A stretch of DNA of 64,000 bases, from positions 1,240,001-1,304,000 of the forward strand of contig NZ_CP049304.1 in assembly GCF_019444005.1 (NCBI RefSeq). The letters run 5' to 3'. The position numbers and the translations under genes were made by a program. The DNA comes from Liquorilactobacillus nagelii DSM 13675. GTDB taxonomy: Bacteria; Bacillota; Bacilli; Lactobacillales; Lactobacillaceae. The notes beneath the pieces are model-generated. The model was given only the letters and a program-made list of their open reading frames with translations. It was not told the DNA's origin and made no database searches. Positions 1 to 64,000 of this stretch are shown here, in pieces (positions within the stretch are counted from its first letter, which is position 1; every line of letters starts with the position of its first letter).

Positions 1-682
1 TTAGTGAAGAAATATTGGGCATAATCTCGCGAAAAATAATCTTCCACGAATTAGTTCCTGAAGTAATTGAAGCTGCAACATAATCTTTTTTAGCTTCAGC
101 TAGTGTTCGCGAACGAATCAAACGTGATGTTCCTAACCAATAAAAGCAAGAAAAAATCAAGGTTAATGTAATCGCGTTGTAATTATGAATAATCGTAACT
201 AACACAATAATCATCATCGTCATTGGTAGCATCATCATAAAATCGTAAACTCGCTGCATCCACCAATCAACAAAGCCGCCAAAGTAACCAGAAATCAAGC
301 CCCAGGCAATTCCCCAAGTCGATGAGATTAAGGTCAACCCAATTGCAATTCCAATTGAATTTCGCGAACCGACAATTAACTGTTTCATAATTGAGCGACC
401 ACCAGTATCCGCACCTAGAAGATAACCATCTTGCAAGGGATGATTGAGATAGGCCATGATATTAGTATTCATCATATTAGAAACATTGATAAAAAATGAG
501 GCAATTGTTACAAAAATAATAAAGCCAACGACAATAATTAAAGCAATTAAAGCTGGGCGATCGGCTTTAAATTCATTCCACAAAATACGGCTAGCTGAAG
601 GTGTGGCTTGACTCTCAGCTTCTTGCGTTAGTCGTTTCAACTCACTAGGTTCAATTGTTTGCTCAGCTAATTTTTTCATCAT
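1..682 (-). CDS. oppC: Oligopeptide ABC transporter permease OppC-like (3' end beyond window)
   Basis: About 227 residues are visible, and the C-terminus lies beyond the left edge. This is an inner permease of a peptide/nickel-type ABC importer. It has an N-terminal cytoplasmic stretch, a first membrane segment near residues 45-65, the conserved GADTGGRS-type region and further hydrophobic segments. It belongs to the binding-protein-dependent transport permease family and should pair with the OppB-like protein encoded just upstream. The gene starts 9 bases after oppB ends, with AAGGAGGT ahead of two tandem ATG codons (680-682 and 677-679). Either ATG could be used. No oppA is visible; it may lie beyond the edge. 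Peptide specificity cannot be read from the sequence. Confidence 0.9.
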   Translation of the reverse strand, partial: MMKKLAEQTIEPSELKRLTQEAESQATPSASRILWNEFKADRPALIALIIVVGFIIFVTIASFFINVSNMMNTNIMAYLNHPLQDGYLLGADTGGRSIMKQLIVGSRNSIGIAIGLTLISSTWGIAWGLISGYFGGFVDWWMQRVYDFMMMLPMTMMIIVLVTIIHNYNAITLTLIFSCFYWLGTSRLIRSRTLAEAKKDYVAASITSGTNSWKIIFREIMPNISSL

Positions 683-691
683 GCCACCTCC

Positions 692-1651
692 TTATTTAAT
701 TCGAATTCTTGGATCAACAATTCCAAGAATGATATCTGACAGTAATGTTCCTAACAAGTTCAAAATGCCAAATAATAGAACCAAGGCTGTGATAACTGTG
801 TAATCCCGATAACTGATTGAATTAACAAATAATAACCCCATTCCAGGATATGAAAAGATACTCTCAGTGAAAATTGAACCATTTAACAATCCAGTTATTG
901 AGTAACCACCAAAGGCGGCAATTGGCAACAATGAATTGCGAAAAATATGGTGCCGATAAATTGCCTTTTGTGGTACACCCTTAGCACGTGCTGTTTTGAC
1001 ATAATCGGAGCGTTTAGCATCAATTACTTCCGAACGCAGATATTGAACAATATTAACGGTACTAAAAAGTGCTCCTAGTAAGCCTGGCAACAACATATGG
1101 TAAAAGCGCGATAAAACAGTACCACCAAAGCCGCTCGCCGTTGCAGAAACTGAACCAGTTGTCGGGAACCAATTCAAAACATAACCGAAAATCCATAAAC
1201 CGACGACTAAGATAACAAAGAACGGAATGCAATAAGTTACATAAGTATAGATCCGAATAACAGTGTCTGGCAGTTGACCTTCATGACGGCCGGCATACAT
1301 GCCCATTGGTAAGGCAATCAGATAGGTTAAGACCATCGTGAAAAGTGATAACCACAGTGTGTTTTCTGCCCGCTGTCCAATTAAACTAGCAACCGGTTCA
1401 TGATATTGATAACTTTCACCTAAATTTCCGTGGAATAAATGCACAACCCAATTCCAATATTGCTGATACCAAGGATCATAAAGACCGTTAATTTTCATTA
1501 AATGGTGAATTTCAGCTGCACTCGCCCGCGGATTAATCGAGCCAGTAAATGGATCGCCAGGCATCATCTTAGCTAATAAAAAAACCAAAATACTTAAAAT
1601 AATAATTTCGGGAATCATAATCAAAACTCGGCGTAAAATAATTTTCCACAT
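692..1651 (-). CDS. oppB: Oligopeptide ABC transporter permease OppB-like
   Basis: A 319-residue inner-membrane permease with about six hydrophobic segments and the DppB/OppB N-terminal signature (MPGDPFTGSINPRAS). A cytoplasmic EAA-type loop (YVKTARAKGVPQKAIYRHHI, near residues 217-236) docks onto the ATPases. Its length is normal for the family. The ATG directly follows the TAA of oppF with no spacer, so translation is probably coupled. It is the third gene of oppD-oppF-oppB-oppC, which imports peptides as amino-acid sources. App- or Dpp-type assignment cannot be excluded without the binding protein. Confidence 0.93.
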   Translation of the reverse strand: MWKIILRRVLIMIPEIIILSILVFLLAKMMPGDPFTGSINPRASAAEIHHLMKINGLYDPWYQQYWNWVVHLFHGNLGESYQYHEPVASLIGQRAENTLWLSLFTMVLTYLIALPMGMYAGRHEGQLPDTVIRIYTYVTYCIPFFVILVVGLWIFGYVLNWFPTTGSVSATASGFGGTVLSRFYHMLLPGLLGALFSTVNIVQYLRSEVIDAKRSDYVKTARAKGVPQKAIYRHHIFRNSLLPIAAFGGYSITGLLNGSIFTESIFSYPGMGLLFVNSISYRDYTVITALVLLFGILNLLGTLLSDIILGIVDPRIRIK

Positions 1652-2623
1652 TTAGTCCACCCCCTGAGTCGTTAGTTTTTTCTGTTGAGCCATTTCAGGA
1701 GGCAAAGCAACTGAATGCGTTGGTGAAATCTGCACCAACGGATACGCCATCCCATTTACGTCATAATAATTAGCTTTTTGTGATTGATAGATTTTTTCAA
1801 TCCGAATTCGTTCAGCTTGATGCTCCTGGCGATGGCGGACATCAACTTGTGGAATAGCTGCTAATAAACGCTTCGTATAGATATGCTGTGGATGATTATA
1901 AATATCGGCTCGTGAACCGACCTCTACCAGGTGACCACGATTCATGATTGCTAAGCGATCACACATATGACGAACAACGCCTAAATCATGAGAAATAAAT
2001 AGAAAAGAAATTCCGAATTCTCGTTGAATCTTCTTCAAAAAATTTAACACCTGAGCTTGAACTGATAAATCCAATGCTGAAACCGGTTCATCGGCAATAA
2101 TTAATTTAGGGTTAGTCGCGACTGCACGAGCAATTCCGATTCGCTGCCGTTGCCCCCCAGAAAATTGATGAGGATACTTATACAATGCATCTGGTCCCAG
2201 ACCAACGATATCTAATAATTGCAAAACGCGAATTTTTTCCTTTTCACTATCAAGTTGTTCGAAGTTGCGCAGTGGTTCAGCAATAATGCTTTCAATTCTT
2301 TTCCGTGGATTTAAACTTGATAAGGAATCCTGAAAAATCATTTGGACATCTTGATTGTATGTCAAGCGTTCTTTCGCATGATTCAAAGCAATATTTTTGC
2401 CTTGGTATAAAATCTGTCCGCCAGTTGAAGGCTCTAAACCAACTACAGCTCGACCAGTAGTGGTCTTGCCTGAGCCAGATTCCCCCACGAGGCCAAATGT
2501 TTCTCCCGCCTCAATTTCAAAGGACACACCATCAACTGCTTTGACGTAATCAGTAATTCGATTCCAAAAGCCGCTGCGAATTGGAAAATGGACTTGCAAA
2601 TTCTTAACTTCGAGTAAACTCAT
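1652..2623 (-). CDS. oppF: Oligopeptide ABC transporter ATPase OppF-like
   Basis: A 323-residue ATPase. Walker A GESGSGKT is at residues 48-55, the signature FSGGQRQRI near 155 and Walker B LIIADEP near 175, followed by the oligopeptide-transporter C-terminal extension. It powers uptake together with OppD and the two permeases. The start ATG overlaps the oppD stop by four bases (ATGA) and has AGGAGGT upstream. Downstream it abuts oppB. The OppF rather than OppD call rests on gene order and closer resemblance to the F-type subunit. Confidence 0.93.
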   Translation of the reverse strand: MSLLEVKNLQVHFPIRSGFWNRITDYVKAVDGVSFEIEAGETFGLVGESGSGKTTTGRAVVGLEPSTGGQILYQGKNIALNHAKERLTYNQDVQMIFQDSLSSLNPRKRIESIIAEPLRNFEQLDSEKEKIRVLQLLDIVGLGPDALYKYPHQFSGGQRQRIGIARAVATNPKLIIADEPVSALDLSVQAQVLNFLKKIQREFGISFLFISHDLGVVRHMCDRLAIMNRGHLVEVGSRADIYNHPQHIYTKRLLAAIPQVDVRHRQEHQAERIRIEKIYQSQKANYYDVNGMAYPLVQISPTHSVALPPEMAQQKKLTTQGVD

Positions 2624-3630
2624 TGCCTGACCTCCTCTTGCTCAGCTGGAAAATAAAAATTTTGATAGCAAGTACACCGAACCTGATGACCATCAGCTAA
2701 CTGATGCATCGTCGGTTGTTCTTCATGGTCACTAGCGGGAATCCATGGAATTCTAGGAGCAAAGCGATCACCCGACTGCGGCATTTGCTGCAATGAAGGA
2801 ACATTTCCTTTAATAACGTACAATTCATCCTCTTGGCTATCAGCTTGTGGCATTGATTGTAACAAAGAACGAGTATATGGGTGCAGCGGATTTTCCAAAA
2901 TTTGCGTAACTGTTCCCTGCTCAACAATTTGTCCCGCATACATTACTGCAACTTCATCAGCCGTTTCAGCCACCACCCCCAAATCATGAGTAATTAAGAT
3001 TACGCCACTATGATTTTCTCGCTGAATCTTGCGAATTAAGTCCAAAATTTGCGCTTGAATAGTAACGTCCAATGCTGTTGTTGGTTCATCAGCAATCAAT
3101 AAATCCGGCTTGCAAGCAATTGCAATCGCGATAATTACTCGTTGGCGCATTCCACCTGATAATTCATGTGGAAATTGATTAGCCGTCAGTTCTGGATTAT
3201 TAATTCCCACTTGATCTAATAATTCCAGCGTCCGTTGGATTTTTTGTTCTTTAGTCAGGTTAGTATGGTAATCCATTACCTCAATAATCTGATCTTTGAT
3301 TTTTTTTAAAGGATTAAGAGCTGACAACGGATCTTGAAAAATCATGCCAATTTTTGCTCCACGAATCTCGTTATATTGCTCATCAGTGAGTTTCAGTAAA
3401 TCTTGTCCTTCAAAAAAAGCTTGCCCGTCAATTTTGGTAATTGCTGGATCATGCAGACCCATTATGGTAGTAGCTAAAGTACTTTTGCCACAACCTGATT
3501 CACCAACGATCGCTAAAATTTGATCGCGTTTGACTTGCAAGTTAATTTCAGAAATAGCTTGGTAAAATTTACCATCTATTTTAAATGCAGTATTCAATTT
3601 TTTTAGATTTAACAATGGTTGATTCGACAT
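2620..3630 (-). CDS. oppD: Oligopeptide ABC transporter ATPase OppD-like
   Basis: A 336-residue ATPase and first gene of the opp operon. Walker A GESGCGKS is at residues 43-50, the signature LSGGMRQRV near 158 and Walker B LLIADEP follows. The C-terminal region carries [12 protein letters not shown] and a cysteine-containing tail ([11 protein letters not shown]) like the iron-sulfur-type tail seen in some OppD/DppD proteins. Transcription probably starts from the promoter at 3680-3708. It hydrolyses ATP to drive peptide import with OppF. Substrate preference is not visible. Confidence 0.93.
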
Positions 3631-3679
3631 CTTTCATTCATCTCCGGACAAAACTCATAATTAAAATTAATTGAGTTTT

Positions 3680-3708
3680 ATTATACTTCTCAAAGACAAA
3701 ATTGCAAA
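3680..3708 (-). promoter_or_regulatory. Probable promoter of the opp operon
   Basis: Reading the minus strand, TTTGCA (3703-3708) and TATAAT (3680-3685) are separated by 17 bases, about 50 bases before the oppD ATG. Between them and the gene lies an inverted repeat (ACTCA...TGAGT, near 3652-3675) that could be an operator. No regulator is identified. Confidence 0.6.
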
Positions 3709-3967
3709 TCAATGATTAACTAATTAGTTTAGTTTAATAAAGTTATCTGCTGTTTTATATCAATATTCACCGGCCTTGCTTTGATTAACAAAGTTATTTC
3801 AACTAAAATAAAAATAAAGCAAAGCAAAAACGTTTTTTAAGATTTTTCTAAGAAAAATGGAATATGCAAAATATCGACCTCTTTTTGAATAAACTTAATT
3901 GCTAATAAATAACTGCTGATTAAATAATCCCTTTTTGAACTACTTAACCTTCATTTAATAAACTTAA

Positions 3968-4031
3968 TAAAAAATAAAGTATTTGATAACTAACAGCTGA
4001 TAAACTGTTGATCATCAAATACTTTATTTTA
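3968..4031 (-). terminator. Terminator with 17-bp perfect stem
   Basis: The arms at 3971-3987 and 4014-4030 are perfectly complementary over 17 bases and AT-rich. A small internal AACAG/CTGTT stem sits in the loop and a U-rich tract follows on the minus strand. It begins about 11 bases after the stop of the 48-residue gene. The AT-rich symmetric stem could also act from the other side. Confidence 0.7.
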
Positions 4032-4042
4032 GATGTTGTTTC

Positions 4043-4189
4043 TTAAGCTTCTTGTTGTTGGCAATCAGCCTGCATTTTGACTGCTCTTTCATAAGCATAG
4101 CGATACAGGTTAATCTTCACGTCCAAAGAGGTATCCTTAGTATCTGACATCACAACTGCCAAAGCAAATTTTTCTGGATCAATTTTCAT
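4043..4189 (-). CDS. Small hypothetical protein, 48 residues
   Basis: The short reading frame begins MKIDPEKFALAVVMSDTKD and ends MQADCQQQEA. It has a plausible ribosome site (GGAAGGATGTGAG) and its own downstream terminator. It is soluble, acidic-helical and has one cysteine; no family is recognised. It stands alone between the opp and 5-oxoproline operons. The dedicated terminator and ordinary coding composition argue that it is a real gene. Function unknown. Confidence 0.6.
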   Translation of the reverse strand: MKIDPEKFALAVVMSDTKDTSLDVKINLYRYAYERAVKMQADCQQQEA

Positions 4190-4294
4190 CGGCTCACATC
4201 CTTCCGCCACATATTATAAACTATTTTTAATATGTTTAAAATTAAATTTAGGTATTCCAAAAAATATCTTGTTTTTAACAGATTTCCTCTAAAA

Positions 4295-4336
4295 AAAACT
4301 TAAAAAAAGTGCTTGACAAAAACTGCCAAACACTTA
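4295..4336 (-). terminator. Terminator of the 5-oxoproline operon
   Basis: On the minus strand, AAGTGTTTGG pairs with TCAAGCACTT (two G-U pairs) around a short loop, followed by a run of seven T. It lies 16 bases after the ycsG stop. Confidence 0.85.
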
Positions 4337-4351
4337 CAAATCAATCTTTAT

Positions 4352-5581
4352 TTAAAATAATCCAAGAACAGTCTTGATGCTAGCATATGCCATAAAGATA
4401 ACTACAAACCAACCAGTATAAGTCAGCCATTTAGGATGATGATAATCTCCCATTAATTTAGGCAAGCGACTAGCTAACAATAAAATTGCTAACGAAATCG
4501 GTAAAACAAATCCATTGGCAGCTCCAACAAAAACCAATACTTTTGCCGGTGAACCAACAACATAAAAAACAATAGTTGAGATAACAATAAAACCAATAAC
4601 TAGTAATTTGTGATAATTTTGATAGAAACTTTTATTTTTACCAACTGCGTAATCAAGGAATGAAGTTGATGTAAAAGTCGAGCCTAAGATTGATGTCATC
4701 CCGGCAGCAAACAACAATAAGCCAAAGAACTTATAACCAAAGTTTCCAGCAGCATATTTGAAAATTGAAGCCGCTGGGTTAGTTGGATCAAGTTTGGCTC
4801 CAGTGACGACAACGGCTAAACCAGCTAAAAACAGCATCACCCTGATCACTGAAGCAATCCCAATTCCCGTTAAAGCCCCAGCATTGATATATTTAATATT
4901 CTTTTTGCCAGTCAATCCGCCCTCTAACAAACGGTGACCACCGGAAAATGAAATATACCCGCCAACTGTCCCACCGACAATCGTCACAATTGAATAAAAA
5001 TCAACTTTTGTCGGTAAAAAAGTATGTTGAACAGCTTGATGATATGGAACCGTCATGACACAAATAATATAGATCAAGATAGCAACTTTAACGACAGCTA
5101 AAACTTGAACTGTTCGATCCATCACGGTCAAAGCGTTCTTAACTACAAAAACAATAATTGCTAGCGCCCCGGCAATCACTGCCCCATTTTCTGGCGAAAT
5201 ACCAAATAACACATTTAAACCAAGACCAGCTCCGCCAACATTACCAATGTTAAAAAACAATCCGCCAACGGCCACTAGAAAAGATAAAACATAACCCAGA
5301 CCAGGGAAAATATCATTAGCCAGCACTTGCGCTTTCTTACCGCTGACAACAATTACTCGCCAAACGTTCATTTGGACAATTACATCGAAAATAATACAAA
5401 TTAAAATTGCAAAGCCAAAGTTAGCCCCCATTTGGCCAGTAAAAGTAGCTGTTTGCGTTAAGAAACCTGGTCCAACCGCTGCCATCGCCATTAAGAAGGC
5501 AGCACCCATGGCAATATTCCATGGAGAACGACTCGTTTGATCAATCTTTGGTAAATCATTTTTTTTCGGTTTATCAGTCAT
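4352..5581 (-). CDS. ycsG: NRAMP-family transporter, YcsG-like
   Basis: A 409-residue membrane protein with about eleven hydrophobic segments. It matches the NRAMP-like transporters that accompany LamB/YcsF genes, such as Bacillus subtilis YcsG. It is the last gene of the 5-oxoproline operon, 51 bases after pxpA. The ATG at 5581 is chosen because AGAGGA is correctly placed before it; a TTG six bases upstream is too close. The family classically moves divalent metals. In this context it may supply a metal to the operon's enzymes or import the lactam substrate, and the sequence does not decide which. Confidence 0.8.
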   Translation of the reverse strand: MTDKPKKNDLPKIDQTSRSPWNIAMGAAFLMAMAAVGPGFLTQTATFTGQMGANFGFAILICIIFDVIVQMNVWRVIVVSGKKAQVLANDIFPGLGYVLSFLVAVGGLFFNIGNVGGAGLGLNVLFGISPENGAVIAGALAIIVFVVKNALTVMDRTVQVLAVVKVAILIYIICVMTVPYHQAVQHTFLPTKVDFYSIVTIVGGTVGGYISFSGGHRLLEGGLTGKKNIKYINAGALTGIGIASVIRVMLFLAGLAVVVTGAKLDPTNPAASIFKYAAGNFGYKFFGLLLFAAGMTSILGSTFTSTSFLDYAVGKNKSFYQNYHKLLVIGFIVISTIVFYVVGSPAKVLVFVGAANGFVLPISLAILLLASRLPKLMGDYHHPKWLTYTGWFVVIFMAYASIKTVLGLF

Positions 5582-5632
5582 TTGCAAATTCCTCTCTATC
5601 TGTCATAATTCTAAGTCATTCTCCCAGTCGCC

Positions 5633-6379
5633 TTAAAACGGCTGCAAATCAATTCCCGCTTGCGTCAACGTTTGACGTAACTGTTTAACAATTGCCAGTG
5701 CCTGCTGATTATCTCCATGAACACAAACCGTGTCAGGATCAATCTTAATTTCTGAACCGTCAATAGTTGTTATTGTCCTTTTTTTAACCATTTGCACTAC
5801 TCGCTGAGCAATCAGCTTCGGATCTGTAATTACTGCATCAGACTGGCTGCGAGGAACCAAGCGCCCATCAGGCAAATAATTTCGATCTCCAAAAACTTCT
5901 TGAGCCACCGGTAAATCAACTTCTGCTGCAGCTTTGATTAACTCACTACCAGCCAAACCATATAATGGTAGTTGTGGATCAACTTGCTGAATTCCACGAC
6001 AAATTGCTACAGCTAATTGATGATTACTTGCTGCCAAATTATATAGCGCACCATGTGGTTTAACGTGGTGCAACCGGTGCTTGCTGGTAAAAGCTTGCAA
6101 AGCTCCAACTTGATAAGTTACCAAATGCTGAACTTCAAGCGGCGACAACTGCATTTTTCGTCGACCAAAGCCTTGCAAGTCTGGAAAGCCCGGGTGTGCC
6201 CCGATTCCCACTCCAGCTTTTTGTGCTGTTGCAACAGTTTGTGCCATTACATCTGGATCACCAGCATGAAATCCACAAGCAACATTAACTGAAGTTACCA
6301 GTTGAATCACCTGAGAATCATTGCCTAATTGATAGCGGCCAAAACTTTCTCCTAAATCACTATTTAAATCAATTTTCAT
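5633..6379 (-). CDS. pxpA: 5-oxoprolinase subunit PxpA (LamB/YcsF family)
   Basis: A 248-residue cytosolic protein of the LamB/YcsF family. It opens with the conserved MKIDLNSDLGESFG, followed by NVACGFHAGDP (near residues 32-42), and HVKPHGALYN near 107. With PxpB and PxpC it catalyses ATP-dependent opening of 5-oxoproline (pyroglutamate) to glutamate. The start is the ATG at 6379 behind GGAGG rather than the preceding TTG. Position between ycsI and ycsG repeats the B. subtilis ycs/kip order. Length is typical. Confidence 0.92.
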   Translation of the reverse strand: MKIDLNSDLGESFGRYQLGNDSQVIQLVTSVNVACGFHAGDPDVMAQTVATAQKAGVGIGAHPGFPDLQGFGRRKMQLSPLEVQHLVTYQVGALQAFTSKHRLHHVKPHGALYNLAASNHQLAVAICRGIQQVDPQLPLYGLAGSELIKAAAEVDLPVAQEVFGDRNYLPDGRLVPRSQSDAVITDPKLIAQRVVQMVKKRTITTIDGSEIKIDPDTVCVHGDNQQALAIVKQLRQTLTQAGIDLQPF

Positions 6380-6398
6380 CAAAAGTCCTCCACCTCAC

Positions 6399-7196
6399 TT
6401 ATTCATACTTTAAGCTTGTATTTTTGACATCAGTTACCAGCATATGTCCCGGTGCATGAGTAATCACAAAGGCTGGTTTAACTTGCATAATGACATTTTG
6501 CGGCGTTACTCCACAAGGCCAAAAAACTGGAACTTCACCAGGTTTGATTGGCACCGGATCACCATAATCTGGATGAGCCAAGTCATGAATTCCAATTTCA
6601 CTGGGATGACCGATTTGAATTGGTGCCCCGTGAACCCTAGGCATGGCCGCTGTAACCTTAACTGCTGTCACAACTTGTGCTTCCGGGATTGGCCGCATAC
6701 TAACCACCATCTGCCCGTGAAATTTACCAGCGGGCTGTAATTCAATATTAGTGTTATACATTGGCACATTTACACCTAAAGAAATTTGGCGAACTTCAAT
6801 TCCAGCTGCCAGCAGTTCAGCTTCAAAAGAAAAACTGCAACCAATAATAAAGCTAACAAAATCATTGCGCCAATATTTTTCAACGCTGGTAACCTCTGCC
6901 GTTAATTTTCCGTCACGATAAATGCGATACTTAGGAAAATCATTAGCTAAATCAATATCCTGAGCAAAATGCTGCAATTTTCGACTACCCGAATCGCTAA
7001 CTTCAAGAATTGGGCAGGGTTTAGGGTTACGCTGAGCAAACAATAAAAAATCATAAGCCAAACTACGGGGTAAAATCACTAAGTTAGCTTGCGTAAAACC
7101 AGCAGCTAAGCCACTTGTTTGCCCACTAAAACCGCCATTGCGGATTAAATGCCGCAATTCAACTGGCGATAATTTGCTTAACGATGACTTCTCCAT
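6399..7196 (-). CDS. ycsI: DUF1445 putative hydro-lyase, YcsI-like
   Basis: A 265-residue cytosolic protein of the DUF1445/YcsI family, usually annotated as a putative hydro-lyase. It is related to the mammalian D-glutamate cyclase domain, which interconverts D-glutamate and 5-oxo-D-proline. Conserved stretches include NGGFSGQTSGLAAGF (near residue 15), FIIGCSFSFE (near 115) and a C-terminal GVTPQNV segment. GGAGG precedes the ATG. Together with PxpABC in the same operon, a role in handling the D-isomer of 5-oxoproline is a reasonable inference, not shown by sequence. Confidence 0.8.
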   Translation of the reverse strand: MEKSSLSKLSPVELRHLIRNGGFSGQTSGLAAGFTQANLVILPRSLAYDFLLFAQRNPKPCPILEVSDSGSRKLQHFAQDIDLANDFPKYRIYRDGKLTAEVTSVEKYWRNDFVSFIIGCSFSFEAELLAAGIEVRQISLGVNVPMYNTNIELQPAGKFHGQMVVSMRPIPEAQVVTAVKVTAAMPRVHGAPIQIGHPSEIGIHDLAHPDYGDPVPIKPGEVPVFWPCGVTPQNVIMQVKPAFVITHAPGHMLVTDVKNTSLKYE

Positions 7197-7214
7197 CCAT
7201 TCAACCTCCTCGGG

Positions 7215-8531
7215 TTAATTTGTCTGAGTCAACTGATCTAGCCAATTAATGTCGGCTTTTAATTGTAAATAATCCGGTTCTGTTAAAAGTTGCAGCAAAA
7301 AATCTAGATTTGTGTTGATTCCACTAATCACAGTTTCATCAAGTGCCATTTTCATGCGTTGAATGACTGTTTGCCGATCAGAACCATAAGCAATAATTTT
7401 AGCAATCATTGCATCATAATTTGGTGGAATTAGATAACCTTGATAGATTGCTGTGTCAACTCGAATTCCCCAACCTCCTGGTAAATGCAACCCTGTTATT
7501 TGACCAGCAGTCTGGGCATTGATTCGACATTCTAAAGCAAATCCAGCTAATGGATGTGGGAGAGCTGGTGGCAGTTTTTCACCCGCGGCAATTTTTAGTT
7601 GCCACTTGACCAAATCAATTCCACTAGTCAGCTCAGTAATTGGATGCTCAACTTGAATCCGCGTATTCATCTCCATGAAATAAAAATGTGTCGGATCTGC
7701 TAATAAAAATTCCATTGTTCCGGCTCCCGTATAATGCAGCTTTTTAGCTGCTATCCGCGCCGTATCCAATAGTTTTTCACGAGTTGAAGCAGTTAAACAC
7801 TCAGCTGGCGCTTCTTCAATTACTTTTTGATGATGCTGCTGAATTGTACAATCACGTTCACCAACAGCCCAGACAGTTCCAGCTTGATCAGCTAAGATTT
7901 GGACTTCAATGTGCCGTGGCTTTGCTAAATATTTTTCTAAATACATTTGTTTACTACCGAAAGCTTTGACTGCCTCATTTTGTGCCAAAGAAAATTCATG
8001 TTCGAACTGACTAGCTTGGTTGATAACCCGCATCCCCTTGCCACCACCACCTGCACTGGCTTTGAGCATCACTGGGAAACCAATCTTTTGAGCGGCAGCT
8101 AAACCAGCTGTGGCAGTGGTAAACTCGCTCGGGCTACCCGGTGTAACTGGCATTCCAGCTGCCGTCATGGTTTGACGAGCAGCGGCTTTTTCACCCATTA
8201 GCTCAATAACTGCCGGATCAGGTCCAATGAAATTCAAACCAGCGTCTTGGCATTGACGTGCAAACTCAGCATTTTCAGATAAAAAACCGTATCCTGGATG
8301 AATTGCATCTGCTCCAGTCAACTTAGCTGCTGTAATCAATGCTGATTGGTTCAAATAACTTTCTGTTGCCGCAGCTGGGCCAATACAGATTGATTGATCA
8401 GCCAATTGAACATGTAACGCAGCTCGATCGGCTGTCGAGTATACCGCGACTGTTGGAAGATTTAGTTCGCGGCAGGCCCGAATTATCCGAACCGCGATTT
8501 CACCGCGATTAGCTATCAAAACTTTTTTCAT
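7215..8531 (-). CDS. accC: Biotin carboxylase (AccC-type) in 5-oxoproline operon
   Basis: A 438-residue ATP-grasp enzyme that carboxylates a biotin group using ATP and bicarbonate. It shows the N-terminal KKVLIANRGEIAVRIIRA, the glycine-rich loop KASAGGGGKGMRV (near residue 158) and the catalytic EMNTRIQVEHPITE (near 286). Length is slightly short of the roughly 450 usual, mainly at the C-terminus. It follows accB by 10 bases. No accA or accD is present, and the gene sits among pxpB, pxpC and pxpA. It is therefore more likely a subunit of a dedicated carboxylase than of acetyl-CoA carboxylase for fatty acids. Confidence 0.9.
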   Translation of the reverse strand: MKKVLIANRGEIAVRIIRACRELNLPTVAVYSTADRAALHVQLADQSICIGPAAATESYLNQSALITAAKLTGADAIHPGYGFLSENAEFARQCQDAGLNFIGPDPAVIELMGEKAAARQTMTAAGMPVTPGSPSEFTTATAGLAAAQKIGFPVMLKASAGGGGKGMRVINQASQFEHEFSLAQNEAVKAFGSKQMYLEKYLAKPRHIEVQILADQAGTVWAVGERDCTIQQHHQKVIEEAPAECLTASTREKLLDTARIAAKKLHYTGAGTMEFLLADPTHFYFMEMNTRIQVEHPITELTSGIDLVKWQLKIAAGEKLPPALPHPLAGFALECRINAQTAGQITGLHLPGGWGIRVDTAIYQGYLIPPNYDAMIAKIIAYGSDRQTVIQRMKMALDETVISGINTNLDFLLQLLTEPDYLQLKADINWLDQLTQTN

Positions 8532-8541
8532 CCAACTCGCC

Positions 8542-8964
8542 TCACTTTTGAATTAAAAACAATGGTTGATCATATTCAACTGCTGTTCCATTAGCGGCCT
8601 GCAATTCAACTATGCGACCAGCTGCTGGGGCTTTAATTTCATTCATCATCTTCATTGCTTCAATAATTCCTAACTGTTGTCCTTTTTTTACTTGATCACC
8701 AACTTGAACAAATGGTTGAGCTTGCGGTTGTGGTGCGGCGTAGAAAGTCCCAATAAAAGGAGCCTTAACCACCAGCTGATTTTCGCTGACAGCTTTGCTT
8801 GCTGGTTGGACTGCCTTGGTTGATTCAGCAGCCGGTGGCAATTGCTTGGCGATGGTTATTTGCTTTTCCAAAGTAATTTCTTCGGCTTGATTTTTAATTG
8901 CCAGTTTGCTTAAACCAGCTTCATTAAATATTTGAATTAGTTCTTTTAACTCACTTGTTTTCAT
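8542..8964 (-). CDS. accB: Biotin carboxyl carrier protein (AccB-type) in 5-oxoproline operon
   Basis: A 140-residue carrier. An N-terminal helical region is followed by a Pro/Ala/Gln linker (residues 40-65) and a biotinyl domain with EAMKMMNEI; Lys105 is the expected biotinylation site. It starts 14 bases after pxpC, with GGAG before the ATG. It carries carboxybiotin between the AccC-like subunit and a transferase. Here the only transferase-like partners in the operon are PxpB and PxpC, which resemble the transferase half of urea carboxylase. Confidence 0.92.
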   Translation of the reverse strand: MKTSELKELIQIFNEAGLSKLAIKNQAEEITLEKQITIAKQLPPAAESTKAVQPASKAVSENQLVVKAPFIGTFYAAPQPQAQPFVQVGDQVKKGQQLGIIEAMKMMNEIKAPAAGRIVELQAANGTAVEYDQPLFLIQK

Positions 8965-8978
8965 TTTGCAGGCACTCC

Positions 8979-9989
8979 TTAATGCTTAAATAATTGAGAA
9001 ATTCTTTGTCCAGCAGCTTGCTGAGGTCCAAGCGGCAATTGATAACGCTGCTGATAAAAGCGCTGTTGTAACTGGTGTAAGAATGCATGTTGCTGGCGCA
9101 AAAGCTCAGTTGCTTGACTAATTGAAATTTCAGTAAAACCAAAAGTTTGTTGCGAAGAAAGTTGAACCAACCGTGGTAGATCAACAGCACAAATTGTTGC
9201 AATAACCGGGTAGCCGCCTGCTGTTTGTCGATCAGCCAGCAAAACAATCGGCTGACCACTCCGGGTAACCTGAACACTTCCAGTGACAGTCCCTTCTGAC
9301 AACATACTTTGCGTTGGTACTGGTAACTTTACTCCGGTCAAACGATAACCCATTCGATCGGCTTGATTTGAAACTTGAAAATGCTGTTGACAGAATAATT
9401 TTTGAGCTGAAACAGAAAAGCTATCCCACTGCGGTCCTCTGATAAAACGTAAATTTGTTTTAGCCGGCAATGGTGGTAATTGGCAATACCGCTGCTTAAG
9501 ACTATTTAGCCTGTAAACTGGGGATAAAGGTAGAAAATCACCAGCTGTTAAAGTTGCGCCATTTAGGCCACCTAGTCTGATGCGACTTGTCGTTGACCGA
9601 CTAGCCAAAACTGCAGTTGTTTTAATTCCACCAGCAAAAGCCACATAACCAAAACGACCATTCTTCATTGGATCAAAGCTTAAAATATCTCCAGGGAAAA
9701 CCTGATAAGCTCGATTGCTGGCAATCTCTTGTTGATTTAAATAGGCTTGACAATTCCCGCCTGTTAGGGCAATAAAAGTCGGGCAATTAAATTTGAGTTT
9801 CGGTCCGAGCAAGATAAATTCAATTGCTGCTTGATCAGACTTGTTTCCAACGAGCACATTAGCTAAGTGCAAGGCAAATTGATCAATTGCTCCCGAAACT
9901 GAAACCCCATACCTTTGGTAGCCCCACCGTCCGCTATCTTGAATCGTAGCCGCTAAACCGGGATTTAAAATTTCAACTGCTGCATCCAA
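8979..9989 (-). CDS. pxpC: 5-oxoprolinase subunit PxpC (KipA; carboxyltransferase AHS2 family)
   Basis: A 336-residue protein of the KipA/AHS2 family. Signature stretches are GLAATIQDSGRWGYQRYGVSVSG-like (near residues 12-34) and LSEGTVTGSVQVTRSGQPIVLLADRQTAGGYP-like (near 235-265). It forms a complex with PxpB. Translation apparently begins at a TTG one base after the pxpB stop, behind a G-rich ribosome site (GGGGGG). An in-phase ATG at that point is absent. The family is homologous to part of the urea carboxylase transferase domain. Confidence 0.9.
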   Translation of the reverse strand: MDAAVEILNPGLAATIQDSGRWGYQRYGVSVSGAIDQFALHLANVLVGNKSDQAAIEFILLGPKLKFNCPTFIALTGGNCQAYLNQQEIASNRAYQVFPGDILSFDPMKNGRFGYVAFAGGIKTTAVLASRSTTSRIRLGGLNGATLTAGDFLPLSPVYRLNSLKQRYCQLPPLPAKTNLRFIRGPQWDSFSVSAQKLFCQQHFQVSNQADRMGYRLTGVKLPVPTQSMLSEGTVTGSVQVTRSGQPIVLLADRQTAGGYPVIATICAVDLPRLVQLSSQQTFGFTEISISQATELLRQQHAFLHQLQQRFYQQRYQLPLGPQQAAGQRISQLFKH

Positions 9990-9990
9990 A

Positions 9991-10743
9991 TCATTTTGCC
10001 CCCCTTGTTGCTGCCGTCGTCATCAAAAAATGCGTCTTAATGCTATATTTCCCGCTATCAGCCGCTTGTTGAATTTGATAGAACTCATCACTCGAAACTG
10101 AATTAAATTGCAACCAATCACCTGCATGGTATGGCGGTAGTGGATTTTTAGGGTCATATAATTGCAACGGCGTTTGACCAATGATTCTCCACCCGCCAGG
10201 CGAAGCTACCGGGTACATTCCAGTTTGTTTACCCGCAATTCCGACACTGCCAGCCGCCAGTTGCAAACGTGGCTGCTGCAATCTAGGCATTGCAATTTTA
10301 TCAGGTACAAAACCAGCATAGGCAAATCCAGGTAAAAATCCCAAAAAGTAGACATAATAAGGTTGGGATGTATGCATTTTAACGACCTCTGCTGGTGACA
10401 TTTGGGCAAACTCTGCGACTGCCATCAAATCAGGACCAAATTTGTCACCATAGCAAACTGGAATCTCAACTACCCGCTGTTTCTGAGATGAATTTTCGTT
10501 GAAATTAAGCGAATTAATAAAAGCTTTTAAATCCTGACTAATTTTTTCAAAATCCGTTTTTTCAACATTATAATTAATTGTTAATGTATGGTAGGCCGGA
10601 ATCAAATCGATAATTGTTGGCCAGTCGGCCGTTTTTAATTGCTCAGCAATCTGATGAATTAAGCGATTTTCCTGCACATCAATTTTTTCTGGGAAAACTA
10701 GATTTAGTGCTTGTTCCCCTACCGGAATAATTTGAAAATTCAT
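9991..10743 (-). CDS. pxpB: 5-oxoprolinase subunit PxpB (KipI; carboxyltransferase AHS1 family)
   Basis: A 250-residue protein and first gene of the operon. It shows the AHS1/KipI pattern: an N-terminal IIPVGEQALNLVFPE, central VEIPVCYGDKFGPDL (near 117) and GFLPGFAYAGFVPDKI-to-GSVGIAGKQTGMYP (near 158-205). Length is near the family norm. In B. subtilis the KipI homologue also inhibits sporulation kinase KinA, but the broader conserved role is 5-oxoprolinase. A TATAAT-like element about 30 bases upstream is a possible promoter. Confidence 0.92.
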   Translation of the reverse strand: MNFQIIPVGEQALNLVFPEKIDVQENRLIHQIAEQLKTADWPTIIDLIPAYHTLTINYNVEKTDFEKISQDLKAFINSLNFNENSSQKQRVVEIPVCYGDKFGPDLMAVAEFAQMSPAEVVKMHTSQPYYVYFLGFLPGFAYAGFVPDKIAMPRLQQPRLQLAAGSVGIAGKQTGMYPVASPGGWRIIGQTPLQLYDPKNPLPPYHAGDWLQFNSVSSDEFYQIQQAADSGKYSIKTHFLMTTAATRGAK

Positions 10744-10867
10744 TTCCAGCTACCATCCCTTCTCGTTTATTATAAAAATGATATTCTTTTCTAATTAAAA
10801 GCTTATTTTTAATAATAACTTATTTCTTAGTTTTGTATACTGACTTAGCTCGATTGATTGACAACAA

Positions 10868-10906
10868 ACAAAAAAAGCTGTTTTTACTTACAAAAAACAA
10901 CTTTTT
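10868..10906 (-). terminator. Terminator after the MetE-like gene
   Basis: On the minus strand, AAAAAGTTGTTTTT pairs with AAAAACAGCTTTTT (one G-U) around a 7-base loop, followed by T residues. It lies between the MetE-like gene and the 5-oxoproline operon. Confidence 0.8.
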
Positions 10907-10952
10907 CTGAGTTTAACTTAATTTTAAAAAGCTATGTGACAAAGCCAACAAA

Positions 10953-12083
10953 TTAATCTTGCCAAACTTGTTGAGCAATTTTTTTCACTAGTTCAATTTT
11001 TGACCATTGCTGTTCATCGGTCAGTAAATTACCTTCTTCGGTTGATGCAAAGCCACATTGAGTTGAAAGTGCTAAATTTTCTAACGGAACAAATTGACTT
11101 GCTTCAAGCAAACGCTGACGAATCTCTGCTGGATCTTCCAGTTCACCCTCCTTAGAAGTAAGCAAACCCAAAACAATCCGTTTTTCAGTTCGATTGTTGA
11201 AAATTGTTTTTAGCGGAGCAAAGTCTCCCGAACGTTCACTATCATATTCTAAGAAGAAGCCATCGTAATTTAACTGTGCTAAGTATGGTGCTACCGCCTG
11301 ATAACCACCGGCAAACAAGAACGTCGAGCGAAAATTACCACGACAAATATGTGTCGTAACGGTTAAGTCAGCCGGCAAACCTGTTAACATTTCATTAATT
11401 ACCGCCACTGATTCTTGAGCCAACGTTACATATTTTTGCTGTTCGACGGGTTGATCTTTAGTTTCATTTAACTTACTAATCAGAAAAGCCCAAGTTGTAT
11501 CATCTATTTGAAGATAACGCGCACCCAAATCGTAGAAATGTTGAATTGTTAAATGATAAGCCTTAGCTAAATCATGCAGATAATCTGTCCGCTGCTGATA
11601 ATACTTGGGCCAGTTATCTGAGCGATTATCGCGAAATAGCATCGTTGGTGATGGAATCGTCTGTTTAGGTACAATTCCAGCCGGTGTGATTGATTTTAGG
11701 TAAGAAAATGCAGCGAAAAAGGGATGTTCTGGATTATAAGCAACTTGACCATCCAGCTCGGCATTATCCGTCCGTGTTTTGGCTCCTTTGAATTTGTAGC
11801 TTTTTTGATAATCATAATGAGCAACGCCACCTAAGCCCCATAAAAAGTCTAAGTGCCACCAACTGCGACTAAATTCTCCGTCAGTAACATCTGCTAAACC
11901 ATGCTTAACCTCAGCAGCTACCAATTTTTTTATTTCCGCGTGCTGGATCTTTAAAAATTCTGTTGCTGATAATTCTCCATTGCGTTTTTGGGCGAGGGCA
12001 TCTTTTAAACCTGTTGTCCGTAAAAAGCTCCCTACGATATCATAACGAAATGGTCCGACCTTGGTTGAATTTTGTGTTGTCAT
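10953..12083 (-). CDS. MetE C-terminal-like methyltransferase (YxjG/YxjH type)
   Basis: A 376-residue cobalamin-independent methionine synthase-like protein lacking the MetE N-terminal half, as in B. subtilis YxjG/YxjH. Zinc-ligand stretches THICRGN (near residue 250) and STQCGF (near 345) supply the His and Cys ligands. It probably transfers a methyl group to homocysteine or a related thiol; the methyl donor is unknown. The frame stays open 37 codons upstream, but that part is the T-box antiterminator/terminator. The true start is therefore the ATG at 12083 behind GGGAG. Control is by the Met T-box upstream. Confidence 0.88.
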   Translation of the reverse strand: MTTQNSTKVGPFRYDIVGSFLRTTGLKDALAQKRNGELSATEFLKIQHAEIKKLVAAEVKHGLADVTDGEFSRSWWHLDFLWGLGGVAHYDYQKSYKFKGAKTRTDNAELDGQVAYNPEHPFFAAFSYLKSITPAGIVPKQTIPSPTMLFRDNRSDNWPKYYQQRTDYLHDLAKAYHLTIQHFYDLGARYLQIDDTTWAFLISKLNETKDQPVEQQKYVTLAQESVAVINEMLTGLPADLTVTTHICRGNFRSTFLFAGGYQAVAPYLAQLNYDGFFLEYDSERSGDFAPLKTIFNNRTEKRIVLGLLTSKEGELEDPAEIRQRLLEASQFVPLENLALSTQCGFASTEEGNLLTDEQQWSKIELVKKIAQQVWQD

Positions 12084-12110
12084 TTCAATTTCTCCCTTCA
12101 TTTTGCGCAA

Positions 12111-12385
12111 AATAAAAGCCCCTGCTCCCATGATTTCCATGAGGACAAGGGCGATATTACTCGCTTTACCACCTATAATTTTGCAATAACTCACATTACT
12201 GCACTCTAAAAGTATGATTAATACTCAGCATGATAATGGATGCTGCCATAAGCACTTAATTATTCGGCACTTATCAGCGCTGAAACCATCTTCGAAATAA
12301 TTGTTGGTTACTTTTCAGCCAACCGTAACTCTCTTAACAACAATTCAAATCTACTCAATTCAGCTTTGCTGATGATATTTCTGTT
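12111..12385 (-). promoter_or_regulatory. T-box leader, probably methionine-specific
   Basis: The transcribed leader contains a Stem I with an AGTA element (GAGTAGATTTG) and the AGAGAGTT distal motif. A specifier loop ends GAAGATGGTTTC, with ATG as the likely specifier codon. The T-box core AGGTGGTAAAGCGAG is at 12161-12174 and is a variant of the AGGGTGGTACCGCG consensus. A terminator follows, with arms at 12146-12152 and 12118-12124 and a T-run. Uncharged tRNA-Met would favour antitermination. The downstream MetE-like enzyme fits a methionine response. Confidence 0.87.
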
Positions 12386-12386
12386 C

Positions 12387-12415
12387 ATTATAGGGCGGCA
12401 ACTGAAAGCTGTCAA
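12387..12415 (-). promoter_or_regulatory. Consensus promoter of the T-box/MetE-like unit
   Basis: A perfect TTGACA (12410-12415), a 17-base spacer and TATAAT (12387-12392) lie immediately after the end of the FAD oxidoreductase gene. Confidence 0.92.
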
Positions 12416-12423
12416 CTAAGAAA

Positions 12424-13626
12424 TTATTTTATCTGCTTTAAAGGTAGTACTTGTTGCAATGTACTTAAACTTGGATGTTGACGAAAAAGATTACGTAAAT
12501 GATCTAAATCAACAGCTGCATTCCAAGATAAAATTCCTTGGAGCTGCTGATGGTCATCAAAGTAATAAATTAGCTGACCCTTAGTTAATTTTTCTTGATA
12601 CATTTGTAAACGAGTATCAAGCATTCCCAATGCTTCCCAAGAAATATCAAAAATCCAGCTATAAAAATATGGTGTATAAGTGTAATCTGTTACCTTTCCA
12701 GCCATATTTTGACCTGCAACATAACCAGATTGAATTGCATGTTTAACGTGCTCTGATTTAGTTTGACCTAAAATCACGTCAGGATACGAGATAATATCTC
12801 CTGCTGCCCAGACATCAGTTGCTGAAGTTTGCAGCTGCTGATTAACGACGACTCCGTTTTGATCCATCAATAACCCTGCTTGTTGAGCTAATTGATAGTT
12901 AACTTCGGCGCCCAAACCAAGGACTAAACCATCACCTAATAACTTGGTACCGTCATCAAGCAGTAACTCAACTTGATTAGCTTCTACTTGATACCCAGCG
13001 GCTTTTTTTTGGTAATAAAACTTTACTCCGGCAGCACGGTACTTCTGCTCTAATTCTTGACACAAAGCAGTTGGCAACTTTCGTTCAAATAATTGTTGAC
13101 CAGCAACCACGTAAATTACCTGAGTGTTCGACTGAGCTAAACCGGCAGCAATCTCACTACCAATAAAACCGTCACCAACCACAATTACCGTTTGTTGTTG
13201 ACCACTGAAGGCCCGAATTTTTAAGTAGTCTGCTTTTGATCGCAGTGCAATCACTCGTTCACTAGTTGCTCCTGTTAATTGACGAGCTTGCGCACCCGTA
13301 GCCAGTAAAAGTTTCTCGTAACTAAAAGCTTGTCCATTAGCGGTTTTAACCTGATGAGCTAATGGATCAATTCCAGTAACTATTGTTTTTAAGAACAATT
13401 GTGCTTGCTGCTTTTTGGCTGTTTGCAAATCAATATCTTCATCATGAAAATCATCATCAACCCAGAGCTTTTTGCTTAATGCCGGTCGTGCATAGGGAGC
13501 ATCAACATCCGCTGACAAAATTCCAATTGAGCCTTTAGCGTCTACCGAACGAATTCCAGCCGCTGCTTGGTCAGCTGCCATTCCTCCGCCGATCAATAAA
13601 TAATTAAAATGCTGAATTGCTGTCAT
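12424..13626 (-). CDS. FAD/NAD(P)-dependent oxidoreductase, ferredoxin/rubredoxin reductase-like
   Basis: A 400-residue flavoprotein with an N-terminal FAD site (YLLIGGGMAADQAA, near residue 10). A second Rossmann site for NAD(P)H is VIVVGDGFIGSEIA (near 146), and VWAAGD near 275 contacts flavin. The C-terminal domain resembles that of ferredoxin reductases (BphA4/AIF-like family). No redox-active CxxC is visible, so electrons probably pass to a separate acceptor. AGG precedes the ATG. It is monocistronic or transcribed with the upstream MFS gene 85 bases away. The acceptor is unknown. Confidence 0.82.
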   Translation of the reverse strand: MTAIQHFNYLLIGGGMAADQAAAGIRSVDAKGSIGILSADVDAPYARPALSKKLWVDDDFHDEDIDLQTAKKQQAQLFLKTIVTGIDPLAHQVKTANGQAFSYEKLLLATGAQARQLTGATSERVIALRSKADYLKIRAFSGQQQTVIVVGDGFIGSEIAAGLAQSNTQVIYVVAGQQLFERKLPTALCQELEQKYRAAGVKFYYQKKAAGYQVEANQVELLLDDGTKLLGDGLVLGLGAEVNYQLAQQAGLLMDQNGVVVNQQLQTSATDVWAAGDIISYPDVILGQTKSEHVKHAIQSGYVAGQNMAGKVTDYTYTPYFYSWIFDISWEALGMLDTRLQMYQEKLTKGQLIYYFDDHQQLQGILSWNAAVDLDHLRNLFRQHPSLSTLQQVLPLKQIK

Positions 13627-13711
13627 TCACTTTACCTGCCTTTTCTTAACTAGAGTTATTTACTTTAATTATAGATTAGGTAGTGGTAAATTTAAAAAAG
13701 TTTGCTTGATT

Positions 13712-14893
13712 TTAGTCAACAACAATCTGATTACGGATCCAAATTCCACCTAATAACAGTAAAAGCAAGCCACCTAAACTGCCAAAAGCTGCAGCAAAAC
13801 TCATCTTTTCAATTAACCAGCCGAGCAACGGAAAAATAACAACCATACTGAGCGAAAAGAAAACACTCGCAACACTGAGTAAAGTTGCCCGTTGTTTTGA
13901 AGGGATTGTTTCATTGTAATAGCTGCTAAAAATTGGCTCACTGATTGAACTTAAGGCTTGTACCAGTAAAAAGATGCCTAATAAAATCGGCAATTGATTG
14001 AACCAACAAGTCACCAAAATTAATAAACTAGCGGCCAACCAAATCATTAAGGTCGAAACGGCAAATTTTGCTTTAATATGCGGTGCAAACTGCATTGCAA
14101 AAATATTAATTACCGCTGCTAGCACCAATACTGCTGAAATCAGCCAACCAGTAAAATTCTTATTTTCCATTAATGTTTGAAAATAGAAATAATAACTGGT
14201 ACAAATTGCATCAAACAAGGCTTGAAAAATCATCAGATTACGTAACTGCGGTTGTTGCTGCAGAACTTTCCAACTGGCTAGCAGAATTTGACTGGTTGAA
14301 ACGGCTGCTGGCTGTTTTTTAGGCAACTTTGAAAGCAACGTTGGTTCTCTAACAAGTAATACTGAAAAGAGAGCTAAACAGCTAATCAAAATTTCGATAA
14401 CATAAGTTAAACCAAAATGCCAATGCACTAATAATCCCGTCAAAACTACTCCACTAGTATCAGCAAATTCAAAAATCATGTTCAAATGGGCCGCAATCTG
14501 CGGATAAAATTCGTTTTGCTGCCGTTCTAAAAGCGAATCATAAATCAATGCTTCCAGGGTGCCTGACTGCAGATTGTAAGAAAAAGCACTTAGAACAAAG
14601 CCACCGGCATACACCCAAAAACTGCCGCCAATTAACATAATAGCAGCTGAAGTAATCGCCATAATCCGCCCAGCTATCAAAACTGATTTATAGGAAAAGC
14701 GATCCGCTAAAACACCACTAGGCAACTCAAACAAAAAACTAGCTAGATGAAAAATACTTTCACAAAGTCCAATTTCAACTAACGACAAACCTTGCTGCTG
14801 TAAATAAATTACCCAAAGACTCGTAATGCCAAAAAAGGACCAAAAACTATAAGAATAGCTGCAAATAACGTTTTTTTGATATTCAATTTTCAT
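13712..14893 (-). CDS. MFS exporter under leader-peptide control
   Basis: A 393-residue major facilitator with about twelve membrane segments. The conserved loop-2/3 region reads ELPSGVLADRFSYKSVLIAGR (near residues 56-76). The family suggests efflux of a small molecule, often a drug. Its GGAG ribosome site (14901-14904, seven bases before the ATG) is buried in a hairpin whose other arm is the last codons of an 18-residue upstream reading frame. That arrangement fits induction by ribosome stalling. The substrate is unknown; a ribosome-targeting compound would fit the control. Confidence 0.85.
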   Translation of the reverse strand: MKIEYQKNVICSYSYSFWSFFGITSLWVIYLQQQGLSLVEIGLCESIFHLASFLFELPSGVLADRFSYKSVLIAGRIMAITSAAIMLIGGSFWVYAGGFVLSAFSYNLQSGTLEALIYDSLLERQQNEFYPQIAAHLNMIFEFADTSGVVLTGLLVHWHFGLTYVIEILISCLALFSVLLVREPTLLSKLPKKQPAAVSTSQILLASWKVLQQQPQLRNLMIFQALFDAICTSYYFYFQTLMENKNFTGWLISAVLVLAAVINIFAMQFAPHIKAKFAVSTLMIWLAASLLILVTCWFNQLPILLGIFLLVQALSSISEPIFSSYYNETIPSKQRATLLSVASVFFSLSMVVIFPLLGWLIEKMSFAAAFGSLGGLLLLLLGGIWIRNQIVVD

Positions 14894-14900
14894 GTCTACA

Positions 14901-14958
14901 CTCCAGTAAAGCCGAGTATTTCAAAATGACCCGGCAAATTTTTGGTATTTTACTGAAG
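14901..14958 (-). promoter_or_regulatory. Hairpin sequestering the MFS ribosome-binding site
   Basis: The arm at 14949-14958 (CTTCAGTAAA on the minus strand) pairs over ten bases with 14901-14910 (TTTACTGGAG, containing the SD). A nested seven-base stem (GCCGGGT with ACTCGGC, within 14911-14935) stacks directly on the right arm. The outer left arm is the CTT CAG TAA end of the leader reading frame, so a stalled ribosome there would free the SD. Confidence 0.75.
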
Positions 14959-15006
14959 TGCTAAAATTGTGATAATGCTGTGCTGCAGCGTAATCCAAGC
15001 CTGCAT
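14950..15006 (-). CDS. Leader peptide upstream of MFS exporter (18 residues)
   Basis: The reading frame encodes MQAWITLQHSIITILALQ with a GAGGAG site just before its ATG. It ends inside the hairpin that hides the exporter's ribosome site. The geometry is that of translational attenuators for erm- and cat-type resistance genes: stalling in the last codons opens the hairpin. The peptide itself matches no arrest sequence known to me. The peptide is read directly from the sequence; its role is inferred. Confidence 0.7.
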   Translation of the reverse strand: MQAWITLQHSIITILALQ

Positions 15007-15132
15007 GCTCCTCACTCCAATCCTTAAAAATTAAAGTTACTCTAAAATTAACATGTTTTTTATCTGTTAACAATCTTTTTTTGTTGCCTGCAATTTGATG
15101 AATGGTAAAATTATCACTTGAAAGGAGATTGA

Positions 15133-15984
15133 ATGATGATTACTTTAGGATTGACAACTTGGAGTGAACACCCGGCGCTAATTAATCAGCAACGCCAATC
15201 AGTAACTCTCGCTGAATATGCCGAACATTTTCCCACAGTTGAAGTCGACACTTTTTTTTATGGGATTCCACGACCTCAAATAATCACTGGTTGGCAGCAA
15301 CAAGTTCCCGCCAAATTTCAATTCATAGTTAAAGCTAATCAAGCATTAACTGGACATCCCGGTGAAATTTTAACCGGAAATCAACTAAAAGAACGTTTCA
15401 AACTTTTTGCAGCCATATTAGCTCCTTTGCAGCAAGCTGGACAGTTAAAAACCATCTTGTGCCAATTTCCACCATTTTTCGAGGCAACAACCCGAAACGT
15501 TGCCTACTTAAAATTTTTCCGCCAAATGCTGCCAGATTTGCCGTTAACTTTAGAATTACGTCATCGCAGCTGGTATCAAGGCCAAAATACCACCTCTTTA
15601 ATCAAGTTTTGCCGCGAACAGCGGTATACACTAGCAGTTGTCGATGAACCAACTGGATTACCAACTTCGATTCCTCTCTACCCGGCAGTGACCACACCCG
15701 AATTGATGTTTTGGCGGCTTCATGGCCGTAATCAATTAGGGTGGCAAGCTAGAGGCAAGGACTGGCGTAAACAAAGAACACTTTATCGTTATAGTGCAAT
15801 GGAATTAACTGATTTAAAACAGCAAGTCGAACAATTCACCCATCAAGTTCAAGAAATCTGCATTATTTTTAACAATAATTCGGCGCGAGATGCCGCCCCT
15901 AATGCTTTACAACTGCAAAAAATGCTTGGGCTGCATTTTAGCGGTTTAAATCCCAAATCTCCTGAACAACTGGGCCTATTTTAA
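15133..15984 (+). CDS. DUF72 family protein, YecE-like
   Basis: A 283-residue cytosolic protein of the DUF72/YecE family, predicted to adopt a TIM-barrel fold. Characteristic stretches are LGLTTWSEHP (near residue 5), FPTVEVDTFFYGIP (near 34) and FIFNNN-like IIFNNNSARDA near 248. AAAGGAG precedes two adjacent ATG codons, and either could be used. It is transcribed divergently from the MFS unit and convergently with the HAD gene. The biochemical function of this widespread family is not established. Confidence 0.88.
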   Translation: MMITLGLTTWSEHPALINQQRQSVTLAEYAEHFPTVEVDTFFYGIPRPQIITGWQQQVPAKFQFIVKANQALTGHPGEILTGNQLKERFKLFAAILAPLQQAGQLKTILCQFPPFFEATTRNVAYLKFFRQMLPDLPLTLELRHRSWYQGQNTTSLIKFCREQRYTLAVVDEPTGLPTSIPLYPAVTTPELMFWRLHGRNQLGWQARGKDWRKQRTLYRYSAMELTDLKQQVEQFTHQVQEICIIFNNNSARDAAPNALQLQKMLGLHFSGLNPKSPEQLGLF

Positions 15985-16001
15985 AATACGCAAAAAATGG
16001 T

Positions 16002-16652
16002 TTAAAGTACTAAAAACTTTTGTGCCGCGGTAACATTTGGTGCTAAATAATTTGCTCCTGCTGCTTGCAGTTCTACTTGCGAACCAAAGCCATACAAAAC
16101 TCCTAAAGAATCAATCCCTAACTGATGAGCAGCAACCATATCATACTGGCGATCACCCACCATAATTACTTGTCGCAACAAGGCGATTTTTTGTTGCTCT
16201 AATGCATAACTGATAACAGCTGCTTTATTCGGTCGCTCCCCTTGAAGCCCACTGCCGGCGACAAAATCGAAATACTGGCGCAATTCAAAATGATCTAAAA
16301 TTTTTTCAGCAAAAACAGTTGGTTTAGAAGTTGCAACCAAGAGATGCTTACCTTGTTGTTTTAAATTAGTTAATAATTCTGGAATTCCGGGATAAACTCG
16401 ATTTTCAAAAATTCCTGTCTGACTGAACCGCTCACGGTATTTGGAAACTGCTTTTTGAGCCTGTTCTTGATTCATCCCGTAAAATTGCTGAAACGAATCA
16501 ATTAAAGGCGGTCCAATAAATTTGTCCAGTTCATGTAAATCGGCAACTTTTATACCACAAGACTGCAGTGCATAAGCAACTGATTTAGTAATACCCTCGC
16601 TCGAATCTGTCAAGGTGCCATCTAAATCGAATAGAATATATTGATAAGTCAT
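16002..16652 (-). CDS. HAD-family hydrolase, phosphoglycolate phosphatase-like
   Basis: A 216-residue haloacid dehalogenase-type phosphatase. The catalytic DLDGTLTDS lies near residue 8, motif II ATSKP near 112, a lysine-containing segment near 140 and motif IV GDRQYD near 168. It has an alpha-helical cap (subfamily I). The ATG at 16652 is preferred because TATGGAG sits six bases upstream; starting four codons earlier would overlap that ribosome site. Substrate is undefined; phosphoglycolate, pyrophosphate or nucleotides are all possible in this family. Confidence 0.85.
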   Translation of the reverse strand: MTYQYILFDLDGTLTDSSEGITKSVAYALQSCGIKVADLHELDKFIGPPLIDSFQQFYGMNQEQAQKAVSKYRERFSQTGIFENRVYPGIPELLTNLKQQGKHLLVATSKPTVFAEKILDHFELRQYFDFVAGSGLQGERPNKAAVISYALEQQKIALLRQVIMVGDRQYDMVAAHQLGIDSLGVLYGFGSQVELQAAGANYLAPNVTAAQKFLVL

Positions 16653-16750
16653 TAATTTCTCCATAATAATTTTCTGATTTATTTATAGTACATTCTATAC
16701 ATATTTAGGCAAGATTGCCAACTTCTGCAAAAATCACTCTTTTTCCAAAC

Positions 16751-16790
16751 AAAAACATCGGTTTAATGACTTGTTTAACCGCCGTTTTTA
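16751..16790 (-). terminator. Weak terminator at the end of the aro operon
   Basis: On the minus strand AAAAC-GG-CGGTT pairs with AACCG-AT-GTTTT across an internal loop, followed by TTTTTGTTT. It overlaps the last codons of aroB and marks the likely 3' end of tkt-aroE-aroF-aroB. Confidence 0.55.
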
Positions 16791-17887
16791 GACTTTAATT
16801 TAACTTTTTTCTGCGACAATTCTTGTTGCAGCCAGCCAATTATTTGTTTTATTGGATAACAATAAAATTCAGGCTGGCCAATTTTCTTTAAATAAATCAT
16901 CGTTAGTTGCTGCTGTTTAATTTTCTTATCATGTTTTAAAGCTCGATAAAAATCCGTCGTGCCTAATTCATCATCACTTAGCGGCAACCCAACTGCCTGC
17001 AACCGCGTTGAAATTTGTTCTGTTACACCAACAGCAGTTAATTTTTTTTGTTCAAATAGTCGACTTAATTGATAAAGGCCGATGGCAACCGCTTCACCAT
17101 GAAATAGCCTTCCACCCGCAGCTTGTTCCACTGCATGGCCGAGTGTGTGCCCTAGATTAAGCAGCTGTCGCCGCCGCGTTTCAGTTTCATCTGCAGCAAC
17201 AATTTGGGCTTTAAAACGAACACTAGCTTCAATTAAAGCATTTGCATTACGCATAATTGCTTGAGGACTCTTGATCTGACCAGTTAACTGCCAGAAGTCT
17301 CCACCTACTAAGGCTGCACATTTAACAATTTCACCATACCCTTCTACTAAGCAGCGCGATTTGAGGGTTAATAAAACGGTCGGATCAATTAAAACTAAAT
17401 CTGGTTGATAAAAAGTACCAACTAAATTTTTACCAGCAGCTAAGTCAATTGCTGTTTTGCCACCGACTGAACTGTCAACTTGAGCAAGTAAAGAAGTTGG
17501 TAACTGAATTAAAGCAATTCCACGCAAATAAATTGAAGCTGCTAGTCCAGCTAGATCACCAACGACCCCGCCACCCAAAGCCAAAATACCATCCTGCCGA
17601 CTGAAATGTTTTTCTGCCAACTGCTGGATGATTTTTTCTAAATTCATCCAAGATTTACTGGACTCACCAGCTGGAATCGTTAGTACTTCAACAACAAAAC
17701 CTCCAGCATTTAATTGTTGCTGAACTTGATCAGCATATAAGGGGCCAACATTTTCATCAGTAATCACAGCAACCTTCCGTGGTGACCAAACTGTTTGCAC
17801 TTTTTCCCGTAATTTTTTCAGGCCATGATCAATGATCTCGATATTATAAGTTTTTGATTTTGCATTAACAATAATCGTCTTTTCCAT
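16775..17887 (-). CDS. aroB: 3-dehydroquinate synthase
   Basis: A 370-residue NAD- and metal-dependent enzyme converting DAHP to 3-dehydroquinate, the second shikimate step. The NAD-binding GGGVVGDLAGLAAS is near residue 105, and a metal-binding glutamate in VEGYGEIVKC is near 185. LNLGHTLGHAVE near 243 supplies the metal-binding histidine. The C-terminus is lysine-rich. It starts 16 bases after the DAHP synthase gene and is last in the operon. Confidence 0.96.
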   Translation of the reverse strand: MEKTIIVNAKSKTYNIEIIDHGLKKLREKVQTVWSPRKVAVITDENVGPLYADQVQQQLNAGGFVVEVLTIPAGESSKSWMNLEKIIQQLAEKHFSRQDGILALGGGVVGDLAGLAASIYLRGIALIQLPTSLLAQVDSSVGGKTAIDLAAGKNLVGTFYQPDLVLIDPTVLLTLKSRCLVEGYGEIVKCAALVGGDFWQLTGQIKSPQAIMRNANALIEASVRFKAQIVAADETETRRRQLLNLGHTLGHAVEQAAGGRLFHGEAVAIGLYQLSRLFEQKKLTAVGVTEQISTRLQAVGLPLSDDELGTTDFYRALKHDKKIKQQQLTMIYLKKIGQPEFYCYPIKQIIGWLQQELSQKKVKLKSKNGG

Positions 17888-17903
17888 TTTTAAAAGCCTG
17901 CTT

Positions 17904-18875
17904 TCATTCAGCCATTAATTGATGAATTGCTTGAGCTTGTCGAGTCATTGCTAAGTAGGTAGCTGGTTTAAGTGCCTGTGGCCCATCAGAAAATGCATGT
18001 TCTGGGTCATCATGAATTTCCACAATCAATCCAATTCCAGCGGCTGCCATCGGTGTTACCAAGTCCCAGCGTCCAACTGCATGACTTGGATCAGCAATTA
18101 TTGGGTAAGGTGTCAATTGCTGTAAGACAGGAATGGCTGCCACATCAAAAGTGTTGCGCGTATATTTGCTATCAAAGGTTCGAATTCCTCGTTCAATCAA
18201 CATGATTTGCTGATTGCCACCCGCTGCAATGTACTCAGCAGCATTTAACAAATCATCAATCGTTGCTGACATGCCACGTTTCAAAGCTACAGGTATCTTT
18301 GTTTTACCAACTTCTTTTAATAATGAAAAATTCTGCATGTTACGCGCCCCAATTTGAAAAATGTCAGTGTATTCAGCCACCAATGGAACATGTTCATCAT
18401 CCATGACTTCAGTAATCACATCCATTCCATTTTGATCAGCCGCTGCCCGCAAATATTTCAACCCCTCTTCACCTAATCCTTGAAAAGAATATGGTGAAGT
18501 ACGAGGCTTAAAAGCACCACCACGTAAAACTGTTGCTCCACCTTTTTTAGCGACAGCAGCCATTTTGAAAATATGATCACGATTTTCAACTGAACAAGGA
18601 CCCGCCATAATTGTTAAACTATCAGAACTGATGTGAGCATGAGGTGTCTTAATTACAATATCTTCTGGATGGAATAAACGACTTGACTGAATGGCTGCTG
18701 GTGTTTTTTCAATAATTTGCTCGGCAGCAACTTGAATCTCCCGTGGGAGCTCAGTAGCAGTTGCACCAACAACTGCTACCCGATTTTGATGAACCAGAAC
18801 TTGCTTTTTATTGGCAAATATTTTTTTAATCCGAGCAATATTTTCAGAAATTTCCTTTTTTAAAATAATAATCAT
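17904..18875 (-). CDS. aroF: 3-deoxy-7-phosphoheptulonate (DAHP) synthase
   Basis: A 323-residue type I-beta DAHP synthase that condenses phosphoenolpyruvate with erythrose 4-phosphate, the entry step to aromatic amino acids. A short N-terminal ferredoxin-like extension (to about residue 75) precedes the barrel. GPCSVENRDH is near 93, GGAFKPRTSPYSFQGLG near 118 and IADPSHAVGR near 260. There is no fused chorismate mutase. Its ATG overlaps the aroE stop by four bases. Allosteric control by the N-terminal extension is possible in this class. Confidence 0.94.
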   Translation of the reverse strand: MIIILKKEISENIARIKKIFANKKQVLVHQNRVAVVGATATELPREIQVAAEQIIEKTPAAIQSSRLFHPEDIVIKTPHAHISSDSLTIMAGPCSVENRDHIFKMAAVAKKGGATVLRGGAFKPRTSPYSFQGLGEEGLKYLRAAADQNGMDVITEVMDDEHVPLVAEYTDIFQIGARNMQNFSLLKEVGKTKIPVALKRGMSATIDDLLNAAEYIAAGGNQQIMLIERGIRTFDSKYTRNTFDVAAIPVLQQLTPYPIIADPSHAVGRWDLVTPMAAAGIGLIVEIHDDPEHAFSDGPQALKPATYLAMTRQAQAIHQLMAE

Positions 18876-19744
18876 TTTGTTCTCCTCCTAATTTCGGTTG
18901 CTAAACTTTTTCTAACCAAATCTATTGGCATTGACTGACCTGTCCAAAACTTAAACGCCAGTGCCCCTTGCCACAATAACATCCCAGTTCCATTGCAAAA
19001 TTGGCAGCCAACTCGCTGAGCATATAGCAAAAAAGGTGTCATCAATGGTTGATAAATTAAATCATAGACAAATTGTTGGGGGCGTAAATGTTGTAATACC
19101 ACTAACGGCAATGGCAATTGCTGGTCATCCATTCCTTGATTTGTAGCATTGATTACAATTGAACTAGCTCTTAACGCTGCTGTTAAAGAGGTCATATCCG
19201 AATAACTGACCAAACAATATTCTGTCGGACTTAGTGCAGATAATTGCTTAAGCCAAGTAGCTAAATCGGCATAAGTTTGGTTTGGACGTTTGGCGACAAA
19301 AACCCGTTTTATATGATAGTCTGCTGCTGCAATAATCGCCCGACCTGCACCACCAGCTCCTAAAATCATAATTGTTTGACCTGCTAGGAGTTGATGCTTT
19401 TCTTGTAAATCGGCAAATAATCCTGCACCATCAGTACTATCTCCAACCAAGTGTCCCTGATCATTTCTGAGCGTATTAACCGCCTGAATTCGTTGCGCTC
19501 GTGGTGTTAATTCATCAAGATATTTGAGCACAGTCTGTTTGAAAGGCAATGAGAAATTAGCACCTGCAAAATCTATTGCTCTTAAACCGATGATTGCCTG
19601 CGAAAAATCAGTCGGCAAAACATCAAATGCTAAATAGCAAGCATTTAACTGCTGCGCTCGAAAGCTCAAATTATACATTAAAGGCGAAAGACTATGATGC
19701 GCTGGGTGGGCTAAAAACGCGTAAAGCTGTGTATTTCCATCCAA
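18872..19744 (-). CDS. aroE: Shikimate dehydrogenase
   Basis: About 290 residues. It reduces 3-dehydroshikimate with NADPH. The shikimate-binding HSLSPLMYN is near residue 16, the catalytic lysine lies in FSLPFKQTV near 65, and the nucleotide loop GAGGAGRA is near 130. The preferred start is the TTG at 19744, eight bases after GGAGG. A TTG two codons earlier is too close to that site and no in-frame ATG is available. It lies between tkt (16 bases) and DAHP synthase (overlapping). Confidence 0.92.
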   Translation of the reverse strand: MDGNTQLYAFLAHPAHHSLSPLMYNLSFRAQQLNACYLAFDVLPTDFSQAIIGLRAIDFAGANFSLPFKQTVLKYLDELTPRAQRIQAVNTLRNDQGHLVGDSTDGAGLFADLQEKHQLLAGQTIMILGAGGAGRAIIAAADYHIKRVFVAKRPNQTYADLATWLKQLSALSPTEYCLVSYSDMTSLTAALRASSIVINATNQGMDDQQLPLPLVVLQHLRPQQFVYDLIYQPLMTPFLLYAQRVGCQFCNGTGMLLWQGALAFKFWTGQSMPIDLVRKSLATEIRRRTK

Positions 19745-19759
19745 ATTCAATTCCTCCGT

Positions 19760-21778
19760 TCAGCCAATTACCGACAACGATTCTTCATTTTCAGGCCGTA
19801 TCTGCTGATAGATTTGAACAATTCGATCAACGCTAAAACCAGCTGCTGGTAATAAGTCCTCCATTGCTCCGCTGACACCAAAATTCGTCACGCCGACAAT
19901 TTTTCCGTCTAAGCCGACATATTTTTCCCAGCCCTGCGGCGTTCCTAATTCAATTGCTACCCGCCGCCGAATCTGTGGTGGTAAAACTTTTGCTTGATAC
20001 TTAACTGATTGACGAGAAAACCGTTCCATTGATGGCAGGGAAACTACACTAACATCTTGTCCTAATTCCAATAATCGTTTTTGAACCTGCAATGCTAAAG
20101 CAACTTCTGAACCGGTTGCTAAAAGAATTCCAGTTGGCTCTACTCCCTTTTGTGATGCAATTACATAGCCACCATGATCAACTCCACGTTCAGCAGTCAA
20201 ATTAGTGTTTGGTAAAACGGCTAGTTGTTGCCGACTTAAAATTAGAATCGTTGGATGATCAACTACACTGACAGCTTGATTCCAAGCAGCCATAACTTCA
20301 TTAGGATCAGCTGGTCGGAATACTTCAACTCCCGGAATTTGGCGCAGGCTCATCAATTGTTCAATTGGTTGATGAGTTGGTCCATCTTCTCCAACTGCCA
20401 AAGAATCGTGCGTAAAAATGAAAGTCACCGGCAGTCTCTGTAAGGCTGCCAATCGAATAACTGGACGCAAGTAATCTGAAAAAACTAAGAATGTTGCACC
20501 GAAAACTTGCACTCCCCCATGTAGCGCCATGCCGTTTAAAATTGTTCCTTCACCAAATTCACGAACTCCAAAAGCTAAATTGCGTCCAGTTGGTTTTTCC
20601 GGTGTCATCAACGAACTATTCTCAATCGTTGTTCGATTAGAAGTGGCCAAATCAGCTGACCCACCCACTAAGTTAGGATTTTGTTGGGCAAGAGCTTGAA
20701 TTACTTGATGGCTAGTATCACGGCCTGATTCGGCACCACTCTCGTAACGTGGTAAGGTAACTTTGATTTCAGTTTGTCCTGTCAGCAATTGTTTGAAGTC
20801 CGCTAATGCCGCTGAATCAACTAGAGCTAATTCGGCAACTTGTTGATGCCACTGTTTGGCTGCATTCTGCCCCCGATTACGTACTAATTGCTGAGCGATT
20901 TGGGCAACTTCGGGCAAAACAGTAAAGGCTGGAGCATTCCAAGCTAAATTTTCCCGCAAAACTGCTAACCCGGTTTTTCCCAATGGCTGGCCATGAACTT
21001 GATTAGTTCCAGCATTTGGAGCGCCATAGCCAATAGTCGTTCGTACTTCAATCAAAGAAGGAGCTGCTGTTTGTTTTGCTGCCGTCAAAGCCTGATCAAT
21101 TGCAGCTAAATCATTTCCATCCGCTACCATTTGTGTATTCCAACCATAACTAGCAAAGCGTTGGCAAACATCAGTTTTAAATGAACGAGAAGTTGGACCA
21201 TCAAGCGATACATCGTTCGAATCATACAAAACAATCAATTTTTGCAACTGCTGCCGGCCAGCAAAGCTTGCAACTTCATGTGAAACACCTTCCATCAAAT
21301 CACCATCACCCACTAAAGCATAGGTGTAATGATCAATCAGCTTTTTCCCAGATTGGTTGTACTTAGCTGCTAAAAAGCGTTCAGTCAAAGCCATTCCAAC
21401 GGCCATTCCTAGCCCTTGACCAAGTGGACCAGTTGTCGCTTCAACTCCTGGAACTTCGCCATACTCAGGATGTCCCGGTGTTCGACTACCGAATTGGCGA
21501 AAATGTTTCAAATCATCAATGGTTAAATCAAAACCGGCTAAATGCAGCATACTGTACAGCAAAGCCGAACCATGACCCGCGGATAAAACAAAGCGATCGC
21601 GGTTAAACCATTGCGGATCGTGACTATTAATTCGTAAATGACGACTCCAAAGACACCACATCATCGGTGCAGCGCCTAATGGTAATCCCGGATGACCAGA
21701 ACCTGCCTGTTCAATCATCTCAACACTCAGCATTCGTAAATTATTTACAGCTAATTGATCTGCTTTTGTTACCTTCAT
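19760..21778 (-). CDS. tkt: Transketolase heading the aromatic operon
   Basis: A 672-residue thiamine-diphosphate enzyme. It has the N-terminal [15 protein letters not shown] (near residue 26), the diphosphate-binding [13 protein letters not shown] (near 155) and the pyrimidine-domain region with [16 protein letters not shown] (near 460). It interconverts pentose, triose and hexose phosphates and yields erythrose 4-phosphate, a DAHP synthase substrate. That explains its place at the head of the aro genes. ATG at 21778 follows GGAGG by seven bases; the adjacent TTG is too close. Expression probably depends on the upstream attenuator. Confidence 0.95.
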
Positions 21779-21807
21779 CAATACCCCTCCATTCTTTGGT
21801 TCTTAAC

Positions 21808-21848
21808 AACAAAAAAGACTTTTGCAGTCAACACTGCAAAAGTCTTTT
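21808..21848 (-). terminator. Attenuator terminator ahead of tkt-aroE-aroF-aroB
   Basis: A perfect 16-bp stem (21813-21828 with 21833-21848) and a four-base loop, followed by six T on the minus strand, lie 30 bases before the tkt start. It is placed to stop transcription before the operon unless an upstream alternative fold forms. Confidence 0.92.
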
Positions 21849-21860
21849 AGCATTTAGACG

Positions 21861-21994
21861 TACCCTAAAAAAGGGTAACCCCTCCAAATGAGAAAAGCCG
21901 CACAGTGCTGTTTGCATCGTGCGACTCCATAATTTCATACAAAAATTACTGGTCACATCCGATGCGGGAATGTAATGCCCGCATCAAATGTGAC
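21861..21994 (-). promoter_or_regulatory. Structured leader between aromatic leader peptide and terminator
   Basis: Three hairpins lie in order on the minus strand. Arms 21978-21994/21952-21968 give a 7+8 bp stem with a two-base mismatch. A GTCGCAC/GTGCGGC stem spans about 21898-21924. TACCCT/AGGGTA lies at 21861-21877. In addition ACCAGTAAT (21945-21953) is exactly complementary to ATTACTGGT (22013-22021), which contains the Tyr-Trp codons of the leader peptide. This offers a switch that a stalled ribosome would disturb. Confidence 0.7.
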
Positions 21995-22001
21995 GCGGAC
22001 A

Positions 22002-22064
22002 TTACTTGATAAACCAGTAATAATAAAATCGTGCATTATCAGTAATTAATTTTTGTAAGTTCAT
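22002..22064 (-). CDS. Aromatic leader peptide (20 residues)
   Basis: The reading frame encodes MNLQKLITDNARFYYYWFIK, with AAGGAG upstream of the ATG. Residues 13-18 are Phe-Tyr-Tyr-Tyr-Trp-Phe, so all three aromatic amino acids are sensed in one run. It is followed by alternative pairings and an intrinsic terminator, and then by transketolase and three shikimate-pathway genes. This is the arrangement of ribosome-mediated attenuation known from trp and phe operons of enteric bacteria. The match between peptide content and pathway is direct evidence; the mechanism is inferred. Confidence 0.88.
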   Translation of the reverse strand: MNLQKLITDNARFYYYWFIK

Positions 22065-22125
22065 TATGGCATTCTCCTTAGATTAATAACAATATAATGA
22101 GTTAAAGCTGATATTTAATAATGTG

Positions 22126-22154
22126 ATTCTAACTTCAAAATTATCAAATGTCAA
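22126..22154 (-). promoter_or_regulatory. Promoter of the aromatic leader/tkt operon
   Basis: TTGACA (22149-22154), a 17-base spacer and TAGAAT (22126-22131) place the transcript start about 55 bases before the leader-peptide ATG. Confidence 0.85.
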
Positions 22155-22189
22155 CTGTTTTTTTAGAAATTTAAGTTTTGTTAATTTAA

Positions 22190-22936
22190 TTATAACTGCA
22201 ACTGTAATTCTGCTAAAATTGTCCGCAATCGCGCTACCGAAATTTGTCCTGGAGCTGAACTTGTACCTACAGAACCAAAAGTCAGTACCGAACCAAACAA
22301 TTCACCACTTAATCGAGTGATCTTTCCTAAGCTTCCCATTGCCATAGTAATCACAGGTAATGGCAGTTGATCAGCAGCTTTACGCGTAGCTGTTAAAAGT
22401 TCCAAAACATCATACGCTGTATGTGGCATAACTGCAATTTTTGCCAGATCAGCCTGCATTTCATTCATTAATTTCAAATGATTTAGTATTTGGGCTGTCG
22501 TTGGCGTCTGTTGGAAATCATGATAACTTAAAATAACTGGCAATTTATGCTGGTGGGCTACTTGAACAAGCGTTTCCACTTGCTGATGATTACGAGCAGC
22601 CTCAATATCCAATGCATCAGCCAGCTGTTGATCGATTATTTTCCGTAGCAAACCAAAATACTGTTTTTCACCCAAAGCCTGTACCCCACCCTCTTCTTGT
22701 GTCCGAAAAGTTAATAGTAAAGGTACTTTTAAAATCAAACGTAATTTGCCAGCTAATTGCTTAATGCTACTTAAGTCTTGAAGATAATCTAAGCGCCACT
22801 CGACAAGATCCGGTTGAGTCTTCATAACAGCTTGAGCTTGCTGTAGTAATTCGGTCGCAGATTTCCCAGTCAATGACACTGCTATTTTTGGACAACCATT
22901 ACCTAAAGTCAGCTTACCTATTCTAACTGTTTTCAT
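22190..22936 (-). CDS. aroD: 3-dehydroquinate dehydratase, type I
   Basis: A 248-residue class I enzyme converting 3-dehydroquinate to 3-dehydroshikimate through a Schiff base. The glutamate of EWRLDYL is near residue 46, the histidine of SYHDF near 138 and the lysine of KIAVMP near 166. Length is typical. It lies upstream of the aromatic operon on the same strand but ends before that operon's promoter, so it is outside the attenuator unless read-through occurs. With aroB, aroE and DAHP synthase it completes the early shikimate steps up to shikimate. Confidence 0.95.
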   Translation of the reverse strand: MKTVRIGKLTLGNGCPKIAVSLTGKSATELLQQAQAVMKTQPDLVEWRLDYLQDLSSIKQLAGKLRLILKVPLLLTFRTQEEGGVQALGEKQYFGLLRKIIDQQLADALDIEAARNHQQVETLVQVAHQHKLPVILSYHDFQQTPTTAQILNHLKLMNEMQADLAKIAVMPHTAYDVLELLTATRKAADQLPLPVITMAMGSLGKITRLSGELFGSVLTFGSVGTSSAPGQISVARLRTILAELQLQL

Positions 22937-23122
22937 AAATTACCTGCCTATTATCATTGAATTTTGTTATTCATATGATAATCCTTGCTTTCAAAATATG
23001 CTACCTTTGAATTTTAGGGAAGGTAATTCCTTTAATCATTGAATTTTTAAAAAATGATTATTTTAATATTCCTTTATTAACAGTTAAACAGCAAAAACAA
23101 TGCATTCAGCTTTAACTTGCTC

Positions 23123-23268
23123 TATAATTGAAGTGGTTGTGACAGCCGACTTTTGCTTAAGATAACTACTGTGAATAAATTCGATTGAGTAACTACTTAG
23201 GTTTATTAATTACTCTTTCGAACACCACACTAGTTATTTCTACCGTTGCAAAACGGTTTTTTATTTTA
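23123..23268 (+). promoter_or_regulatory. Structured leader with terminator ahead of a sugar-porter gene
   Basis: A TATAAT (23123-23128) is followed by a folded region. A closing stem GTGGT/ACCAC joins 23133-23137 and 23224-23228. Inside is a hairpin TTCG..GAGTAA / TTACTC..CGAA (23180-23222). A terminator hairpin ACCGTT/AACGGT with T-run (23242-23268) comes next. The gene starts 45 bases later. No known riboswitch class was recognised. Attenuation is inferred. Confidence 0.5.
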
Positions 23269-23312
23269 AACAAAAATCAGCCCAATCGACATAAGGGAGG
23301 AATTTATAAAAT

Positions 23313-24692
23313 ATGAAGAGTGAAAGAGCTAATGATCATTTTAATTTTCTAAATTATTGTGTCTATATTATTTCCTTGGGTGGTTTTTTATTTGGTTATG
23401 ATACGGGAGTTATAAATGGTGCTTTGGCTTTTATGAGTAAAGCTGATCAACTTGATTTAACACCGGCTTCGCAAGGAATTGTTTCAAGTTCTTTAGTTAT
23501 CGGTGCTTGTTTGGGTGCTTTAGGTTGTGGTCGTGTAGCCGATAAAATCGGCCGTCGGAAAACATTGCGAATTATCGCAATTGTCTTTACTGTAGCGACA
23601 TTCTTGTGTACTTTTGCAATGGATTTTTGGAGCATGTCGATTTTTCGTTTTATTTTAGGAATTGCTGTCGGGGCTGCTTCAAGCTTGTCTCCAATGTACT
23701 TAGCTGAAATTTCGCCAGAAAATTTACGAGCCGCCAATATTAACAAAAATGCTATTTTTATCGTTTTGGGTCAATTATGTGCTTTTATTGTTAACGCCAT
23801 TTTGGGCAATCTCTGGGGAACTTGGGGGCCAATTTGGCGAGTAATGATTGTGTCAGCAGCCATTCCATCAATTGTTTTATGGATTAATTCATTTCATATC
23901 GGTGGCAGTCCTCAATGGTTATTGTTGCAAAAACGCTTCAAAGGTGCCAAAAAGTTATTTCAAGAATTAGGCTTTAAAAATGCTGAAGATCTAGTCTTCA
24001 ATCAAGATGACCATAAAAGTCAGCAACATGCCACCTTCAATTGGCGCAAAGTTCTGCAAAACCAACACCTAACATATTTATTGGCAACAGGAATTATAGT
24101 GGCTTTAATTCAACAAATTTCAGGAATTAATACCGTTATGTATTATGGGACAATTCTGTTAGAAAGAGTTGGTATGGGTCAAGGCGGCTCCTTATACGCA
24201 AATATTTTGATTGGTTTTGTCTCAGTTATTGCGAGTATCTTTGGAACTCGAATGATTGAAAATACTGATCATCATCGTATTTTAGTTATCGGTTTGATTG
24301 GAAATGCGGTTTTTTTAACTTTGTTGGGACTAACCATGAGAGTTGACGTTTTTTCACAGAGTGTTACTAACATTTTAGTTTTAATTAATCTGACCTTATT
24401 TTTGGCTAATCATCAAGGAATTGTCAGCCCGGTTACTTGGTTAATATTAGCAGAAATGTTTCCAACAAAAGTTAAAGCGCAATTTATGTCTGTGGCAACA
24501 GCTACAACTTGGATTACTAACTTTATTATCAGTCTGATTTACCCACAATTAATTGCTAGCTTGGGAGTGACCTTAGTTTTCTTTGTTTTCGCTGCAACCA
24601 ACTGTTTAAGTATTGTTCTAGCAATCATTTTCGTTAAAGGTTCAAAGATAAAATCCGCCTACCAAAAAATAGACGGATCTACGATCAAATAA
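23313..24692 (+). CDS. MFS sugar-porter family transporter
   Basis: A 459-residue permease with twelve predicted membrane segments and sugar-porter signatures. These are FGYDTGVINGAL (near residue 28), GRVADKIGRRKTL (near 72), SPQWLLLQKR (near 203) and QQISGINTVMYYG (near 265). It resembles IolT- and XylE-type proton symporters for inositol or pentoses. The same family includes quinate permeases, which is of interest because aroD is the divergent neighbour. The substrate cannot be fixed from sequence. AGGGAGG precedes the ATG, and expression is probably modulated by the upstream leader. Confidence 0.85.
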   Translation: MKSERANDHFNFLNYCVYIISLGGFLFGYDTGVINGALAFMSKADQLDLTPASQGIVSSSLVIGACLGALGCGRVADKIGRRKTLRIIAIVFTVATFLCTFAMDFWSMSIFRFILGIAVGAASSLSPMYLAEISPENLRAANINKNAIFIVLGQLCAFIVNAILGNLWGTWGPIWRVMIVSAAIPSIVLWINSFHIGGSPQWLLLQKRFKGAKKLFQELGFKNAEDLVFNQDDHKSQQHATFNWRKVLQNQHLTYLLATGIIVALIQQISGINTVMYYGTILLERVGMGQGGSLYANILIGFVSVIASIFGTRMIENTDHHRILVIGLIGNAVFLTLLGLTMRVDVFSQSVTNILVLINLTLFLANHQGIVSPVTWLILAEMFPTKVKAQFMSVATATTWITNFIISLIYPQLIASLGVTLVFFVFAATNCLSIVLAIIFVKGSKIKSAYQKIDGSTIK

Positions 24693-24708
24693 AGATGCTT
24701 TGTCATGT

Positions 24709-24747
24709 AAAGCAGGAAATCAAGCGCTTGTGATTTCCTGCTTTTTT
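24709..24747 (+). terminator. Terminator of the sugar-porter gene
   Basis: AAAGCAGGAAATC pairs with GATTTCCTGCTTT around a short loop, followed by a T-run. Confidence 0.92.
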
Positions 24748-24857
24748 GTTCAAAATAGTATCATATTATCTACACAATATGCACTTTACTCTGCAACACA
24801 ACGCAATTATTGTAAAATAAGTTGATAATTGTCATGAATGGATCTGGAGGAGAATCA

Positions 24858-26024
24858 ATGAATACCCACAAACTTAAACTTCAATGTAGTATTTTAACTG
24901 GACTAGCATTTTTAATGGGCCTTAGTCAATTTATTATTATTGGAATTATTAATAATTTAGCTAGCAGTGTACAAACATCCATTAGTCAGGTAGGTCTTTT
25001 GGTTACTTTATTTGCCATTGTCTATGCCGTTGCAACACCAATTATTAACTTATTAGTTGGACATGTTTATTTGCATAAGGTTTTAATCAGTTTTTTTGGG
25101 ATTTTTGCCTTTAGTAACTTATTGACAGCCGTAACAATTGATTATAATACCTTGTTAGTTAGCCGGGTGCTGACGGCACTGTCTTCGGGACCCTCAATCT
25201 CGGTAGCGATCACCTTTGCCGCTGCCATTGCTCCAAGCGAAAAACGCGCTTGGATCGTTTCCTGGGTTTTTTCTGGTTTTAGTATTGCGTCAGTTTTTGG
25301 TGTACCTTTGGGAACTTGGATTAGTGACAATTTTAATTGGCGCCTGACCTTTTGGGGAATTTTTATTCTAGCAGTAATTTTAACGATATTAGCCTATTTT
25401 CTTTTACCGCACAGCCTGCGACAAACAGGGAATGCGAGTTTAGATAGTCAATTAAAGGTTCTAACTGATAAGCGAATTTTATGGGGAATTTTATTGCCAA
25501 TTCTGAACTTTGGGGCAATTTACATGATTTATACTTATTTGAAACCATTATTGATCTATAAATTAGGCTTTTCGCATTCTTGGATGACAATAATTTTGTT
25601 TCTTTATGGTTTATGTGGTCTGATTAGCAATCAAATAAGTGGGCGCATTGCTAACCATGATTGGCTGAAAACTTTAGGTAAGTTCATTTTGCTCCAAGCT
25701 GTCAGCTTAATCCTACTTTCAGTGCTAATTAAGATCAATTGGCTGGCGCTAACAGCAATCCTATTAATGGCTTTAACCATGGCAATTCAAAACTCACCAG
25801 TGCAATTATATTATATGAATATTGCTAAAGAAGATTATCCGCAGTCATTAATCATCGCCTCATCCTTTAATTCAATTTTTTCAAATGTCGGAGTGGCTAT
25901 AGGATCATTTGCCGGCGGTCTAGTTACTGATAGCTTGGGGTTAGGCTTTTTAGGGATGTTTGCTAGTTTGTTTAGTCTTGCTTCACTGGGCGTTATCCGT
26001 GTTATTACCAGAAATAATAATTAG
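24858..26024 (+). CDS. MFS transporter, AraJ/drug-efflux-like
   Basis: A 388-residue, roughly twelve-segment major facilitator of the DHA-type efflux group. The motif-A-like loop is degenerate, and FGVPLGTWISDNFNWR-like motif C lies near residue 150. The ATG at 24858 follows GGAGGAG. An upstream TTG would add twelve residues that span this ribosome site and is rejected. No regulator gene is adjacent. Substrate unknown; arabinose-polymer or drug export are only family-level guesses. Confidence 0.83.
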   Translation: MNTHKLKLQCSILTGLAFLMGLSQFIIIGIINNLASSVQTSISQVGLLVTLFAIVYAVATPIINLLVGHVYLHKVLISFFGIFAFSNLLTAVTIDYNTLLVSRVLTALSSGPSISVAITFAAAIAPSEKRAWIVSWVFSGFSIASVFGVPLGTWISDNFNWRLTFWGIFILAVILTILAYFLLPHSLRQTGNASLDSQLKVLTDKRILWGILLPILNFGAIYMIYTYLKPLLIYKLGFSHSWMTIILFLYGLCGLISNQISGRIANHDWLKTLGKFILLQAVSLILLSVLIKINWLALTAILLMALTMAIQNSPVQLYYMNIAKEDYPQSLIIASSFNSIFSNVGVAIGSFAGGLVTDSLGLGFLGMFASLFSLASLGVIRVITRNNN

Positions 26025-26029
26025 TTTTG

Positions 26030-26070
26030 CAAAAAAGCTTCCGCTGACTTTTGTTGTCGAAAGCTTTTTG
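26030..26070 (+). terminator. Terminator after the MFS gene
   Basis: AAAAAGCTT pairs with AAAGCTTTTT around a 20-base loop, ending in T residues just after the MFS stop. Confidence 0.65.
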
Positions 26071-26186
26071 AAGTTATATAGCAGGTCTTATTTAAGTTCT
26101 ATTAGGCGACGTCAACAAACTGGTTTTTCCTGCAAGTGGTTGGAAAGTAAAAATTATTTTATTGAAAGATATTGTTGGACTAAAAA

Positions 26187-26230
26187 TCACATAAAAACAA
26201 TTGAAAAAATCCTTTTTTAATTGTTTTTAT
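26187..26230. terminator. Bidirectional terminator-like inverted repeat
   Basis: AAAAACAATT and AATTGTTTTT form a 10-bp AT-rich stem with T-rich flanks on both strands. It lies between the MFS gene and the truncated minus-strand remnant and could serve either. Confidence 0.6.
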
Positions 26231-26300
26231 GACTTAGCTGCTTTTATTTAAAACTAACTAATTTAAGTGAATGTCTTAAATGTTGGATTGAATATGTACT

Positions 26301-26437
26301 CTATAAAAACAATAATCTCGGCTTCCTAATCGTCTTTCTTGCCATTTCACCCAAAATCGTAAGTTGACTATCATTTATCTCATCAGGTAATAAATATAAG
26401 GTAATTGCTCCACTATCAGGAAGTTCACTTTGTAGTA
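26301..26437 (-). pseudogene. C-terminal remnant of a gene cut by the IS3-family element
   Basis: An open minus-strand frame runs from the left end of the insertion element to a TAG at 26301-26303. It encodes about 45 residues, including SELPDSGAITLYLLPDE and LTILGEMARKTIRKPRLLF. It has no start of its own. The 5' part is not found on the other side of the element, so the gene seems truncated by insertion plus deletion. The helix-strand pattern vaguely recalls PTS EIIA domains, but the family is not identified. Confidence 0.45.
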
Positions 26438-26501
26438 TTGGACTTAGGATGAAAGTGTGGACACGATTTGATAGAATTTCTACTAGAGAGGATCGCGTCT
26501 T

Positions 26502-26762
26502 ATGAGCAAAAGAAAGAGATATTCTGTCGAATTCAAGAAAATGATCGTTCAGCTGTATGAAAGCGGGACATCAGTCACTGATCTTACCAGCGAATATGGG
26601 ATTGCCAGTGCCACCATTTATAAATGGAATGATTTGTACAAGAAAGATAATGATACCGGGGTCTCCAAGGCCGACTTGTTAGAAATGCAGGCAAGAATTA
26701 CCAAGCTGGAAAGTGAAAACGATATCCTAAAAAAAGCATTAACCATATTCGCAAAAAAGTAA
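26502..26762 (+). CDS. IS3-family transposase OrfA
   Basis: An 86-residue DNA-binding subunit. It has an N-terminal helix-turn-helix (KRYSVEFKKMIVQLYESG to ASATIYKW, residues 5-42) and a C-terminal leucine-zipper-like coiled coil (residues 57-80). The end of the gene carries A-AAA-AAG (26753-26759) just before the stop. This is a classic minus-one slippery site, so an OrfAB fusion transposase is expected. AGAGAGGA precedes the ATG. Confidence 0.92.
   Translation: MSKRKRYSVEFKKMIVQLYESGTSVTDLTSEYGIASATIYKWNDLYKKDNDTGVSKADLLEMQARITKLESENDILKKALTIFAKK
26753..26759 (+). other. Programmed -1 frameshift site
   Basis: The heptamer A-AAA-AAG is in phase with orfA immediately before its TAA. The minus-one frame continues unbroken (KKVSIKDWQSAIKV...) into orfB. 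Confidence 0.85.
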
Positions 26763-26833
26763 GTATCAAAGATTGGCAGTCAGCTATTAAAGTAACGGCA
26801 TCAGCGCATAGCGTTAAAGAAGTCTGTCAGACG

Positions 26834-27631
26834 TTGCACTTATGTCGATCAACCTACTATCAGTACCAGCACCAGACTAAGCCTGAACAGTTTAAGCGGC
26901 GCCAAGTTTTATACCAGCAAATCCGACGCATCTACTTTGATCATCGGCGGGTTTATGGCGCTCCTAAAGTTCACGAGGAACTTTTACGTGAGGGCTATCA
27001 TGCCAGTTTGAAACTGGTTCAAAAGCTGATGCGACACCTAGGCCTCCGGTCAATTGTCGTCAAAAAGTGGCGCTATGAGCACAACAACTATATTGACCAA
27101 ATGACCTACCCTAATTTGTTAAAACAAGACTTTAAAGCTGTCAAACCTAATCAAAAATGGGCTGCTGATATTACCTATATTCCGACCAAAACTGATGGGT
27201 GGTGCTATCTGGCAACCATCATGGACTTGTATTCTCGCAAAATTATCGCTCATAAATTAAGCCGACACATGACAACCGAGTTGGTTGTCAACGTACTTAA
27301 TCAAGCTTGTGAAACTAGAACTGTCAAGGCTGGTTTGATTCTGCATACTGATTTGGGCAGCCAGTATCGAAGTACTGCCCTTGAAACAGCATTGAAGCAA
27401 CACGCTATCCGGCACTCTTACAGTAAACGTGGCTATCCGTATGACAATTCTGTGGTGGAGTCATTTCATGCCAGCTTCAAGAAGGAGGAGGTTTACCAAC
27501 GGACTTACAAAGACTATCATGAAGCCAATTTGGCTCAGTTTAGTTACATTGAAGGATTTTATAATTCTCGGCGGATCATTAGTGCCGATGGCTATTTAAC
27601 TCCAGATGAAAAGGAACAATTAGTCAGTTAG
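26834..27631 (+). CDS. IS3-family transposase OrfB (integrase core)
   Basis: A 265-residue DDE integrase domain. The first Asp is in AADITYIPT (near residue 112), the second in LHTDLGSQY (near 175) and the Glu in VVESFHASFKKEE (near 210). An N-terminal HTH_21 region (RIYFDHRRVYGAPKVHEELL) precedes it. A TTG could start separate translation, but the frame extends upstream to the orfA slippery site. The product is probably made mainly as the OrfAB fusion. The catalytic triad is intact. Confidence 0.93.
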   Translation: MHLCRSTYYQYQHQTKPEQFKRRQVLYQQIRRIYFDHRRVYGAPKVHEELLREGYHASLKLVQKLMRHLGLRSIVVKKWRYEHNNYIDQMTYPNLLKQDFKAVKPNQKWAADITYIPTKTDGWCYLATIMDLYSRKIIAHKLSRHMTTELVVNVLNQACETRTVKAGLILHTDLGSQYRSTALETALKQHAIRHSYSKRGYPYDNSVVESFHASFKKEEVYQRTYKDYHEANLAQFSYIEGFYNSRRIISADGYLTPDEKEQLVS

Positions 27632-27836
27632 AAATTCTACGTAATCGTGTCTAAAAACTTGACTCAGATCCAAACAGTAGTCATTGTTTTTTAAAAGCAT
27701 ACCCGTATAATGAGTGATATTAAGGCAAAAAAGTTATCATTTTATAGTTTTAAATTCAACAAAAAATCAGTAGTTTTTTCAAAATTCATTATCTTTCATT
27801 AAGACAAATTGGATAAACCCAATAAGATAAAAAAAT

Positions 27837-27870
27837 TTGGAAAATATTTTGCTGCTTCAATATTTTCCAA
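27837..27870 (-). repeat. 12-bp inverted repeat, terminator-like on the minus strand
   Basis: TTGGAAAATATT (27837-27848) and AATATTTTCCAA (27859-27870) are perfectly complementary. On the minus strand a run of seven T follows. No minus-strand gene ends nearby, so it may be an orphan of deleted sequence or part of the plus-strand leader of the PASTA gene. The rest of 27674-27938 is AT-rich with only a TATAAT near 27714. Confidence 0.5.
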
Positions 27871-27938
27871 AAAAATAGACTTTACTTTTTAAATTCAGTA
27901 TTATTGAAGAAAAGAGTTTATCATAGGAGATGTGAAGC

Positions 27939-28424
27939 ATGTCAAAGAAAAAAATGTTGGGAAAATTAACTAAAACTGCCCTAAATGCAGTAGCGCCTGA
28001 TTTTGTGGACTCAACAGCGAATATAGTAAGTAATGAACTTGAAAAGAGAAAAGATTATATTAAAATACCCGATGTAGTCTCATTACCAGTTGATGAAGCA
28101 TCATCAATTTTAGAAAGTTATGGTTTCAAATTCAGTAAAGCCCTGATAGACCCAGATAGCAAATACGCTGAAAGAAGGCCTCTAACAGTTTTAAAAATTT
28201 CTCCAAATGTCGGTTGGGCTGTTGATCCAAAAACATTTGTTAAAGTGTTTTACGCTGATGAAGCAGTTATTACGAAAAGTAAAGAACTAAAAAATGCTAT
28301 TGCGTTAAAGAAAGAACAGCAGAAAAAAGAACAACAAGAAAAATTACACAATCTAACTGATAGTACTGTTAACCAGACCAAAAAAATGATTAGTAAATTC
28401 GACTTTCACAAACATAAAGAATAA
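27939..28424 (+). CDS. Soluble single-PASTA-domain protein
   Basis: A 161-residue protein with no signal peptide or membrane segment. After a basic N-terminus, residues 42-100 read IPDVVSLPVDEASSILESYGFKF-like and end in FVKVFYAD. This is the fold pattern of PASTA domains, which normally bind peptidoglycan fragments outside the cell on PknB kinases or PBPs. The C-terminal 55 residues are a Lys/Gln/Glu-rich helix, probably a coiled coil. AGGAGA precedes the ATG. It sits alone between an insertion element and a recombinase. A cytoplasmic PASTA protein is unusual, and its role is unknown. Confidence 0.65.
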   Translation: MSKKKMLGKLTKTALNAVAPDFVDSTANIVSNELEKRKDYIKIPDVVSLPVDEASSILESYGFKFSKALIDPDSKYAERRPLTVLKISPNVGWAVDPKTFVKVFYADEAVITKSKELKNAIALKKEQQKKEQQEKLHNLTDSTVNQTKKMISKFDFHKHKE

Positions 28425-28630
28425 TATTTATTTGAATTTCTATATTCAAAACAGTTCATCCTCATGACTAGTTAGTTTTATCAGTTCAAAACCAAAATTA
28501 TTTTTGAAGAGATGCTTTTTATAGTTCAAAATAAATAAAAATTGGTTCAAATTCGTCAATCATGAGTTAAGTCCAAATTTATTACTATCACTACTTACAA
28601 GTGTTTATTCAAAAAATAATTTTTTATCCT

Positions 28631-28676
28631 AAAACCCGAAGGTATCTCAATAATAAAAGATACCTTCGGGTTTTTG
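28631..28676 (+). terminator. Strong terminator 200 bases after the PASTA gene
   Basis: AAACCCGAAGGTATCT pairs with AGATACCTTCGGGTTT around a 10-base loop, followed by T residues. The 28425-28630 stretch ahead of it holds no recognisable gene. A second small hairpin with T-run lies near 28741-28770. Confidence 0.9.
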
Positions 28677-28877
28677 TGTTTAAACTTTTTAGTAATGAAA
28701 AAGAAAGTCTAATTTGATATAGTTAATTTGCCACAAACAATTCACTTTAAAAGTGAAATTTTAATTTTTTGATAAGATCAATAACACGTCCTCAATTTTT
28801 AAAATTTTCAATCAATAAATCATCTTCATCCGCGTGGAACATCATCATTCATTTAAAAATAACAGGAGAATTACATC

Positions 28878-29810
28878 ATGCATAACAATCAAAATACTAA
28901 ACACGAACTTTTCCACGAATACTATGCTCGCTGGATTAAGATCTACAAAGAAGGTGCCATACGCCAAGTTACTATGCAAAAATATTTGATGACTCAGCAA
29001 TGGCTTTCAAGACTTATTCCAGCCCTTGAAGTCTGTCAACTTAACCGCACCGCATATCAACAATTGTTAAACGAATATGCACAATTTCACGAACGCCAAA
29101 CTACAATGGACTTCCATCATCAACTAAAAGCTGCCATTATTGATGCTGTTGATGAAGGCTGAATTGATCGTGACCCCACCCGTAAAGCCATCATCAAAGG
29201 TCGAACTCCACGTACAAAAAAACAGAAGTTCTTAAATCAGTTTGAAGTTCATAAACTTCTAGCTGATTTAAACCTTGGCCCAAAAGTAGACTGGGACTGG
29301 ATGATTCTTTTAATTGCTAAAACTGGGATGCGTTTTTCAGAAGCACTTGCGTTGACACCGGCAGATTTTGACTTTATGCATCAGTCGCTAAATGTTAATA
29401 AAACCTGGGATTATAAAAATAACCAGGGTTTTATGCCCACTAAGAATTTCACATCAAATCGCAAGATTCAACTTGACTGGCAAACCGTTATCCAGTTTAC
29501 AGAGTTGCTTAAAGGTCTACCGGAAAATGAACCATTCTTTGTCCATGGAAAAGTTTGGAACTCCACTCCTAATAAACGATTAGAGCGACATTGCAAAAAT
29601 GTCGACATTCCCATTATTACCATTCACGGTTTGCGCCATACGCATGCATCACTTCTACTATTTGCTGGAGTGTCAATTGCAAGTGTAGCACGACGTTTAG
29701 GACATGCAAGTATGACCACGACACAAAAAACGTATCTACACATCATTGCTGAGTTAGAAAACAAAGACATTGACTTAGTCATGCGCTCTCTTTCTGGTTT
29801 AAGTAGTTAA
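28878..29810 (+). pseudogene. Tyrosine recombinase interrupted by an in-frame TGA
   Basis: The N-terminal 94 residues (28878-29159) form the core-binding SAM-like domain. A TGA at 29160-29162 interrupts the frame, which then continues in the same phase to 29810. The C-terminal part keeps the catalytic set: Arg in GMRFSEAL, Lys near TKNFTSNRK, HGLRHTHASL, GHASMTTTQKTYLH with His and the nucleophile Tyr. Without the stop the protein would be 310 residues, a normal length. It lies tail-to-tail with a silent hsdS cassette, as do recombinases that shuffle specificity genes. Point mutation, read-through or sequencing error are all possible. Confidence 0.82.
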
Positions 29811-29839
29811 CCATCAGCATTACTCTATAAGAATGACCT

Positions 29840-29902
29840 ACGCTGATGAAGGGTGATGAGGTTGTCGAGTTGCTGGAAGAAAGTGCCGATTTTTTGTTGT
29901 TC
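29840..29902 (-). repeat. hsdS repeat R1, copy a (silent cassette end)
   Basis: The plus-strand sequence ACGCTGATGAAGGGTGATGAGG and following bases (identical over 30, near-identical over about 60) encode DNLITLHQR. It recurs at 32134 and 32743 in the same orientation. Confidence 0.9.
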
Positions 29903-30342
29903 TTTGTAACTTTTTGGAATTAAGATAGGAGTTTTTTTACCGCTCATAATGGTGAAAGTTCCTACTGTGCCTGACCCTGATGTCTTCTTTATATAGTTTT
30001 GAATACTATTTCCTATAAATGAATAGTATAAAAAGCTGCCATCTAAATATCCGTTGTTCTTAAACCAAATAATATTCCCATCTTTGAAATATAAGGGATT
30101 AGTTGATTTAACTAGGTAAGGAATACCTATGCTTCCAACACCAGTTACCAGTAAATCATCAACACGAACTTTTCCTGATGATTTAGAATATTCATTATAT
30201 TTCTGCTCAGATATAAAAAGTGGGTCTTGAATTTTTTCTCTTTTTGATAGAGCAACTATATCTCTAGCTCTAAAAAAGCGAACTCCTTTATTTGTCCAAT
30301 CAGATTGATGAATTCTTTTTACAGATGTAACATCCATAATCC

Positions 30343-30366
30343 CCCCCAACTTACGCTGTTCCCAAG
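30343..30366 (-). repeat. hsdS repeat R2, copy a
   Basis: A 24-base exact repeat encoding the WEQRKLG junction. It recurs at 33225-33248 at the start of TRD1 in hsdS, in the same orientation. Confidence 0.9.
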
Positions 30367-30372
30367 CGTCGT

Positions 30373-30404
30373 TAAAAAGCCGAGGAAAATCGTCTTCCTC
30401 GGCT
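30373..30404 (-). terminator. Terminator after hsdM
   Basis: AGCCGAGGAA and TTCCTCGGCT (30395-30404 and 30378-30387) form a 10-bp stem followed by TTTTT on the minus strand. It separates hsdM from the silent cassette. Confidence 0.88.
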
Positions 30405-30453
30405 AATTATTTTCAATTTTCGTTAAAATTACTATCTATATCTAATTTTTAGT

Positions 30454-32049
30454 CTATACACCTAAAATTTTTAACTGTTCTGCAATTTCTGCTTCTAATT
30501 TTGCAATTTCTTGATTGTCTTGCGCAAGCATTTTTTTCACTTCTTGAAGATCAACTGGTTCTTCTTCTTCAAAAGTGTCAACATAGCGTGGGATATTTAA
30601 ATTAAAATCATTTTCTTTGATTTCTGCTAGACTAGCCACATGTGCATATTTATCAACATCTTGGCGGTCTTTGAATGTAGCGATAATTTTGTCTATGTTA
30701 GCGTCAGTTAAGGTGTTTTGATTTTTACCTTTTTCATAGTCATTTGATGCATCAATGAACAGAATGTCTTTATTTGTGCGATTCTTTTTGAACACAAGAA
30801 TTGTTGTCGGAATGCTTGTGCCATAAAATAAATTAGCTGGCAGTCCAATCACTGTATCCAAATAATTTTTTTCAATCAACGTTTGCCGAATTTTACCTTC
30901 TGCAGCTCCACGGAATAAGACTCCATGCGGTAAAACAATGGCCATTGTTCCTGAATTATTTAAATGATATAAACTATGTAAAACAAAAGCATAGTCTGCT
31001 TTGGAAGCAGGAGCAAGTTTCCCATAATCACTGAACCGTGGATCTTTTAACTTTGACTTTGTATTATCCCACTTGGCAGAATATGGCGGATTGGCTACAA
31101 CGGCATCAAATGAACGTGGATGATCAATTCCTTTTTCATCTGGACCATCCGGCCAGTCGTTTTCCAAAGTATCTGCGTTGTTTAAATTCATATTATTGAA
31201 TGTAACATCATGCATCATTAGATTCATCCGTGCTAAGTTATAGGTTGTTGTATTCAACTCTTGACCATAATACTTGATGGCCCCCGTCTTTTTGCCATGA
31301 GGTGATTCATTACCAACCGTTAACAGGAGAGAACCTGATCCCATGGTTGGATCATAAACAGTAAATGACTTATTATTTTCTTTAACATCATTGGTTACAA
31401 TCTTAGCAAGAACTTTACTTACTTGATGCGGAGTATAAAACTCGCCCCCTTTTTTCCCAGCCGATGCAGCAAATTGACCAATTAGATATTCGTATATTTC
31501 ACCCAGGATATCTTTACCATTTTCAGCTTTATATTCAATATCATCAACTAACTTCACGATGTTGTTAAGTGATTTAGCCCGCGCTGTTGTAGATGCACCC
31601 AATCGTGAATCACCAAGATTAATATCATTGAAGACACCGCTAAAGTCTTGCACTGCTTCTTTATTCAACTCAGCATTTTTGTTGAAATTATCGAAAATTG
31701 TTTGATAGTCACTTGGAATCACTTGTGCGTTGTCAATTCTTTCGTTCAATGAAACCCATGTATCCTTTGGCGCAATCGCATAACCAAGCATAGATGATAT
31801 ATCATCGAGGTAATCGGCTAAATCATCACCAGCTGCCTCAGCCATATAAACCTCATTTGGCGTTTTCCCTTTTGGTATATCAATTACATTATTAGTTACC
31901 AAATATTCTTCTTGATGTTCTGAAAGATAGCGGTAAAACATAAACGCTAAAATGTAGTTTTTAAATTCTCCTGCATCCATATTTCCGCGAAGCTCGTTTG
32001 CCATCGCCCATAGTTTACTAGTAATGCTTTGTATATTGTTATCTGCCAT
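30454..32049 (-). CDS. hsdM: Type I restriction-modification methyltransferase subunit HsdM
   Basis: A 531-residue N6-adenine methyltransferase subunit. An N-terminal HsdM_N helical domain (to about 150) is followed by the AdoMet motif DPTMGSGSLLLTVG (near 232) and the catalytic NPPY in VVANPPYSAKWD (near 312). The acidic C-terminal helix is typical. AAAGGAG precedes the ATG, 27 bases after hsdS. It forms the M2S methylase with HsdS and the nuclease with HsdR. Position last in the operon (R-S-M) is less common than R-M-S. Confidence 0.96.
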   Translation of the reverse strand: MADNNIQSITSKLWAMANELRGNMDAGEFKNYILAFMFYRYLSEHQEEYLVTNNVIDIPKGKTPNEVYMAEAAGDDLADYLDDISSMLGYAIAPKDTWVSLNERIDNAQVIPSDYQTIFDNFNKNAELNKEAVQDFSGVFNDINLGDSRLGASTTARAKSLNNIVKLVDDIEYKAENGKDILGEIYEYLIGQFAASAGKKGGEFYTPHQVSKVLAKIVTNDVKENNKSFTVYDPTMGSGSLLLTVGNESPHGKKTGAIKYYGQELNTTTYNLARMNLMMHDVTFNNMNLNNADTLENDWPDGPDEKGIDHPRSFDAVVANPPYSAKWDNTKSKLKDPRFSDYGKLAPASKADYAFVLHSLYHLNNSGTMAIVLPHGVLFRGAAEGKIRQTLIEKNYLDTVIGLPANLFYGTSIPTTILVFKKNRTNKDILFIDASNDYEKGKNQNTLTDANIDKIIATFKDRQDVDKYAHVASLAEIKENDFNLNIPRYVDTFEEEEPVDLQEVKKMLAQDNQEIAKLEAEIAEQLKILGV

Positions 32050-32076
32050 TGTGATTAATCTCCTTTTTTCGTTGTA

Positions 32077-33303
32077 TTAAACAAACATTTGTTGTAAAAG
32101 GCCTTTTTTCTGTAATTGAAGATGTTCAATCTTACGCTGATGAAGGGTGATGAGGTTGTCGAGGCGTTGGAAAAAAGTGCCGATTTTTTGTTGTTCTTCG
32201 ACATTTTTCGGTACTAAATAATTAAATTTATTTAGCTCATCTCTATTAATTTTTGGCATACCTGTTCTCATAGATACGGATACAGAATATTTATAAAATT
32301 CAGATGTCTGTAATTCTACGTACAGAAAATCTTGAGTAATTCCATTTTTAGAATTTAAAACATAGGTATCTGCACTAGCTAATCCCTCAAAATTTACATG
32401 AGTATACTTTGCTAGTTGAGGATTTATTTTCCCATAAATAATATCATTAGAATTAAAATGAAATTTGCCACTGATTAAATTATCATCCTTCACAGTGTTT
32501 ACATTATCCAATATCCTACCAGTAAATGGCTCAATATTTCCTGGACCTATATGCAATAATTTATCGTACTTTCCAGTCTTAGGATCCACCATATTCGTAG
32601 ACATATCTACAGTGTCTATCCACTTACGCCGTTTCCAAGTGCCAGTAAATTCAGGAAAGCGAACTTCCGGAACATCTTCACCATTTTTGGGAAACATTTT
32701 TTGAAGTAGACCTTTTTTCTGAGTCTTCAAATCATCTAACTTACGCTGATGAAGGGTGATGAGGTTGTCGAGCTGTTGGAAAAAGGTGCCGATTCTCATC
32801 TGTTCTTCTATCTTTGGAAGCATGATTGGCATCTTTGACATTTGTTTTCCAGAGACTTCGACAAAAGTTGAACCTGCTCCATTAGTTTCACCGTAACGCT
32901 TTAATTCATCGGTCCTTGAGAAAATAAAATAGGAATCTAGCTTATTTTCATGAGGCAAAATCGACTGAAAACCTTGGTTGGTTGTTCCTTTTTTTGCCAA
33001 AATAGCAGTTTTTCCGATACCTGCACGAGAGGTAAAAAGAACCGTTCCAATTGGCAAAACTTTCGCTGAACTCTTTTGTAAACCTAACTCGGTAATTTTA
33101 TTTTTACTACCTGAAACATAAATTTGATTGTTAATTTCAACTGGCGAATACCAATCAATATCACCATTCCAATACTCGTCATTGTTTGTGCTAGGGGTAC
33201 CGCCACCAACAATGTCAGCCAGTTCCCCCAACTTACGCTGTTCCCAAGGTTCCGTATAACCAGGGAACCTTAACTTAGGTATACCACTTTTATTATTTGT
33301 CAT
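32077..33303 (-). CDS. hsdS: Type I restriction-modification specificity subunit HsdS
   Basis: A 408-residue protein with two target-recognition domains, each followed by a conserved spacer. TRD1 covers about residues 20-165 and ends QQLDNLITLHQRKLDDLKTQ. TRD2 covers about 215-370 and ends QRLDNLITLHQRKIEHLQLQ. Each half ends KKGLLQ(K/Q)MF. The start at 33303 follows AGAAGGA; twelve extra upstream codons span that ribosome site. The DNA target cannot be read from sequence. Repeats R1 and R2 flank TRD1, so it can be exchanged with the silent cassette. Confidence 0.94.
   Translation of the reverse strand: MTNNKSGIPKLRFPGYTEPWEQRKLGELADIVGGGTPSTNNDEYWNGDIDWYSPVEINNQIYVSGSKNKITELGLQKSSAKVLPIGTVLFTSRAGIGKTAILAKKGTTNQGFQSILPHENKLDSYFIFSRTDELKRYGETNGAGSTFVEVSGKQMSKMPIMLPKIEEQMRIGTFFQQLDNLITLHQRKLDDLKTQKKGLLQKMFPKNGEDVPEVRFPEFTGTWKRRKWIDTVDMSTNMVDPKTGKYDKLLHIGPGNIEPFTGRILDNVNTVKDDNLISGKFHFNSNDIIYGKINPQLAKYTHVNFEGLASADTYVLNSKNGITQDFLYVELQTSEFYKYSVSVSMRTGMPKINRDELNKFNYLVPKNVEEQQKIGTFFQRLDNLITLHQRKIEHLQLQKKGLLQQMFV
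32134..32196 (-). repeat. hsdS repeat R1, copy b (end of TRD2)
   Basis: Direct repeat of the sequence at 29840, encoding the second DNLITLHQRK spacer of hsdS. Confidence 0.9.
32743..32800 (-). repeat. hsdS repeat R1, copy c (end of TRD1)
   Basis: Direct repeat of the sequence at 29840 and 32134. Its first 30 bases are identical to the others, after which it diverges. Confidence 0.9.
33225..33248 (-). repeat. hsdS repeat R2, copy b (start of TRD1)
   Basis: The 24 bases are identical to 30343-30366 and encode PWEQRKLG in the active hsdS. Confidence 0.9.
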
Positions 33304-33446
33304 TTTTATCCTTCTAACTATATTAATATCATTTAGCAAAATATACGCGCAACTTTTACTATTTTATAAAAAATACACTTCATTTTTTTATAACTACAAT
33401 GCCAATACATATCAAGTCTAAGCTGTAAATAATACCTAACTTTTAC

Positions 33447-36400
33447 TTAAACAACTTCTGCCATTTCATCAGCCAAATCATAAATTGCACCACGTAAACT
33501 ATTCCGATATTTGATTTTATGCAGGTTTTGAATTTTTTCATCAATCGCCAGTTCTTGATATCCGACACTTGCTTTAGCAATAATAGTGCGAATTTGACCG
33601 GTATCATCTAAGTCTTGTTGACCGTAGCGATGGCGACTAAACATCTCACGCATCTGCGCACTTGTGATAATGTCCGTAATGCCCCGTTTGTTGCGAAAGT
33701 CTAGTAAGACGCGATCAAGACTAATATTATTTGCTTGTTGGATGATCGACTCACTATCTTTCAAATTAGCTGGGTAGGTAAAATCAGATCCAACTGGCGG
33801 AAAATGCCCTTTGATGATGGCAACGGCCGCATTATTAATCTTCGTGGCATAGTTACGGTCATCAAGTCCGTTAGCAAACTGCTTGATTTTCTCATGCGTG
33901 GTCTTAGCCTCTTCGTGTTTGCCTTCGTGTACTTGATTCAACAATTTTTCAACTAACTCAGTCAAGTAGTCATAGTCAATTTTAACATCTTTAACATGCG
34001 TCATTCGCAATTCAATTTGGTATACCGGAATTTTCTTTTTTTTGGAAATACGTGTTTTTAACTCGTTAGTCAAAACTGTTGTTAACATTGTTTCTTGTTC
34101 AGAAGTCATCCCCAGTTTTTCAACTAATTCATCTGGATTATCGTAGTTAAAACCAAATTTTTCTCCATCAACTTCCTTGGGATCATACTGCTTCAACTTC
34201 GCCATCCCAGTATTATACTCATGCAGTAAATCCAACATATGATCTTGTTGCTTTTCTGAAGGTGGTAATTGGACAAAATTCTGTGTCATATTAGAAAGAT
34301 TAGCTATGGTTTCTTTAACTTTTCTAAACACATCTTCAAATTTCGGAGCAGTAATGCCATCCTTAACATTTTGTTTACTGCGTTCTTCATCAGATAGATT
34401 AGCAGAATCTTTATTAGCATAGACGGCTAGTGCTTGATTCATTAGTTTCTCATTTTGAGCTGGCCAGCGATAATTGATAATCCGCCCCCATGATTTCTCT
34501 TGCATATCTGCAATTCGGTTAGTGCGTGAATATGCTTGAATAAGCCCAGCACCTTTTAGTGTACGATCAACATAAAGTGTATTTAATTCAGGCGCATCAA
34601 ACCCTGTCAAAAGTTGGTCGACCACAATCACAATGTCCAAAAAATTACCATCAGTTGCCGACTTATTAAGTCGTGCTGTCACATCTTGCGTATAGCCTGC
34701 AACATCATCCATCCCAAATGCCGTTCCAAATTCGCTATTATAGGCCGTAATAGCATCATACAATCCTTGGTTTGTCGCTAACATACTATCATTATTTGAT
34801 GTGTTCTGACTGAATGTAACAGCAACCTTTAGCGTTTGTCCGCCATTTTTGCGATTAATTGCATTCACTCGCTGAAATTCTTTAAAGTACATCATGGCCA
34901 TTGGTGTACTTGCTTTGCCACCACCTACATGAGTTGTGAACAAAGCATTGTATTTACCCTCAATTGACCGATTGCGCCAATTTTTAAAAATATCCGCAAC
35001 CACCAGTTGGACATGTTGGGGATTCTCATCATAAAAACTTGGTTCAACCGCATCATCCATATCATTTTGCGAAAGATTGTCAATCTTATTTTTAATTTGC
35101 TCATCATCCCATTGTGGATATCGTTTTCGATAAAAGTTCGGCAAATATTCTGCTTTCATTTGTTGTTCATCAATCGTTGTTTCAAAATCGACTTTAAATC
35201 CTAATACATTTCGATCTGCAATTGCTTCTCGAATAGTATACGCGTGCAATAATGGGCCAAAAATATCTGCAGTACGCAAACCTTTAGTCGTTTCATCAAA
35301 CATTGGTGTTCCAGTATAACCGACCCACGCAGATTTCTTAAATGCTTTTTGGATACCGCTAAATGAATCACCACCAGTCGAACGGTGTGCTTCATCAACA
35401 ATAAACACAATGTTTTTATCTGGTGACTTGAAATTCTTACGCTTAACCAGTGTGTCCAGCTTTTGAACAGAAGTTATAATAATGTTATTATCTTTACTTT
35501 TCAAGCGCCGGCTAAGCTCGGTTGTTTTTTTTGTATCTTGCACACTTCCTAATGAATCATCACTTCCATCTGGATCATAAGCCGCGTAATTTTCATACGT
35601 TTGCTTAGTCAAGGCAATCCGGTCTACCACAAAAACTACCTTATCAATTTTAGGCATCCGACTGGCAAGCCAAGCTGTCTTAAAACTTGTGATTGTTTTA
35701 CCCGAACCAGTTGTATGCCAAATATAACCAACTTTATTGGTTCCAAATTCAAAGTCAACTTTTTTCAAACTCTCAATAACATTTTGGGTTGCATAAACTT
35801 GATAGGGACGCATAACTTTAAGCATTTGTTTGTTCTTGGTACCATCTAAAATCATATAGTTAGTTGCCATTTGATGAGCCATTGGAATCGACAGCATTGA
35901 GTCGGCGAATTCTCGCCAGTTACGAACTATCGAATTATCACTTTTACGTTGCCAGTTAAAGGCAAAATCCTTATTGAATTTATCTGACGTTGTATTTGCC
36001 ATATACTTCACGTTATTTGGTGTGATCGCCACTAAAATTTGCAGTGTTGAAAAAATATCACGATATTGATTTTCATCTATATATTGATGCATTTGGTTTA
36101 ATGCGTCATTTATATCATGCGTATCACGTTTTTCTTCTATTTGAATGATTGGCAAACCATTTATTAATAGTGTGGTGTCAAAACGCCGCTCTTGTTTACC
36201 CGTAATAACGGCCGGCCGCTTAATCTGATTGACCACTTGATAAACTGTATCTCCCGCACCAATCTGCTTTTGGTCAAAAACCGTTAAGAATACATGGCGC
36301 CCATCATCCAAATCAATTTCAATTTGCGAAACGCCATTCAAACCATAAAGAAATTGGCCAGCCTGGTATGGTGTTTGAATATCAGAAATTAGCTTTTTTA

Positions 36401-36659
36401 CTTGATTAAACTCAACAACCGATAGCGGATGATCAAGTGTACTTTGATTATGCTGTTCCAAAATTGCTTTAAAATTCTCCCAAAGCTGGTCAGTTGTTTT
36501 GATTTGTGGTTCATATTTCCATAATTTAGTTTTTATCACATAATCAGTAGCACTCTCTTGGACAGTAAAATCTCCAATCCCCGCCAAATGCTCTGGCTTA
36601 GTAATCGTTCCACTAGTAATATATTGAATTAATTCCGTTTCGAACTGATTCTCATTCAT
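33447..36659 (-). CDS. hsdR: Type I restriction endonuclease subunit HsdR
   Basis: A 1070-residue motor-nuclease. The N-terminal nuclease domain has LLINGLPIIQIEEKRDTHD with the catalytic E-x-K (near residue 170). Superfamily 2 helicase motifs follow: TTGSGKT Walker A (near 318), VDEAHRS (near 420), GYTGTP (near 447), and a C-terminal QAYSRTNR motif VI (near 735). The C-terminal helical region binds the methylase. It cleaves unmodified DNA remote from the target. The start overlaps the upstream single-TRD gene by eight bases, so the two are co-translated. Confidence 0.96.
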   Translation of the reverse strand: MNENQFETELIQYITSGTITKPEHLAGIGDFTVQESATDYVIKTKLWKYEPQIKTTDQLWENFKAILEQHNQSTLDHPLSVVEFNQVKKLISDIQTPYQAGQFLYGLNGVSQIEIDLDDGRHVFLTVFDQKQIGAGDTVYQVVNQIKRPAVITGKQERRFDTTLLINGLPIIQIEEKRDTHDINDALNQMHQYIDENQYRDIFSTLQILVAITPNNVKYMANTTSDKFNKDFAFNWQRKSDNSIVRNWREFADSMLSIPMAHQMATNYMILDGTKNKQMLKVMRPYQVYATQNVIESLKKVDFEFGTNKVGYIWHTTGSGKTITSFKTAWLASRMPKIDKVVFVVDRIALTKQTYENYAAYDPDGSDDSLGSVQDTKKTTELSRRLKSKDNNIIITSVQKLDTLVKRKNFKSPDKNIVFIVDEAHRSTGGDSFSGIQKAFKKSAWVGYTGTPMFDETTKGLRTADIFGPLLHAYTIREAIADRNVLGFKVDFETTIDEQQMKAEYLPNFYRKRYPQWDDEQIKNKIDNLSQNDMDDAVEPSFYDENPQHVQLVVADIFKNWRNRSIEGKYNALFTTHVGGGKASTPMAMMYFKEFQRVNAINRKNGGQTLKVAVTFSQNTSNNDSMLATNQGLYDAITAYNSEFGTAFGMDDVAGYTQDVTARLNKSATDGNFLDIVIVVDQLLTGFDAPELNTLYVDRTLKGAGLIQAYSRTNRIADMQEKSWGRIINYRWPAQNEKLMNQALAVYANKDSANLSDEERSKQNVKDGITAPKFEDVFRKVKETIANLSNMTQNFVQLPPSEKQQDHMLDLLHEYNTGMAKLKQYDPKEVDGEKFGFNYDNPDELVEKLGMTSEQETMLTTVLTNELKTRISKKKKIPVYQIELRMTHVKDVKIDYDYLTELVEKLLNQVHEGKHEEAKTTHEKIKQFANGLDDRNYATKINNAAVAIIKGHFPPVGSDFTYPANLKDSESIIQQANNISLDRVLLDFRNKRGITDIITSAQMREMFSRHRYGQQDLDDTGQIRTIIAKASVGYQELAIDEKIQNLHKIKYRNSLRGAIYDLADEMAEVV

Positions 36660-37236
36660 GCTGCCTTACCTCCTGTAATTTTGCTAATCTTAATATCGTC
36701 TCATTTTTTGCCACACGTTCTTGCAACGCTTGCAAGTGCAACTGCTTTAGGTAGATATTTCCAATTATTTGTTGCTTCTCAATCGTAGGCAATGGAGGAA
36801 GTTTTAATTCACGAATCTGTTTCACGGTATATTTAAGCACCATCGATCCCTGTAAGCCCATTCGAAATTGACGAGCAATTATTTTATCTTCATTTAGCAA
36901 GTAAACCAAGAAATCACTAACAAGTTCATTAGTTGTTTCAAGTACTACATAGTTCTGTGTAAACAAATATCCTTCGTGCTCACTGGTTACAATTCCCGCA
37001 TAACCAGATACCAAACTAAAAATTATATTTCCTTCTTTGAGGGTAGCTACATCATCCAAAGTTCTGATTTGTTTATTTTCTGTTTCTTTTGTTACTATGC
37101 CCTTTAGATCATCTTCCAAATCCGTTTGACTATAAAATTTATAGATCGGTGCAGCTTGAGACGTGGATTCCTCTATCCGAAATTGTGGTGAACCAACATT
37201 TAGTTTTACAAAATTAGTCAATCGCACATTCGTCAC
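36652..37236 (-). CDS. Single-TRD HsdS-like protein upstream of hsdR
   Basis: A 194-residue protein resembling one half of HsdS. It is a target-recognition-like domain (GNIIFSLVSGYAGIV, YVVLETTNELVSDFLVYLL) followed by LPPLPTIEKQQIIGNIY and a helical tail. It lacks the R1 and R2 repeats. The probable start is GTG behind a weak AAAGG. The frame ends inside the first codons of hsdR, so it heads the restriction operon. It might be an alternative half-subunit, a regulator or a remnant. Its intact frame and coupling suggest it is translated. Confidence 0.7.
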   Translation of the reverse strand: MTNVRLTNFVKLNVGSPQFRIEESTSQAAPIYKFYSQTDLEDDLKGIVTKETENKQIRTLDDVATLKEGNIIFSLVSGYAGIVTSEHEGYLFTQNYVVLETTNELVSDFLVYLLNEDKIIARQFRMGLQGSMVLKYTVKQIRELKLPPLPTIEKQQIIGNIYLKQLHLQALQERVAKNETILRLAKLQEVRQHE

Positions 37237-37446
37237 CGTGCCTTTTTAAAATTACATAATTTATGATAAACATACTATATCAAATTATAATTCAAAAATC
37301 AATGGTCTTCATTGTGTTTTTTTAAAATTACAAATTTACTGTTTTTCGGAGCTTTGAAAATTCACAACAATAAAAGATTCTGAGTTGGTTTTTTTGTCAA
37401 TGTAAGTAATAATATTAATGCTCATGCTAGATATTTCTTAGATGCG

Positions 37447-37530
37447 CAAAAAAAGAGTGGATTTCTCCACTCCATAAAAAGCCTTATTTTTTGGGGTCCC
37501 ATCACTTTCCGAATAGAAAGTGACCCGTTT
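37447..37530 (-). terminator. Tandem hairpins ending the disulfide reductase gene
   Basis: The first stem TCACTTTC/GAAAGTGA (37502-37523, extended by GGTC/GACC) lies 18 bases after the stop. The second, GAGTGGA/TCCACTC (about 37454-37472), is followed by seven T on the minus strand. Confidence 0.8.
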
Positions 37531-37540
37531 TTCGTTAAAA

Positions 37541-38893
37541 TTAAACTCGTTTCAAGTAAGGGCTCAACATACTTAACAAACCGATTGTTTGACTTGGAAA
37601 AGCAAAAACAGCCTGATTCAATTTGCTCAAGGTTAGCTTTTGGCTGATAATCATTGTCAAAAAGTTAATTAATTCTGGCGCTTCATCCCCGTAAACACTT
37701 GCTCCTACCAAATAATGCTCTTGATCAAAAATCAAAGTTGCTTCTGCAGCAGGTTCATTTTTAGTTTGAAAACGCAGTCGCGCTCCATAAGGAATTGTCA
37801 CTACTTGGTAATCTTCTGCGGCTGCCTGAGCTGAAGTAACTCCAACTTGAGCAATTCGCGGCAAGGTAAAAATTACACTGGCAACCACTGGATACTGAAT
37901 TGGCGCAGTTGTTTGACCAGCCAGCAAAGCTGCCAAATAATTTGATTCAAAAGTAGCTGTTGGTGTCAATTTAGGAATTCTTTTAGCAATAACATCACCA
38001 CTGGCATAAATATGTTCAACGTTTGTTTGTAAATGATCATCAACTAAGATCCCGGTTTTATCAAATTTAACACCAACTTTATCTAAAGCCAATTCTTCAA
38101 CATTGGGGATTCGGCCAGTTCCAGCAACTACATAATCCGTTGTAACTTTCAAACCATTAGCAGTCGTAACTACTAAACGTGAGCCTTGCTTGACAACACT
38201 TTGAACAGCTTCATTAAAATGCAGTTCAATTCCGAGATCACGCATTCGCTGCAAAATCTGCTCAACGTATTTTTCTTCAACACCGCGTAAAGCCGTGTCT
38301 GCAAATTCAATCACTGTCACCTGCGCTCCGGCAGCTCGCACTAGCATCGCAAATTCTAACGAAACAATTCCAGCACCAATAAAAGTTAAATGTTTAGGCA
38401 ATTCCGGCAAATCTAAAAAGTCACGACTATCATGCATTAATTCTTTGCCCGGAATTGGTAAAATGCTTGGGCGCTGACCAGTTCCAATAATAATATCTTG
38501 GGCACTAATATTTTTTCCAGCCGCCGTAACTGTATGCTGATCAACAAATTCAGCTGTTCCATTGACAATTTCAATTCCAGCAGCTTTGAATTGCTGTTCC
38601 AGCAACAAATGAAGTGGATTAATAGTCTTTTGTTTATAAGCCATTAAAGCTGACCAATCAATTTTCAACTCACCAGTAATTCCTTTCCCCTGATAGGCAG
38701 CTGCTTGATGCAAAACATCAGCCGCTCCGTCCAATAAGATTTTGGCATTGCAGCCATAATTGGTGCAAGTTCCGGCAATCAAATCTTTTTCAATCAAAAC
38801 AACTCTTTTGCCAGCTTTTCTTAAGGCTAGTGCAGCATGCCAATTTGCATGGCCACTTCCGATAAACATTACATCATAAGCATACTTAGTCAT
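37541..38893 (-). CDS. Pyridine nucleotide-disulfide oxidoreductase, glutathione reductase-like
   Basis: A 450-residue flavoprotein. The FAD motif MFIGSGHANWHAALA is near residue 9, and redox cysteines lie in GTCTNYGCNAK (C-x4-C, near 41-48). The NAD(P) site is FIGAGIVSLEFAM near 172, and IYASGDV near 290. The C-terminal dimerisation domain lacks the HPT..E pair in the usual place (the end reads FAFPSQTIGLLSML), so the usual acid-base histidine appears altered. It lies 11 bases after a MarR/OhrR-like gene, suggesting thiol or peroxide stress control. Substrate (glutathione, CoA-disulfide or another thiol) is not determined. Confidence 0.82.
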   Translation of the reverse strand: MTKYAYDVMFIGSGHANWHAALALRKAGKRVVLIEKDLIAGTCTNYGCNAKILLDGAADVLHQAAAYQGKGITGELKIDWSALMAYKQKTINPLHLLLEQQFKAAGIEIVNGTAEFVDQHTVTAAGKNISAQDIIIGTGQRPSILPIPGKELMHDSRDFLDLPELPKHLTFIGAGIVSLEFAMLVRAAGAQVTVIEFADTALRGVEEKYVEQILQRMRDLGIELHFNEAVQSVVKQGSRLVVTTANGLKVTTDYVVAGTGRIPNVEELALDKVGVKFDKTGILVDDHLQTNVEHIYASGDVIAKRIPKLTPTATFESNYLAALLAGQTTAPIQYPVVASVIFTLPRIAQVGVTSAQAAAEDYQVVTIPYGARLRFQTKNEPAAEATLIFDQEHYLVGASVYGDEAPELINFLTMIISQKLTLSKLNQAVFAFPSQTIGLLSMLSPYLKRV

Positions 38894-38904
38894 TATTTTC
38901 TCCT

Positions 38905-39375
38905 TTAATTTTCACTTTTTCCATCAAGCTCGCCCTGTTGCAAGACTTCTTCCAACCGCTGATTCAAAGCATGCGATTGCCTTAAAATATGTTCAAATTC
39001 GCTGGTAGAATTACCGATCAAACGAGTTTGTAATTTTTCAACTTGCCCGCGTAACTTACCAAATCTTTCAACAGCCATTGGCGTTAACTTTAAGATCCAG
39101 CGACGCCGATCTGCAGTTGAACGTTCTTTAATCAACCACTCTTTTTGAAGCAACTTTTGGGTAACCGGCGTCAGTGTGTTATTGTCCAGCCCTAATGTTT
39201 GACAAATATCAGCTAATGAACAATTAGGTTGTCGCTCAACGTTTAGTAAAACCATATATTGTAAATAAGTTAAACCATCAGCTTGCAATATCCAAGCATA
39301 TAACTGATGAAAATATCGATTAGTTGTATAAACACTCAAACAAAGTTCATCATAAAAGTCGGCTGATTTTTTGAT
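38905..39375 (-). CDS. MarR/OhrR-type regulator with apparent ATC start
   Basis: The MarR-family winged helix reads ADFYDELCLSVYTTNRYFHQLY, LADICQTLGLDNNTLTPVTQKL and ERSTADRRRWIL (wing). The cysteine in DELCLSVY aligns with the sensing cysteine of OhrR, so it is probably a peroxide-responsive repressor. The frame is open 38 codons further upstream (TTG at 39489), but a perfect GGAGG (39383-39387) sits seven bases before an ATC at 39375. A promoter-like TTGCTT-17-TAAATT and palindrome TCGTATACGA lie within that extension. The start is therefore uncertain. It is probably cotranscribed with the reductase. Confidence 0.78.
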   Translation of the reverse strand: MKKSADFYDELCLSVYTTNRYFHQLYAWILQADGLTYLQYMVLLNVERQPNCSLADICQTLGLDNNTLTPVTQKLLQKEWLIKERSTADRRRWILKLTPMAVERFGKLRGQVEKLQTRLIGNSTSEFEHILRQSHALNQRLEEVLQQGELDGKSEN

Positions 39376-39401
39376 TAATACCCCTCCTTTAATTTTATAG
39401 G

Positions 39402-39411
39402 TCGTATACGA
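39402..39411. promoter_or_regulatory. Possible OhrR-type operator
   Basis: TCGTATACGA is a perfect 10-base palindrome just upstream of the regulator. It resembles the TTGTATACAA core of OhrR operators. Autoregulation is inferred. Confidence 0.45.
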
Positions 39412-39586
39412 TGTTTTAAATTTAGCATGCTTATTAAATAAAAGCAAGTTTTTTATTGTTTCAGCTGATTGCAACTGTATAGTTGCCAAATTAGCAATTT
39501 TAGAAACCGTTTACAGATTGACTATATTGTGATACATTGAGCTTGTAGTCAGTACTTATCTTTCGAAAAAGCTGGAGGTGGCTTAA

Positions 39587-40621
39587 TTGAAAAAATATCG
39601 GGTAATTGTTTGGGGATTAGGCAATGTTGGACGAGCTGCAATTCGTATGATTCTGAATAGTCAACAATTGGAACTAGTTGGCGCCGTTGATGTTGATCCA
39701 CAAAAGATTGGCAAAGACGCTGGGGAAATTTTTGGTTTTAAGAAATCCGGCATTACTGTTTCAGACCAGCTTGATGAAACCATTAAAGCCGTTCAAGCTG
39801 ATGTTGTATTAGATTACACACCCCTGGTACGAGATGAAAAGGGCGGTTTTACTCCGAGTGCTCAAGATATTCTTCACGTTTTGCAACTTAAGCAAAATGT
39901 GATAACTACTTTACCAATTTACTTTTCACAAGCTACCGATCCACAAATGTTCCGTCAGATCGATGAAACTGCAAAAAAAAATAACGTCTCTTATTTACCT
40001 TCTGGTTTACTTCCAGGAGCATACGCTTCTTATCTTCCAGTAATCTTAGCTGGCATTATGGGTGAAGTCCAACAAATCACCGTTCAATCAGGTGAAGATG
40101 ATCAAGAAAACACTTCAAGTTGGGTTAAAGTGTTTGGCTACGGAATGGACCCAGAAAAATTTCCGCATGAGCGCTTAACTCAAGGCATCGTTTCTTATTA
40201 TGTATCTGGTGTCTATGAAATTGGACAACGTTTAGGTTACAAATTTGATGAAGTTAAGACTAAGCATGATTATTTTACTGCGCCAAAAGATTTACACCCA
40301 AAATTTGGAATTGTCAAAAAAGGAACTATCTACGGACACCGCTTTACAATGACCGGTCTGGTCGATGGGCAAGCAAAAGTTTCTTTAATCTATGTTCATA
40401 AAATTTGCGACAATGTGCTTAAGGAACCTCAGATTGATAACAAAATTCAAATCGACGGTATTCCAACAAAACTTGACATTACCATCAATGGTATGATGCC
40501 ATTGGATGAAAGTTATGCAACCAGTGCTGCCCCAACCGTCAATGCTATCCCTCAAGTTGTTACTGGGCCAGCTGGTTATTTACAGGCTTTAGATTTACCG
40601 GCTATTACTCCAGTTATCTAA
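39587..40621 (+). CDS. NAD(P)-dependent dehydrogenase of the dihydrodipicolinate reductase/diaminopentanoate dehydrogenase type
   Basis: A 344-residue Rossmann-fold enzyme starting KYRVIVWGLGNVGRAAIRMIL. It continues with VDVDPQKIGKDAGE, a central LPSGLLPGAYASYLP segment (near 140-155) and a C-terminal GPAGYLQALDLPA. It resembles 2,4-diaminopentanoate dehydrogenase and related amine dehydrogenases more than true DapB. The start is a TTG behind GGAGGTGG. It is divergent from the OhrR-like regulator across about 100 bases. The substrate is unknown. Confidence 0.75.
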   Translation: MKKYRVIVWGLGNVGRAAIRMILNSQQLELVGAVDVDPQKIGKDAGEIFGFKKSGITVSDQLDETIKAVQADVVLDYTPLVRDEKGGFTPSAQDILHVLQLKQNVITTLPIYFSQATDPQMFRQIDETAKKNNVSYLPSGLLPGAYASYLPVILAGIMGEVQQITVQSGEDDQENTSSWVKVFGYGMDPEKFPHERLTQGIVSYYVSGVYEIGQRLGYKFDEVKTKHDYFTAPKDLHPKFGIVKKGTIYGHRFTMTGLVDGQAKVSLIYVHKICDNVLKEPQIDNKIQIDGIPTKLDITINGMMPLDESYATSAAPTVNAIPQVVTGPAGYLQALDLPAITPVI

Positions 40622-40646
40622 CTTAATTGAAACAAAATTCACCGCT

Positions 40647-40700
40647 GAAACCTCAGTTGTTTTTGAATTATTCAAAAACAAACCTAGGTTTCTTTTTATT
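40647..40700 (+). terminator. Terminator after the dehydrogenase gene
   Basis: GAAACCT/AGGTTTC encloses TTTTTGAATTATTCAAAAA to form a long stem followed by TTTTTATTTTT. Confidence 0.88.
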
Positions 40701-40722
40701 TTTCATTTTTTTAAATCTTCCA

Positions 40723-40782
40723 CTAGTTTGTTTTACATACTAGCAGGAATATGTTATTCTACTAATATGTTAAGCAAACTAG
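40723..40782 (+). promoter_or_regulatory. PadR-type operator overlapping a promoter
   Basis: TTTACA (40732-40737) and TATTCT (40755-40760) are 17 bases apart. They lie within a 60-base interrupted palindrome whose arms are CTAGTTTG-TTTT-ACATACTAG and CTAATATGT-TAAG-CAAACTAG. The ATGT/ACAT halves recall PadR boxes. It lies directly before the PadR gene, so autorepression is likely. Confidence 0.7.
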
Positions 40783-40816
40783 TGCTGATATCCGTAAATA
40801 AAGAAGATGATTAATC

Positions 40817-41155
40817 ATGGCTCAAGATATTTCCAGTCAAATTTTAAAAGGTATTTTACAAGGAGTAATGCTTTTGATTTTGGAACAACAACCTGAATAC
40901 GGCTATGGGCTTAGCACTAAGCTCAATCACTATGGACTGGACAAAATTCCCAAAGGCACAATTTATCCTTTACTGACAACCATGGAAAAACGTGGATTGA
41001 TTATAGGAAAAATTCAACCTTCGCCTGCTGGACCTGATCGAAAATATTATTTTATAACACCTGCCGGAACAGCTGCAAAAAATGAATTTGCTAATGAATG
41101 GCGACAACTTGAAAATGTTGTTAATCAACTACTAGATGAGGAGCTGAAACAATGA
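40817..41155 (+). CDS. PadR-family transcriptional regulator
   Basis: A 112-residue winged-helix repressor with an N-terminal domain (ILEQQPEYGYGLSTKLNHYGLDKIPKGTIYPLL region, residues 22-55). The wing is KIQPSPAGPDRKYYFITPAG (near 72-91), followed by a short C-terminal dimerisation helix, as in the small PadR-s2 group. Its stop overlaps the start of the DUF1129 membrane gene (ATGA). It probably controls the two-gene unit through the palindrome upstream. The inducer is unknown. Confidence 0.9.
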   Translation: MAQDISSQILKGILQGVMLLILEQQPEYGYGLSTKLNHYGLDKIPKGTIYPLLTTMEKRGLIIGKIQPSPAGPDRKYYFITPAGTAAKNEFANEWRQLENVVNQLLDEELKQ

Positions 41156-41982
41156 AAACATCCCAGTTAATCGAACAGAACAATCAATTACGCCAACAGC
41201 TAACACCCGAAAACGAAAAATTTTACAGTGATCTGCTAATTTATGTTCGCTTTAAAGGAATAACTCGTGATGAACACGCCATCGAATCTGCCTTACTAAA
41301 TATTTTAAATGATGTAATCGATGCTCAAACAGATGGAATTGCAGCTGCAGATTACTTTGGCAAAAACACCCCAGAATTAGCAAATGATTTAATTAAGTCG
41401 ATCCCCTTTAAACCATTTGAATTAGTTAAACTGCTATTAATCGTTATTGGAACATACTTTTTTGCCGTCTTTTTACCAGCCTTGGCTAGTCCAAAAAATC
41501 CGCTTGATTTGGGGAGTATTCTATTAGCAGGTGTCTATTTAACTTTAGCAATCTGCGGTATTTTTAAATATCTTAGCCGGACGATATATTCTTCAACCAA
41601 TTTTTCAAAGAACAAAATTGTGAGATTTCTAGTTTTGTGGCTTTTATGTGTCTTGTTGATTGCCCCAATTTTTTTGATTAACATTTTTGTTCAAACCCCA
41701 CTGCATTTTTATTTATCAGGTTGGATTGGTATCAGTGTGATTGTCAATTTTACAATTCTAGGCTTGATTTTGTTTGCCAAACAAACCAAAAAACAACTTA
41801 GTTGGCCATTTGTGATTTTCTTACTGGCAATAGCCTTCTTAGGAATTGCTATGCGATTACCGCTAATTGGCGAATATTTAACCACTACTCAATTAGGTCA
41901 TTATCTGAGTGCCGGATTTTTAATAATCTTTTTGCTACTTTTTTGGTTAATGAGTTTCATGGCTGCCCGCAAATTAAAATAG
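41152..41982 (+). CDS. DUF1129 membrane protein
   Basis: A 276-residue protein. The N-terminal 85 residues are cytosolic and helical (TPENEKFYSDLLIYVRFKG, DVIDAQTDGIAAADYFGKNT), followed by six predicted membrane segments. The layout matches DUF1129, common in Lactobacillales. Many PadR regulators pair with a membrane protein that they regulate, and the coupling here fits. Role unknown; a link to envelope stress is only a guess. Confidence 0.85.
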   Translation: MKTSQLIEQNNQLRQQLTPENEKFYSDLLIYVRFKGITRDEHAIESALLNILNDVIDAQTDGIAAADYFGKNTPELANDLIKSIPFKPFELVKLLLIVIGTYFFAVFLPALASPKNPLDLGSILLAGVYLTLAICGIFKYLSRTIYSSTNFSKNKIVRFLVLWLLCVLLIAPIFLINIFVQTPLHFYLSGWIGISVIVNFTILGLILFAKQTKKQLSWPFVIFLLAIAFLGIAMRLPLIGEYLTTTQLGHYLSAGFLIIFLLLFWLMSFMAARKLK

Positions 41983-41990
41983 CCTGAAAA

Positions 41991-42031
41991 AAAGCTGCTA
42001 TCAGTCGAGTTATTTACTGATAAGCAGCTTT
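41991..42031. terminator. Bidirectional terminator between DUF1129 and GNAT genes
   Basis: AAAAGCTGCTATCAGT pairs with ACTGATAAGCAGCTTTT, with A and T runs on either side, between convergent genes. Confidence 0.92.
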
Positions 42032-42034
42032 TGA

Positions 42035-42592
42035 TTATTCGTTTTTCCATTCACTGGCAAATTTAGCATACACAACTAGATCACTAAACTGCTGTTTCTG
42101 ATAAAGGTGTTCTTTAAGAACAGCCTCTTGTTTAAAACCCAAACGCTTGGCAACTGCTTGACTTGCTTGATTTTCACTGTCCGCTTGAATAATAACTTTA
42201 TTCAGATTCCAACCGTTAAAAGCTGTTCGTAATAAACTTTTTACCGTTGCCGTCATAATTCCTTTGCCCTGATATTTACTAAAAAGCCAGTATCCGACTT
42301 CGGCTCGCCGATTTTCCCAATCAATATTATGTAAATCGGCCATACCAACGGCCACACCATTAACAACAATCGTCAATTCTAACAACTTATCCTGGGACAT
42401 TTGTTCACGTGCATAATTAATAAACTTTTTTTCATTTTCAACTGTGGTAGTCGTTTTAGTCCAGGGCATCCAACGAGATAATTCCTGCCGATCGTGCTCA
42501 ATAGCTTGAAAAAGCTCATCAGCCTGTTTTTGATCTGGCAAAGTCAACTTAACTTGATTATTTTCTAAAGCAAACTCCGTATAAGTAAACAA
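42035..42592 (-). CDS. GNAT acetyltransferase, RimJ/RimL-like
   Basis: A 185-residue GNAT protein. Acetyl-CoA binding follows the GYWLFSKYQGKGIMTATVKSL segment (near residues 98-118, with Q-x-x-G-x-G/M), then NLNKVIIQADSENQASQAVAKRLGF near 130-154, characteristic of the RimJ/RimL group. It may modify the N-terminus of a ribosomal protein or another amine. It starts at TTG behind AGGAG. Confidence 0.88.
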   Translation of the reverse strand: MFTYTEFALENNQVKLTLPDQKQADELFQAIEHDRQELSRWMPWTKTTTTVENEKKFINYAREQMSQDKLLELTIVVNGVAVGMADLHNIDWENRRAEVGYWLFSKYQGKGIMTATVKSLLRTAFNGWNLNKVIIQADSENQASQAVAKRLGFKQEAVLKEHLYQKQQFSDLVVYAKFASEWKNE

Positions 42593-42652
42593 TTTAATTT
42601 TCTCCTTTCTTAATTCAATGAAATAATTTAATTATATCAGAATTTGTTTCAC

Positions 42653-43612
42653 TTATTTGTTGGGTTTTTGATAAGGCTTAAGTGAAACTACTGTACCAAT
42701 TGAACTATATTTAATCCAACTTGCTGTCTTAAGCTCTGCCAAGTTTTTAGTTTGACCACTAATAATAATTCCGGAAAATTTTGCTTGTTTTAAAGTTTTA
42801 TATTTTTTAGCATACCATTTAGCATACTTCAACATTGAAAAATGCTGAATTTCAAAATTACTGATCGAATTAGCGTGATGGTTAATGTCTTGGCGCAATT
42901 GTTGGAAATCGCTATTTGTTAGTTGCTCGTCATGTGCCTGCAACCCTAGATAGTTATTTGAAAAATCAGTTGCATCTCCTTGATTACTTGGCCCAATCCA
43001 ATACCAATTAGTTTCAACATTTTGTGGAATCATTTTTTTAATTTGTTGATAAGTTAATGGATGATTAAATGTAATTGCAACTTCGGCCACTGAATTTTTG
43101 ACTTGACCAATTTGTCTGATTTGATAAAATCCTTTAGTACTTTGATAATGGTGCTTAACATTAAAAAATACCGGAATCTTTTGCTGTGTTTTCCGATCAT
43201 AGACTTGAGCTTGTCCAAAAATCTGTTTGGTTGTCGAATCAGTATCAGTTCCCGATGAATTAAGCGCATCTTCTTGATAATTATTCCAGTTGTAAGTTCC
43301 AGAAAGTGTTGACCAAGGCACCCGATAGCCATCAATTTCTTTATAACGATGACTAGTCACTGTTCCACCCCAAAAGGAGGTTGAACTTAAATAATTATCA
43401 CTATTTTGAATATTAGGTGCCAATATCTCGGATCTTACTTCAAAAGCTTCCATCAGTTTCCAACTTTGTTTTCCTGCTAATGTTTGCGTAGTTTTATACA
43501 GCAGTGCCAGTATTAAAGGAACACAAATTATAATTAGGCCGATTGTCACCAGTACTCGTTTTATCTTAAGTTTGCGAATAACTCGCTTCATTTTATCCGT
43601 TTGATCATTCAC
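42653..43612 (-). CDS. Membrane-anchored anti-sigma factor, Sigma_reg_N/C type
   Basis: A 319-residue protein. The cytosolic N-terminus (about 17 residues, basic) is followed by one membrane segment (near 19-41) and a large outer domain ending YSSIGTVVSLKPY. The arrangement matches the Sigma_reg_N and Sigma_reg_C families that restrain ECF sigma factors. It begins with GTG and overlaps the sigma gene by eight bases. It should hold the sigma factor at the membrane until an envelope signal arrives. Confidence 0.78.
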   Translation of the reverse strand: MNDQTDKMKRVIRKLKIKRVLVTIGLIIICVPLILALLYKTTQTLAGKQSWKLMEAFEVRSEILAPNIQNSDNYLSSTSFWGGTVTSHRYKEIDGYRVPWSTLSGTYNWNNYQEDALNSSGTDTDSTTKQIFGQAQVYDRKTQQKIPVFFNVKHHYQSTKGFYQIRQIGQVKNSVAEVAITFNHPLTYQQIKKMIPQNVETNWYWIGPSNQGDATDFSNNYLGLQAHDEQLTNSDFQQLRQDINHHANSISNFEIQHFSMLKYAKWYAKKYKTLKQAKFSGIIISGQTKNLAELKTASWIKYSSIGTVVSLKPYQKPNK

Positions 43613-44111
43613 TTTTCCAACCCCTTTTCATTAAGCGGCGCAATTTTCTTTTTACCCGATATAATCGCATTTTAACCGCTGCTTGACTCAAACTATTCTT
43701 TTCAGCAATTTTTTGGATACTATCTCGTTGCTGATAACGTTCTAAAATTAATTTTTGCTCGACCAAAGTCAATTTTTCTAAAGCGCCAAATAATCTTTGC
43801 TTATTTTTTATTGTTTCCGCGCAAAACACCGAATCATCAACTTCTTTTAACAAGGTTGGTCCAAAACGGTCAATAATTATTTTGGCTCGCTGCTGATGCC
43901 GGCGAAGGTCAATATAGTGTGACTTAGCCGCTTTTTTCAAATAAGCCTTCAATTGTAGCGGTGACAGTTCCAAGTCCATTTGCCAAGCTTTAATAAAAAT
44001 ATCTTGTGAAAGATCTTCCGCTTCAGTCTTTGTTGCTCCAAGCTTTTGCAAAAAAATAATTAATTCTGGAACAATATCCAATAAAACCTGTTCATACCTA
44101 TTGACCTTCAA
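43605..44111 (-). CDS. ECF-type RNA polymerase sigma factor
   Basis: A 168-residue sigma-70-family protein. Region 2 is near residues 10-77 (AEDLSQDIFIKAWQ, KSHYIDLRRHQ) and region 4 near 115-160 (LTLVEQKLILERYQQRDSIQKIAEKN-like, ending in an HTH). It lacks regions 1 and 3. It starts at a TTG behind GGGGGGAG and is co-translated with the anti-sigma factor. The promoter it recognises, and thus the regulon, is unknown. Autoregulation is common for such pairs. Confidence 0.88.
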   Translation of the reverse strand: MKVNRYEQVLLDIVPELIIFLQKLGATKTEAEDLSQDIFIKAWQMDLELSPLQLKAYLKKAAKSHYIDLRRHQQRAKIIIDRFGPTLLKEVDDSVFCAETIKNKQRLFGALEKLTLVEQKLILERYQQRDSIQKIAEKNSLSQAAVKMRLYRVKRKLRRLMKRGWKSE

Positions 44112-44203
44112 AACTTCTCCCCCCCTTCCAATTAGTAAACGCTCGACATCAACAAAAGTAACTTTTTTCTGTTATTTTTCTCTCAAGTTTAATTTAACAT
44201 TTC

Positions 44204-44240
44204 AAGACAAAAAAAGTCCGGAACTTTTTGTCCCAGACTG
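44204..44240 (-). terminator. Terminator of glyA
   Basis: On the minus strand AGTCTGGGAC pairs with GTTCCGGACT (two G-U) around AAAAA, followed by seven T. A second imperfect GTTAGC/GCTAAC hairpin lies at 44262-44303 between glyA and this terminator. Confidence 0.88.
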
Positions 44241-44350
44241 GTTATATTTTCTAAAATGTTCGCTAACAGGTAGCTAGTTTAAAATGTTAATCCTTGTTAG
44301 CTAACCGTTGTTTTTCACATTTTCAAATAAGTTCTCTAAAAAATTATTTT

Positions 44351-45604
44351 TTATCTAATTGCATCGGGAGCATACAGTGGGTGAGCATCAGTTAAATCCT
44401 TAACTTGCTGAGCTACTTCCTGCAAAACGGCTTGGTCTTCTGCTGCACTCAAAACTTTAACAATCAATTCAGCTACTTGTCGTGCTTCGTTTTCCTTAAA
44501 TCCTCGACTGGTAATCGCTGGGGTTCCTAAGCGGATGCCACTAGCTTTAAATGGACTAAGAGTTTCAAATGGAATTGTGTTTTTATTGACGGTAATGTGA
44601 ACCGAATCTAAAACATTTTGTGCTTGTTTGCCATTTAAGCCAAAGCCACGAATATCAACCAACATCAAATGATTATCGGTCCCACCAGAAATAATGCGAG
44701 CTTTAGGATTGTCAGCAAAGACTTGTGCCATTGCTTGTGCATTTTTAATGATTTGCTGACTATAGGCTTTAAAGTCTGGTTGCAAAGCTTCATGAAAAGC
44801 TGCTGCTTTGCCCGCAATTACATGTTCCAATGGGCCACCTTGCAGGCCAGGGAAAATTGCACTATTAATTTTTTTGGCTAGTTGAGGATCATTAGTCAAC
44901 AACATCCCGCCCCGTGGTCCACGTAAAGTTTTATGCGTAGTCGTCGTCGTGATATCTGCATATGGCACCGGGCTAGGATGCAGGCCTGCTGCTACTAAGC
45001 CAGCAATATGGGCCATATCGACCATTAACTTAGCCCCAACTGTATCAGCAATTTCACGAAACTTAGCAAAATCAATAATTCTTGAATAAGCACTCGCACC
45101 AGCTACAATCAATTTTGGTTGATATTTTTTAGCTAGTTCAGCAATTGCTGGATAATCAAGTTTTTCAGTTTGTTGATCAACACCATAAGCTACAAAATGA
45201 TAAGTTCTCCCACTAAAATTAACTGGGGATCCATGAGTTAAATGACCACCAGCCGTCAAGTCCATCCCCATAACTGTGTCACCAGGTTCAATTAACGCCT
45301 GATAGGCTGCAGCATTAGCCTGTGAACCGGAATGAGGTTGAACATTAGCAAATTTAGCACCAAACAACTCCTTAGCCCGTTCAATTGCTAAACTTTCGAC
45401 AACGTCTATGTACTCACAACCACCATAATAACGTTTGCCGGGATATCCTTCAGCATATTTATTGGTTAAAACACTTCCCTGAGCCGCCAGTACTGCTTTT
45501 GAAACAATGTTTTCAGAAGCAATCAGCTCCACATTAGCTTGCTGTCGTTCTTCTTCATGCTTAATTGCATCCCATAACGCTGGATCATCTTTTTTAAAAT
45601 CCAT
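44351..45604 (-). CDS. glyA: Serine hydroxymethyltransferase
   Basis: A 417-residue PLP enzyme interconverting serine and glycine while charging tetrahydrofolate. It shows [20 protein letters not shown] (near residue 48), [13 protein letters not shown] (near 196) and the PLP-binding lysine in [14 protein letters not shown] (near 225). Length is typical. GGAGGGTGAG precedes the ATG. It is probably monocistronic with a terminator downstream. Confidence 0.97.
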
Positions 45605-45772
45605 GATATCTCACCCTCCTGCATTAAACTTACTAGCATTGTAACACAAGAAAGACATTAAAAACGTTGCTTTTAAACTGGATAAATATTTTTTTACTAA
45701 CTAAACAACTTCTAACACATATTAATAGTCACTTTACGATAAATCAGTTATACTGCGATTGAGGTGATGAAA

Positions 45773-46612
45773 GTGGAACAAAAATTTATGTTTGATGATC
45801 AACTAATTGTTAATCGTTTAGGCTACGGAACTATGCAATTGCCAGGCAAAGGGGTTTGGGGACCAGCTGATGATCCGCAAAATGCGGTTAAAGTTATCGA
45901 AACCGTCATTGACCAGGGAGTTGACTTTATTGACACCGCTGATGCTTATGGCCCATTATTTGCCAATCTTTATTTACGGCAAGCTTTAAAAAATCGACCG
46001 GATAATCAGGTGATGGTTGCCACTAAAGTTGGCTTTACTCGTCAAGGACCCGGAAAGTGGATTGCTAATGGTCGCCCAGAATATTTACGCCAACAGGTTG
46101 AAATGAATTTATTTTCACTTGGACTAGACCATATCGACTTACTCCAATTGCATCGAATTGATCCCACAGTTCCCTTAGCAGAACAACTGGGTGTCTTAGC
46201 TGAAATGCAGCAAGAAGGCAAAATTAAACATATCGGGTTAAGTCAGGTTTCGGTTAAAGAATTAGAAAAAGCACAAAAATTCGTTCCAATTGTTTCAGTT
46301 CAAAATCGCTATAATTTAATTGATCGTCGCGATGAAGATGTTTTGAACTATGCTGAAAAACATCATCTAGCTTTTATTCCTTGGTTCCCACTGGCAACCG
46401 GAAAATTAACCAAGGGTGATTTACTAAGTTCAATCGCTGAAAAATACCAAGCCAGTCCAGCACAAATTGCCTTAGCTTGGTTATTAAAACGCAGTAACGT
46501 TATCTTACCGATCCCCGGTACTAAGTCCAGCGAACACGCTCTGCAAAACATCGCCGCAGCCAAAATCAAATTATCACTTGAGGATTTTAAAGCTTTATCA
46601 GCATTAAAGTAA
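45773..46612 (+). CDS. Aldo/keto reductase
   Basis: A roughly 279-residue (alpha/beta)8-barrel NADPH oxidoreductase. The catalytic Asp and Tyr are in DTADAYGP, the Lys in ATKVGF and the His in LLQLHRID. The NADPH-binding segment is LPIPGTKSSEHALQNI near the C-terminus. The preferred start is the GTG at 45773, eight bases after GAGG; ATG at 45767 lies only two bases from it. Substrate unknown; a general carbonyl-detoxification role is usual. Confidence 0.88.
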   Translation: MEQKFMFDDQLIVNRLGYGTMQLPGKGVWGPADDPQNAVKVIETVIDQGVDFIDTADAYGPLFANLYLRQALKNRPDNQVMVATKVGFTRQGPGKWIANGRPEYLRQQVEMNLFSLGLDHIDLLQLHRIDPTVPLAEQLGVLAEMQQEGKIKHIGLSQVSVKELEKAQKFVPIVSVQNRYNLIDRRDEDVLNYAEKHHLAFIPWFPLATGKLTKGDLLSSIAEKYQASPAQIALAWLLKRSNVILPIPGTKSSEHALQNIAAAKIKLSLEDFKALSALK

Positions 46613-46647
46613 TCCACCAAAATTAAATATTCGAAATTAATATTTCT

Positions 46648-46692
46648 AAAAAGGCAAGCCATCTATTTTTAACAGAAGGCTTGCTTTTTATT
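46648..46692. terminator. Bidirectional terminator
   Basis: GCAAGCC/GGCTTGC with flanking A and T runs (one bulged G) lies between the convergent aldo/keto reductase and glycerate kinase genes. Confidence 0.85.
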
Positions 46693-47848
46693 AACGAAAA
46701 TTAGACATTTTTTTAATTAAGCGAGCTACATTTTCTGCTGTCAATGAAATATCATGCTTCGCCTCACTCAAAGCCCGGGGCAAACTTTTAGCACCAACTG
46801 GCGTTGTAAAAATTGCATCAATACCCGTTTCTTGATAAATTTGCTCAATGCCTGGACCGATATTTCCAACCAAAGCGATTACGGGAGCTTGTGGAACAAG
46901 CTTTTTGGCTGCTTGGGCGACACCAAAAGGAGTTTTACCAAATTTCGTTTGCAAATCAATTTTACCTTCTCCGGTTAGCACAACATCAGCTTGTTGCAAT
47001 TGATGTTTTAAACCCGTATACTCGATTACTAACTCTATTCCATGACACATTTTGGCCGCAGTAAATGCTAACAGCCCCGCTCCCAACCCGCCAGCGGCTC
47101 CAGCTCCGGGTAAGTTAGCAACCTCAACTCCTAAATCTTGCTTGATAATGGCTGCATAATGCTTCAACGCCAGATCTAGTTGCTCAGCAATTTCTATTGT
47201 CGCTCCTTTTTGCGGGCCAAATATATACGAGGCCCCTTGTGGCCCAACTAACGGGTTTGTCACATCCGAAGCAATCTTGATTTTCACCTGGTTTAAACGC
47301 GAATTGAGTGAACTAGCGTCAATTCTAGCTAACTGCTTCAATGCGGCACCGCCGTGAATCAGTTCTTGACCACGTTGATCTAATAAATGGCCGCCTAAAG
47401 CTTGAAACATCCCCGCACCGCCATCATTAGTTGCACTACCACCCAGTCCGATAATAATTTCCTTAACATCTTGCTTTAAAGCAGCCAAAATTAGTTCACC
47501 AGTGCCAAAAGTTGAGGTTAGTCTGGGGTCTCGCGTTTGATAATTGACATACTGTAAACCACTGGCCGCTGACATTTCAATCACTGCCGTCTGCCGGTTG
47601 CCTAAAATACCAAAATGGGCCATGATTGGATGACCCAATGGATCATGAACTTTAGCAGCCAACAGCTGCCCGTTGGTCGCATCTACTAACGATTGAACAG
47701 TTCCTTCCCCCCCATCAGCTTGTGGTACAACTTTAATTTCAGGTGTTTGGTTTAAAAAAACTCGCTTAATTCCAATAGCCATCGCATCGCCGGCTTGTTT
47801 AGCCGTCAACGATCCCTTGAACGAATCGGGTGCAATTACAAATTTCAT
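46691..47848 (-). CDS. Glycerate kinase, GarK/GlxK type
   Basis: A 385-residue class I glycerate kinase. It begins MKFVIAPDSFKGSLTAKQAG and has GLGGSATNDGGAGMFQALGG near residue 150, PGAGAAGGLGAGL near 255 and VVLTGEGKIDLQT near 292. It phosphorylates glycerate to 2-phosphoglycerate. The ATG at 47848 follows GAGAGAGA; fifteen additional upstream codons span this ribosome site and are rejected. Length fits the family. Confidence 0.94.
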   Translation of the reverse strand: MKFVIAPDSFKGSLTAKQAGDAMAIGIKRVFLNQTPEIKVVPQADGGEGTVQSLVDATNGQLLAAKVHDPLGHPIMAHFGILGNRQTAVIEMSAASGLQYVNYQTRDPRLTSTFGTGELILAALKQDVKEIIIGLGGSATNDGGAGMFQALGGHLLDQRGQELIHGGAALKQLARIDASSLNSRLNQVKIKIASDVTNPLVGPQGASYIFGPQKGATIEIAEQLDLALKHYAAIIKQDLGVEVANLPGAGAAGGLGAGLLAFTAAKMCHGIELVIEYTGLKHQLQQADVVLTGEGKIDLQTKFGKTPFGVAQAAKKLVPQAPVIALVGNIGPGIEQIYQETGIDAIFTTPVGAKSLPRALSEAKHDISLTAENVARLIKKMSNFR

Positions 47849-47903
47849 ATTTTCAATTCTCTCTCTTTTTCTCAATTTTGCTGATTTAGTCAATAATAGC
47901 TAG

Positions 47904-48758
47904 TTATTTGCCCCACAAAAAATTAATCAAATAGCGATTTACTTGTTGATTATTATGCAGCGCACTATGTTGGGCCTTTTTACCTTTAAGCTCAACTTCA
48001 CGATAAGATTTACCGCGCTTTTTAACCAGATAAGCCAGTGAACGAGCTGAAGCAATCGTTACCCGGCCATCAGAATTGCTACCATCTTCAAGATTACCAT
48101 ACAAATTTAAAATTTCAGCTTGCTGGGGGTAATTTTGCCGTTGGTTAACTAAATAGCGATAATTCTCTGTTAAATATCGCGGTCGTCCATTGGCTGAAAG
48201 TGAATTTCGATTAGCTTGATCATCCAAACCGATAACCCCATTAAATGAACCTGCTAAAGCAACCTGCTTTGCTAACTGTGGCATCCCAGTTTGTAATTTA
48301 CGATTTAAAATAAAATTCATAAAAGTTGTGTTGCCCATCGAATGAGCGACAAAATTATATTTTTTAAAATGATGAATCTTCATTTCTGCTAGAATAACTC
48401 GCCGAACCCAACTAGCAGTTGTTTGATAATTCCGATTGCGATTGCCGGCAAAGTTAATTTCAACAATTGGATTACGAGTTTTAGAATTCCAACCGCTACC
48501 GGTCAAAGTTACTTTCCCAGCGGTTGAAACATTGGCCCGCACAACAGTCGTCGCTGCCCCAGCCTTAACTGCGCTATCAGTCATTTGCTGTTCTGCTCGG
48601 TAACTACTGCCATAACCATGCAAAAAAAATGTTGGTGTTGCAGTTTGACGGTACTTTTCTTCTGCTTTTGAACGATAGCTTTGTAAGATTCCCATCACTA
48701 CAACAACTAATAGCAGCACACCACCTAGCAACAACAGCCACTTCAGCTTTTTCTTCAT
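47904..48758 (-). CDS. DUF915 alpha/beta hydrolase, membrane-anchored
   Basis: A 284-residue protein. An N-terminal membrane anchor (LLLLGGVLLLVVVVMG, near residues 6-22) is followed by an extracytoplasmic alpha/beta hydrolase. The oxyanion region is TFFLHGYGSS (near 43), the nucleophile elbow FVAHSMGN (near 137), and a C-terminal His is in QHSALHNN. It belongs to DUF915, the cell-surface hydrolases of lactobacilli. The start is set at the ATG at 48758 behind GGGGTGGAG; an earlier ATG would add 15 residues. Substrate unknown. Confidence 0.85.
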   Translation of the reverse strand: MKKKLKWLLLLGGVLLLVVVVMGILQSYRSKAEEKYRQTATPTFFLHGYGSSYRAEQQMTDSAVKAGAATTVVRANVSTAGKVTLTGSGWNSKTRNPIVEINFAGNRNRNYQTTASWVRRVILAEMKIHHFKKYNFVAHSMGNTTFMNFILNRKLQTGMPQLAKQVALAGSFNGVIGLDDQANRNSLSANGRPRYLTENYRYLVNQRQNYPQQAEILNLYGNLEDGSNSDGRVTIASARSLAYLVKKRGKSYREVELKGKKAQHSALHNNQQVNRYLINFLWGK

Positions 48759-48849
48759 TAACTCCACCCCGTCTACTCCATGATTTTCAGCTTGTTTTAC
48801 CATTATCTTAGAACTTTAACTGACAAATTTCCATTCATCTTAACTTAAG

Positions 48850-48890
48850 AAAAAGATAAACCGCCAACTTTTTTTAAAGTTGACGGCTTA
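48850..48890 (-). terminator. Terminator after the fumarate reductase-like gene
   Basis: CCGTCAACTTT/AAAGTTGGCGG (48861-48871 with 48876-48886) is followed by a T-rich stretch on the minus strand. Confidence 0.75.
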
Positions 48891-48905
48891 AGAAATTTTT
48901 CCAGC

Positions 48906-50654
48906 TTAATTTTTTAATTTTCGAGCAATTTCACTACCAGCTATCCGTCCGGAATTAATCGCAAAACCCATTGAATTTCCTGGAAGCGTAAAGTTATAAC
49001 TATCAGCATAAATCGTATTAGCATCAGTTCCTGCACTGTACAAACCGGCAATTGGCTGCTGCTGATCATTTAGGACCTCACAATTAGAATTAATTCGAAC
49101 ACCACCAACTGTTCCATAAGCTCCTTGGTAATACTTTCCAACCAGAAAACCACCTTTGCCTGTCAACGGATGCAAAAACTTAGCCGATTTATAAAACAAA
49201 GTATCCTTACCATGAGCACACATCTGATTATATTCAGTCAAAGTTTGTTGTAACTTTTCTACTGGTATTTTCAGTTTATCTGCTAATTCTGAAACACTGT
49301 CAGCCGTAATAATTGCATCATAGTGATTTTCTGCGGCTTTGGTAATTTCTTTTTCTAATACTTGAAAACCATCTGCTGGATGAACAATATCAACAATATC
49401 TGGGCCTTGTTGCTGGTATTGCTGCAGAATTTCACGATCCATAATGCAATAGGCATACTTCCCTGGCTGCAAAGCAATTGCATTTCCCGTAAAAGTAGTG
49501 TTTCCCATCATTCCTTCATTCATAAACCGATCACCATTTTGATTCAAAAGCAAGTTTGGCTGACGCAATACCCCATCAGCAATCATATAGTTAAAATTAT
49601 GTGGTAAAACATAAATTGCCTCAATGCTAATTCCAAATTTTTGGGCACCGGCTTTCCACATCATTTTCAGCCCATCGCCTTCAATTCCCGGAACATTGAA
49701 CGTAAAAAAGTTTTGATTTAGCTTCAAATTAAGTTCAGCTTGCAACATTTGGGGATTTGAACCAAAACCACCGGTACAAACAACCACAGCTGAAGACCGG
49801 GCAGTGATTTTTTGCCGTTGTTTAGTTGTTGCCTGAATGCCGACAACCCTTCCTTGTTCAACCACTAAATTATCGACTGCCGTCTGCAAATAAAACTCTA
49901 CTCCTAATTTTTTAGCTCGTTGGGTCATTTTTTTCATCATAGTTGCTGCTGCGCTTGGACCAATCTTACCATGTTCCGGTTGAACAATATGCCAGGTGGC
50001 TGCCGATTCTTTGAAGTAACGGAATGCTCCCGCAAATTTGACTCCCATTTCTTCTAACCAATCAATCGTCTGGCTTGATAAGCTAAAGTATCGCTGCACC
50101 AAAGCCTCATCAACCTGATAGTGGGTATACTCCATTTGATTTTTTAAAGCTTCCGCAACCGTAATCTCATTAAATACGCGCCGCTGAATTTTCGTATCAA
50201 TTCCTAATGGTCCCATTCCCATATTGGCTGTTCCGCCAGTAATTGCTTCTTTTTCAAAAACCGCAACTCGCAACCCTTTTTCAGCAGCTGTTATTGCCGC
50301 CGCCAAGCCAGCTGGACCAGCAGCTACAACTATCACATCAGTTGAGAATTCCAGTGGTTCTTGAGAAATAAATTCCGGTTGACCGCCAGCTTGATATAAG
50401 GCGTTGTTAACTGCTTCCATAATTGCCTGAGAAGAAACAGTTGCTCCACTGACAACATCCACTTTCGTTGATTGACTAGCTAAAATTTTTGTTGGAATTT
50501 CTTTCACCGCCAAATCAGGAAACTGTTCAGTTCCATGTTGATCTAAAACTTCAACTTTAACTATTTTCCCGCGAATAATTTCAACTTCGACTCGATAAAC
50601 TCCATGCATCCCCTGACCAGTTCCAACATAACGTCCATCTGTTAATTTTTTCAT
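48906..50654 (-). CDS. FMN-domain fumarate reductase-like flavoprotein
   Basis: A 582-residue protein. Residues 1-90 form an FMN_bind domain with VSGATVSS (near 70), the typical covalent-FMN threonine. Residues 103-580 form an FAD_binding_2 domain: VIVVAAGPAGLAAAITAAEKGLRVAVFEKE, a central substrate region and GGVRINSNCEV near 515. It resembles soluble fumarate or urocanate reductases. No signal peptide is present, so it is cytosolic. It probably reduces an unsaturated organic acid as an electron sink; the acceptor is not fixed by sequence. Confidence 0.88.
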   Translation of the reverse strand: MKKLTDGRYVGTGQGMHGVYRVEVEIIRGKIVKVEVLDQHGTEQFPDLAVKEIPTKILASQSTKVDVVSGATVSSQAIMEAVNNALYQAGGQPEFISQEPLEFSTDVIVVAAGPAGLAAAITAAEKGLRVAVFEKEAITGGTANMGMGPLGIDTKIQRRVFNEITVAEALKNQMEYTHYQVDEALVQRYFSLSSQTIDWLEEMGVKFAGAFRYFKESAATWHIVQPEHGKIGPSAAATMMKKMTQRAKKLGVEFYLQTAVDNLVVEQGRVVGIQATTKQRQKITARSSAVVVCTGGFGSNPQMLQAELNLKLNQNFFTFNVPGIEGDGLKMMWKAGAQKFGISIEAIYVLPHNFNYMIADGVLRQPNLLLNQNGDRFMNEGMMGNTTFTGNAIALQPGKYAYCIMDREILQQYQQQGPDIVDIVHPADGFQVLEKEITKAAENHYDAIITADSVSELADKLKIPVEKLQQTLTEYNQMCAHGKDTLFYKSAKFLHPLTGKGGFLVGKYYQGAYGTVGGVRINSNCEVLNDQQQPIAGLYSAGTDANTIYADSYNFTLPGNSMGFAINSGRIAGSEIARKLKN

Positions 50655-50847
50655 TTAAAACGCCTCCTTGTTAATTATTTCACTTACCCTAAAAAGTATT
50701 ATACGCGCTTTTTCATCCAGACATAAGCAAAAAATCATTACAAATTAACTAGTTGATTGTTCAGTCTTAAACTTAATCTCTAGTCTAAGCTATATCTGAA
50801 AAAAATGTTAAAATAAAGTTAATTAAGCTTAAAAGAGGTGAAATCAA

Positions 50848-52560
50848 GTGTCAACAGCTGAAAATCCAGGCAAAGAAGTTAATCATAAAAATCAACGGAT
50901 GCGTTTATTAGAGATTGTCCGAGTAATTCGAGCACACGATTTTATTCGTAACTTTTTAAAACAACAACATCCCGAAGAAATTCGCGCTGCTTTTGAAGAA
51001 CTGGGGCCCACTTTTATCAAAGCCGGTCAGTTGTTGTCAACTCGACCCGATTTAGTTTCACCAACATTTATTAAAGAATTCAGCAAATTACAAGATAATG
51101 TTCCAGTAGACGATTTTGCTAGCGTTGAAAAAACTTTTGAGACTCAGACCGGTCAAAAGATCCGCGACGTCTTTGCCAGTTTCACTAAAAAGCCTTTTGC
51201 TTCAGCATCCATTGGGCAAACTCATCAAGCTACTTTAAAAGACGGTACAGCAGTTGTTGTTAAAGTTCAGCATCCACAAGTTGAAGAATTGGTGACCACT
51301 GACCTGTCTTTGTTCAATCAAGCTTTACGATTGGTAAAATTTGTCCCTGACATTAGTGTAATCAATCCAACTGAAGTTTTTGATGAGGTCCGCCGTTCAC
51401 TACTTAGTGAAATTAATACTGAAAATGAAATCAAAAATGGTCAAGAGTTTTATTGGCTGAATAATCACCAAGGAATTTTTCTAGTTCCTAAAATCTATCC
51501 AAAATACTCAACCCAAAAAATACTAGTATGTTCCGCAATGCCAGGTAACAGTATCAAAGAATTCGCCGATCATCCACTTAGTAAAGATGCTGCTAAATCA
51601 GTCGAACAAAAAAAGCAACGCACCTACCTGGCACGTGCTTTAGTTGAAAATTTTATCAAACAAGTTTTTGTTGATCATTTTTTCCATGCCGACCCTCATC
51701 CGGGAAATATTTTGTTTTGGAAAATTCCAGAATTTTCAGCACATATTCCGGAATTTCCTTATCAATTTCCCACTAATTTACCAAATTATCGTTTAATTTA
51801 TTTGGACTTTGGGATGATGGGCCGCTTGTCTCCAAATCTAGCTGATGGGATCGCTAATGTTGTCTTAGCTTTGAATACCAAGGAGCCTCGTTCAATTGGT
51901 CAAGCTTTACTGGCAATCTGTAACCGAACCGGTGAAGTCGACCAAGAAGAATTTTATGATCAATTGTCAATTTTTCTCGCTCCCTACCTTAACAGCGGAC
52001 TCGGTGAAATTGACTTTTCGACCTTAATTTACAGTGTGATTAAACTTTGCCGCCAAAATAACCTGCAAGCCAAGCCGGAAGTAACTTTATTAGTAAAAGC
52101 TTTTGGCCTGCTAGAAGGTTTAGTCGCTCAATTGGATCCCAACTTATCACTAATGGATGTTGCTCGACCTTTTGGTAAAAAATACCTTCGCCAAAAATTT
52201 AATTTTAAGCATGAAGCTGAAGATACGCTAGTAAATCTTTTTCAAGCAGCTCAGTCAGCTCCCAAGTTACCAATAAAAGCCGAAAAGGTCTTGGACTTGT
52301 TGCTGCAAGGTCAAGGGCGAATGAATATTCGCTATAAAGGTCAAGATTCTTTATTAAATCGGGTTGAGCAGCTTATCAATCGTTTAATGATCACAATTAT
52401 CTTAGCTGCCATCATCCTCAGTTCTTCCTTATTGGTTCAAGGCAGTGCTGGTCATCCAGCAATCTATAACATTGGTGTCACCGGTTATTTAATTTCATTT
52501 GTGATTATTATTCTGTTAATTTTAGACGAATTGCGGCGTCATTTTAAACACAAAAAATAA
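50848..52560 (+). CDS. UbiB/AarF (ABC1) family protein kinase-like
   Basis: A 570-residue ABC1-family protein. It has an N-terminal KxGQ region (GPTFIKAGQLLSTRPDLV, near residue 50), an Ala-rich nucleotide loop SASIGQTH near 118 and FHADPHPGNILF near 275. LDFGMMGRL (near 322) replaces the kinase DFG. Two C-terminal membrane segments span about 510-560. GTG start behind AGAGGTG. In bacteria with ubiquinone UbiB supports quinone synthesis; in this fermentative setting the role is uncertain, perhaps in lipid or menaquinone handling. Confidence 0.9.
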   Translation: MSTAENPGKEVNHKNQRMRLLEIVRVIRAHDFIRNFLKQQHPEEIRAAFEELGPTFIKAGQLLSTRPDLVSPTFIKEFSKLQDNVPVDDFASVEKTFETQTGQKIRDVFASFTKKPFASASIGQTHQATLKDGTAVVVKVQHPQVEELVTTDLSLFNQALRLVKFVPDISVINPTEVFDEVRRSLLSEINTENEIKNGQEFYWLNNHQGIFLVPKIYPKYSTQKILVCSAMPGNSIKEFADHPLSKDAAKSVEQKKQRTYLARALVENFIKQVFVDHFFHADPHPGNILFWKIPEFSAHIPEFPYQFPTNLPNYRLIYLDFGMMGRLSPNLADGIANVVLALNTKEPRSIGQALLAICNRTGEVDQEEFYDQLSIFLAPYLNSGLGEIDFSTLIYSVIKLCRQNNLQAKPEVTLLVKAFGLLEGLVAQLDPNLSLMDVARPFGKKYLRQKFNFKHEAEDTLVNLFQAAQSAPKLPIKAEKVLDLLLQGQGRMNIRYKGQDSLLNRVEQLINRLMITIILAAIILSSSLLVQGSAGHPAIYNIGVTGYLISFVIIILLILDELRRHFKHKK

Positions 52561-52597
52561 GTTCCTATTGCTTGCAGTTTTTTTAAAATGATTTAAT

Positions 52598-52655
52598 AAA
52601 AAAAGAGCTTTATAGTTAATTATCAAGTTTAATTAACTATAAAGTTCTTTTTATT
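52598..52655. terminator. Bidirectional terminator
   Basis: An 18-base AT-rich stem (AAAGAGCTTTATAGTTAATT with AATTAACTATAAAGTTCTTT) lies between convergent genes. Confidence 0.9.
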
Positions 52656-52662
52656 AATTAGA

Positions 52663-53166
52663 TTAGTCTACAAAATTAGTTGTAATTCGCTTAATTGTTG
52701 GCTGGCGAGCAGTTAAAGGTTCCGCAGTTTGTCCAACTGCTAACGAAAAACAAGGCTTGAATCCAGTTGGAATTCCTATTTTTTGACTTAACTTCTGATC
52801 TTTAGCCAATCCCAGCGTAATTGCACCTAAGATGTCACAACTTGCCAAACCAAGTTCAGTTGCTATCAGAGCCATATTTTCAACGATTCCACCAACACTC
52901 AATAATTCCATTGCTCCCGGATCTTTGGCTGAAACAATAATAACCGTTGGCGCACCATAATATGGCTGTTGCTGGCTAAAAGATTCAAGCTGCTTTATTA
53001 TGGCCGGCGACTGAACTACCGTCAAATGAAAATTCTCATATTGTCCCATTCCGACTGGAGCAGCATTAGCAGCCTGCAAAAGTTGCTGTACTTGTGCTGA
53101 AGTTAATTGAGTGCTAGGATACTGCCGAACTGCCTGTCGTGTTAAAAGTGTTTTCATTGTTTCCAT
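52663..53166 (-). CDS. Nitroreductase-family protein, short
   Basis: A 167-residue FMN-dependent nitroreductase-like protein. It has LLTRQAVRQYPSTQLTSAQVQQLLQAANAAPVG-like N-terminal FMN-binding residues, PTVIIVSAKD near 73, GIVENMALIATELGLASC near 90 and a C-terminal AVGQTAEP near 140. It is shorter than NfsB-type enzymes (about 215 residues), as in the compact Firmicutes group. GGAGG precedes the first ATG. Substrate unknown. Confidence 0.86.
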   Translation of the reverse strand: METMKTLLTRQAVRQYPSTQLTSAQVQQLLQAANAAPVGMGQYENFHLTVVQSPAIIKQLESFSQQQPYYGAPTVIIVSAKDPGAMELLSVGGIVENMALIATELGLASCDILGAITLGLAKDQKLSQKIGIPTGFKPCFSLAVGQTAEPLTARQPTIKRITTNFVD

Positions 53167-53240
53167 CTTAAAAATCCTCCTTTACAATTAAACGTTTTCA
53201 GCTGCATTATACCATAGTTATTTCAACTATTTGCCAAGTA

Positions 53241-53663
53241 TTAAAAATTCTTTAATGGTAAAGAATGGTTGACCAAATATTCAATTAATGGTTGATTTGC
53301 TGGTGGCCAATCAAATTCAACTAGTTCTGCTGGTACCAGCCATTTAAATTGGCTGGCGGCGGTTAACTTAATGTCTGCGCTAAGCATTTTTACATAATAA
53401 AATTGCAATTTAACCTGGCCATATGAATAATCGTAATTTATTGGTGACATTACCAGCGGACCAATCTTTGTCTTAATCCCCAACTCTTCATCTAATTCCC
53501 GGGTTAAAGCAGCTTTAGCTGTTTCACCACGCTTTATTTTACCGCCGGGAAATTCCCAATAATTACCCCAAACACGATTTGGCTTGCGTTTAGTTGCTAA
53601 AATTTCACCTTCTTGATTAATTATTATTCCAGCAACAACATTGATTATCTTTATTTTTGCCAT
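53241..53663 (-). CDS. NUDIX hydrolase, MutT/CTP pyrophosphohydrolase-like
   Basis: A 140-residue NUDIX protein. It carries a complete box, GGKIKRGETAKAALTRELDE then ELGI (near residues 40-63), and the preceding WEFPGG. It probably hydrolyses oxidised or non-canonical nucleoside triphosphates such as 8-oxo-dGTP. GAGGATG precedes the ATG. It lies 74 bases from the nitroreductase gene on the same strand. Confidence 0.9.
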   Translation of the reverse strand: MAKIKIINVVAGIIINQEGEILATKRKPNRVWGNYWEFPGGKIKRGETAKAALTRELDEELGIKTKIGPLVMSPINYDYSYGQVKLQFYYVKMLSADIKLTAASQFKWLVPAELVEFDWPPANQPLIEYLVNHSLPLKNF

Positions 53664-53817
53664 TTGACATCCTCAAACCTTCATATTTGCAACTAATTTT
53701 TCATACGGTTTAATTAACTTTTGGAGCTGTAGTTTGGGCAAATATTTCCATTGCCATTATAATCATAAGCACAGTTACTTATTTTTTGAACAATTTGCCC
53801 GCAAAATTTCTAAACCC

Positions 53818-53874
53818 AAAAAAGACTAGGTAAATTGAGTTATGTTGCTCAATTTAAAACCTAATCCTTTTTTG
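53818..53874. terminator. Bidirectional terminator after map
   Basis: AAAAAAGACTAGGT..AAATTGAG pairs with CTCAATTT..ACCTAATCCTTTTTT. The remainder of 53664-53817 is non-coding; no convincing gene was found there. Confidence 0.88.
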
Positions 53875-53913
53875 TTGCTTATACTTACCTTTAATAATTT
53901 TACTGTTTGACAA

Positions 53914-54714
53914 TTATTTTAGTAAAAATTCGCGATCGCCAACCGGATCTTGTGAGGTCAAAATTTTGGGGCCATCCTCGGTAATTGCCAAAGTATGTTC
54001 ATACTGCGCTGATAAACTGTGATCAGCAGATATATAATATTCCCAACCCGTTTCCGGAACAACCTTAGTCTCTAATCCCCAATCACCGCCAGCATTCACC
54101 ATGGGTTCAATAGTAATCACCATCCCCGGCCGCAATCGTAATCCATGATGAGCAATTCCATAATGATAAATTTCTGGGTCTTCATGGACTGACGGCCCAA
54201 TCCCATGACCAATCAATTCACGGACATCACCCATGTGATTTTGATTTTCGACATAATCTTGAATAGCTGCTCCAATATCACCAACCCGATTGCCCGGTTG
54301 TGCTTGTTTGATCCCAAGATATAAAGCTGTATGCGTAACCTCCATCAAATGATCAATTTCTGGAGTTGATTCACCAACAACATAAGTCCAAGCCGAATCA
54401 CTTTGGTAACCATGCCAATTAACACAGAAATCAACTTTAACAACATCATGATTTTTTAATTTTAAACCCTTGCGTGGTGTTGCATGAGCTACTTCTTCAT
54501 TAATACTGATACATGTCGCATATTTGTAACCGTCAACTCCCTTTTCAGAAGCTGTTGCTCCGTGAGCTTGAATGTAGTTATCAATCAACTGTTCAATTTC
54601 CCAAGTATCCATACCTACATGCAACTTAGGTTTCAGCATCTGATGGGCTGCTGCCAGAATAGATCCGGAATGTGCCATACCTTCAATTTCGCGTTTTGAT
54701 TTTAAAGTAAGCAA
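53914..54714 (-). CDS. map: Methionine aminopeptidase, type I
   Basis: About 266 residues. The enzyme removes the N-terminal methionine of new proteins. The five metal ligands are visible: Asp in KVDFCVNWHG, Asp in SDSAWTYVVG, His in IGHGIGPSVHE, Glu in ITIEPMV and Glu in YEHTLAIT. The preferred start is the TTG at 54714, seven bases after GGGAG. It gives the usual LTLKSKREIEGM N-terminus; an ATG 11 codons upstream would place the ribosome site inside the gene. Confidence 0.94.
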   Translation of the reverse strand: MLTLKSKREIEGMAHSGSILAAAHQMLKPKLHVGMDTWEIEQLIDNYIQAHGATASEKGVDGYKYATCISINEEVAHATPRKGLKLKNHDVVKVDFCVNWHGYQSDSAWTYVVGESTPEIDHLMEVTHTALYLGIKQAQPGNRVGDIGAAIQDYVENQNHMGDVRELIGHGIGPSVHEDPEIYHYGIAHHGLRLRPGMVITIEPMVNAGGDWGLETKVVPETGWEYYISADHSLSAQYEHTLAITEDGPKILTSQDPVGDREFLLK

Positions 54715-54762
54715 AAAAAGTCTCCCTTGTCTAAATTTTAGCTTCAATTCTATTATACTCTT

Positions 54763-55410
54763 TTAACCAGAAGCTGGTTGAGTGGTTTCACACCAACCAG
54801 CTGTCACTAAATTCCAAGCTTTTTTGGATTGCTGTGAAACATATGGATTTCCGGTAACGAAAAAGCGCAGCGGCTTTTCAGTCCACGAGCCCCGATGGCT
54901 AACACCTATTCGTGGCCCGCAAGTAATTTTTTGCGGCGAGCGTTCGTCTACTAACGTCAAATGCAAAGCGCCTGTATTTAACATTGTCTGATTTAAGCGA
55001 CGATCAGTAATCCCTAACGCCTGCGTTAACTTTCCTGGACCATTAGTCAAAGAAACACCGGTTTGATGTCGATGGTATTCCATCAACCGTTGTCCAGCAG
55101 CTGGTTCAATTCCCCGCAATAAAATGCCTTGGGGGATTCCAACTGGCTGAGTAATAAAGTTCAGCATCATCCAACCACGCAAGGAAAAAATGTAAATCAT
55201 TCCTGGTGGTCCATACAAAGCTTCATTAGCAGGACTGCGATGTCCTTGATACGCATGAGCTGTCGAATCTAATTGGCCTAAATAAGCTTCAGTTTCAACA
55301 ATCCAGCCACTCAAATCACCCTGTGGTGTCTGATAAATTAATTTTTTACCCAAAAGTTGCTGGGCAATTGTTGCCGTTGTTTTACCACTGAAAAATTCAC
55401 GTAGTTTCAT
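54763..55410 (-). CDS. DNA-3-methyladenine glycosylase, AAG/MPG family
   Basis: A 215-residue base-excision enzyme of the alkyladenine glycosylase family. The catalytic Glu lies in IVETEAYLGQLDSTAHAY (near residue 41), followed by GPPGMIYIF, ILLRGIEPAAG (near 98), LTNGPGKLTQALGI (near 124) and a C-terminal GPRIGVSH. It removes alkylated purines from DNA. It starts 21 bases after the ABC exporter gene. Confidence 0.93.
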   Translation of the reverse strand: MKLREFFSGKTTATIAQQLLGKKLIYQTPQGDLSGWIVETEAYLGQLDSTAHAYQGHRSPANEALYGPPGMIYIFSLRGWMMLNFITQPVGIPQGILLRGIEPAAGQRLMEYHRHQTGVSLTNGPGKLTQALGITDRRLNQTMLNTGALHLTLVDERSPQKITCGPRIGVSHRGSWTEKPLRFFVTGNPYVSQQSKKAWNLVTAGWCETTQPASG

Positions 55411-55431
55411 TAACTCACCTAATAAAGCGGA

Positions 55432-57414
55432 TTATTCAGCTGACAAAGCATCAATTGGATTCAGTCGCGAAGCTTTACGAGCCGGCAGCAAGGCAGCTAT
55501 AAAGGCAATGATCATCGCTGCTGCAAAAGCAAAGATTACATTACTTAGATTCATCTGCACAATGTTATATTTAATTAAGCCATAAAGCGCGTGATTCAGC
55601 AATGCCCCCACACTCCAAGCAATTACTAAACCTAAGATTGCCGCAAAGAATCCTAACAACAACGATTCTGATGTAAACAAACGGCGAATATCTTTCCGAC
55701 GTTCACCTAAAGCCCGCAAAATTCCAATTTCTTTGGTTCTTTCAGCTACCGACATATACATAGTTACGATTATCATCAAAGCTGAAACAAGTAAAGATAT
55801 TCCTGCAATTGCCGCTAGTACAGTTGATGCCAAGCTAACATAACGATTAACCGTCTTTAATAAACTACCAATCGTAATTACTGCAAAATCGTACTTACCA
55901 GCTGTTTTCAAATGACGCATCTTTTTAGCTGCTGCCTCTACCTGATCCAATTGACCGACTTTAACACTCAAAAAATTAGGGCTGGTCATGGCATTAGCTT
56001 TTTGCAAGCTAGCTTTAATCGATTGATAATTGGCCAGCATCATTGTTCCAGCTTTCTTGCCATCAATAATGCCAGAAATTTTGAAACTTCCGCTAGCTTG
56101 GACTGGCTGCCCATTGCTAGTTAACCAATTATAATTCACTTTCACCGTTTTGCCGATCATTTTCTTAGCGGACAAATTACCAAAAAGCTGTTCACCTAAT
56201 GAACGATCGAGTACTAGTTCACCTTGTTGCGGCCAACTACCATTTTTCAAAACATTATTTGTATAAGCTGCTGTATAGGTTTGCAGGGTACTGCCTGTCG
56301 CTTTTTTATTGGCCGCGCTCAGCGTATAACTACTCAACTGGTACCCCGATTGAACCTTAACTACATGCTTAATTTTTTTCAATTTATTAATTTGTTTTTG
56401 TGAAATTGCATATTGTGTTGGATCACTGCCAGCTTGTTGCATACTTGTCTGAGCTTTTTGCTCTGATAAATATTTACCATTAGGGTTACCAGCAATAGTA
56501 ATCACTTGCGGATTAGCCAGCGAATTTATTTGGTCTTGAATATATGAGTTAACCCCATTACCCAAACCAGAGAATAGTAAAACCGCAAAAATGCCAATCG
56601 CCGTTCCTAAGACAATCAATGAATTTTGCTGAAAATGATACAATAGATGTTTAAACGCATTTTGATAACTAGCCATCGCCGTCAATGCGCGCGAAGTGAA
56701 CTTCGGCTGTTTTTGTGGGACCGAGTAAGCTGCTTTTAAGCGACGATCACTGTCGATTACTCCATCCTCGAGGTGCACAATTCGTGTTCCATGGCTAGCA
56801 ACCTCTTGCGAATGAGTAACAGCAATCACTAGGCGACCATCAGCCGCAATTTGTTTCAATAATTCTAAAACCTCTTGAGTATTTTGTGAGTCCAACGCTC
56901 CAGTCGGTTCATCCGCTAAAATAATCTGCGGATCACTGGCCAATGCTCGGGCAATTGCCACCCGCTGCTTTTGACCACCGGATAATTGGTTAGGATGTTT
57001 TTTCAATTGATCAGCTAATCCAACTTGAGTTAATAATTCTTTTGCCCTTTGTATCCGTTGTTGACGGTTTAACGATGTCATTTCCAGCGAAATCAAAACA
57101 TTTTCCAAAACCGTCAGATGGCTGATTAAATTGTATGATTGATAAATATAGCCAATACGAGCCCGACGATAGTCATCAACCTGTTTTTCTTGCGTATGAT
57201 CGAGTTTTTGACCATCAATCAGCAAATCACCAGAAAACTCACGATCTAATCCACCAATAATGTTCATTAACGTTGATTTACCACCACCGGACTCGCCAAG
57301 AATTGAAACAAACTCGCCCTTTTCAAATCCCAGACTGATACCCTTAAGTACCGGCAACTCTTCTTTACCTAAAAAATAGGATTTATGAATATCGATCAGC
57401 TCTAAAAATGCCAT
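55432..57414 (-). CDS. MacB-like ABC transporter, fused ATPase and permease
   Basis: A 660-residue protein. The ATPase half has Walker A GESGGGKST (near residues 39-47), signature LSGGQKQRV (near 143) and Walker B ILADEPTGALDS. The permease half has a membrane segment near 260-280, a large extracytoplasmic domain (280-520) and three membrane segments near the end with FtsX-type SVAERTKEIGILRALGERR. The domain order matches MacB. It may export a peptide, toxin or lipid. No accessory membrane-fusion or two-component genes are adjacent. Confidence 0.88.
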   Translation of the reverse strand: MAFLELIDIHKSYFLGKEELPVLKGISLGFEKGEFVSILGESGGGKSTLMNIIGGLDREFSGDLLIDGQKLDHTQEKQVDDYRRARIGYIYQSYNLISHLTVLENVLISLEMTSLNRQQRIQRAKELLTQVGLADQLKKHPNQLSGGQKQRVAIARALASDPQIILADEPTGALDSQNTQEVLELLKQIAADGRLVIAVTHSQEVASHGTRIVHLEDGVIDSDRRLKAAYSVPQKQPKFTSRALTAMASYQNAFKHLLYHFQQNSLIVLGTAIGIFAVLLFSGLGNGVNSYIQDQINSLANPQVITIAGNPNGKYLSEQKAQTSMQQAGSDPTQYAISQKQINKLKKIKHVVKVQSGYQLSSYTLSAANKKATGSTLQTYTAAYTNNVLKNGSWPQQGELVLDRSLGEQLFGNLSAKKMIGKTVKVNYNWLTSNGQPVQASGSFKISGIIDGKKAGTMMLANYQSIKASLQKANAMTSPNFLSVKVGQLDQVEAAAKKMRHLKTAGKYDFAVITIGSLLKTVNRYVSLASTVLAAIAGISLLVSALMIIVTMYMSVAERTKEIGILRALGERRKDIRRLFTSESLLLGFFAAILGLVIAWSVGALLNHALYGLIKYNIVQMNLSNVIFAFAAAMIIAFIAALLPARKASRLNPIDALSAE

Positions 57415-57591
57415 TAACTTCTCCTTTTTGTGTGGCTAACTACTCGTTTATGTCTAATAAAGTTAGGCTTATTATATCACAACTCTAATTCACAAATGAA
57501 AACAGCGTACTTCGTTAAACGTAAAAAATATTCAAATAATTATTAATTTTTCTCTTCTGAACAAAGATAACGGTTTTCAGTTTGAGTGGTG

Positions 57592-57597
57592 TATAAT
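57592..57597 (+). promoter_or_regulatory. -10 element for the efp leader transcript
   Basis: A consensus TATAAT preceded by TG-rich sequence (GTGGTG) suggests a near-extended -10 with a poor -35. The transcript would start near 57604, about 36 bases before the leader ATG. Confidence 0.6.
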
Positions 57598-57639
57598 GTA
57601 AGTATTGACTTTAATTTCTTAAAGGACTGGTGAACAGCG

Positions 57640-57693
57640 ATGCTGCATTTTGGATTTGCTTTACCTCTGCCCCCGCCGTCAGAATTATTTTGA
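57640..57693 (+). CDS. Polyproline leader peptide upstream of efp (17 residues)
   Basis: The reading frame encodes MLHFGFALPLPPPSELF, with a GGTGA ribosome site six bases before the ATG. Residues 11-13 are three consecutive prolines (CCC CCG CCG, 57670-57678), the classic sequence on which ribosomes pause when EF-P is limiting. It ends 36 bases before the efp start. The peptide is read directly; a role in sensing EF-P activity is inferred from the match between motif and downstream gene. Confidence 0.72.
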   Translation: MLHFGFALPLPPPSELF

Positions 57694-57729
57694 TTGAAAT
57701 TACTTGACAAATAAAGGAGCGTATAAATA

Positions 57730-58290
57730 ATGATTGAAGCAATAAACTTAAAATCCGGAATGATTTTTAAAAAAGACGACAAATTAATTCGTGTCTTAGA
57801 AACTAATCATCATAAACCCGGTAAGGGCAATACCGTCATGCAGATGAAATTAAATGATGTTCGTTCGGGTTCAATCGTCCAAACAACGATGCGGCCAACT
57901 GAAAAAGTTGAGTTAGCTGTTGTTGACAAGAAAAAAGCCCAGTATCTTTATCGGCAAGATGATATCGTCTTCTTTATGGATCTAGAAACCTATGATCAGT
58001 ATGAATTAGCAGCTGCTGCGATCACTGAAGAAAGTAAGTACCTGTTGCCTAACATGGATGTTCAATTAAATTTTTGCGACAATGAATTAATTGGTGTCGA
58101 CTTGCCAACAACTGTTGATTTGAAAGTTGCTGAGACCGAGCCGAATATCAAAGGTGCTACCGCTGCTAATGGTGGTAAACCAGCTACAATGGAAACCGGC
58201 TTAGTGGTAACTGTGCCCGATTTTATTGAAAAAGGCGAAGTGCTAACAATCAATACAGCTAATGGTGCATACAAACAAAGAGCTAATTAA
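57730..58290 (+). CDS. efp: Elongation factor P
   Basis: A 186-residue three-domain protein that enters the ribosomal E site and speeds peptide bonds at consecutive prolines. The domain I loop [10 protein letters not shown] places the functional lysine at residue 32, the position modified with 5-aminopentanol in B. subtilis. Domains II and III follow, with [11 protein letters not shown] near 78 and the C-terminal [29 protein letters not shown] precedes the ATG. It is preceded by a leader frame with a PPP motif. Confidence 0.97.
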
Positions 58291-58529
58291 TCATTTACAA
58301 GCCGTAAAATGGACATCAATTAGCTAATATGTTAATGTTATAGATAGCTTAGGCGTTATTTAATTTATAGATGTAGATTTAGATTTGCCGATCTTTCATA
58401 ACCGTGGCACAGTCTTGGAGCTGTAACAGTGCCTTAGAGGTAGGGATGGCATTTGTGAGAGTTAGAATTTAATGTTGAGTTCTGTAATATAATTCCAAAA
58501 CGATTTAAGATAATTAGCTTAGTTAGAAA

Positions 58530-58560
58530 GCACTGTAATTTACAGTGCTTTTGTCAATTT
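58530..58560 (+). terminator. Terminator upstream of the 102-residue gene
   Basis: AGCACTGTA/TACAGTGCT is followed by TTTTGT. A TATAAT at 58488-58493 lies just before it, so it could attenuate the next gene or end the efp transcript. The stretch 58291-58487 shows no recognisable gene. Confidence 0.75.
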
Positions 58561-58578
58561 AAGGAGATTAGATAACCT

Positions 58579-58887
58579 ATGAAGAAAATCATTCAACCAC
58601 TACAATTAACTGTTAATCAAGCTGCTGTCGATGCTGTTTATATCGGAACAACTAATGAAACCAATCCAGAAGTTGAAGCTGAAACAACTGAAGTTGGCCA
58701 TGGACACTTGATTGTCATTGCTAACTCACCAGAATTTCAGTTGGAATCGCTGCATCATCGCAATGGTAAATCATTCAGTGGTAAAGTATCAAAAATTGAC
58801 GTTACTAATTCATATCGTGTTGATGGTATTCTTTTTAGTGATATTCAGGCAGACATCAATGAACCGGATAAAAAAATGACGGAATAA
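58579..58887 (+). CDS. Hypothetical protein, 102 residues
   Basis: A soluble acidic protein beginning MKKIIQPLQLTVNQAAVDAV and ending INEPDKKMTE. Predicted structure is mostly beta strand: VGHGHLIVIAN, FSGKVSKIDVTNSYRVDGIL. It has no membrane segment or cysteine. AAGGAG lies 12 bases before the ATG, and it has its own terminator downstream. I do not recognise the family. It lies between efp and a decayed toxin-antitoxin locus. Confidence 0.65.
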   Translation: MKKIIQPLQLTVNQAAVDAVYIGTTNETNPEVEAETTEVGHGHLIVIANSPEFQLESLHHRNGKSFSGKVSKIDVTNSYRVDGILFSDIQADINEPDKKMTE

Positions 58888-58939
58888 TTGCTATTTCTTA
58901 CTAAACTTAATAATTAGCTACAAAAAAAGTCTATGCTTT

Positions 58940-58982
58940 CTGATATTGGTGGAACATAAAAACCCAATATCAGTTTTTTATT
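58940..58982 (+). terminator. Terminator of the 102-residue gene
   Basis: CTGATATTGG/CCAATATCAG is a 10-bp stem followed by TTTTTTATTTT. Confidence 0.9.
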
Positions 58983-58989
58983 TTATACA

Positions 58990-59348
58990 TTAAAGGACAT
59001 GGCATCACTTTACGACATCATCGGTAGTGTATTGCCCATCGCTAATATAACCTGTGAACATGACTTTCATATATCTAATAGAAACCGTGGCTTGGTACTA
59101 CGACGCGCTACCAGCACATGTTTATCGCTGGGTGGGATTCGCGACCAGACCGCGTATCAATGCCTATCATTGACGCTACTAGAAACCCATCCTTGATAAT
59201 CAAGTTATTCCGGTAAAGCAAACGAGAAATACGATCCACAATCTCATCTAATACCACCTCTTGCATCAAGACTTGGGAATCAATTGTTTTGCGAGGAGTT
59301 ACGTACTTTGGCCTTGAACTGCTATCCGTTTGAAAAGCCGAGTCTCAT
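58990..59348 (-). pseudogene. AbiEii toxin remnant
   Basis: It starts at an ATG that overlaps the AbiEi stop (ATGA). The first frame reads MRLGFSNG then TAG, then QFKAKVRN. In another phase EVVLDEIVDRISRLLYRNN and FLVASMIGIDTRS match the start of AbiEii nucleotidyltransferase toxins. The catalytic core that should follow is missing or unrecognisable. It carries multiple frameshifts and a large 3' truncation, and is inactive. Confidence 0.7.
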
Positions 59349-59916
59349 AGCAACACCCCCATGTAGTTGTTGATTTTTTCTCTGACTTTGAATAGGTCAG
59401 CATAGCGTACCAGACGCCCAGTATCTTTTTGCTTTAACTAAGAATAGCTGATCATCGCTTGACGGATAGTTTCTGAACCTGATGAATCGCGCATTCGCAA
59501 TTTATCACAGCGGGTTCGTTCTATGTTGTAGACCAACTTGTGTTGTCCTGGCGATAATACCTCCTCAATTCCTAGTTCGTGCCACTCTACTTTTTTGATG
59601 ATAGACCCGCACAGGAAACTCACCGATTGAACTTGGATAGTAGTCAAGGGAAAAATTTATTTGATAGCAATTCGGCGTTCGGTCGATTATGTGATGCAAA
59701 AACAGTGCAGTCTCTTTGTAATAAATTCCTTTGCTAAGGCAATATTGCAGAATGTACATGTCGTCTTCAAATATCGCTGGGCCAATGTATAGCACCACTC
59801 GCTCCAACTTTCCACGGTTTGCAAGATCAATAAGTAGATGCGGGTTAATACCAAGTTTTCTTGCGTCCACAGTCGTTACTTGCCCATTATTTTGCTTCTA
59901 TTAAATTGAGCATCAT
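59345..59916 (-). pseudogene. AbiEi antitoxin pseudogene
   Basis: It resembles AbiEi antitoxins of type IV AbiE systems. The N-terminal winged helix is NNGQVTTVDARKLGINPH, LANRGKLERV; then FEDDMYILQY and ETALFLHHIIDRTPN. The distal part is WHELGIEEVLSPG, YNIERTRCD and VRYADLFKVREKINNY. Breaks: a frameshift after MMLNLIEA near 59900, a one-base slip at a T6 run (59591-59596), and a TAG at 59438-59440. GAGGTGG precedes the original ATG. Clearly decayed. Confidence 0.8.
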
Positions 59917-59925
59917 TTCCACCTC

Positions 59926-59968
59926 ACATTTCAAACGTCATTATGCCACAATATAACATTTGAAACGT
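59926..59968. promoter_or_regulatory. Direct repeats upstream of abiEi
   Basis: ACATTTCAAACGT (59926-59938) and ACATTTGAAACGT (59956-59968) are 30 bases apart, about three helical turns, overlapping the promoter region. They probably were the antitoxin's autoregulatory sites. Each unit is nearly palindromic (ACRTTTNAAAYGT). Confidence 0.55.
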
Positions 59969-60126
59969 GATTGTAAAATTCAAATTGAGACCCAAGAATA
60001 ATTTCAACAATCGAAGTCAATCCAAAGAAGGCTACGCCAACACAATCACCACTGGGACAAAGAAGAAAGCTTTTGTATTATCTCTTAATTATTAATATAA
60101 TTTGGTAGTTTTTCTAACTGTTAAAG

Positions 60127-60172
60127 AAGCACAATTGCTTGAAAGACCAGCAATTGTGCTTCTTATTTTTGG
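60127..60172 (+). terminator. Orphan terminator
   Basis: AAGAAGCACAATTGCT/AGCAATTGTGCTTCTT is a 16-bp stem followed by ATTTTT on the plus strand. No intact plus-strand gene precedes it. The 59969-60126 and 60173-60321 stretches hold no convincing gene, only short open stretches. Confidence 0.75.
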
Positions 60173-60321
60173 GGACAGTTCAGCCAAATTCACCCGATTT
60201 AAGATTGTTTTATCCCGACTAAAACACCACAAAAATCCCTTATTTTAACACATTTTATTGTTCATACTTATATCGGCGGAAATAAACAGCGCTGAAACAT
60301 TTTTTAGTTAACTGCATTTAA

Positions 60322-61413
60322 TTATTTAGCACTAATGTAGCCTTGAGCTTTCAACAATTCAGCACATAAAATGGCACCACCAGCAGCACCACGAGCAGTA
60401 TTATGTGATAAGCCAATAAACTTCCAATCAAATATCTTATCTGGACGCAAACGACCGATCGAGATGCCCATGCCGTGTTCAAAGTTAACATCATAACGTA
60501 CTTGGGGGCGGTCATCTTCAGTTAAATATTGAATGAATTGCTTAGGCGCACTCGGCAAATTTAATTTTTGTGGAACCCCACTATATGCTTCCAATGCAGC
60601 AATTAATTCTTCCTTACTTGGCTTTTGTTTAAAATTGACGAACGCTGCCGCGGTATGTCCGTACAATACCGCAACCCGCAAGCATTGGCTAGTAATAACT
60701 GGTGCAGTGGCTGGCACTATTTCTTTTTTTTGTGGATCAACGTAACCCCAAATCTTCATTGGTTCTTTTTCTGATTTTTCTTCTTCACCACTAATGAAAG
60801 GAATTACGTTATTTAAAATTTCTGGAGCGTCTTTAAAAGTTTTACCAGCACCTGAAATTGCTTGATAGGTAGTCGCGACAACTTGAGTTGGTTCAAACTT
60901 CCGCCAAGCAGTCAATGCTGGAGCATAGCTTTGAATCGAGCAGTTCGGCTTAACCGCGATAAAACCACGCTTAGTACCTAGACGTTCGCGCTGATACTTA
61001 ATCACCTCGCTGTGTTCTGGATTGATTTCCGGAACGATCATTGGAACATCTGGTGTCCAACGATGAGCACTATTATTGGAAACAACCGGTATTTCAGCTT
61101 TAGCATATTCTTCCTCAATTTGACGAATTTCAGCTTTTGACATGCTGACAGCTGAAAAAACAAAATCAACTTGAGCGGCGATCTCTGTTACTTGATTAAC
61201 ATCTAACACTTTTAAATCTTTAACTTTAGCTGGAATATCTTCTTCCATTTTCCAACGTCCGGCAACTGCTTGTCCATAAGTCTTACCAGCGCTGCGGGGA
61301 CTAGCCGCTACTAAAACAACATCGAACCAAGGATGGTCGGCTAACAAGGTAATGTAACGCTGACCTACCATTCCAGTGGCACCTAAAATACCTACTTTTA
61401 ATTTTTCACTCAT
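60322..61413 (-). CDS. asd: Aspartate-semialdehyde dehydrogenase, archaeal/fungal-type
   Basis: A 363-residue NADPH enzyme reducing aspartyl phosphate to the semialdehyde for lysine, threonine and methionine synthesis. The nucleotide site is GILGATGMVGQRYI (near residue 8), the catalytic Cys is in KPNCSIQ (near 157), and the acid-base His is probably in a GHTAA-type segment (near 254). Motifs and the EEEKSEKEPMKIWG insertion resemble the archaeal/fungal subgroup rather than the common bacterial form. GAGGTTATC precedes the ATG. It is monocistronic here. Confidence 0.92.
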   Translation of the reverse strand: MSEKLKVGILGATGMVGQRYITLLADHPWFDVVLVAASPRSAGKTYGQAVAGRWKMEEDIPAKVKDLKVLDVNQVTEIAAQVDFVFSAVSMSKAEIRQIEEEYAKAEIPVVSNNSAHRWTPDVPMIVPEINPEHSEVIKYQRERLGTKRGFIAVKPNCSIQSYAPALTAWRKFEPTQVVATTYQAISGAGKTFKDAPEILNNVIPFISGEEEKSEKEPMKIWGYVDPQKKEIVPATAPVITSQCLRVAVLYGHTAAAFVNFKQKPSKEELIAALEAYSGVPQKLNLPSAPKQFIQYLTEDDRPQVRYDVNFEHGMGISIGRLRPDKIFDWKFIGLSHNTARGAAGGAILCAELLKAQGYISAK

Positions 61414-61512
61414 TTTGATAACCTCGCTTTATTTTTACATCAACTATCATATAATTAAGTCGCATTAAAAATCAATTAAAAAATGACAATATTTAGTTTT
61501 TCTTTGGCGATA

Positions 61513-61548
61513 TAAAAAACCGTGATACTAGCTTAGCTTGCTAATCAC
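61513..61548 (-). terminator. Terminator after the L,D-transpeptidase remnant
   Basis: AACCGTGAT/ATCACGGTT is a 9-bp stem with a smaller inner stem, followed by TTTTTTAT on the minus strand. Confidence 0.88.
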
Positions 61549-61564
61549 GGTTGCTGCTTTGAAT

Positions 61565-61868
61565 TTAACTGATAACTACTTTAGTGCCATAACGAATATT
61601 TTCATAAAACCATTTTGAATCAGCTACGGATAAATGAATACACCCGTGTGAAGATGGTTTAACACCTAAATTCTTTGCAACATCCGGTAAATAGTTTCCC
61701 TGGGCATCTGTTGGAGATATAACCCATGATAAAGCCACGAAATATAATAATTTGCCCCTTCACCGACGGATGCACTATAAAAATGTTCGCCACGTTCAGA
61801 TTGAATATAATAGGTTCCTCGCGGTGTCCGATTATTAATTCCCCCAATTAATTTTAGAATATAGTTTT
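61565..61868 (-). pseudogene. L,D-transpeptidase (YkuD) C-terminal pseudogene
   Basis: One frame reads INNRTPRGTYYIQSERGEHF and SVGEGANYYISWLYHG. The next reads SPTDAQGNYLPDVAKNLG then VKPSSHGCIHLSVADSKWFY and ends GTKVVIS. Together they form the YkuD catalytic region with SHGC nucleophile cysteine. There is no start or N-terminal part, and a frameshift/deletion lies at the LFHS position. The normally invariant Arg after SHGC-I is His. It is a broken cell-wall crosslinking enzyme. Confidence 0.75.
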
Positions 61869-61904
61869 AAAATTAAAATTGCAAACATTTTAAAAAAGGA
61901 TAAA

Positions 61905-61936
61905 CAAAAAACGCTACAAAATTGTAGCGTTTTTTA
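61905..61936. terminator. Bidirectional terminator after the PTS gene
   Basis: ACGCTACA/TGTAGCGT is flanked by A6 and T6, 41 bases after the PTS stop on the minus strand. Confidence 0.92.
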
Positions 61937-61976
61937 GTTGCCCCTTACTTTATTAAAATATGATCACACTTCATAT

Positions 61977-63914
61977 CTAACGTGCCGTAACAGAGACAAC
62001 TTTTTCGCCAGGTTTTACTGTCTTAACGTCTATTCGATCAACACTGGCATAGTCTGCCGTATTGGTAACTACTATCATTACAGTTGGATCATACCCAGCT
62101 TGTTTAATTCCGGCCAAATCAAAACTGCCAATTTTTTGTCCCTCGTTTACCCGTTGTCCTTGGGTCACACTTGTTTCAAAGTATTTACCCTTTAATTCAA
62201 CTGTGTCAATCCCGATGTGCAGCAAAACTTCTGCCCCATCATCTGATTTAAATCCATATGCATGTTTACTATCATCATAAGTCACAGTAACTTCACCATT
62301 TACCGGTGCAAAAAGATCACCACTTTCAGGAACAATAGCTGTTCCATCACCCATTAATTTGGCTGAGAAAACTTTGTCATTAACTTCGCTCAAAGATTTA
62401 GTTTGACCGGCTACGGGTGCAGCAATTACTTCATCATGTAGACTTAATTGTTTTTTTGCAACTGCAACAGCTTTTTTTTCAACTTTAGTTTGTTCAGTTG
62501 CGCCAACGACTGGCACAGGATCAATTAAATGCGCATTCTTTTTACCATATAAGAAAGTCAATGTGAAAGCCACAGCAAAACTAATCAATTCGCATAAGAT
62601 GTAGATTGGAATAGATTTTGCATCAATTGATAAGAAGCCAAGAAATGCAGCTGAACCTAATGAAACTGCAATAACATGCATAAATCCAGCAATTGCCGAC
62701 GCTACGCCTGAACCAATTAACGCACAGAAGAATGGAAAACGATACTTCAAGTTAACCCCAAACAATGCCGGCTCAGTAATTCCTAAGCAAGCTGAAACAG
62801 TTGCAGAAGAAGCGAGTCCTTTCATTTTCTTGTTTTTTGTTAACATAAAAATTGCAAAACAAGCAGCACCTTGTGCAATGTTAGCCATTGAAGCTACCAC
62901 AAAAATAAAATCACCATATCCCGTATGGTTTTGCGTAAATGCCGCAATCAATTGCGTCTCTATCGCTGGAAAAGCCTGATGCAAACCAGTCAGAACAATC
63001 GGCGAATAAACTAAACCAAAAATACCAGTTCCCACAAAGCCTAACGTGTCATACAACCAAACAATTCCGGCAGTAATTGCGTCTGACAAACTGCGCATCA
63101 CTGGTCCGACAATAATAAAGGTTAAAAAGCCGGTTACCATTAATGAAATCAACGGCGTAAAGGTAAAGTCAACCGCAGCCGGCAATTTTTTATGCAACCA
63201 TTTTTCTAAAACAGACAAAATATAAACTGCTGCTAAAACAGGGATAACTTGATATTGATAATTATTTTGTGAAACATGCATCCCTAAAATATTCCAATAC
63301 TTGCCTTCAATTAAGCCGGGCGTTGTCATAATCATCCCAACAGCAGCACCTAGGAAACGATTTGCTCCAAAACGGCTGGCAGCTGAAATACCAACTAAAA
63401 TCGGCATAAAGATAAATGGTGCTGCCGACATAACTTGGATCATATCTGAAATACCCTTAATTGCCGGATAAGTTACCACTAGTGCTTTGGGTCCAAACAA
63501 ACCTTGTGAAGTCAAAAAGTTGTTCAAAGCCATCAACAAACCACCGGCAACCAAGGCTGGAATAATTGGAACAAAAATATCAGATAATAATTTAATAAAT
63601 GCCATTACCGGATTAAAGCGTTTACCTTTCGCGGCGACTTGCTTCAAATCCTCGGTGGATGCTTCGCTTAAACCTGTTTGCTTGATCATCTCATCATAAA
63701 CCTTGTTAACATCACCTGGTCCAATAATAATTTGGTACTGACCATTAGTTTTGAAAGTACCCTTAACTCCAGGATTATCATCCAAGGCTGCTTGATCAAT
63801 CTTAGCGTCGTCTTTTAAAACTAGCCGCAATCGAGTGGCACAATGAGCTGCAGCAACGATATTATCTTGATGCAATGCCTTAATCACATCAGTCGCTACT
63901 TGCTTGTGATCCAT
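61977..63914 (-). CDS. PTS EIIBCA, glucose/sucrose family (probably sucrose- or trehalose-specific)
   Basis: A 645-residue phosphotransferase permease. The EIIB domain has the phosphorylated Cys in [10 protein letters not shown] (near residue 25). A linker leads to EIIC with about ten membrane segments, including [19 protein letters not shown] (near 385). The C-terminal EIIA has [16 protein letters not shown] with the active His (near 570). The EIIC sequence looks closest to sucrose-type permeases, but trehalose is possible. The ATG at 63914 follows AAAAGGAG; a TTG three codons earlier is too close. No hydrolase gene is visible in the window. Confidence 0.85.
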
Positions 63915-63932
63915 AATTAACAACTCCTTTTG

Positions 63933-63984
63933 AAAACGTTTTATATTACATTCTCAATAATACCTGATTTTTTTCGTATGTCAA
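63933..63984 (-). promoter_or_regulatory. Promoter and operator of the PTS gene
   Basis: TTGACA (63979-63984) and TATTAT (63957-63962) are 16 bases apart. Downstream, near +15, lies the palindrome AAAACGTTTT (63933-63942). It resembles LacI/ScrR-type operators and partly a CcpA cre site. Confidence 0.75.
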
Positions 63985-64000
63985 TCGTTTATCAGAAAAA

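Follow-up and report, generated by a model that had tools for sequence, protein, structure and literature searches.

A leader ORF with Phe, Tyr and Trp codons upstream of tkt-aroE-aroF-aroB in Liquorilactobacillus nagelii: a predicted transcription attenuator and its probable relationship to the trpB motif

Upstream of the tkt-aroE-aroF-aroB operon of Liquorilactobacillus nagelii DSM 13675, we found a short open reading frame with the aromatic run FYYYWF, followed by alternative hairpins that end in a terminator. We are confident in predicting that this leader is a ribosome-mediated transcription attenuator. (The window that we analysed is 64,000 nucleotides of contig NZ_CP049304.1, positions 1,240,001 to 1,304,000; all positions below are those of the window unless another locus is named.) The first-pass annotation of this DNA had proposed attenuation by a Phe/Tyr/Trp leader, and this proposal is supported by the conservation of the aromatic codons, by the match between leader and aroF within the genus, and by covariation in the antiterminator. 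More broadly, we think it probable that a single ancestral attenuator scaffold is present in Lactobacillales and Clostridium, that evolution has re-programmed its sensor codons, and that it explains two orphan RNA families, RF04312 (the trpB motif) and RF02863.

The leader, its operon and its relatives in Lactobacillaceae

The leader lies between aroD (22936-22190) and the start codon of tkt (ATG at 21778) on the minus strand, and it directly precedes the biosynthetic operon (Table 1). The promoter, the ribosome-binding site, the 20-codon frame and the 16-bp terminator are all present where the first-pass annotation placed them, and NCBIfam models confirm the identity of the four downstream genes. 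Codons for the end products are clustered in the frame, which has a Shine-Dalgarno sequence and is probably translated. Between the frame and the terminator, inverted repeats are nested over about 150 nt. The predicted fold of the leader has an energy of -112.8 kcal/mol, as compared to -66.8 +/- 4.6 kcal/mol in 100 shuffles (z = -9.9). Pattern scans by themselves were not above shuffled sequence, either for promoters (5 promoter-like sites vs. a mean of 3.6) or for terminators (1 vs. 0.9), so the weight of the case is on the comparison with relatives.

Table 1. Features of the leader and the operon. Coordinates are positions in the window, and (-) is the minus strand. The z scores are from the partner-swap test with 23 leaders.
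Feature	Position	Comment
Promoter TTGACA-17-TAGAAT	22154-22126 (-)	pattern scan; 11/12 consensus letters
Shine-Dalgarno AAGGAG of the leader ORF	22079-22074 (-)	
Leader ORF MNLQKLITDNARFYYYWFIK, 20 codons	22064-22002 (-)	aromatic block in 48/48 extracted leaders
Segment 0, putative sensor codons Tyr-Tyr-Tyr-Trp	22014..22025 (-)	whole block FYYYWF is 22028-22011
Segment 1	21995..22005 (-)	overlaps the stop codon; partner is segment 2; 1:2 z -10.0
Segment 2	21972..21994 (-)	partner 1 (ON) or 3 (OFF)
Segment 3	21952..21968 (-)	partner 2 (OFF, z -8.7) or 4 (ON, z -5.4)
C0 CCAGTAAT	21952-21945 (-)	perfect complement of the Tyr-Tyr-Trp codons ATTACTGG at 22021-22014
Segment 4	21919..21925 (-)	partner 3 (ON) or 5 (OFF); 4:5 z -10.6, inflated
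Segment 5	21897..21910 (-)	partner 4 (OFF) or 6 (ON); 5:6 z -7.6
Segment 6, terminator 5' arm and loop	21829..21848 (-)	includes the 3' half of the antiterminator pairing
Segment 7, terminator 3' arm	21813..21828 (-)	16-pair terminator is 21848-21813
Antiterminator core	21910-21901 with 21838-21829 (-)	covariation and folding
RF04312 (trpB motif) match, sub-threshold	21886..21996 (-)	full length (1-107); 28.9 bits vs. threshold of 59
tkt, transketolase	19760..21778 (-)	TIGR00232 (NCBIfam)
aroE, shikimate dehydrogenase	18872..19750 (-)	TIGR00507 (NCBIfam)
aroF, DAHP synthase, B. subtilis type	17904..18875 (-)	TIGR01361 (NCBIfam)
aroB, 3-dehydroquinate synthase	16775..17887 (-)	TIGR01357 (NCBIfam)

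No T-box (RF00230) was found in the leader, either at the Rfam gathering level (whole window) or at E = 10 (21700-22250). In fact, at the gathering level, no Rfam family matched anywhere in the window. In the same genome, RF00230 has 32 matches at E = 0.01, including 14 above the threshold, and 0 of the 32 are in the leader. Unlike a T-box, the sensor here would be a translated ORF. (Elsewhere in the window, at 12144-12375 on the minus strand, a T-box match of 82 bits, vs. a threshold of 93, lies just upstream of an ORF that by eye resembles a MetE-type methionine synthase. This is likely a Met T-box, in which case the window holds both kinds of regulation.)

A DNA search of 150 relatives gave matches in 12 genomes. 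Copies of the leader were identified this way in 8 genomes of the genus (including the window's own genome and one relic) and in one genome of another genus. We built a covariance model (R1) from eight leaders and searched 397 genomes of the family with it; at E = 0.05, 51 genomes gave a match, and these belong to 12 of 40 genera. Excluding two spurious matches and the relic, this gives 48 intact leaders from 11 genera. (The two matches that we judged to be spurious, L065 at E = 0.02 and L082 at E = 0.039, have neither an aromatic upstream ORF (uORF) nor aro genes. An antisense match of R1 at the window itself was also judged to be spurious, because the hairpins are palindromic.)

All 48 intact leaders keep the aromatic block, with at least four aromatic residues ahead of the stop codon, but R1 (like the model R2, below) was built with the aromatic codons and with 0:C0, 2:3 and 4:5 as pairs, so the conservation of these among the matches is partly due to selection. 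The block takes the forms RFYYYWF, SYYYYWF, RYYYYWFF, SYYYFWF, RFSYYWS and AFSYYW, and in 46 of the 48 the stop codon follows the Trp codon within 5 codons. The N-terminal residues upstream of the block drift. This is the pattern that the first-pass annotation had suggested looking for, and no intact leader kept the terminator and lost the aromatic codons, which it had named as evidence against attenuation. An AGGAG-like site precedes most of the leaders (it is weak in genus g17), and by eye, boxes similar to the window's promoter (TTGAC-17-TA...T) recur in the relatives. As judged by matches to the window's proteins, the downstream genes are mostly aro or tkt, in the arrangements tkt-aroE-aroF-aroB, aroE-aroF-aroB, or aroF-aroB. 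(By eye, the gene after L063 resembles chorismate synthase.)

A comparison within the genus is free of the circularity of the codons, because aroF was found by its protein and not by the leader model. The aroF protein is present in 7 of 14 genomes, and these are exactly the 7 with an intact leader, so in all 14 genomes the presence of aroF agrees with that of an intact leader.

Two unusual leaders should be mentioned. In the relic (L010, in genome G009), segments 1 to C0, between two copies of AGTAAT, have been cleanly deleted. RFYYYWFIQ and then the later hairpins are retained, the operon has decayed, and the genome has no aroF. In genus g13 (L062 and L064), the leader is RYYYFWFFHKHL, 24 nt replace segments 1-3, and the next gene is an aminotransferase. 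This is possibly a reduced attenuator for aromatic transamination.

Alternative pairings and the proposed relay

We defined segments 0-7 and C0 by eye. Their pairs alternate: with 1:2, 3:4 and 5:6 (ON), the terminator is broken, and with 2:3, 4:5 and 6:7 (OFF), it is made. To avoid reliance on an alignment, we used a partner swap, in which the duplex energy of a segment with its own partner is compared to its energy with partners from other leaders (2000 permutations). The sample was 23 of the 48 leaders, spread over genera and with genus g13 left out. (By our rule, 9 of the 48 have no 4:5 hairpin, and two of these, L046 and L075, are in the test with empty segments.)

The ON pairs were neither in the search model nor used to place the segments, and all three strongly favor the native partner (z scores in Table 1; 0 of 2000 permutations for each). 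Native partners are also favored for 2:3, 4:5, 0:C0 (z = -7.3) and 6:7 (z = -17.0), again with 0 of 2000 permutations for each, but this is partly by construction. The search model contains 2:3, 4:5 and 0:C0; we located segments 4 and 5, and 6 and 7, through their pairing with each other; and in L063 we shifted C0 to where it pairs best. An advantage from placement is thus built in for 4:5 and 6:7 and slightly for 0:C0. Six control pairs that were not predicted showed no native-partner advantage in the same 23 leaders. We also considered a hairpin of the sensor codons with segment 1 (0:1), which seemed plausible on inspection, and rejected it (z = -1.1 in these leaders and +1.5 in 32 genera with the trpB motif, described below). 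In genus g14, the 5:6 pairing extends by eye to 13-14 bp. Overall, the computations show mutually exclusive pairings that end in a terminator or an antiterminator, and the antiterminator that the first-pass annotation could not find is identified, with covariation to support it.

The first-pass annotation had also recommended folding the leader with and without a ribosome on the aromatic codons. We folded only the RNA downstream of the ribosome and ended it before the 3' arm of the terminator. With the A site at F13 to W17, the antiterminator 5:6 is at 0.99 and 3:4 is at 0.84, and 1:2 is at 1.00 where it can be scored (F13-Y16). With the A site at F18, 5:6 is at 0.91. In contrast, 5:6 is at 0.09 at I19, 0.22 at K20, and 0.03 without a ribosome, and 2:3 is then at 0.98-0.99. 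In the window's leader, the fold switches where the aromatic block ends. One result that counts against the relay is that the ON state also appears (5:6 at 0.95) when the ribosome waits on the stop codon, with a reach of 13 nt, so the OFF state needs release of the ribosome or a smaller footprint. Of the 48 leaders, 18 switch by more than 0.2 in the fold relevant to the last terminator, 29 are neutral, and one is reversed; equilibrium folding misses the order of synthesis, so we consider this to be partial support.

With TTTT after it, the 4:5 hairpin may act as a weak first terminator. TTTT is retained after 4:5 in 30 of the 47 Lactobacillaceae leaders that could be scored (using a regular expression). 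Under stalls, 4:5 persists at its own decision point (0.88-0.93 for F13-Y16 and 0.99 for W17 and F18), which also counts against the relay.

A complement of the sensor codons had been reported at 21945-21953. The complementarity is real, and C0 tracks the codons across leaders: it is CCAGTAAT with TACTGG, CCAATAGT with TATTGG, and CCAGAAGT with TTCTGG. However, the window's own fold without a ribosome does not use it. In that fold, 0:C0 is at just 0.01, and C0 pairs partly with 22050-22047, inside the ORF, so a clamp on the sensor codons is not what the fold shows. A clamping role for C0 is uncertain.

We infer that a shortage of aromatic amino acids would stall the ribosome and lead to read-through, as follows. 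The ribosome would translate the leader while following RNA polymerase. A shortage of charged tRNA for Phe, Tyr or Trp would stall it in FYYYWF (segment 0), which would leave segment 1, around the stop codon, unpaired, and 1:2 would form. This would liberate segment 3 to form 3:4, which would in turn liberate segment 5 to form 5:6. The 5:6 pairing would capture the 5' arm of the terminator, and transcription would proceed into tkt-aroE-aroF-aroB. If Phe, Tyr and Trp are all ample, the ribosome would finish and depart, and 2:3, 4:5, and then the terminator 6:7 would form. Since the three residues are in one run, shortage of any one of them is expected to induce, and the leader would control entry into the shikimate pathway as an OR gate. 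And since segment 6 (the 5' arm of 6:7) pairs with segment 5, both terminators could follow the same signal.

Related leaders and the trpB motif

Outside of the Lactobacillaceae, we searched with a second model, R2, built from 46 leaders. Among 395 genomes of the order, 22 had an R2 match at E = 0.01. Nine of the matches are outside the family and are weak (E = 2.5e-4 to 4e-3), and all nine are at a uORF with YFSYFR or YFSYYR, upstream of aroE and aroF. Across 398 genomes of the phylum, R2 had no match besides the window's own genome. A scan of genomes for the pattern of segments 4-5 gave 52 loci, of which 45 have a candidate uORF with at least four aromatic residues. (These were chosen by a script, whose pick at L141 was the wrong ORF. 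L141, from Alkalibacterium and the same locus as L175, is a Trp leader that we read by eye and that the script later recovered. Among the seven loci with no candidate uORF, L107, L114, L115, L117 and L118 are from unrelated phyla and were rejected, the sequence of L122 begins inside the ORF, and L138 is described below.)

Leaders from Enterococcus and Vagococcus carry [FY]YFSY[FY]R and are mostly upstream of aro genes. Leaders from Lacticaseibacillus carry YYYGYYG, and two proteins encoded after them are TrpX-like binding proteins (317 and 289 bits vs. a TrpX cut-off of 390). The scan also found three loci in Clostridium, two of which (L104 and L140) are upstream of transporters, and a leader in Lactiplantibacillus mudanjiangensis. 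Trp-only and Tyr/Phe versions of the leader occur well outside of the lactobacilli. By eye, all three Clostridium loci have two similar terminators in tandem, which suggests that 6:7 may have arisen by copying 4:5. Some Enterococcus species have two aromatic leaders (L100/L116, L105/L146 and L113/L151), for example one before aroE/aroF and the other before shikimate kinase or an aroB-like gene. At L138, in C. tetanomorphum (positions 7167-7338 of that locus), the scaffold is kept and the peptide, read by eye, differs (MKNLLNKRVLVVFSSQFR).

When Rfam was searched with relaxed thresholds, RF02863 (Enterococcus sRNA_2410) was above its own threshold at L103 and L116, and RF04312 was above its own threshold at L141 and at a second site in L103. 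The three Clostridium loci have weaker matches to both families. At L103, the match to RF02863 spans from inside the uORF to beyond the second terminator. In the window, RF02863 has no match in 21700-22250 even at E = 10. The two Enterococcus loci that match RF02863 resemble the window's type of leader in having an aromatic peptide (YYFSYFR or FYFSYFR); unlike the window's leader, they have no Trp codon, and the RNA was reported as an sRNA (PMC5593968). That report describes two transcripts from E. faecium sRNA_2410 on a Northern blot, and ends at the two terminators would fit.

Narunsky et al. (2024, PMC11109978) described the trpB motif (RF04312), with over 900 representatives, as a strong riboswitch candidate. 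We searched 198 genomes of the order with RF04312: 113 matched at E = 0.001, and 41 of these were above the threshold. The window's match does not reach the threshold, but the window does have the same order of elements, with hairpin 2:3 and then 4:5 upstream of an amino-acid gene, and it aligns to the full length of the model. We examined 110 matches, namely 30 loci and 80 chosen from a list, with 23 lower-scoring places left out. In RF04312, the model begins only downstream of the uORF, and the presence of a uORF is therefore an independent test.

In the first 30 loci, a uORF with a Shine-Dalgarno site and Trp lies just upstream in every case, and 20 of them have WQSW or WQNW. Overall, a Shine-Dalgarno-led uORF is in place at 107 of the 110 matches; by the rule that we used, the other 3 have none. 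Trp is present in 102 of these uORFs: 69 have two or three Trp codons (all as W..W) and 33 have one. Another four matches (L237, L249, L253 and L260) have Tyr/Phe uORFs with YFSYF or FSYF, and the uORF at L230 is non-aromatic. So, Trp or Tyr/Phe codons precede 106 of 110 matches, which is comparable to the window's aromatic uORF. Of 2200 shuffled upstream sequences, 485 gave a Shine-Dalgarno-led uORF in place, 82 gave one that contains Trp, and 2 gave W..W. Among L152-L261, Gln is often directly after Trp (WQS or WQN), and this includes leaders with a single Trp.

We obtained a downstream ORF for 103 of the 110 matches and ran 98 of these against Pfam. The hits were ABC_sub_bind (92), PALP, a family of PLP enzymes (5), and shikimate dehydrogenase (1). 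The one transporter with a Trp leader that we tested passes the TrpX equivalog cut-off, and the two PLP enzymes that we tested are TrpB. Three transporters with Tyr/Phe leaders are below the TrpX cut-off. In these small numbers, the sensor codons appear to track the downstream genes.

The pairings of the trpB motif are similar as well. We used 32 of 33 one-per-genus representatives from 37 matched genera. (L199 was dropped because a simpler rule misread its uORF.) The partner swap supports 1:2 (z = -7.8) and 3:4 (z = -3.9), as well as 2:3 (z = -9.6) and 4:5 (z = -19.7), the last two being partly built in, via the RF04312 model for 2:3 and via placement for 4:5. The 0:C0 pairing was without support in these 32 genera. 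In this Trp type, 4:5 is the terminator itself, and the relay ends there; the window's leader differs in having the extra terminator 6:7, codons for Phe and Tyr as well as Trp, and tkt-aro genes downstream. Folding could be scored for 105 of the 110 matches. With a stall at the last Trp, the terminator arm is sequestered (at least 0.5) in 88 of the 105, vs. 37 without a ribosome and 31 with a ribosome on the stop codon. Considered leader by leader, the switch exceeds 0.2 in 65 of the 105 and is reversed in 6, and the other 34 are neutral. In all likelihood, the trpB motif is an attenuator of the leader-peptide type, whose sensor codons can be exchanged.

The relay that we describe for the window, but with a sensor made of Trp or Tyr/Phe codons, seems to underlie both RF04312 and RF02863, and common descent of these families and the window's leader is likely. 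The window's leader appears to be a divergent relative of both, and its homology to the trpB motif would rest on intermediates and not on any single strong score. Across the proposed scaffold, Trp codons would serve trpB and TrpX; Tyr or Tyr/Phe codons would serve TrpX-like transporters and aro genes; Phe, Tyr and Trp codons together would serve tkt-aro; and a second terminator would often be coupled to the first.

Instead, the aro leaders of Lactobacillaceae and the trpB-motif leaders could be independent look-alikes. The window's low score against RF04312 would fit with this, as would the results of R2 across the phylum. Nevertheless, we consider convergence to be unlikely. The aro leaders of Enterococcus and Vagococcus form a bridge between the two groups, given that all of the R2 matches outside the family are at aromatic uORFs before aroE and aroF, and Enterococcus leaders match RF02863 above the threshold and RF04312 below it. 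Furthermore, the order of the segments is identical in both types of leader.

A different question is whether the peptide senses free aromatic amino acids as an arrest peptide, as TnaC does, instead of a shortage of tRNA. Non-aromatic parts of the peptide do recur across groups (LN ahead of the block, WQS/WQN, and YYFSYFR), and the 33 single-Trp uORFs leave room for an arrest-peptide component. But the block varies in one position (FYYYWF, YYYFWF, FSYYW, YYFSYFR, YYYGYYG and WQNW), which fits better with the reading of codons. Also, we reason that induction by the free ligand would have the wrong sign for operons for biosynthesis and uptake. We view arrest as quite improbable. A metabolite riboswitch with an incidental uORF, as proposed for the trpB motif, is very hard to credit: PMC11109978 ranks the motif as a strong candidate with an unknown ligand, yet itself leaves a classic attenuator open, and the uORF is nearly always present and usually contains Trp, its codons fit the downstream gene in the few cases tested, and the ON pairs 1:2 and 3:4 covary in both sets of leaders. 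Ribosome-mediated attenuation is our preferred explanation for both types of leader.

Comparison with known attenuators and implications

The trp, pheA and his attenuators of enterobacteria have a leader peptide with codons for the end product, alternative hairpins, and a terminator before the operon. The window's leader has the same parts (leader peptide, alternative hairpins and terminator). It differs in its longer relay (seven segments), in having three aromatic amino acids in one run, in preceding genes for shikimate entry and transketolase, and in being from other bacteria. Panina et al. in 2003 reportedly considered the aromatic genes of low-GC Gram-positives. Leader-peptide attenuation in Gram-positives is described for the His leader peptides of Firmicutes (PMC2965389, PMC9413887), which are similar in that they involve attenuation where T-boxes are usual and differ in their codons (His), taxa and genes. 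In the open PMC literature, we found no description of aromatic leader attenuation in lactobacilli or enterococci. In the open PMC literature from 2023 on, the phrase "trpB motif" was found only in PMC11109978.

Our results offer a mechanism for a published class of orphan RNAs. Without it, one would look for a small-molecule ligand of these RNAs; swapping codons makes the question of the trpB motif directly testable. The leaders form a natural series, in which one scaffold appears to have been re-tuned to different amino acids, and which may be useful for designing amino-acid sensors. They also suggest that lactobacilli, enterococci and their relatives, where T-boxes are usually expected, commonly use leader-peptide attenuation. 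In L. nagelii, a single leader that reads three residues would govern entry into the whole aromatic pathway, together with the transketolase that supplies erythrose-4-phosphate.
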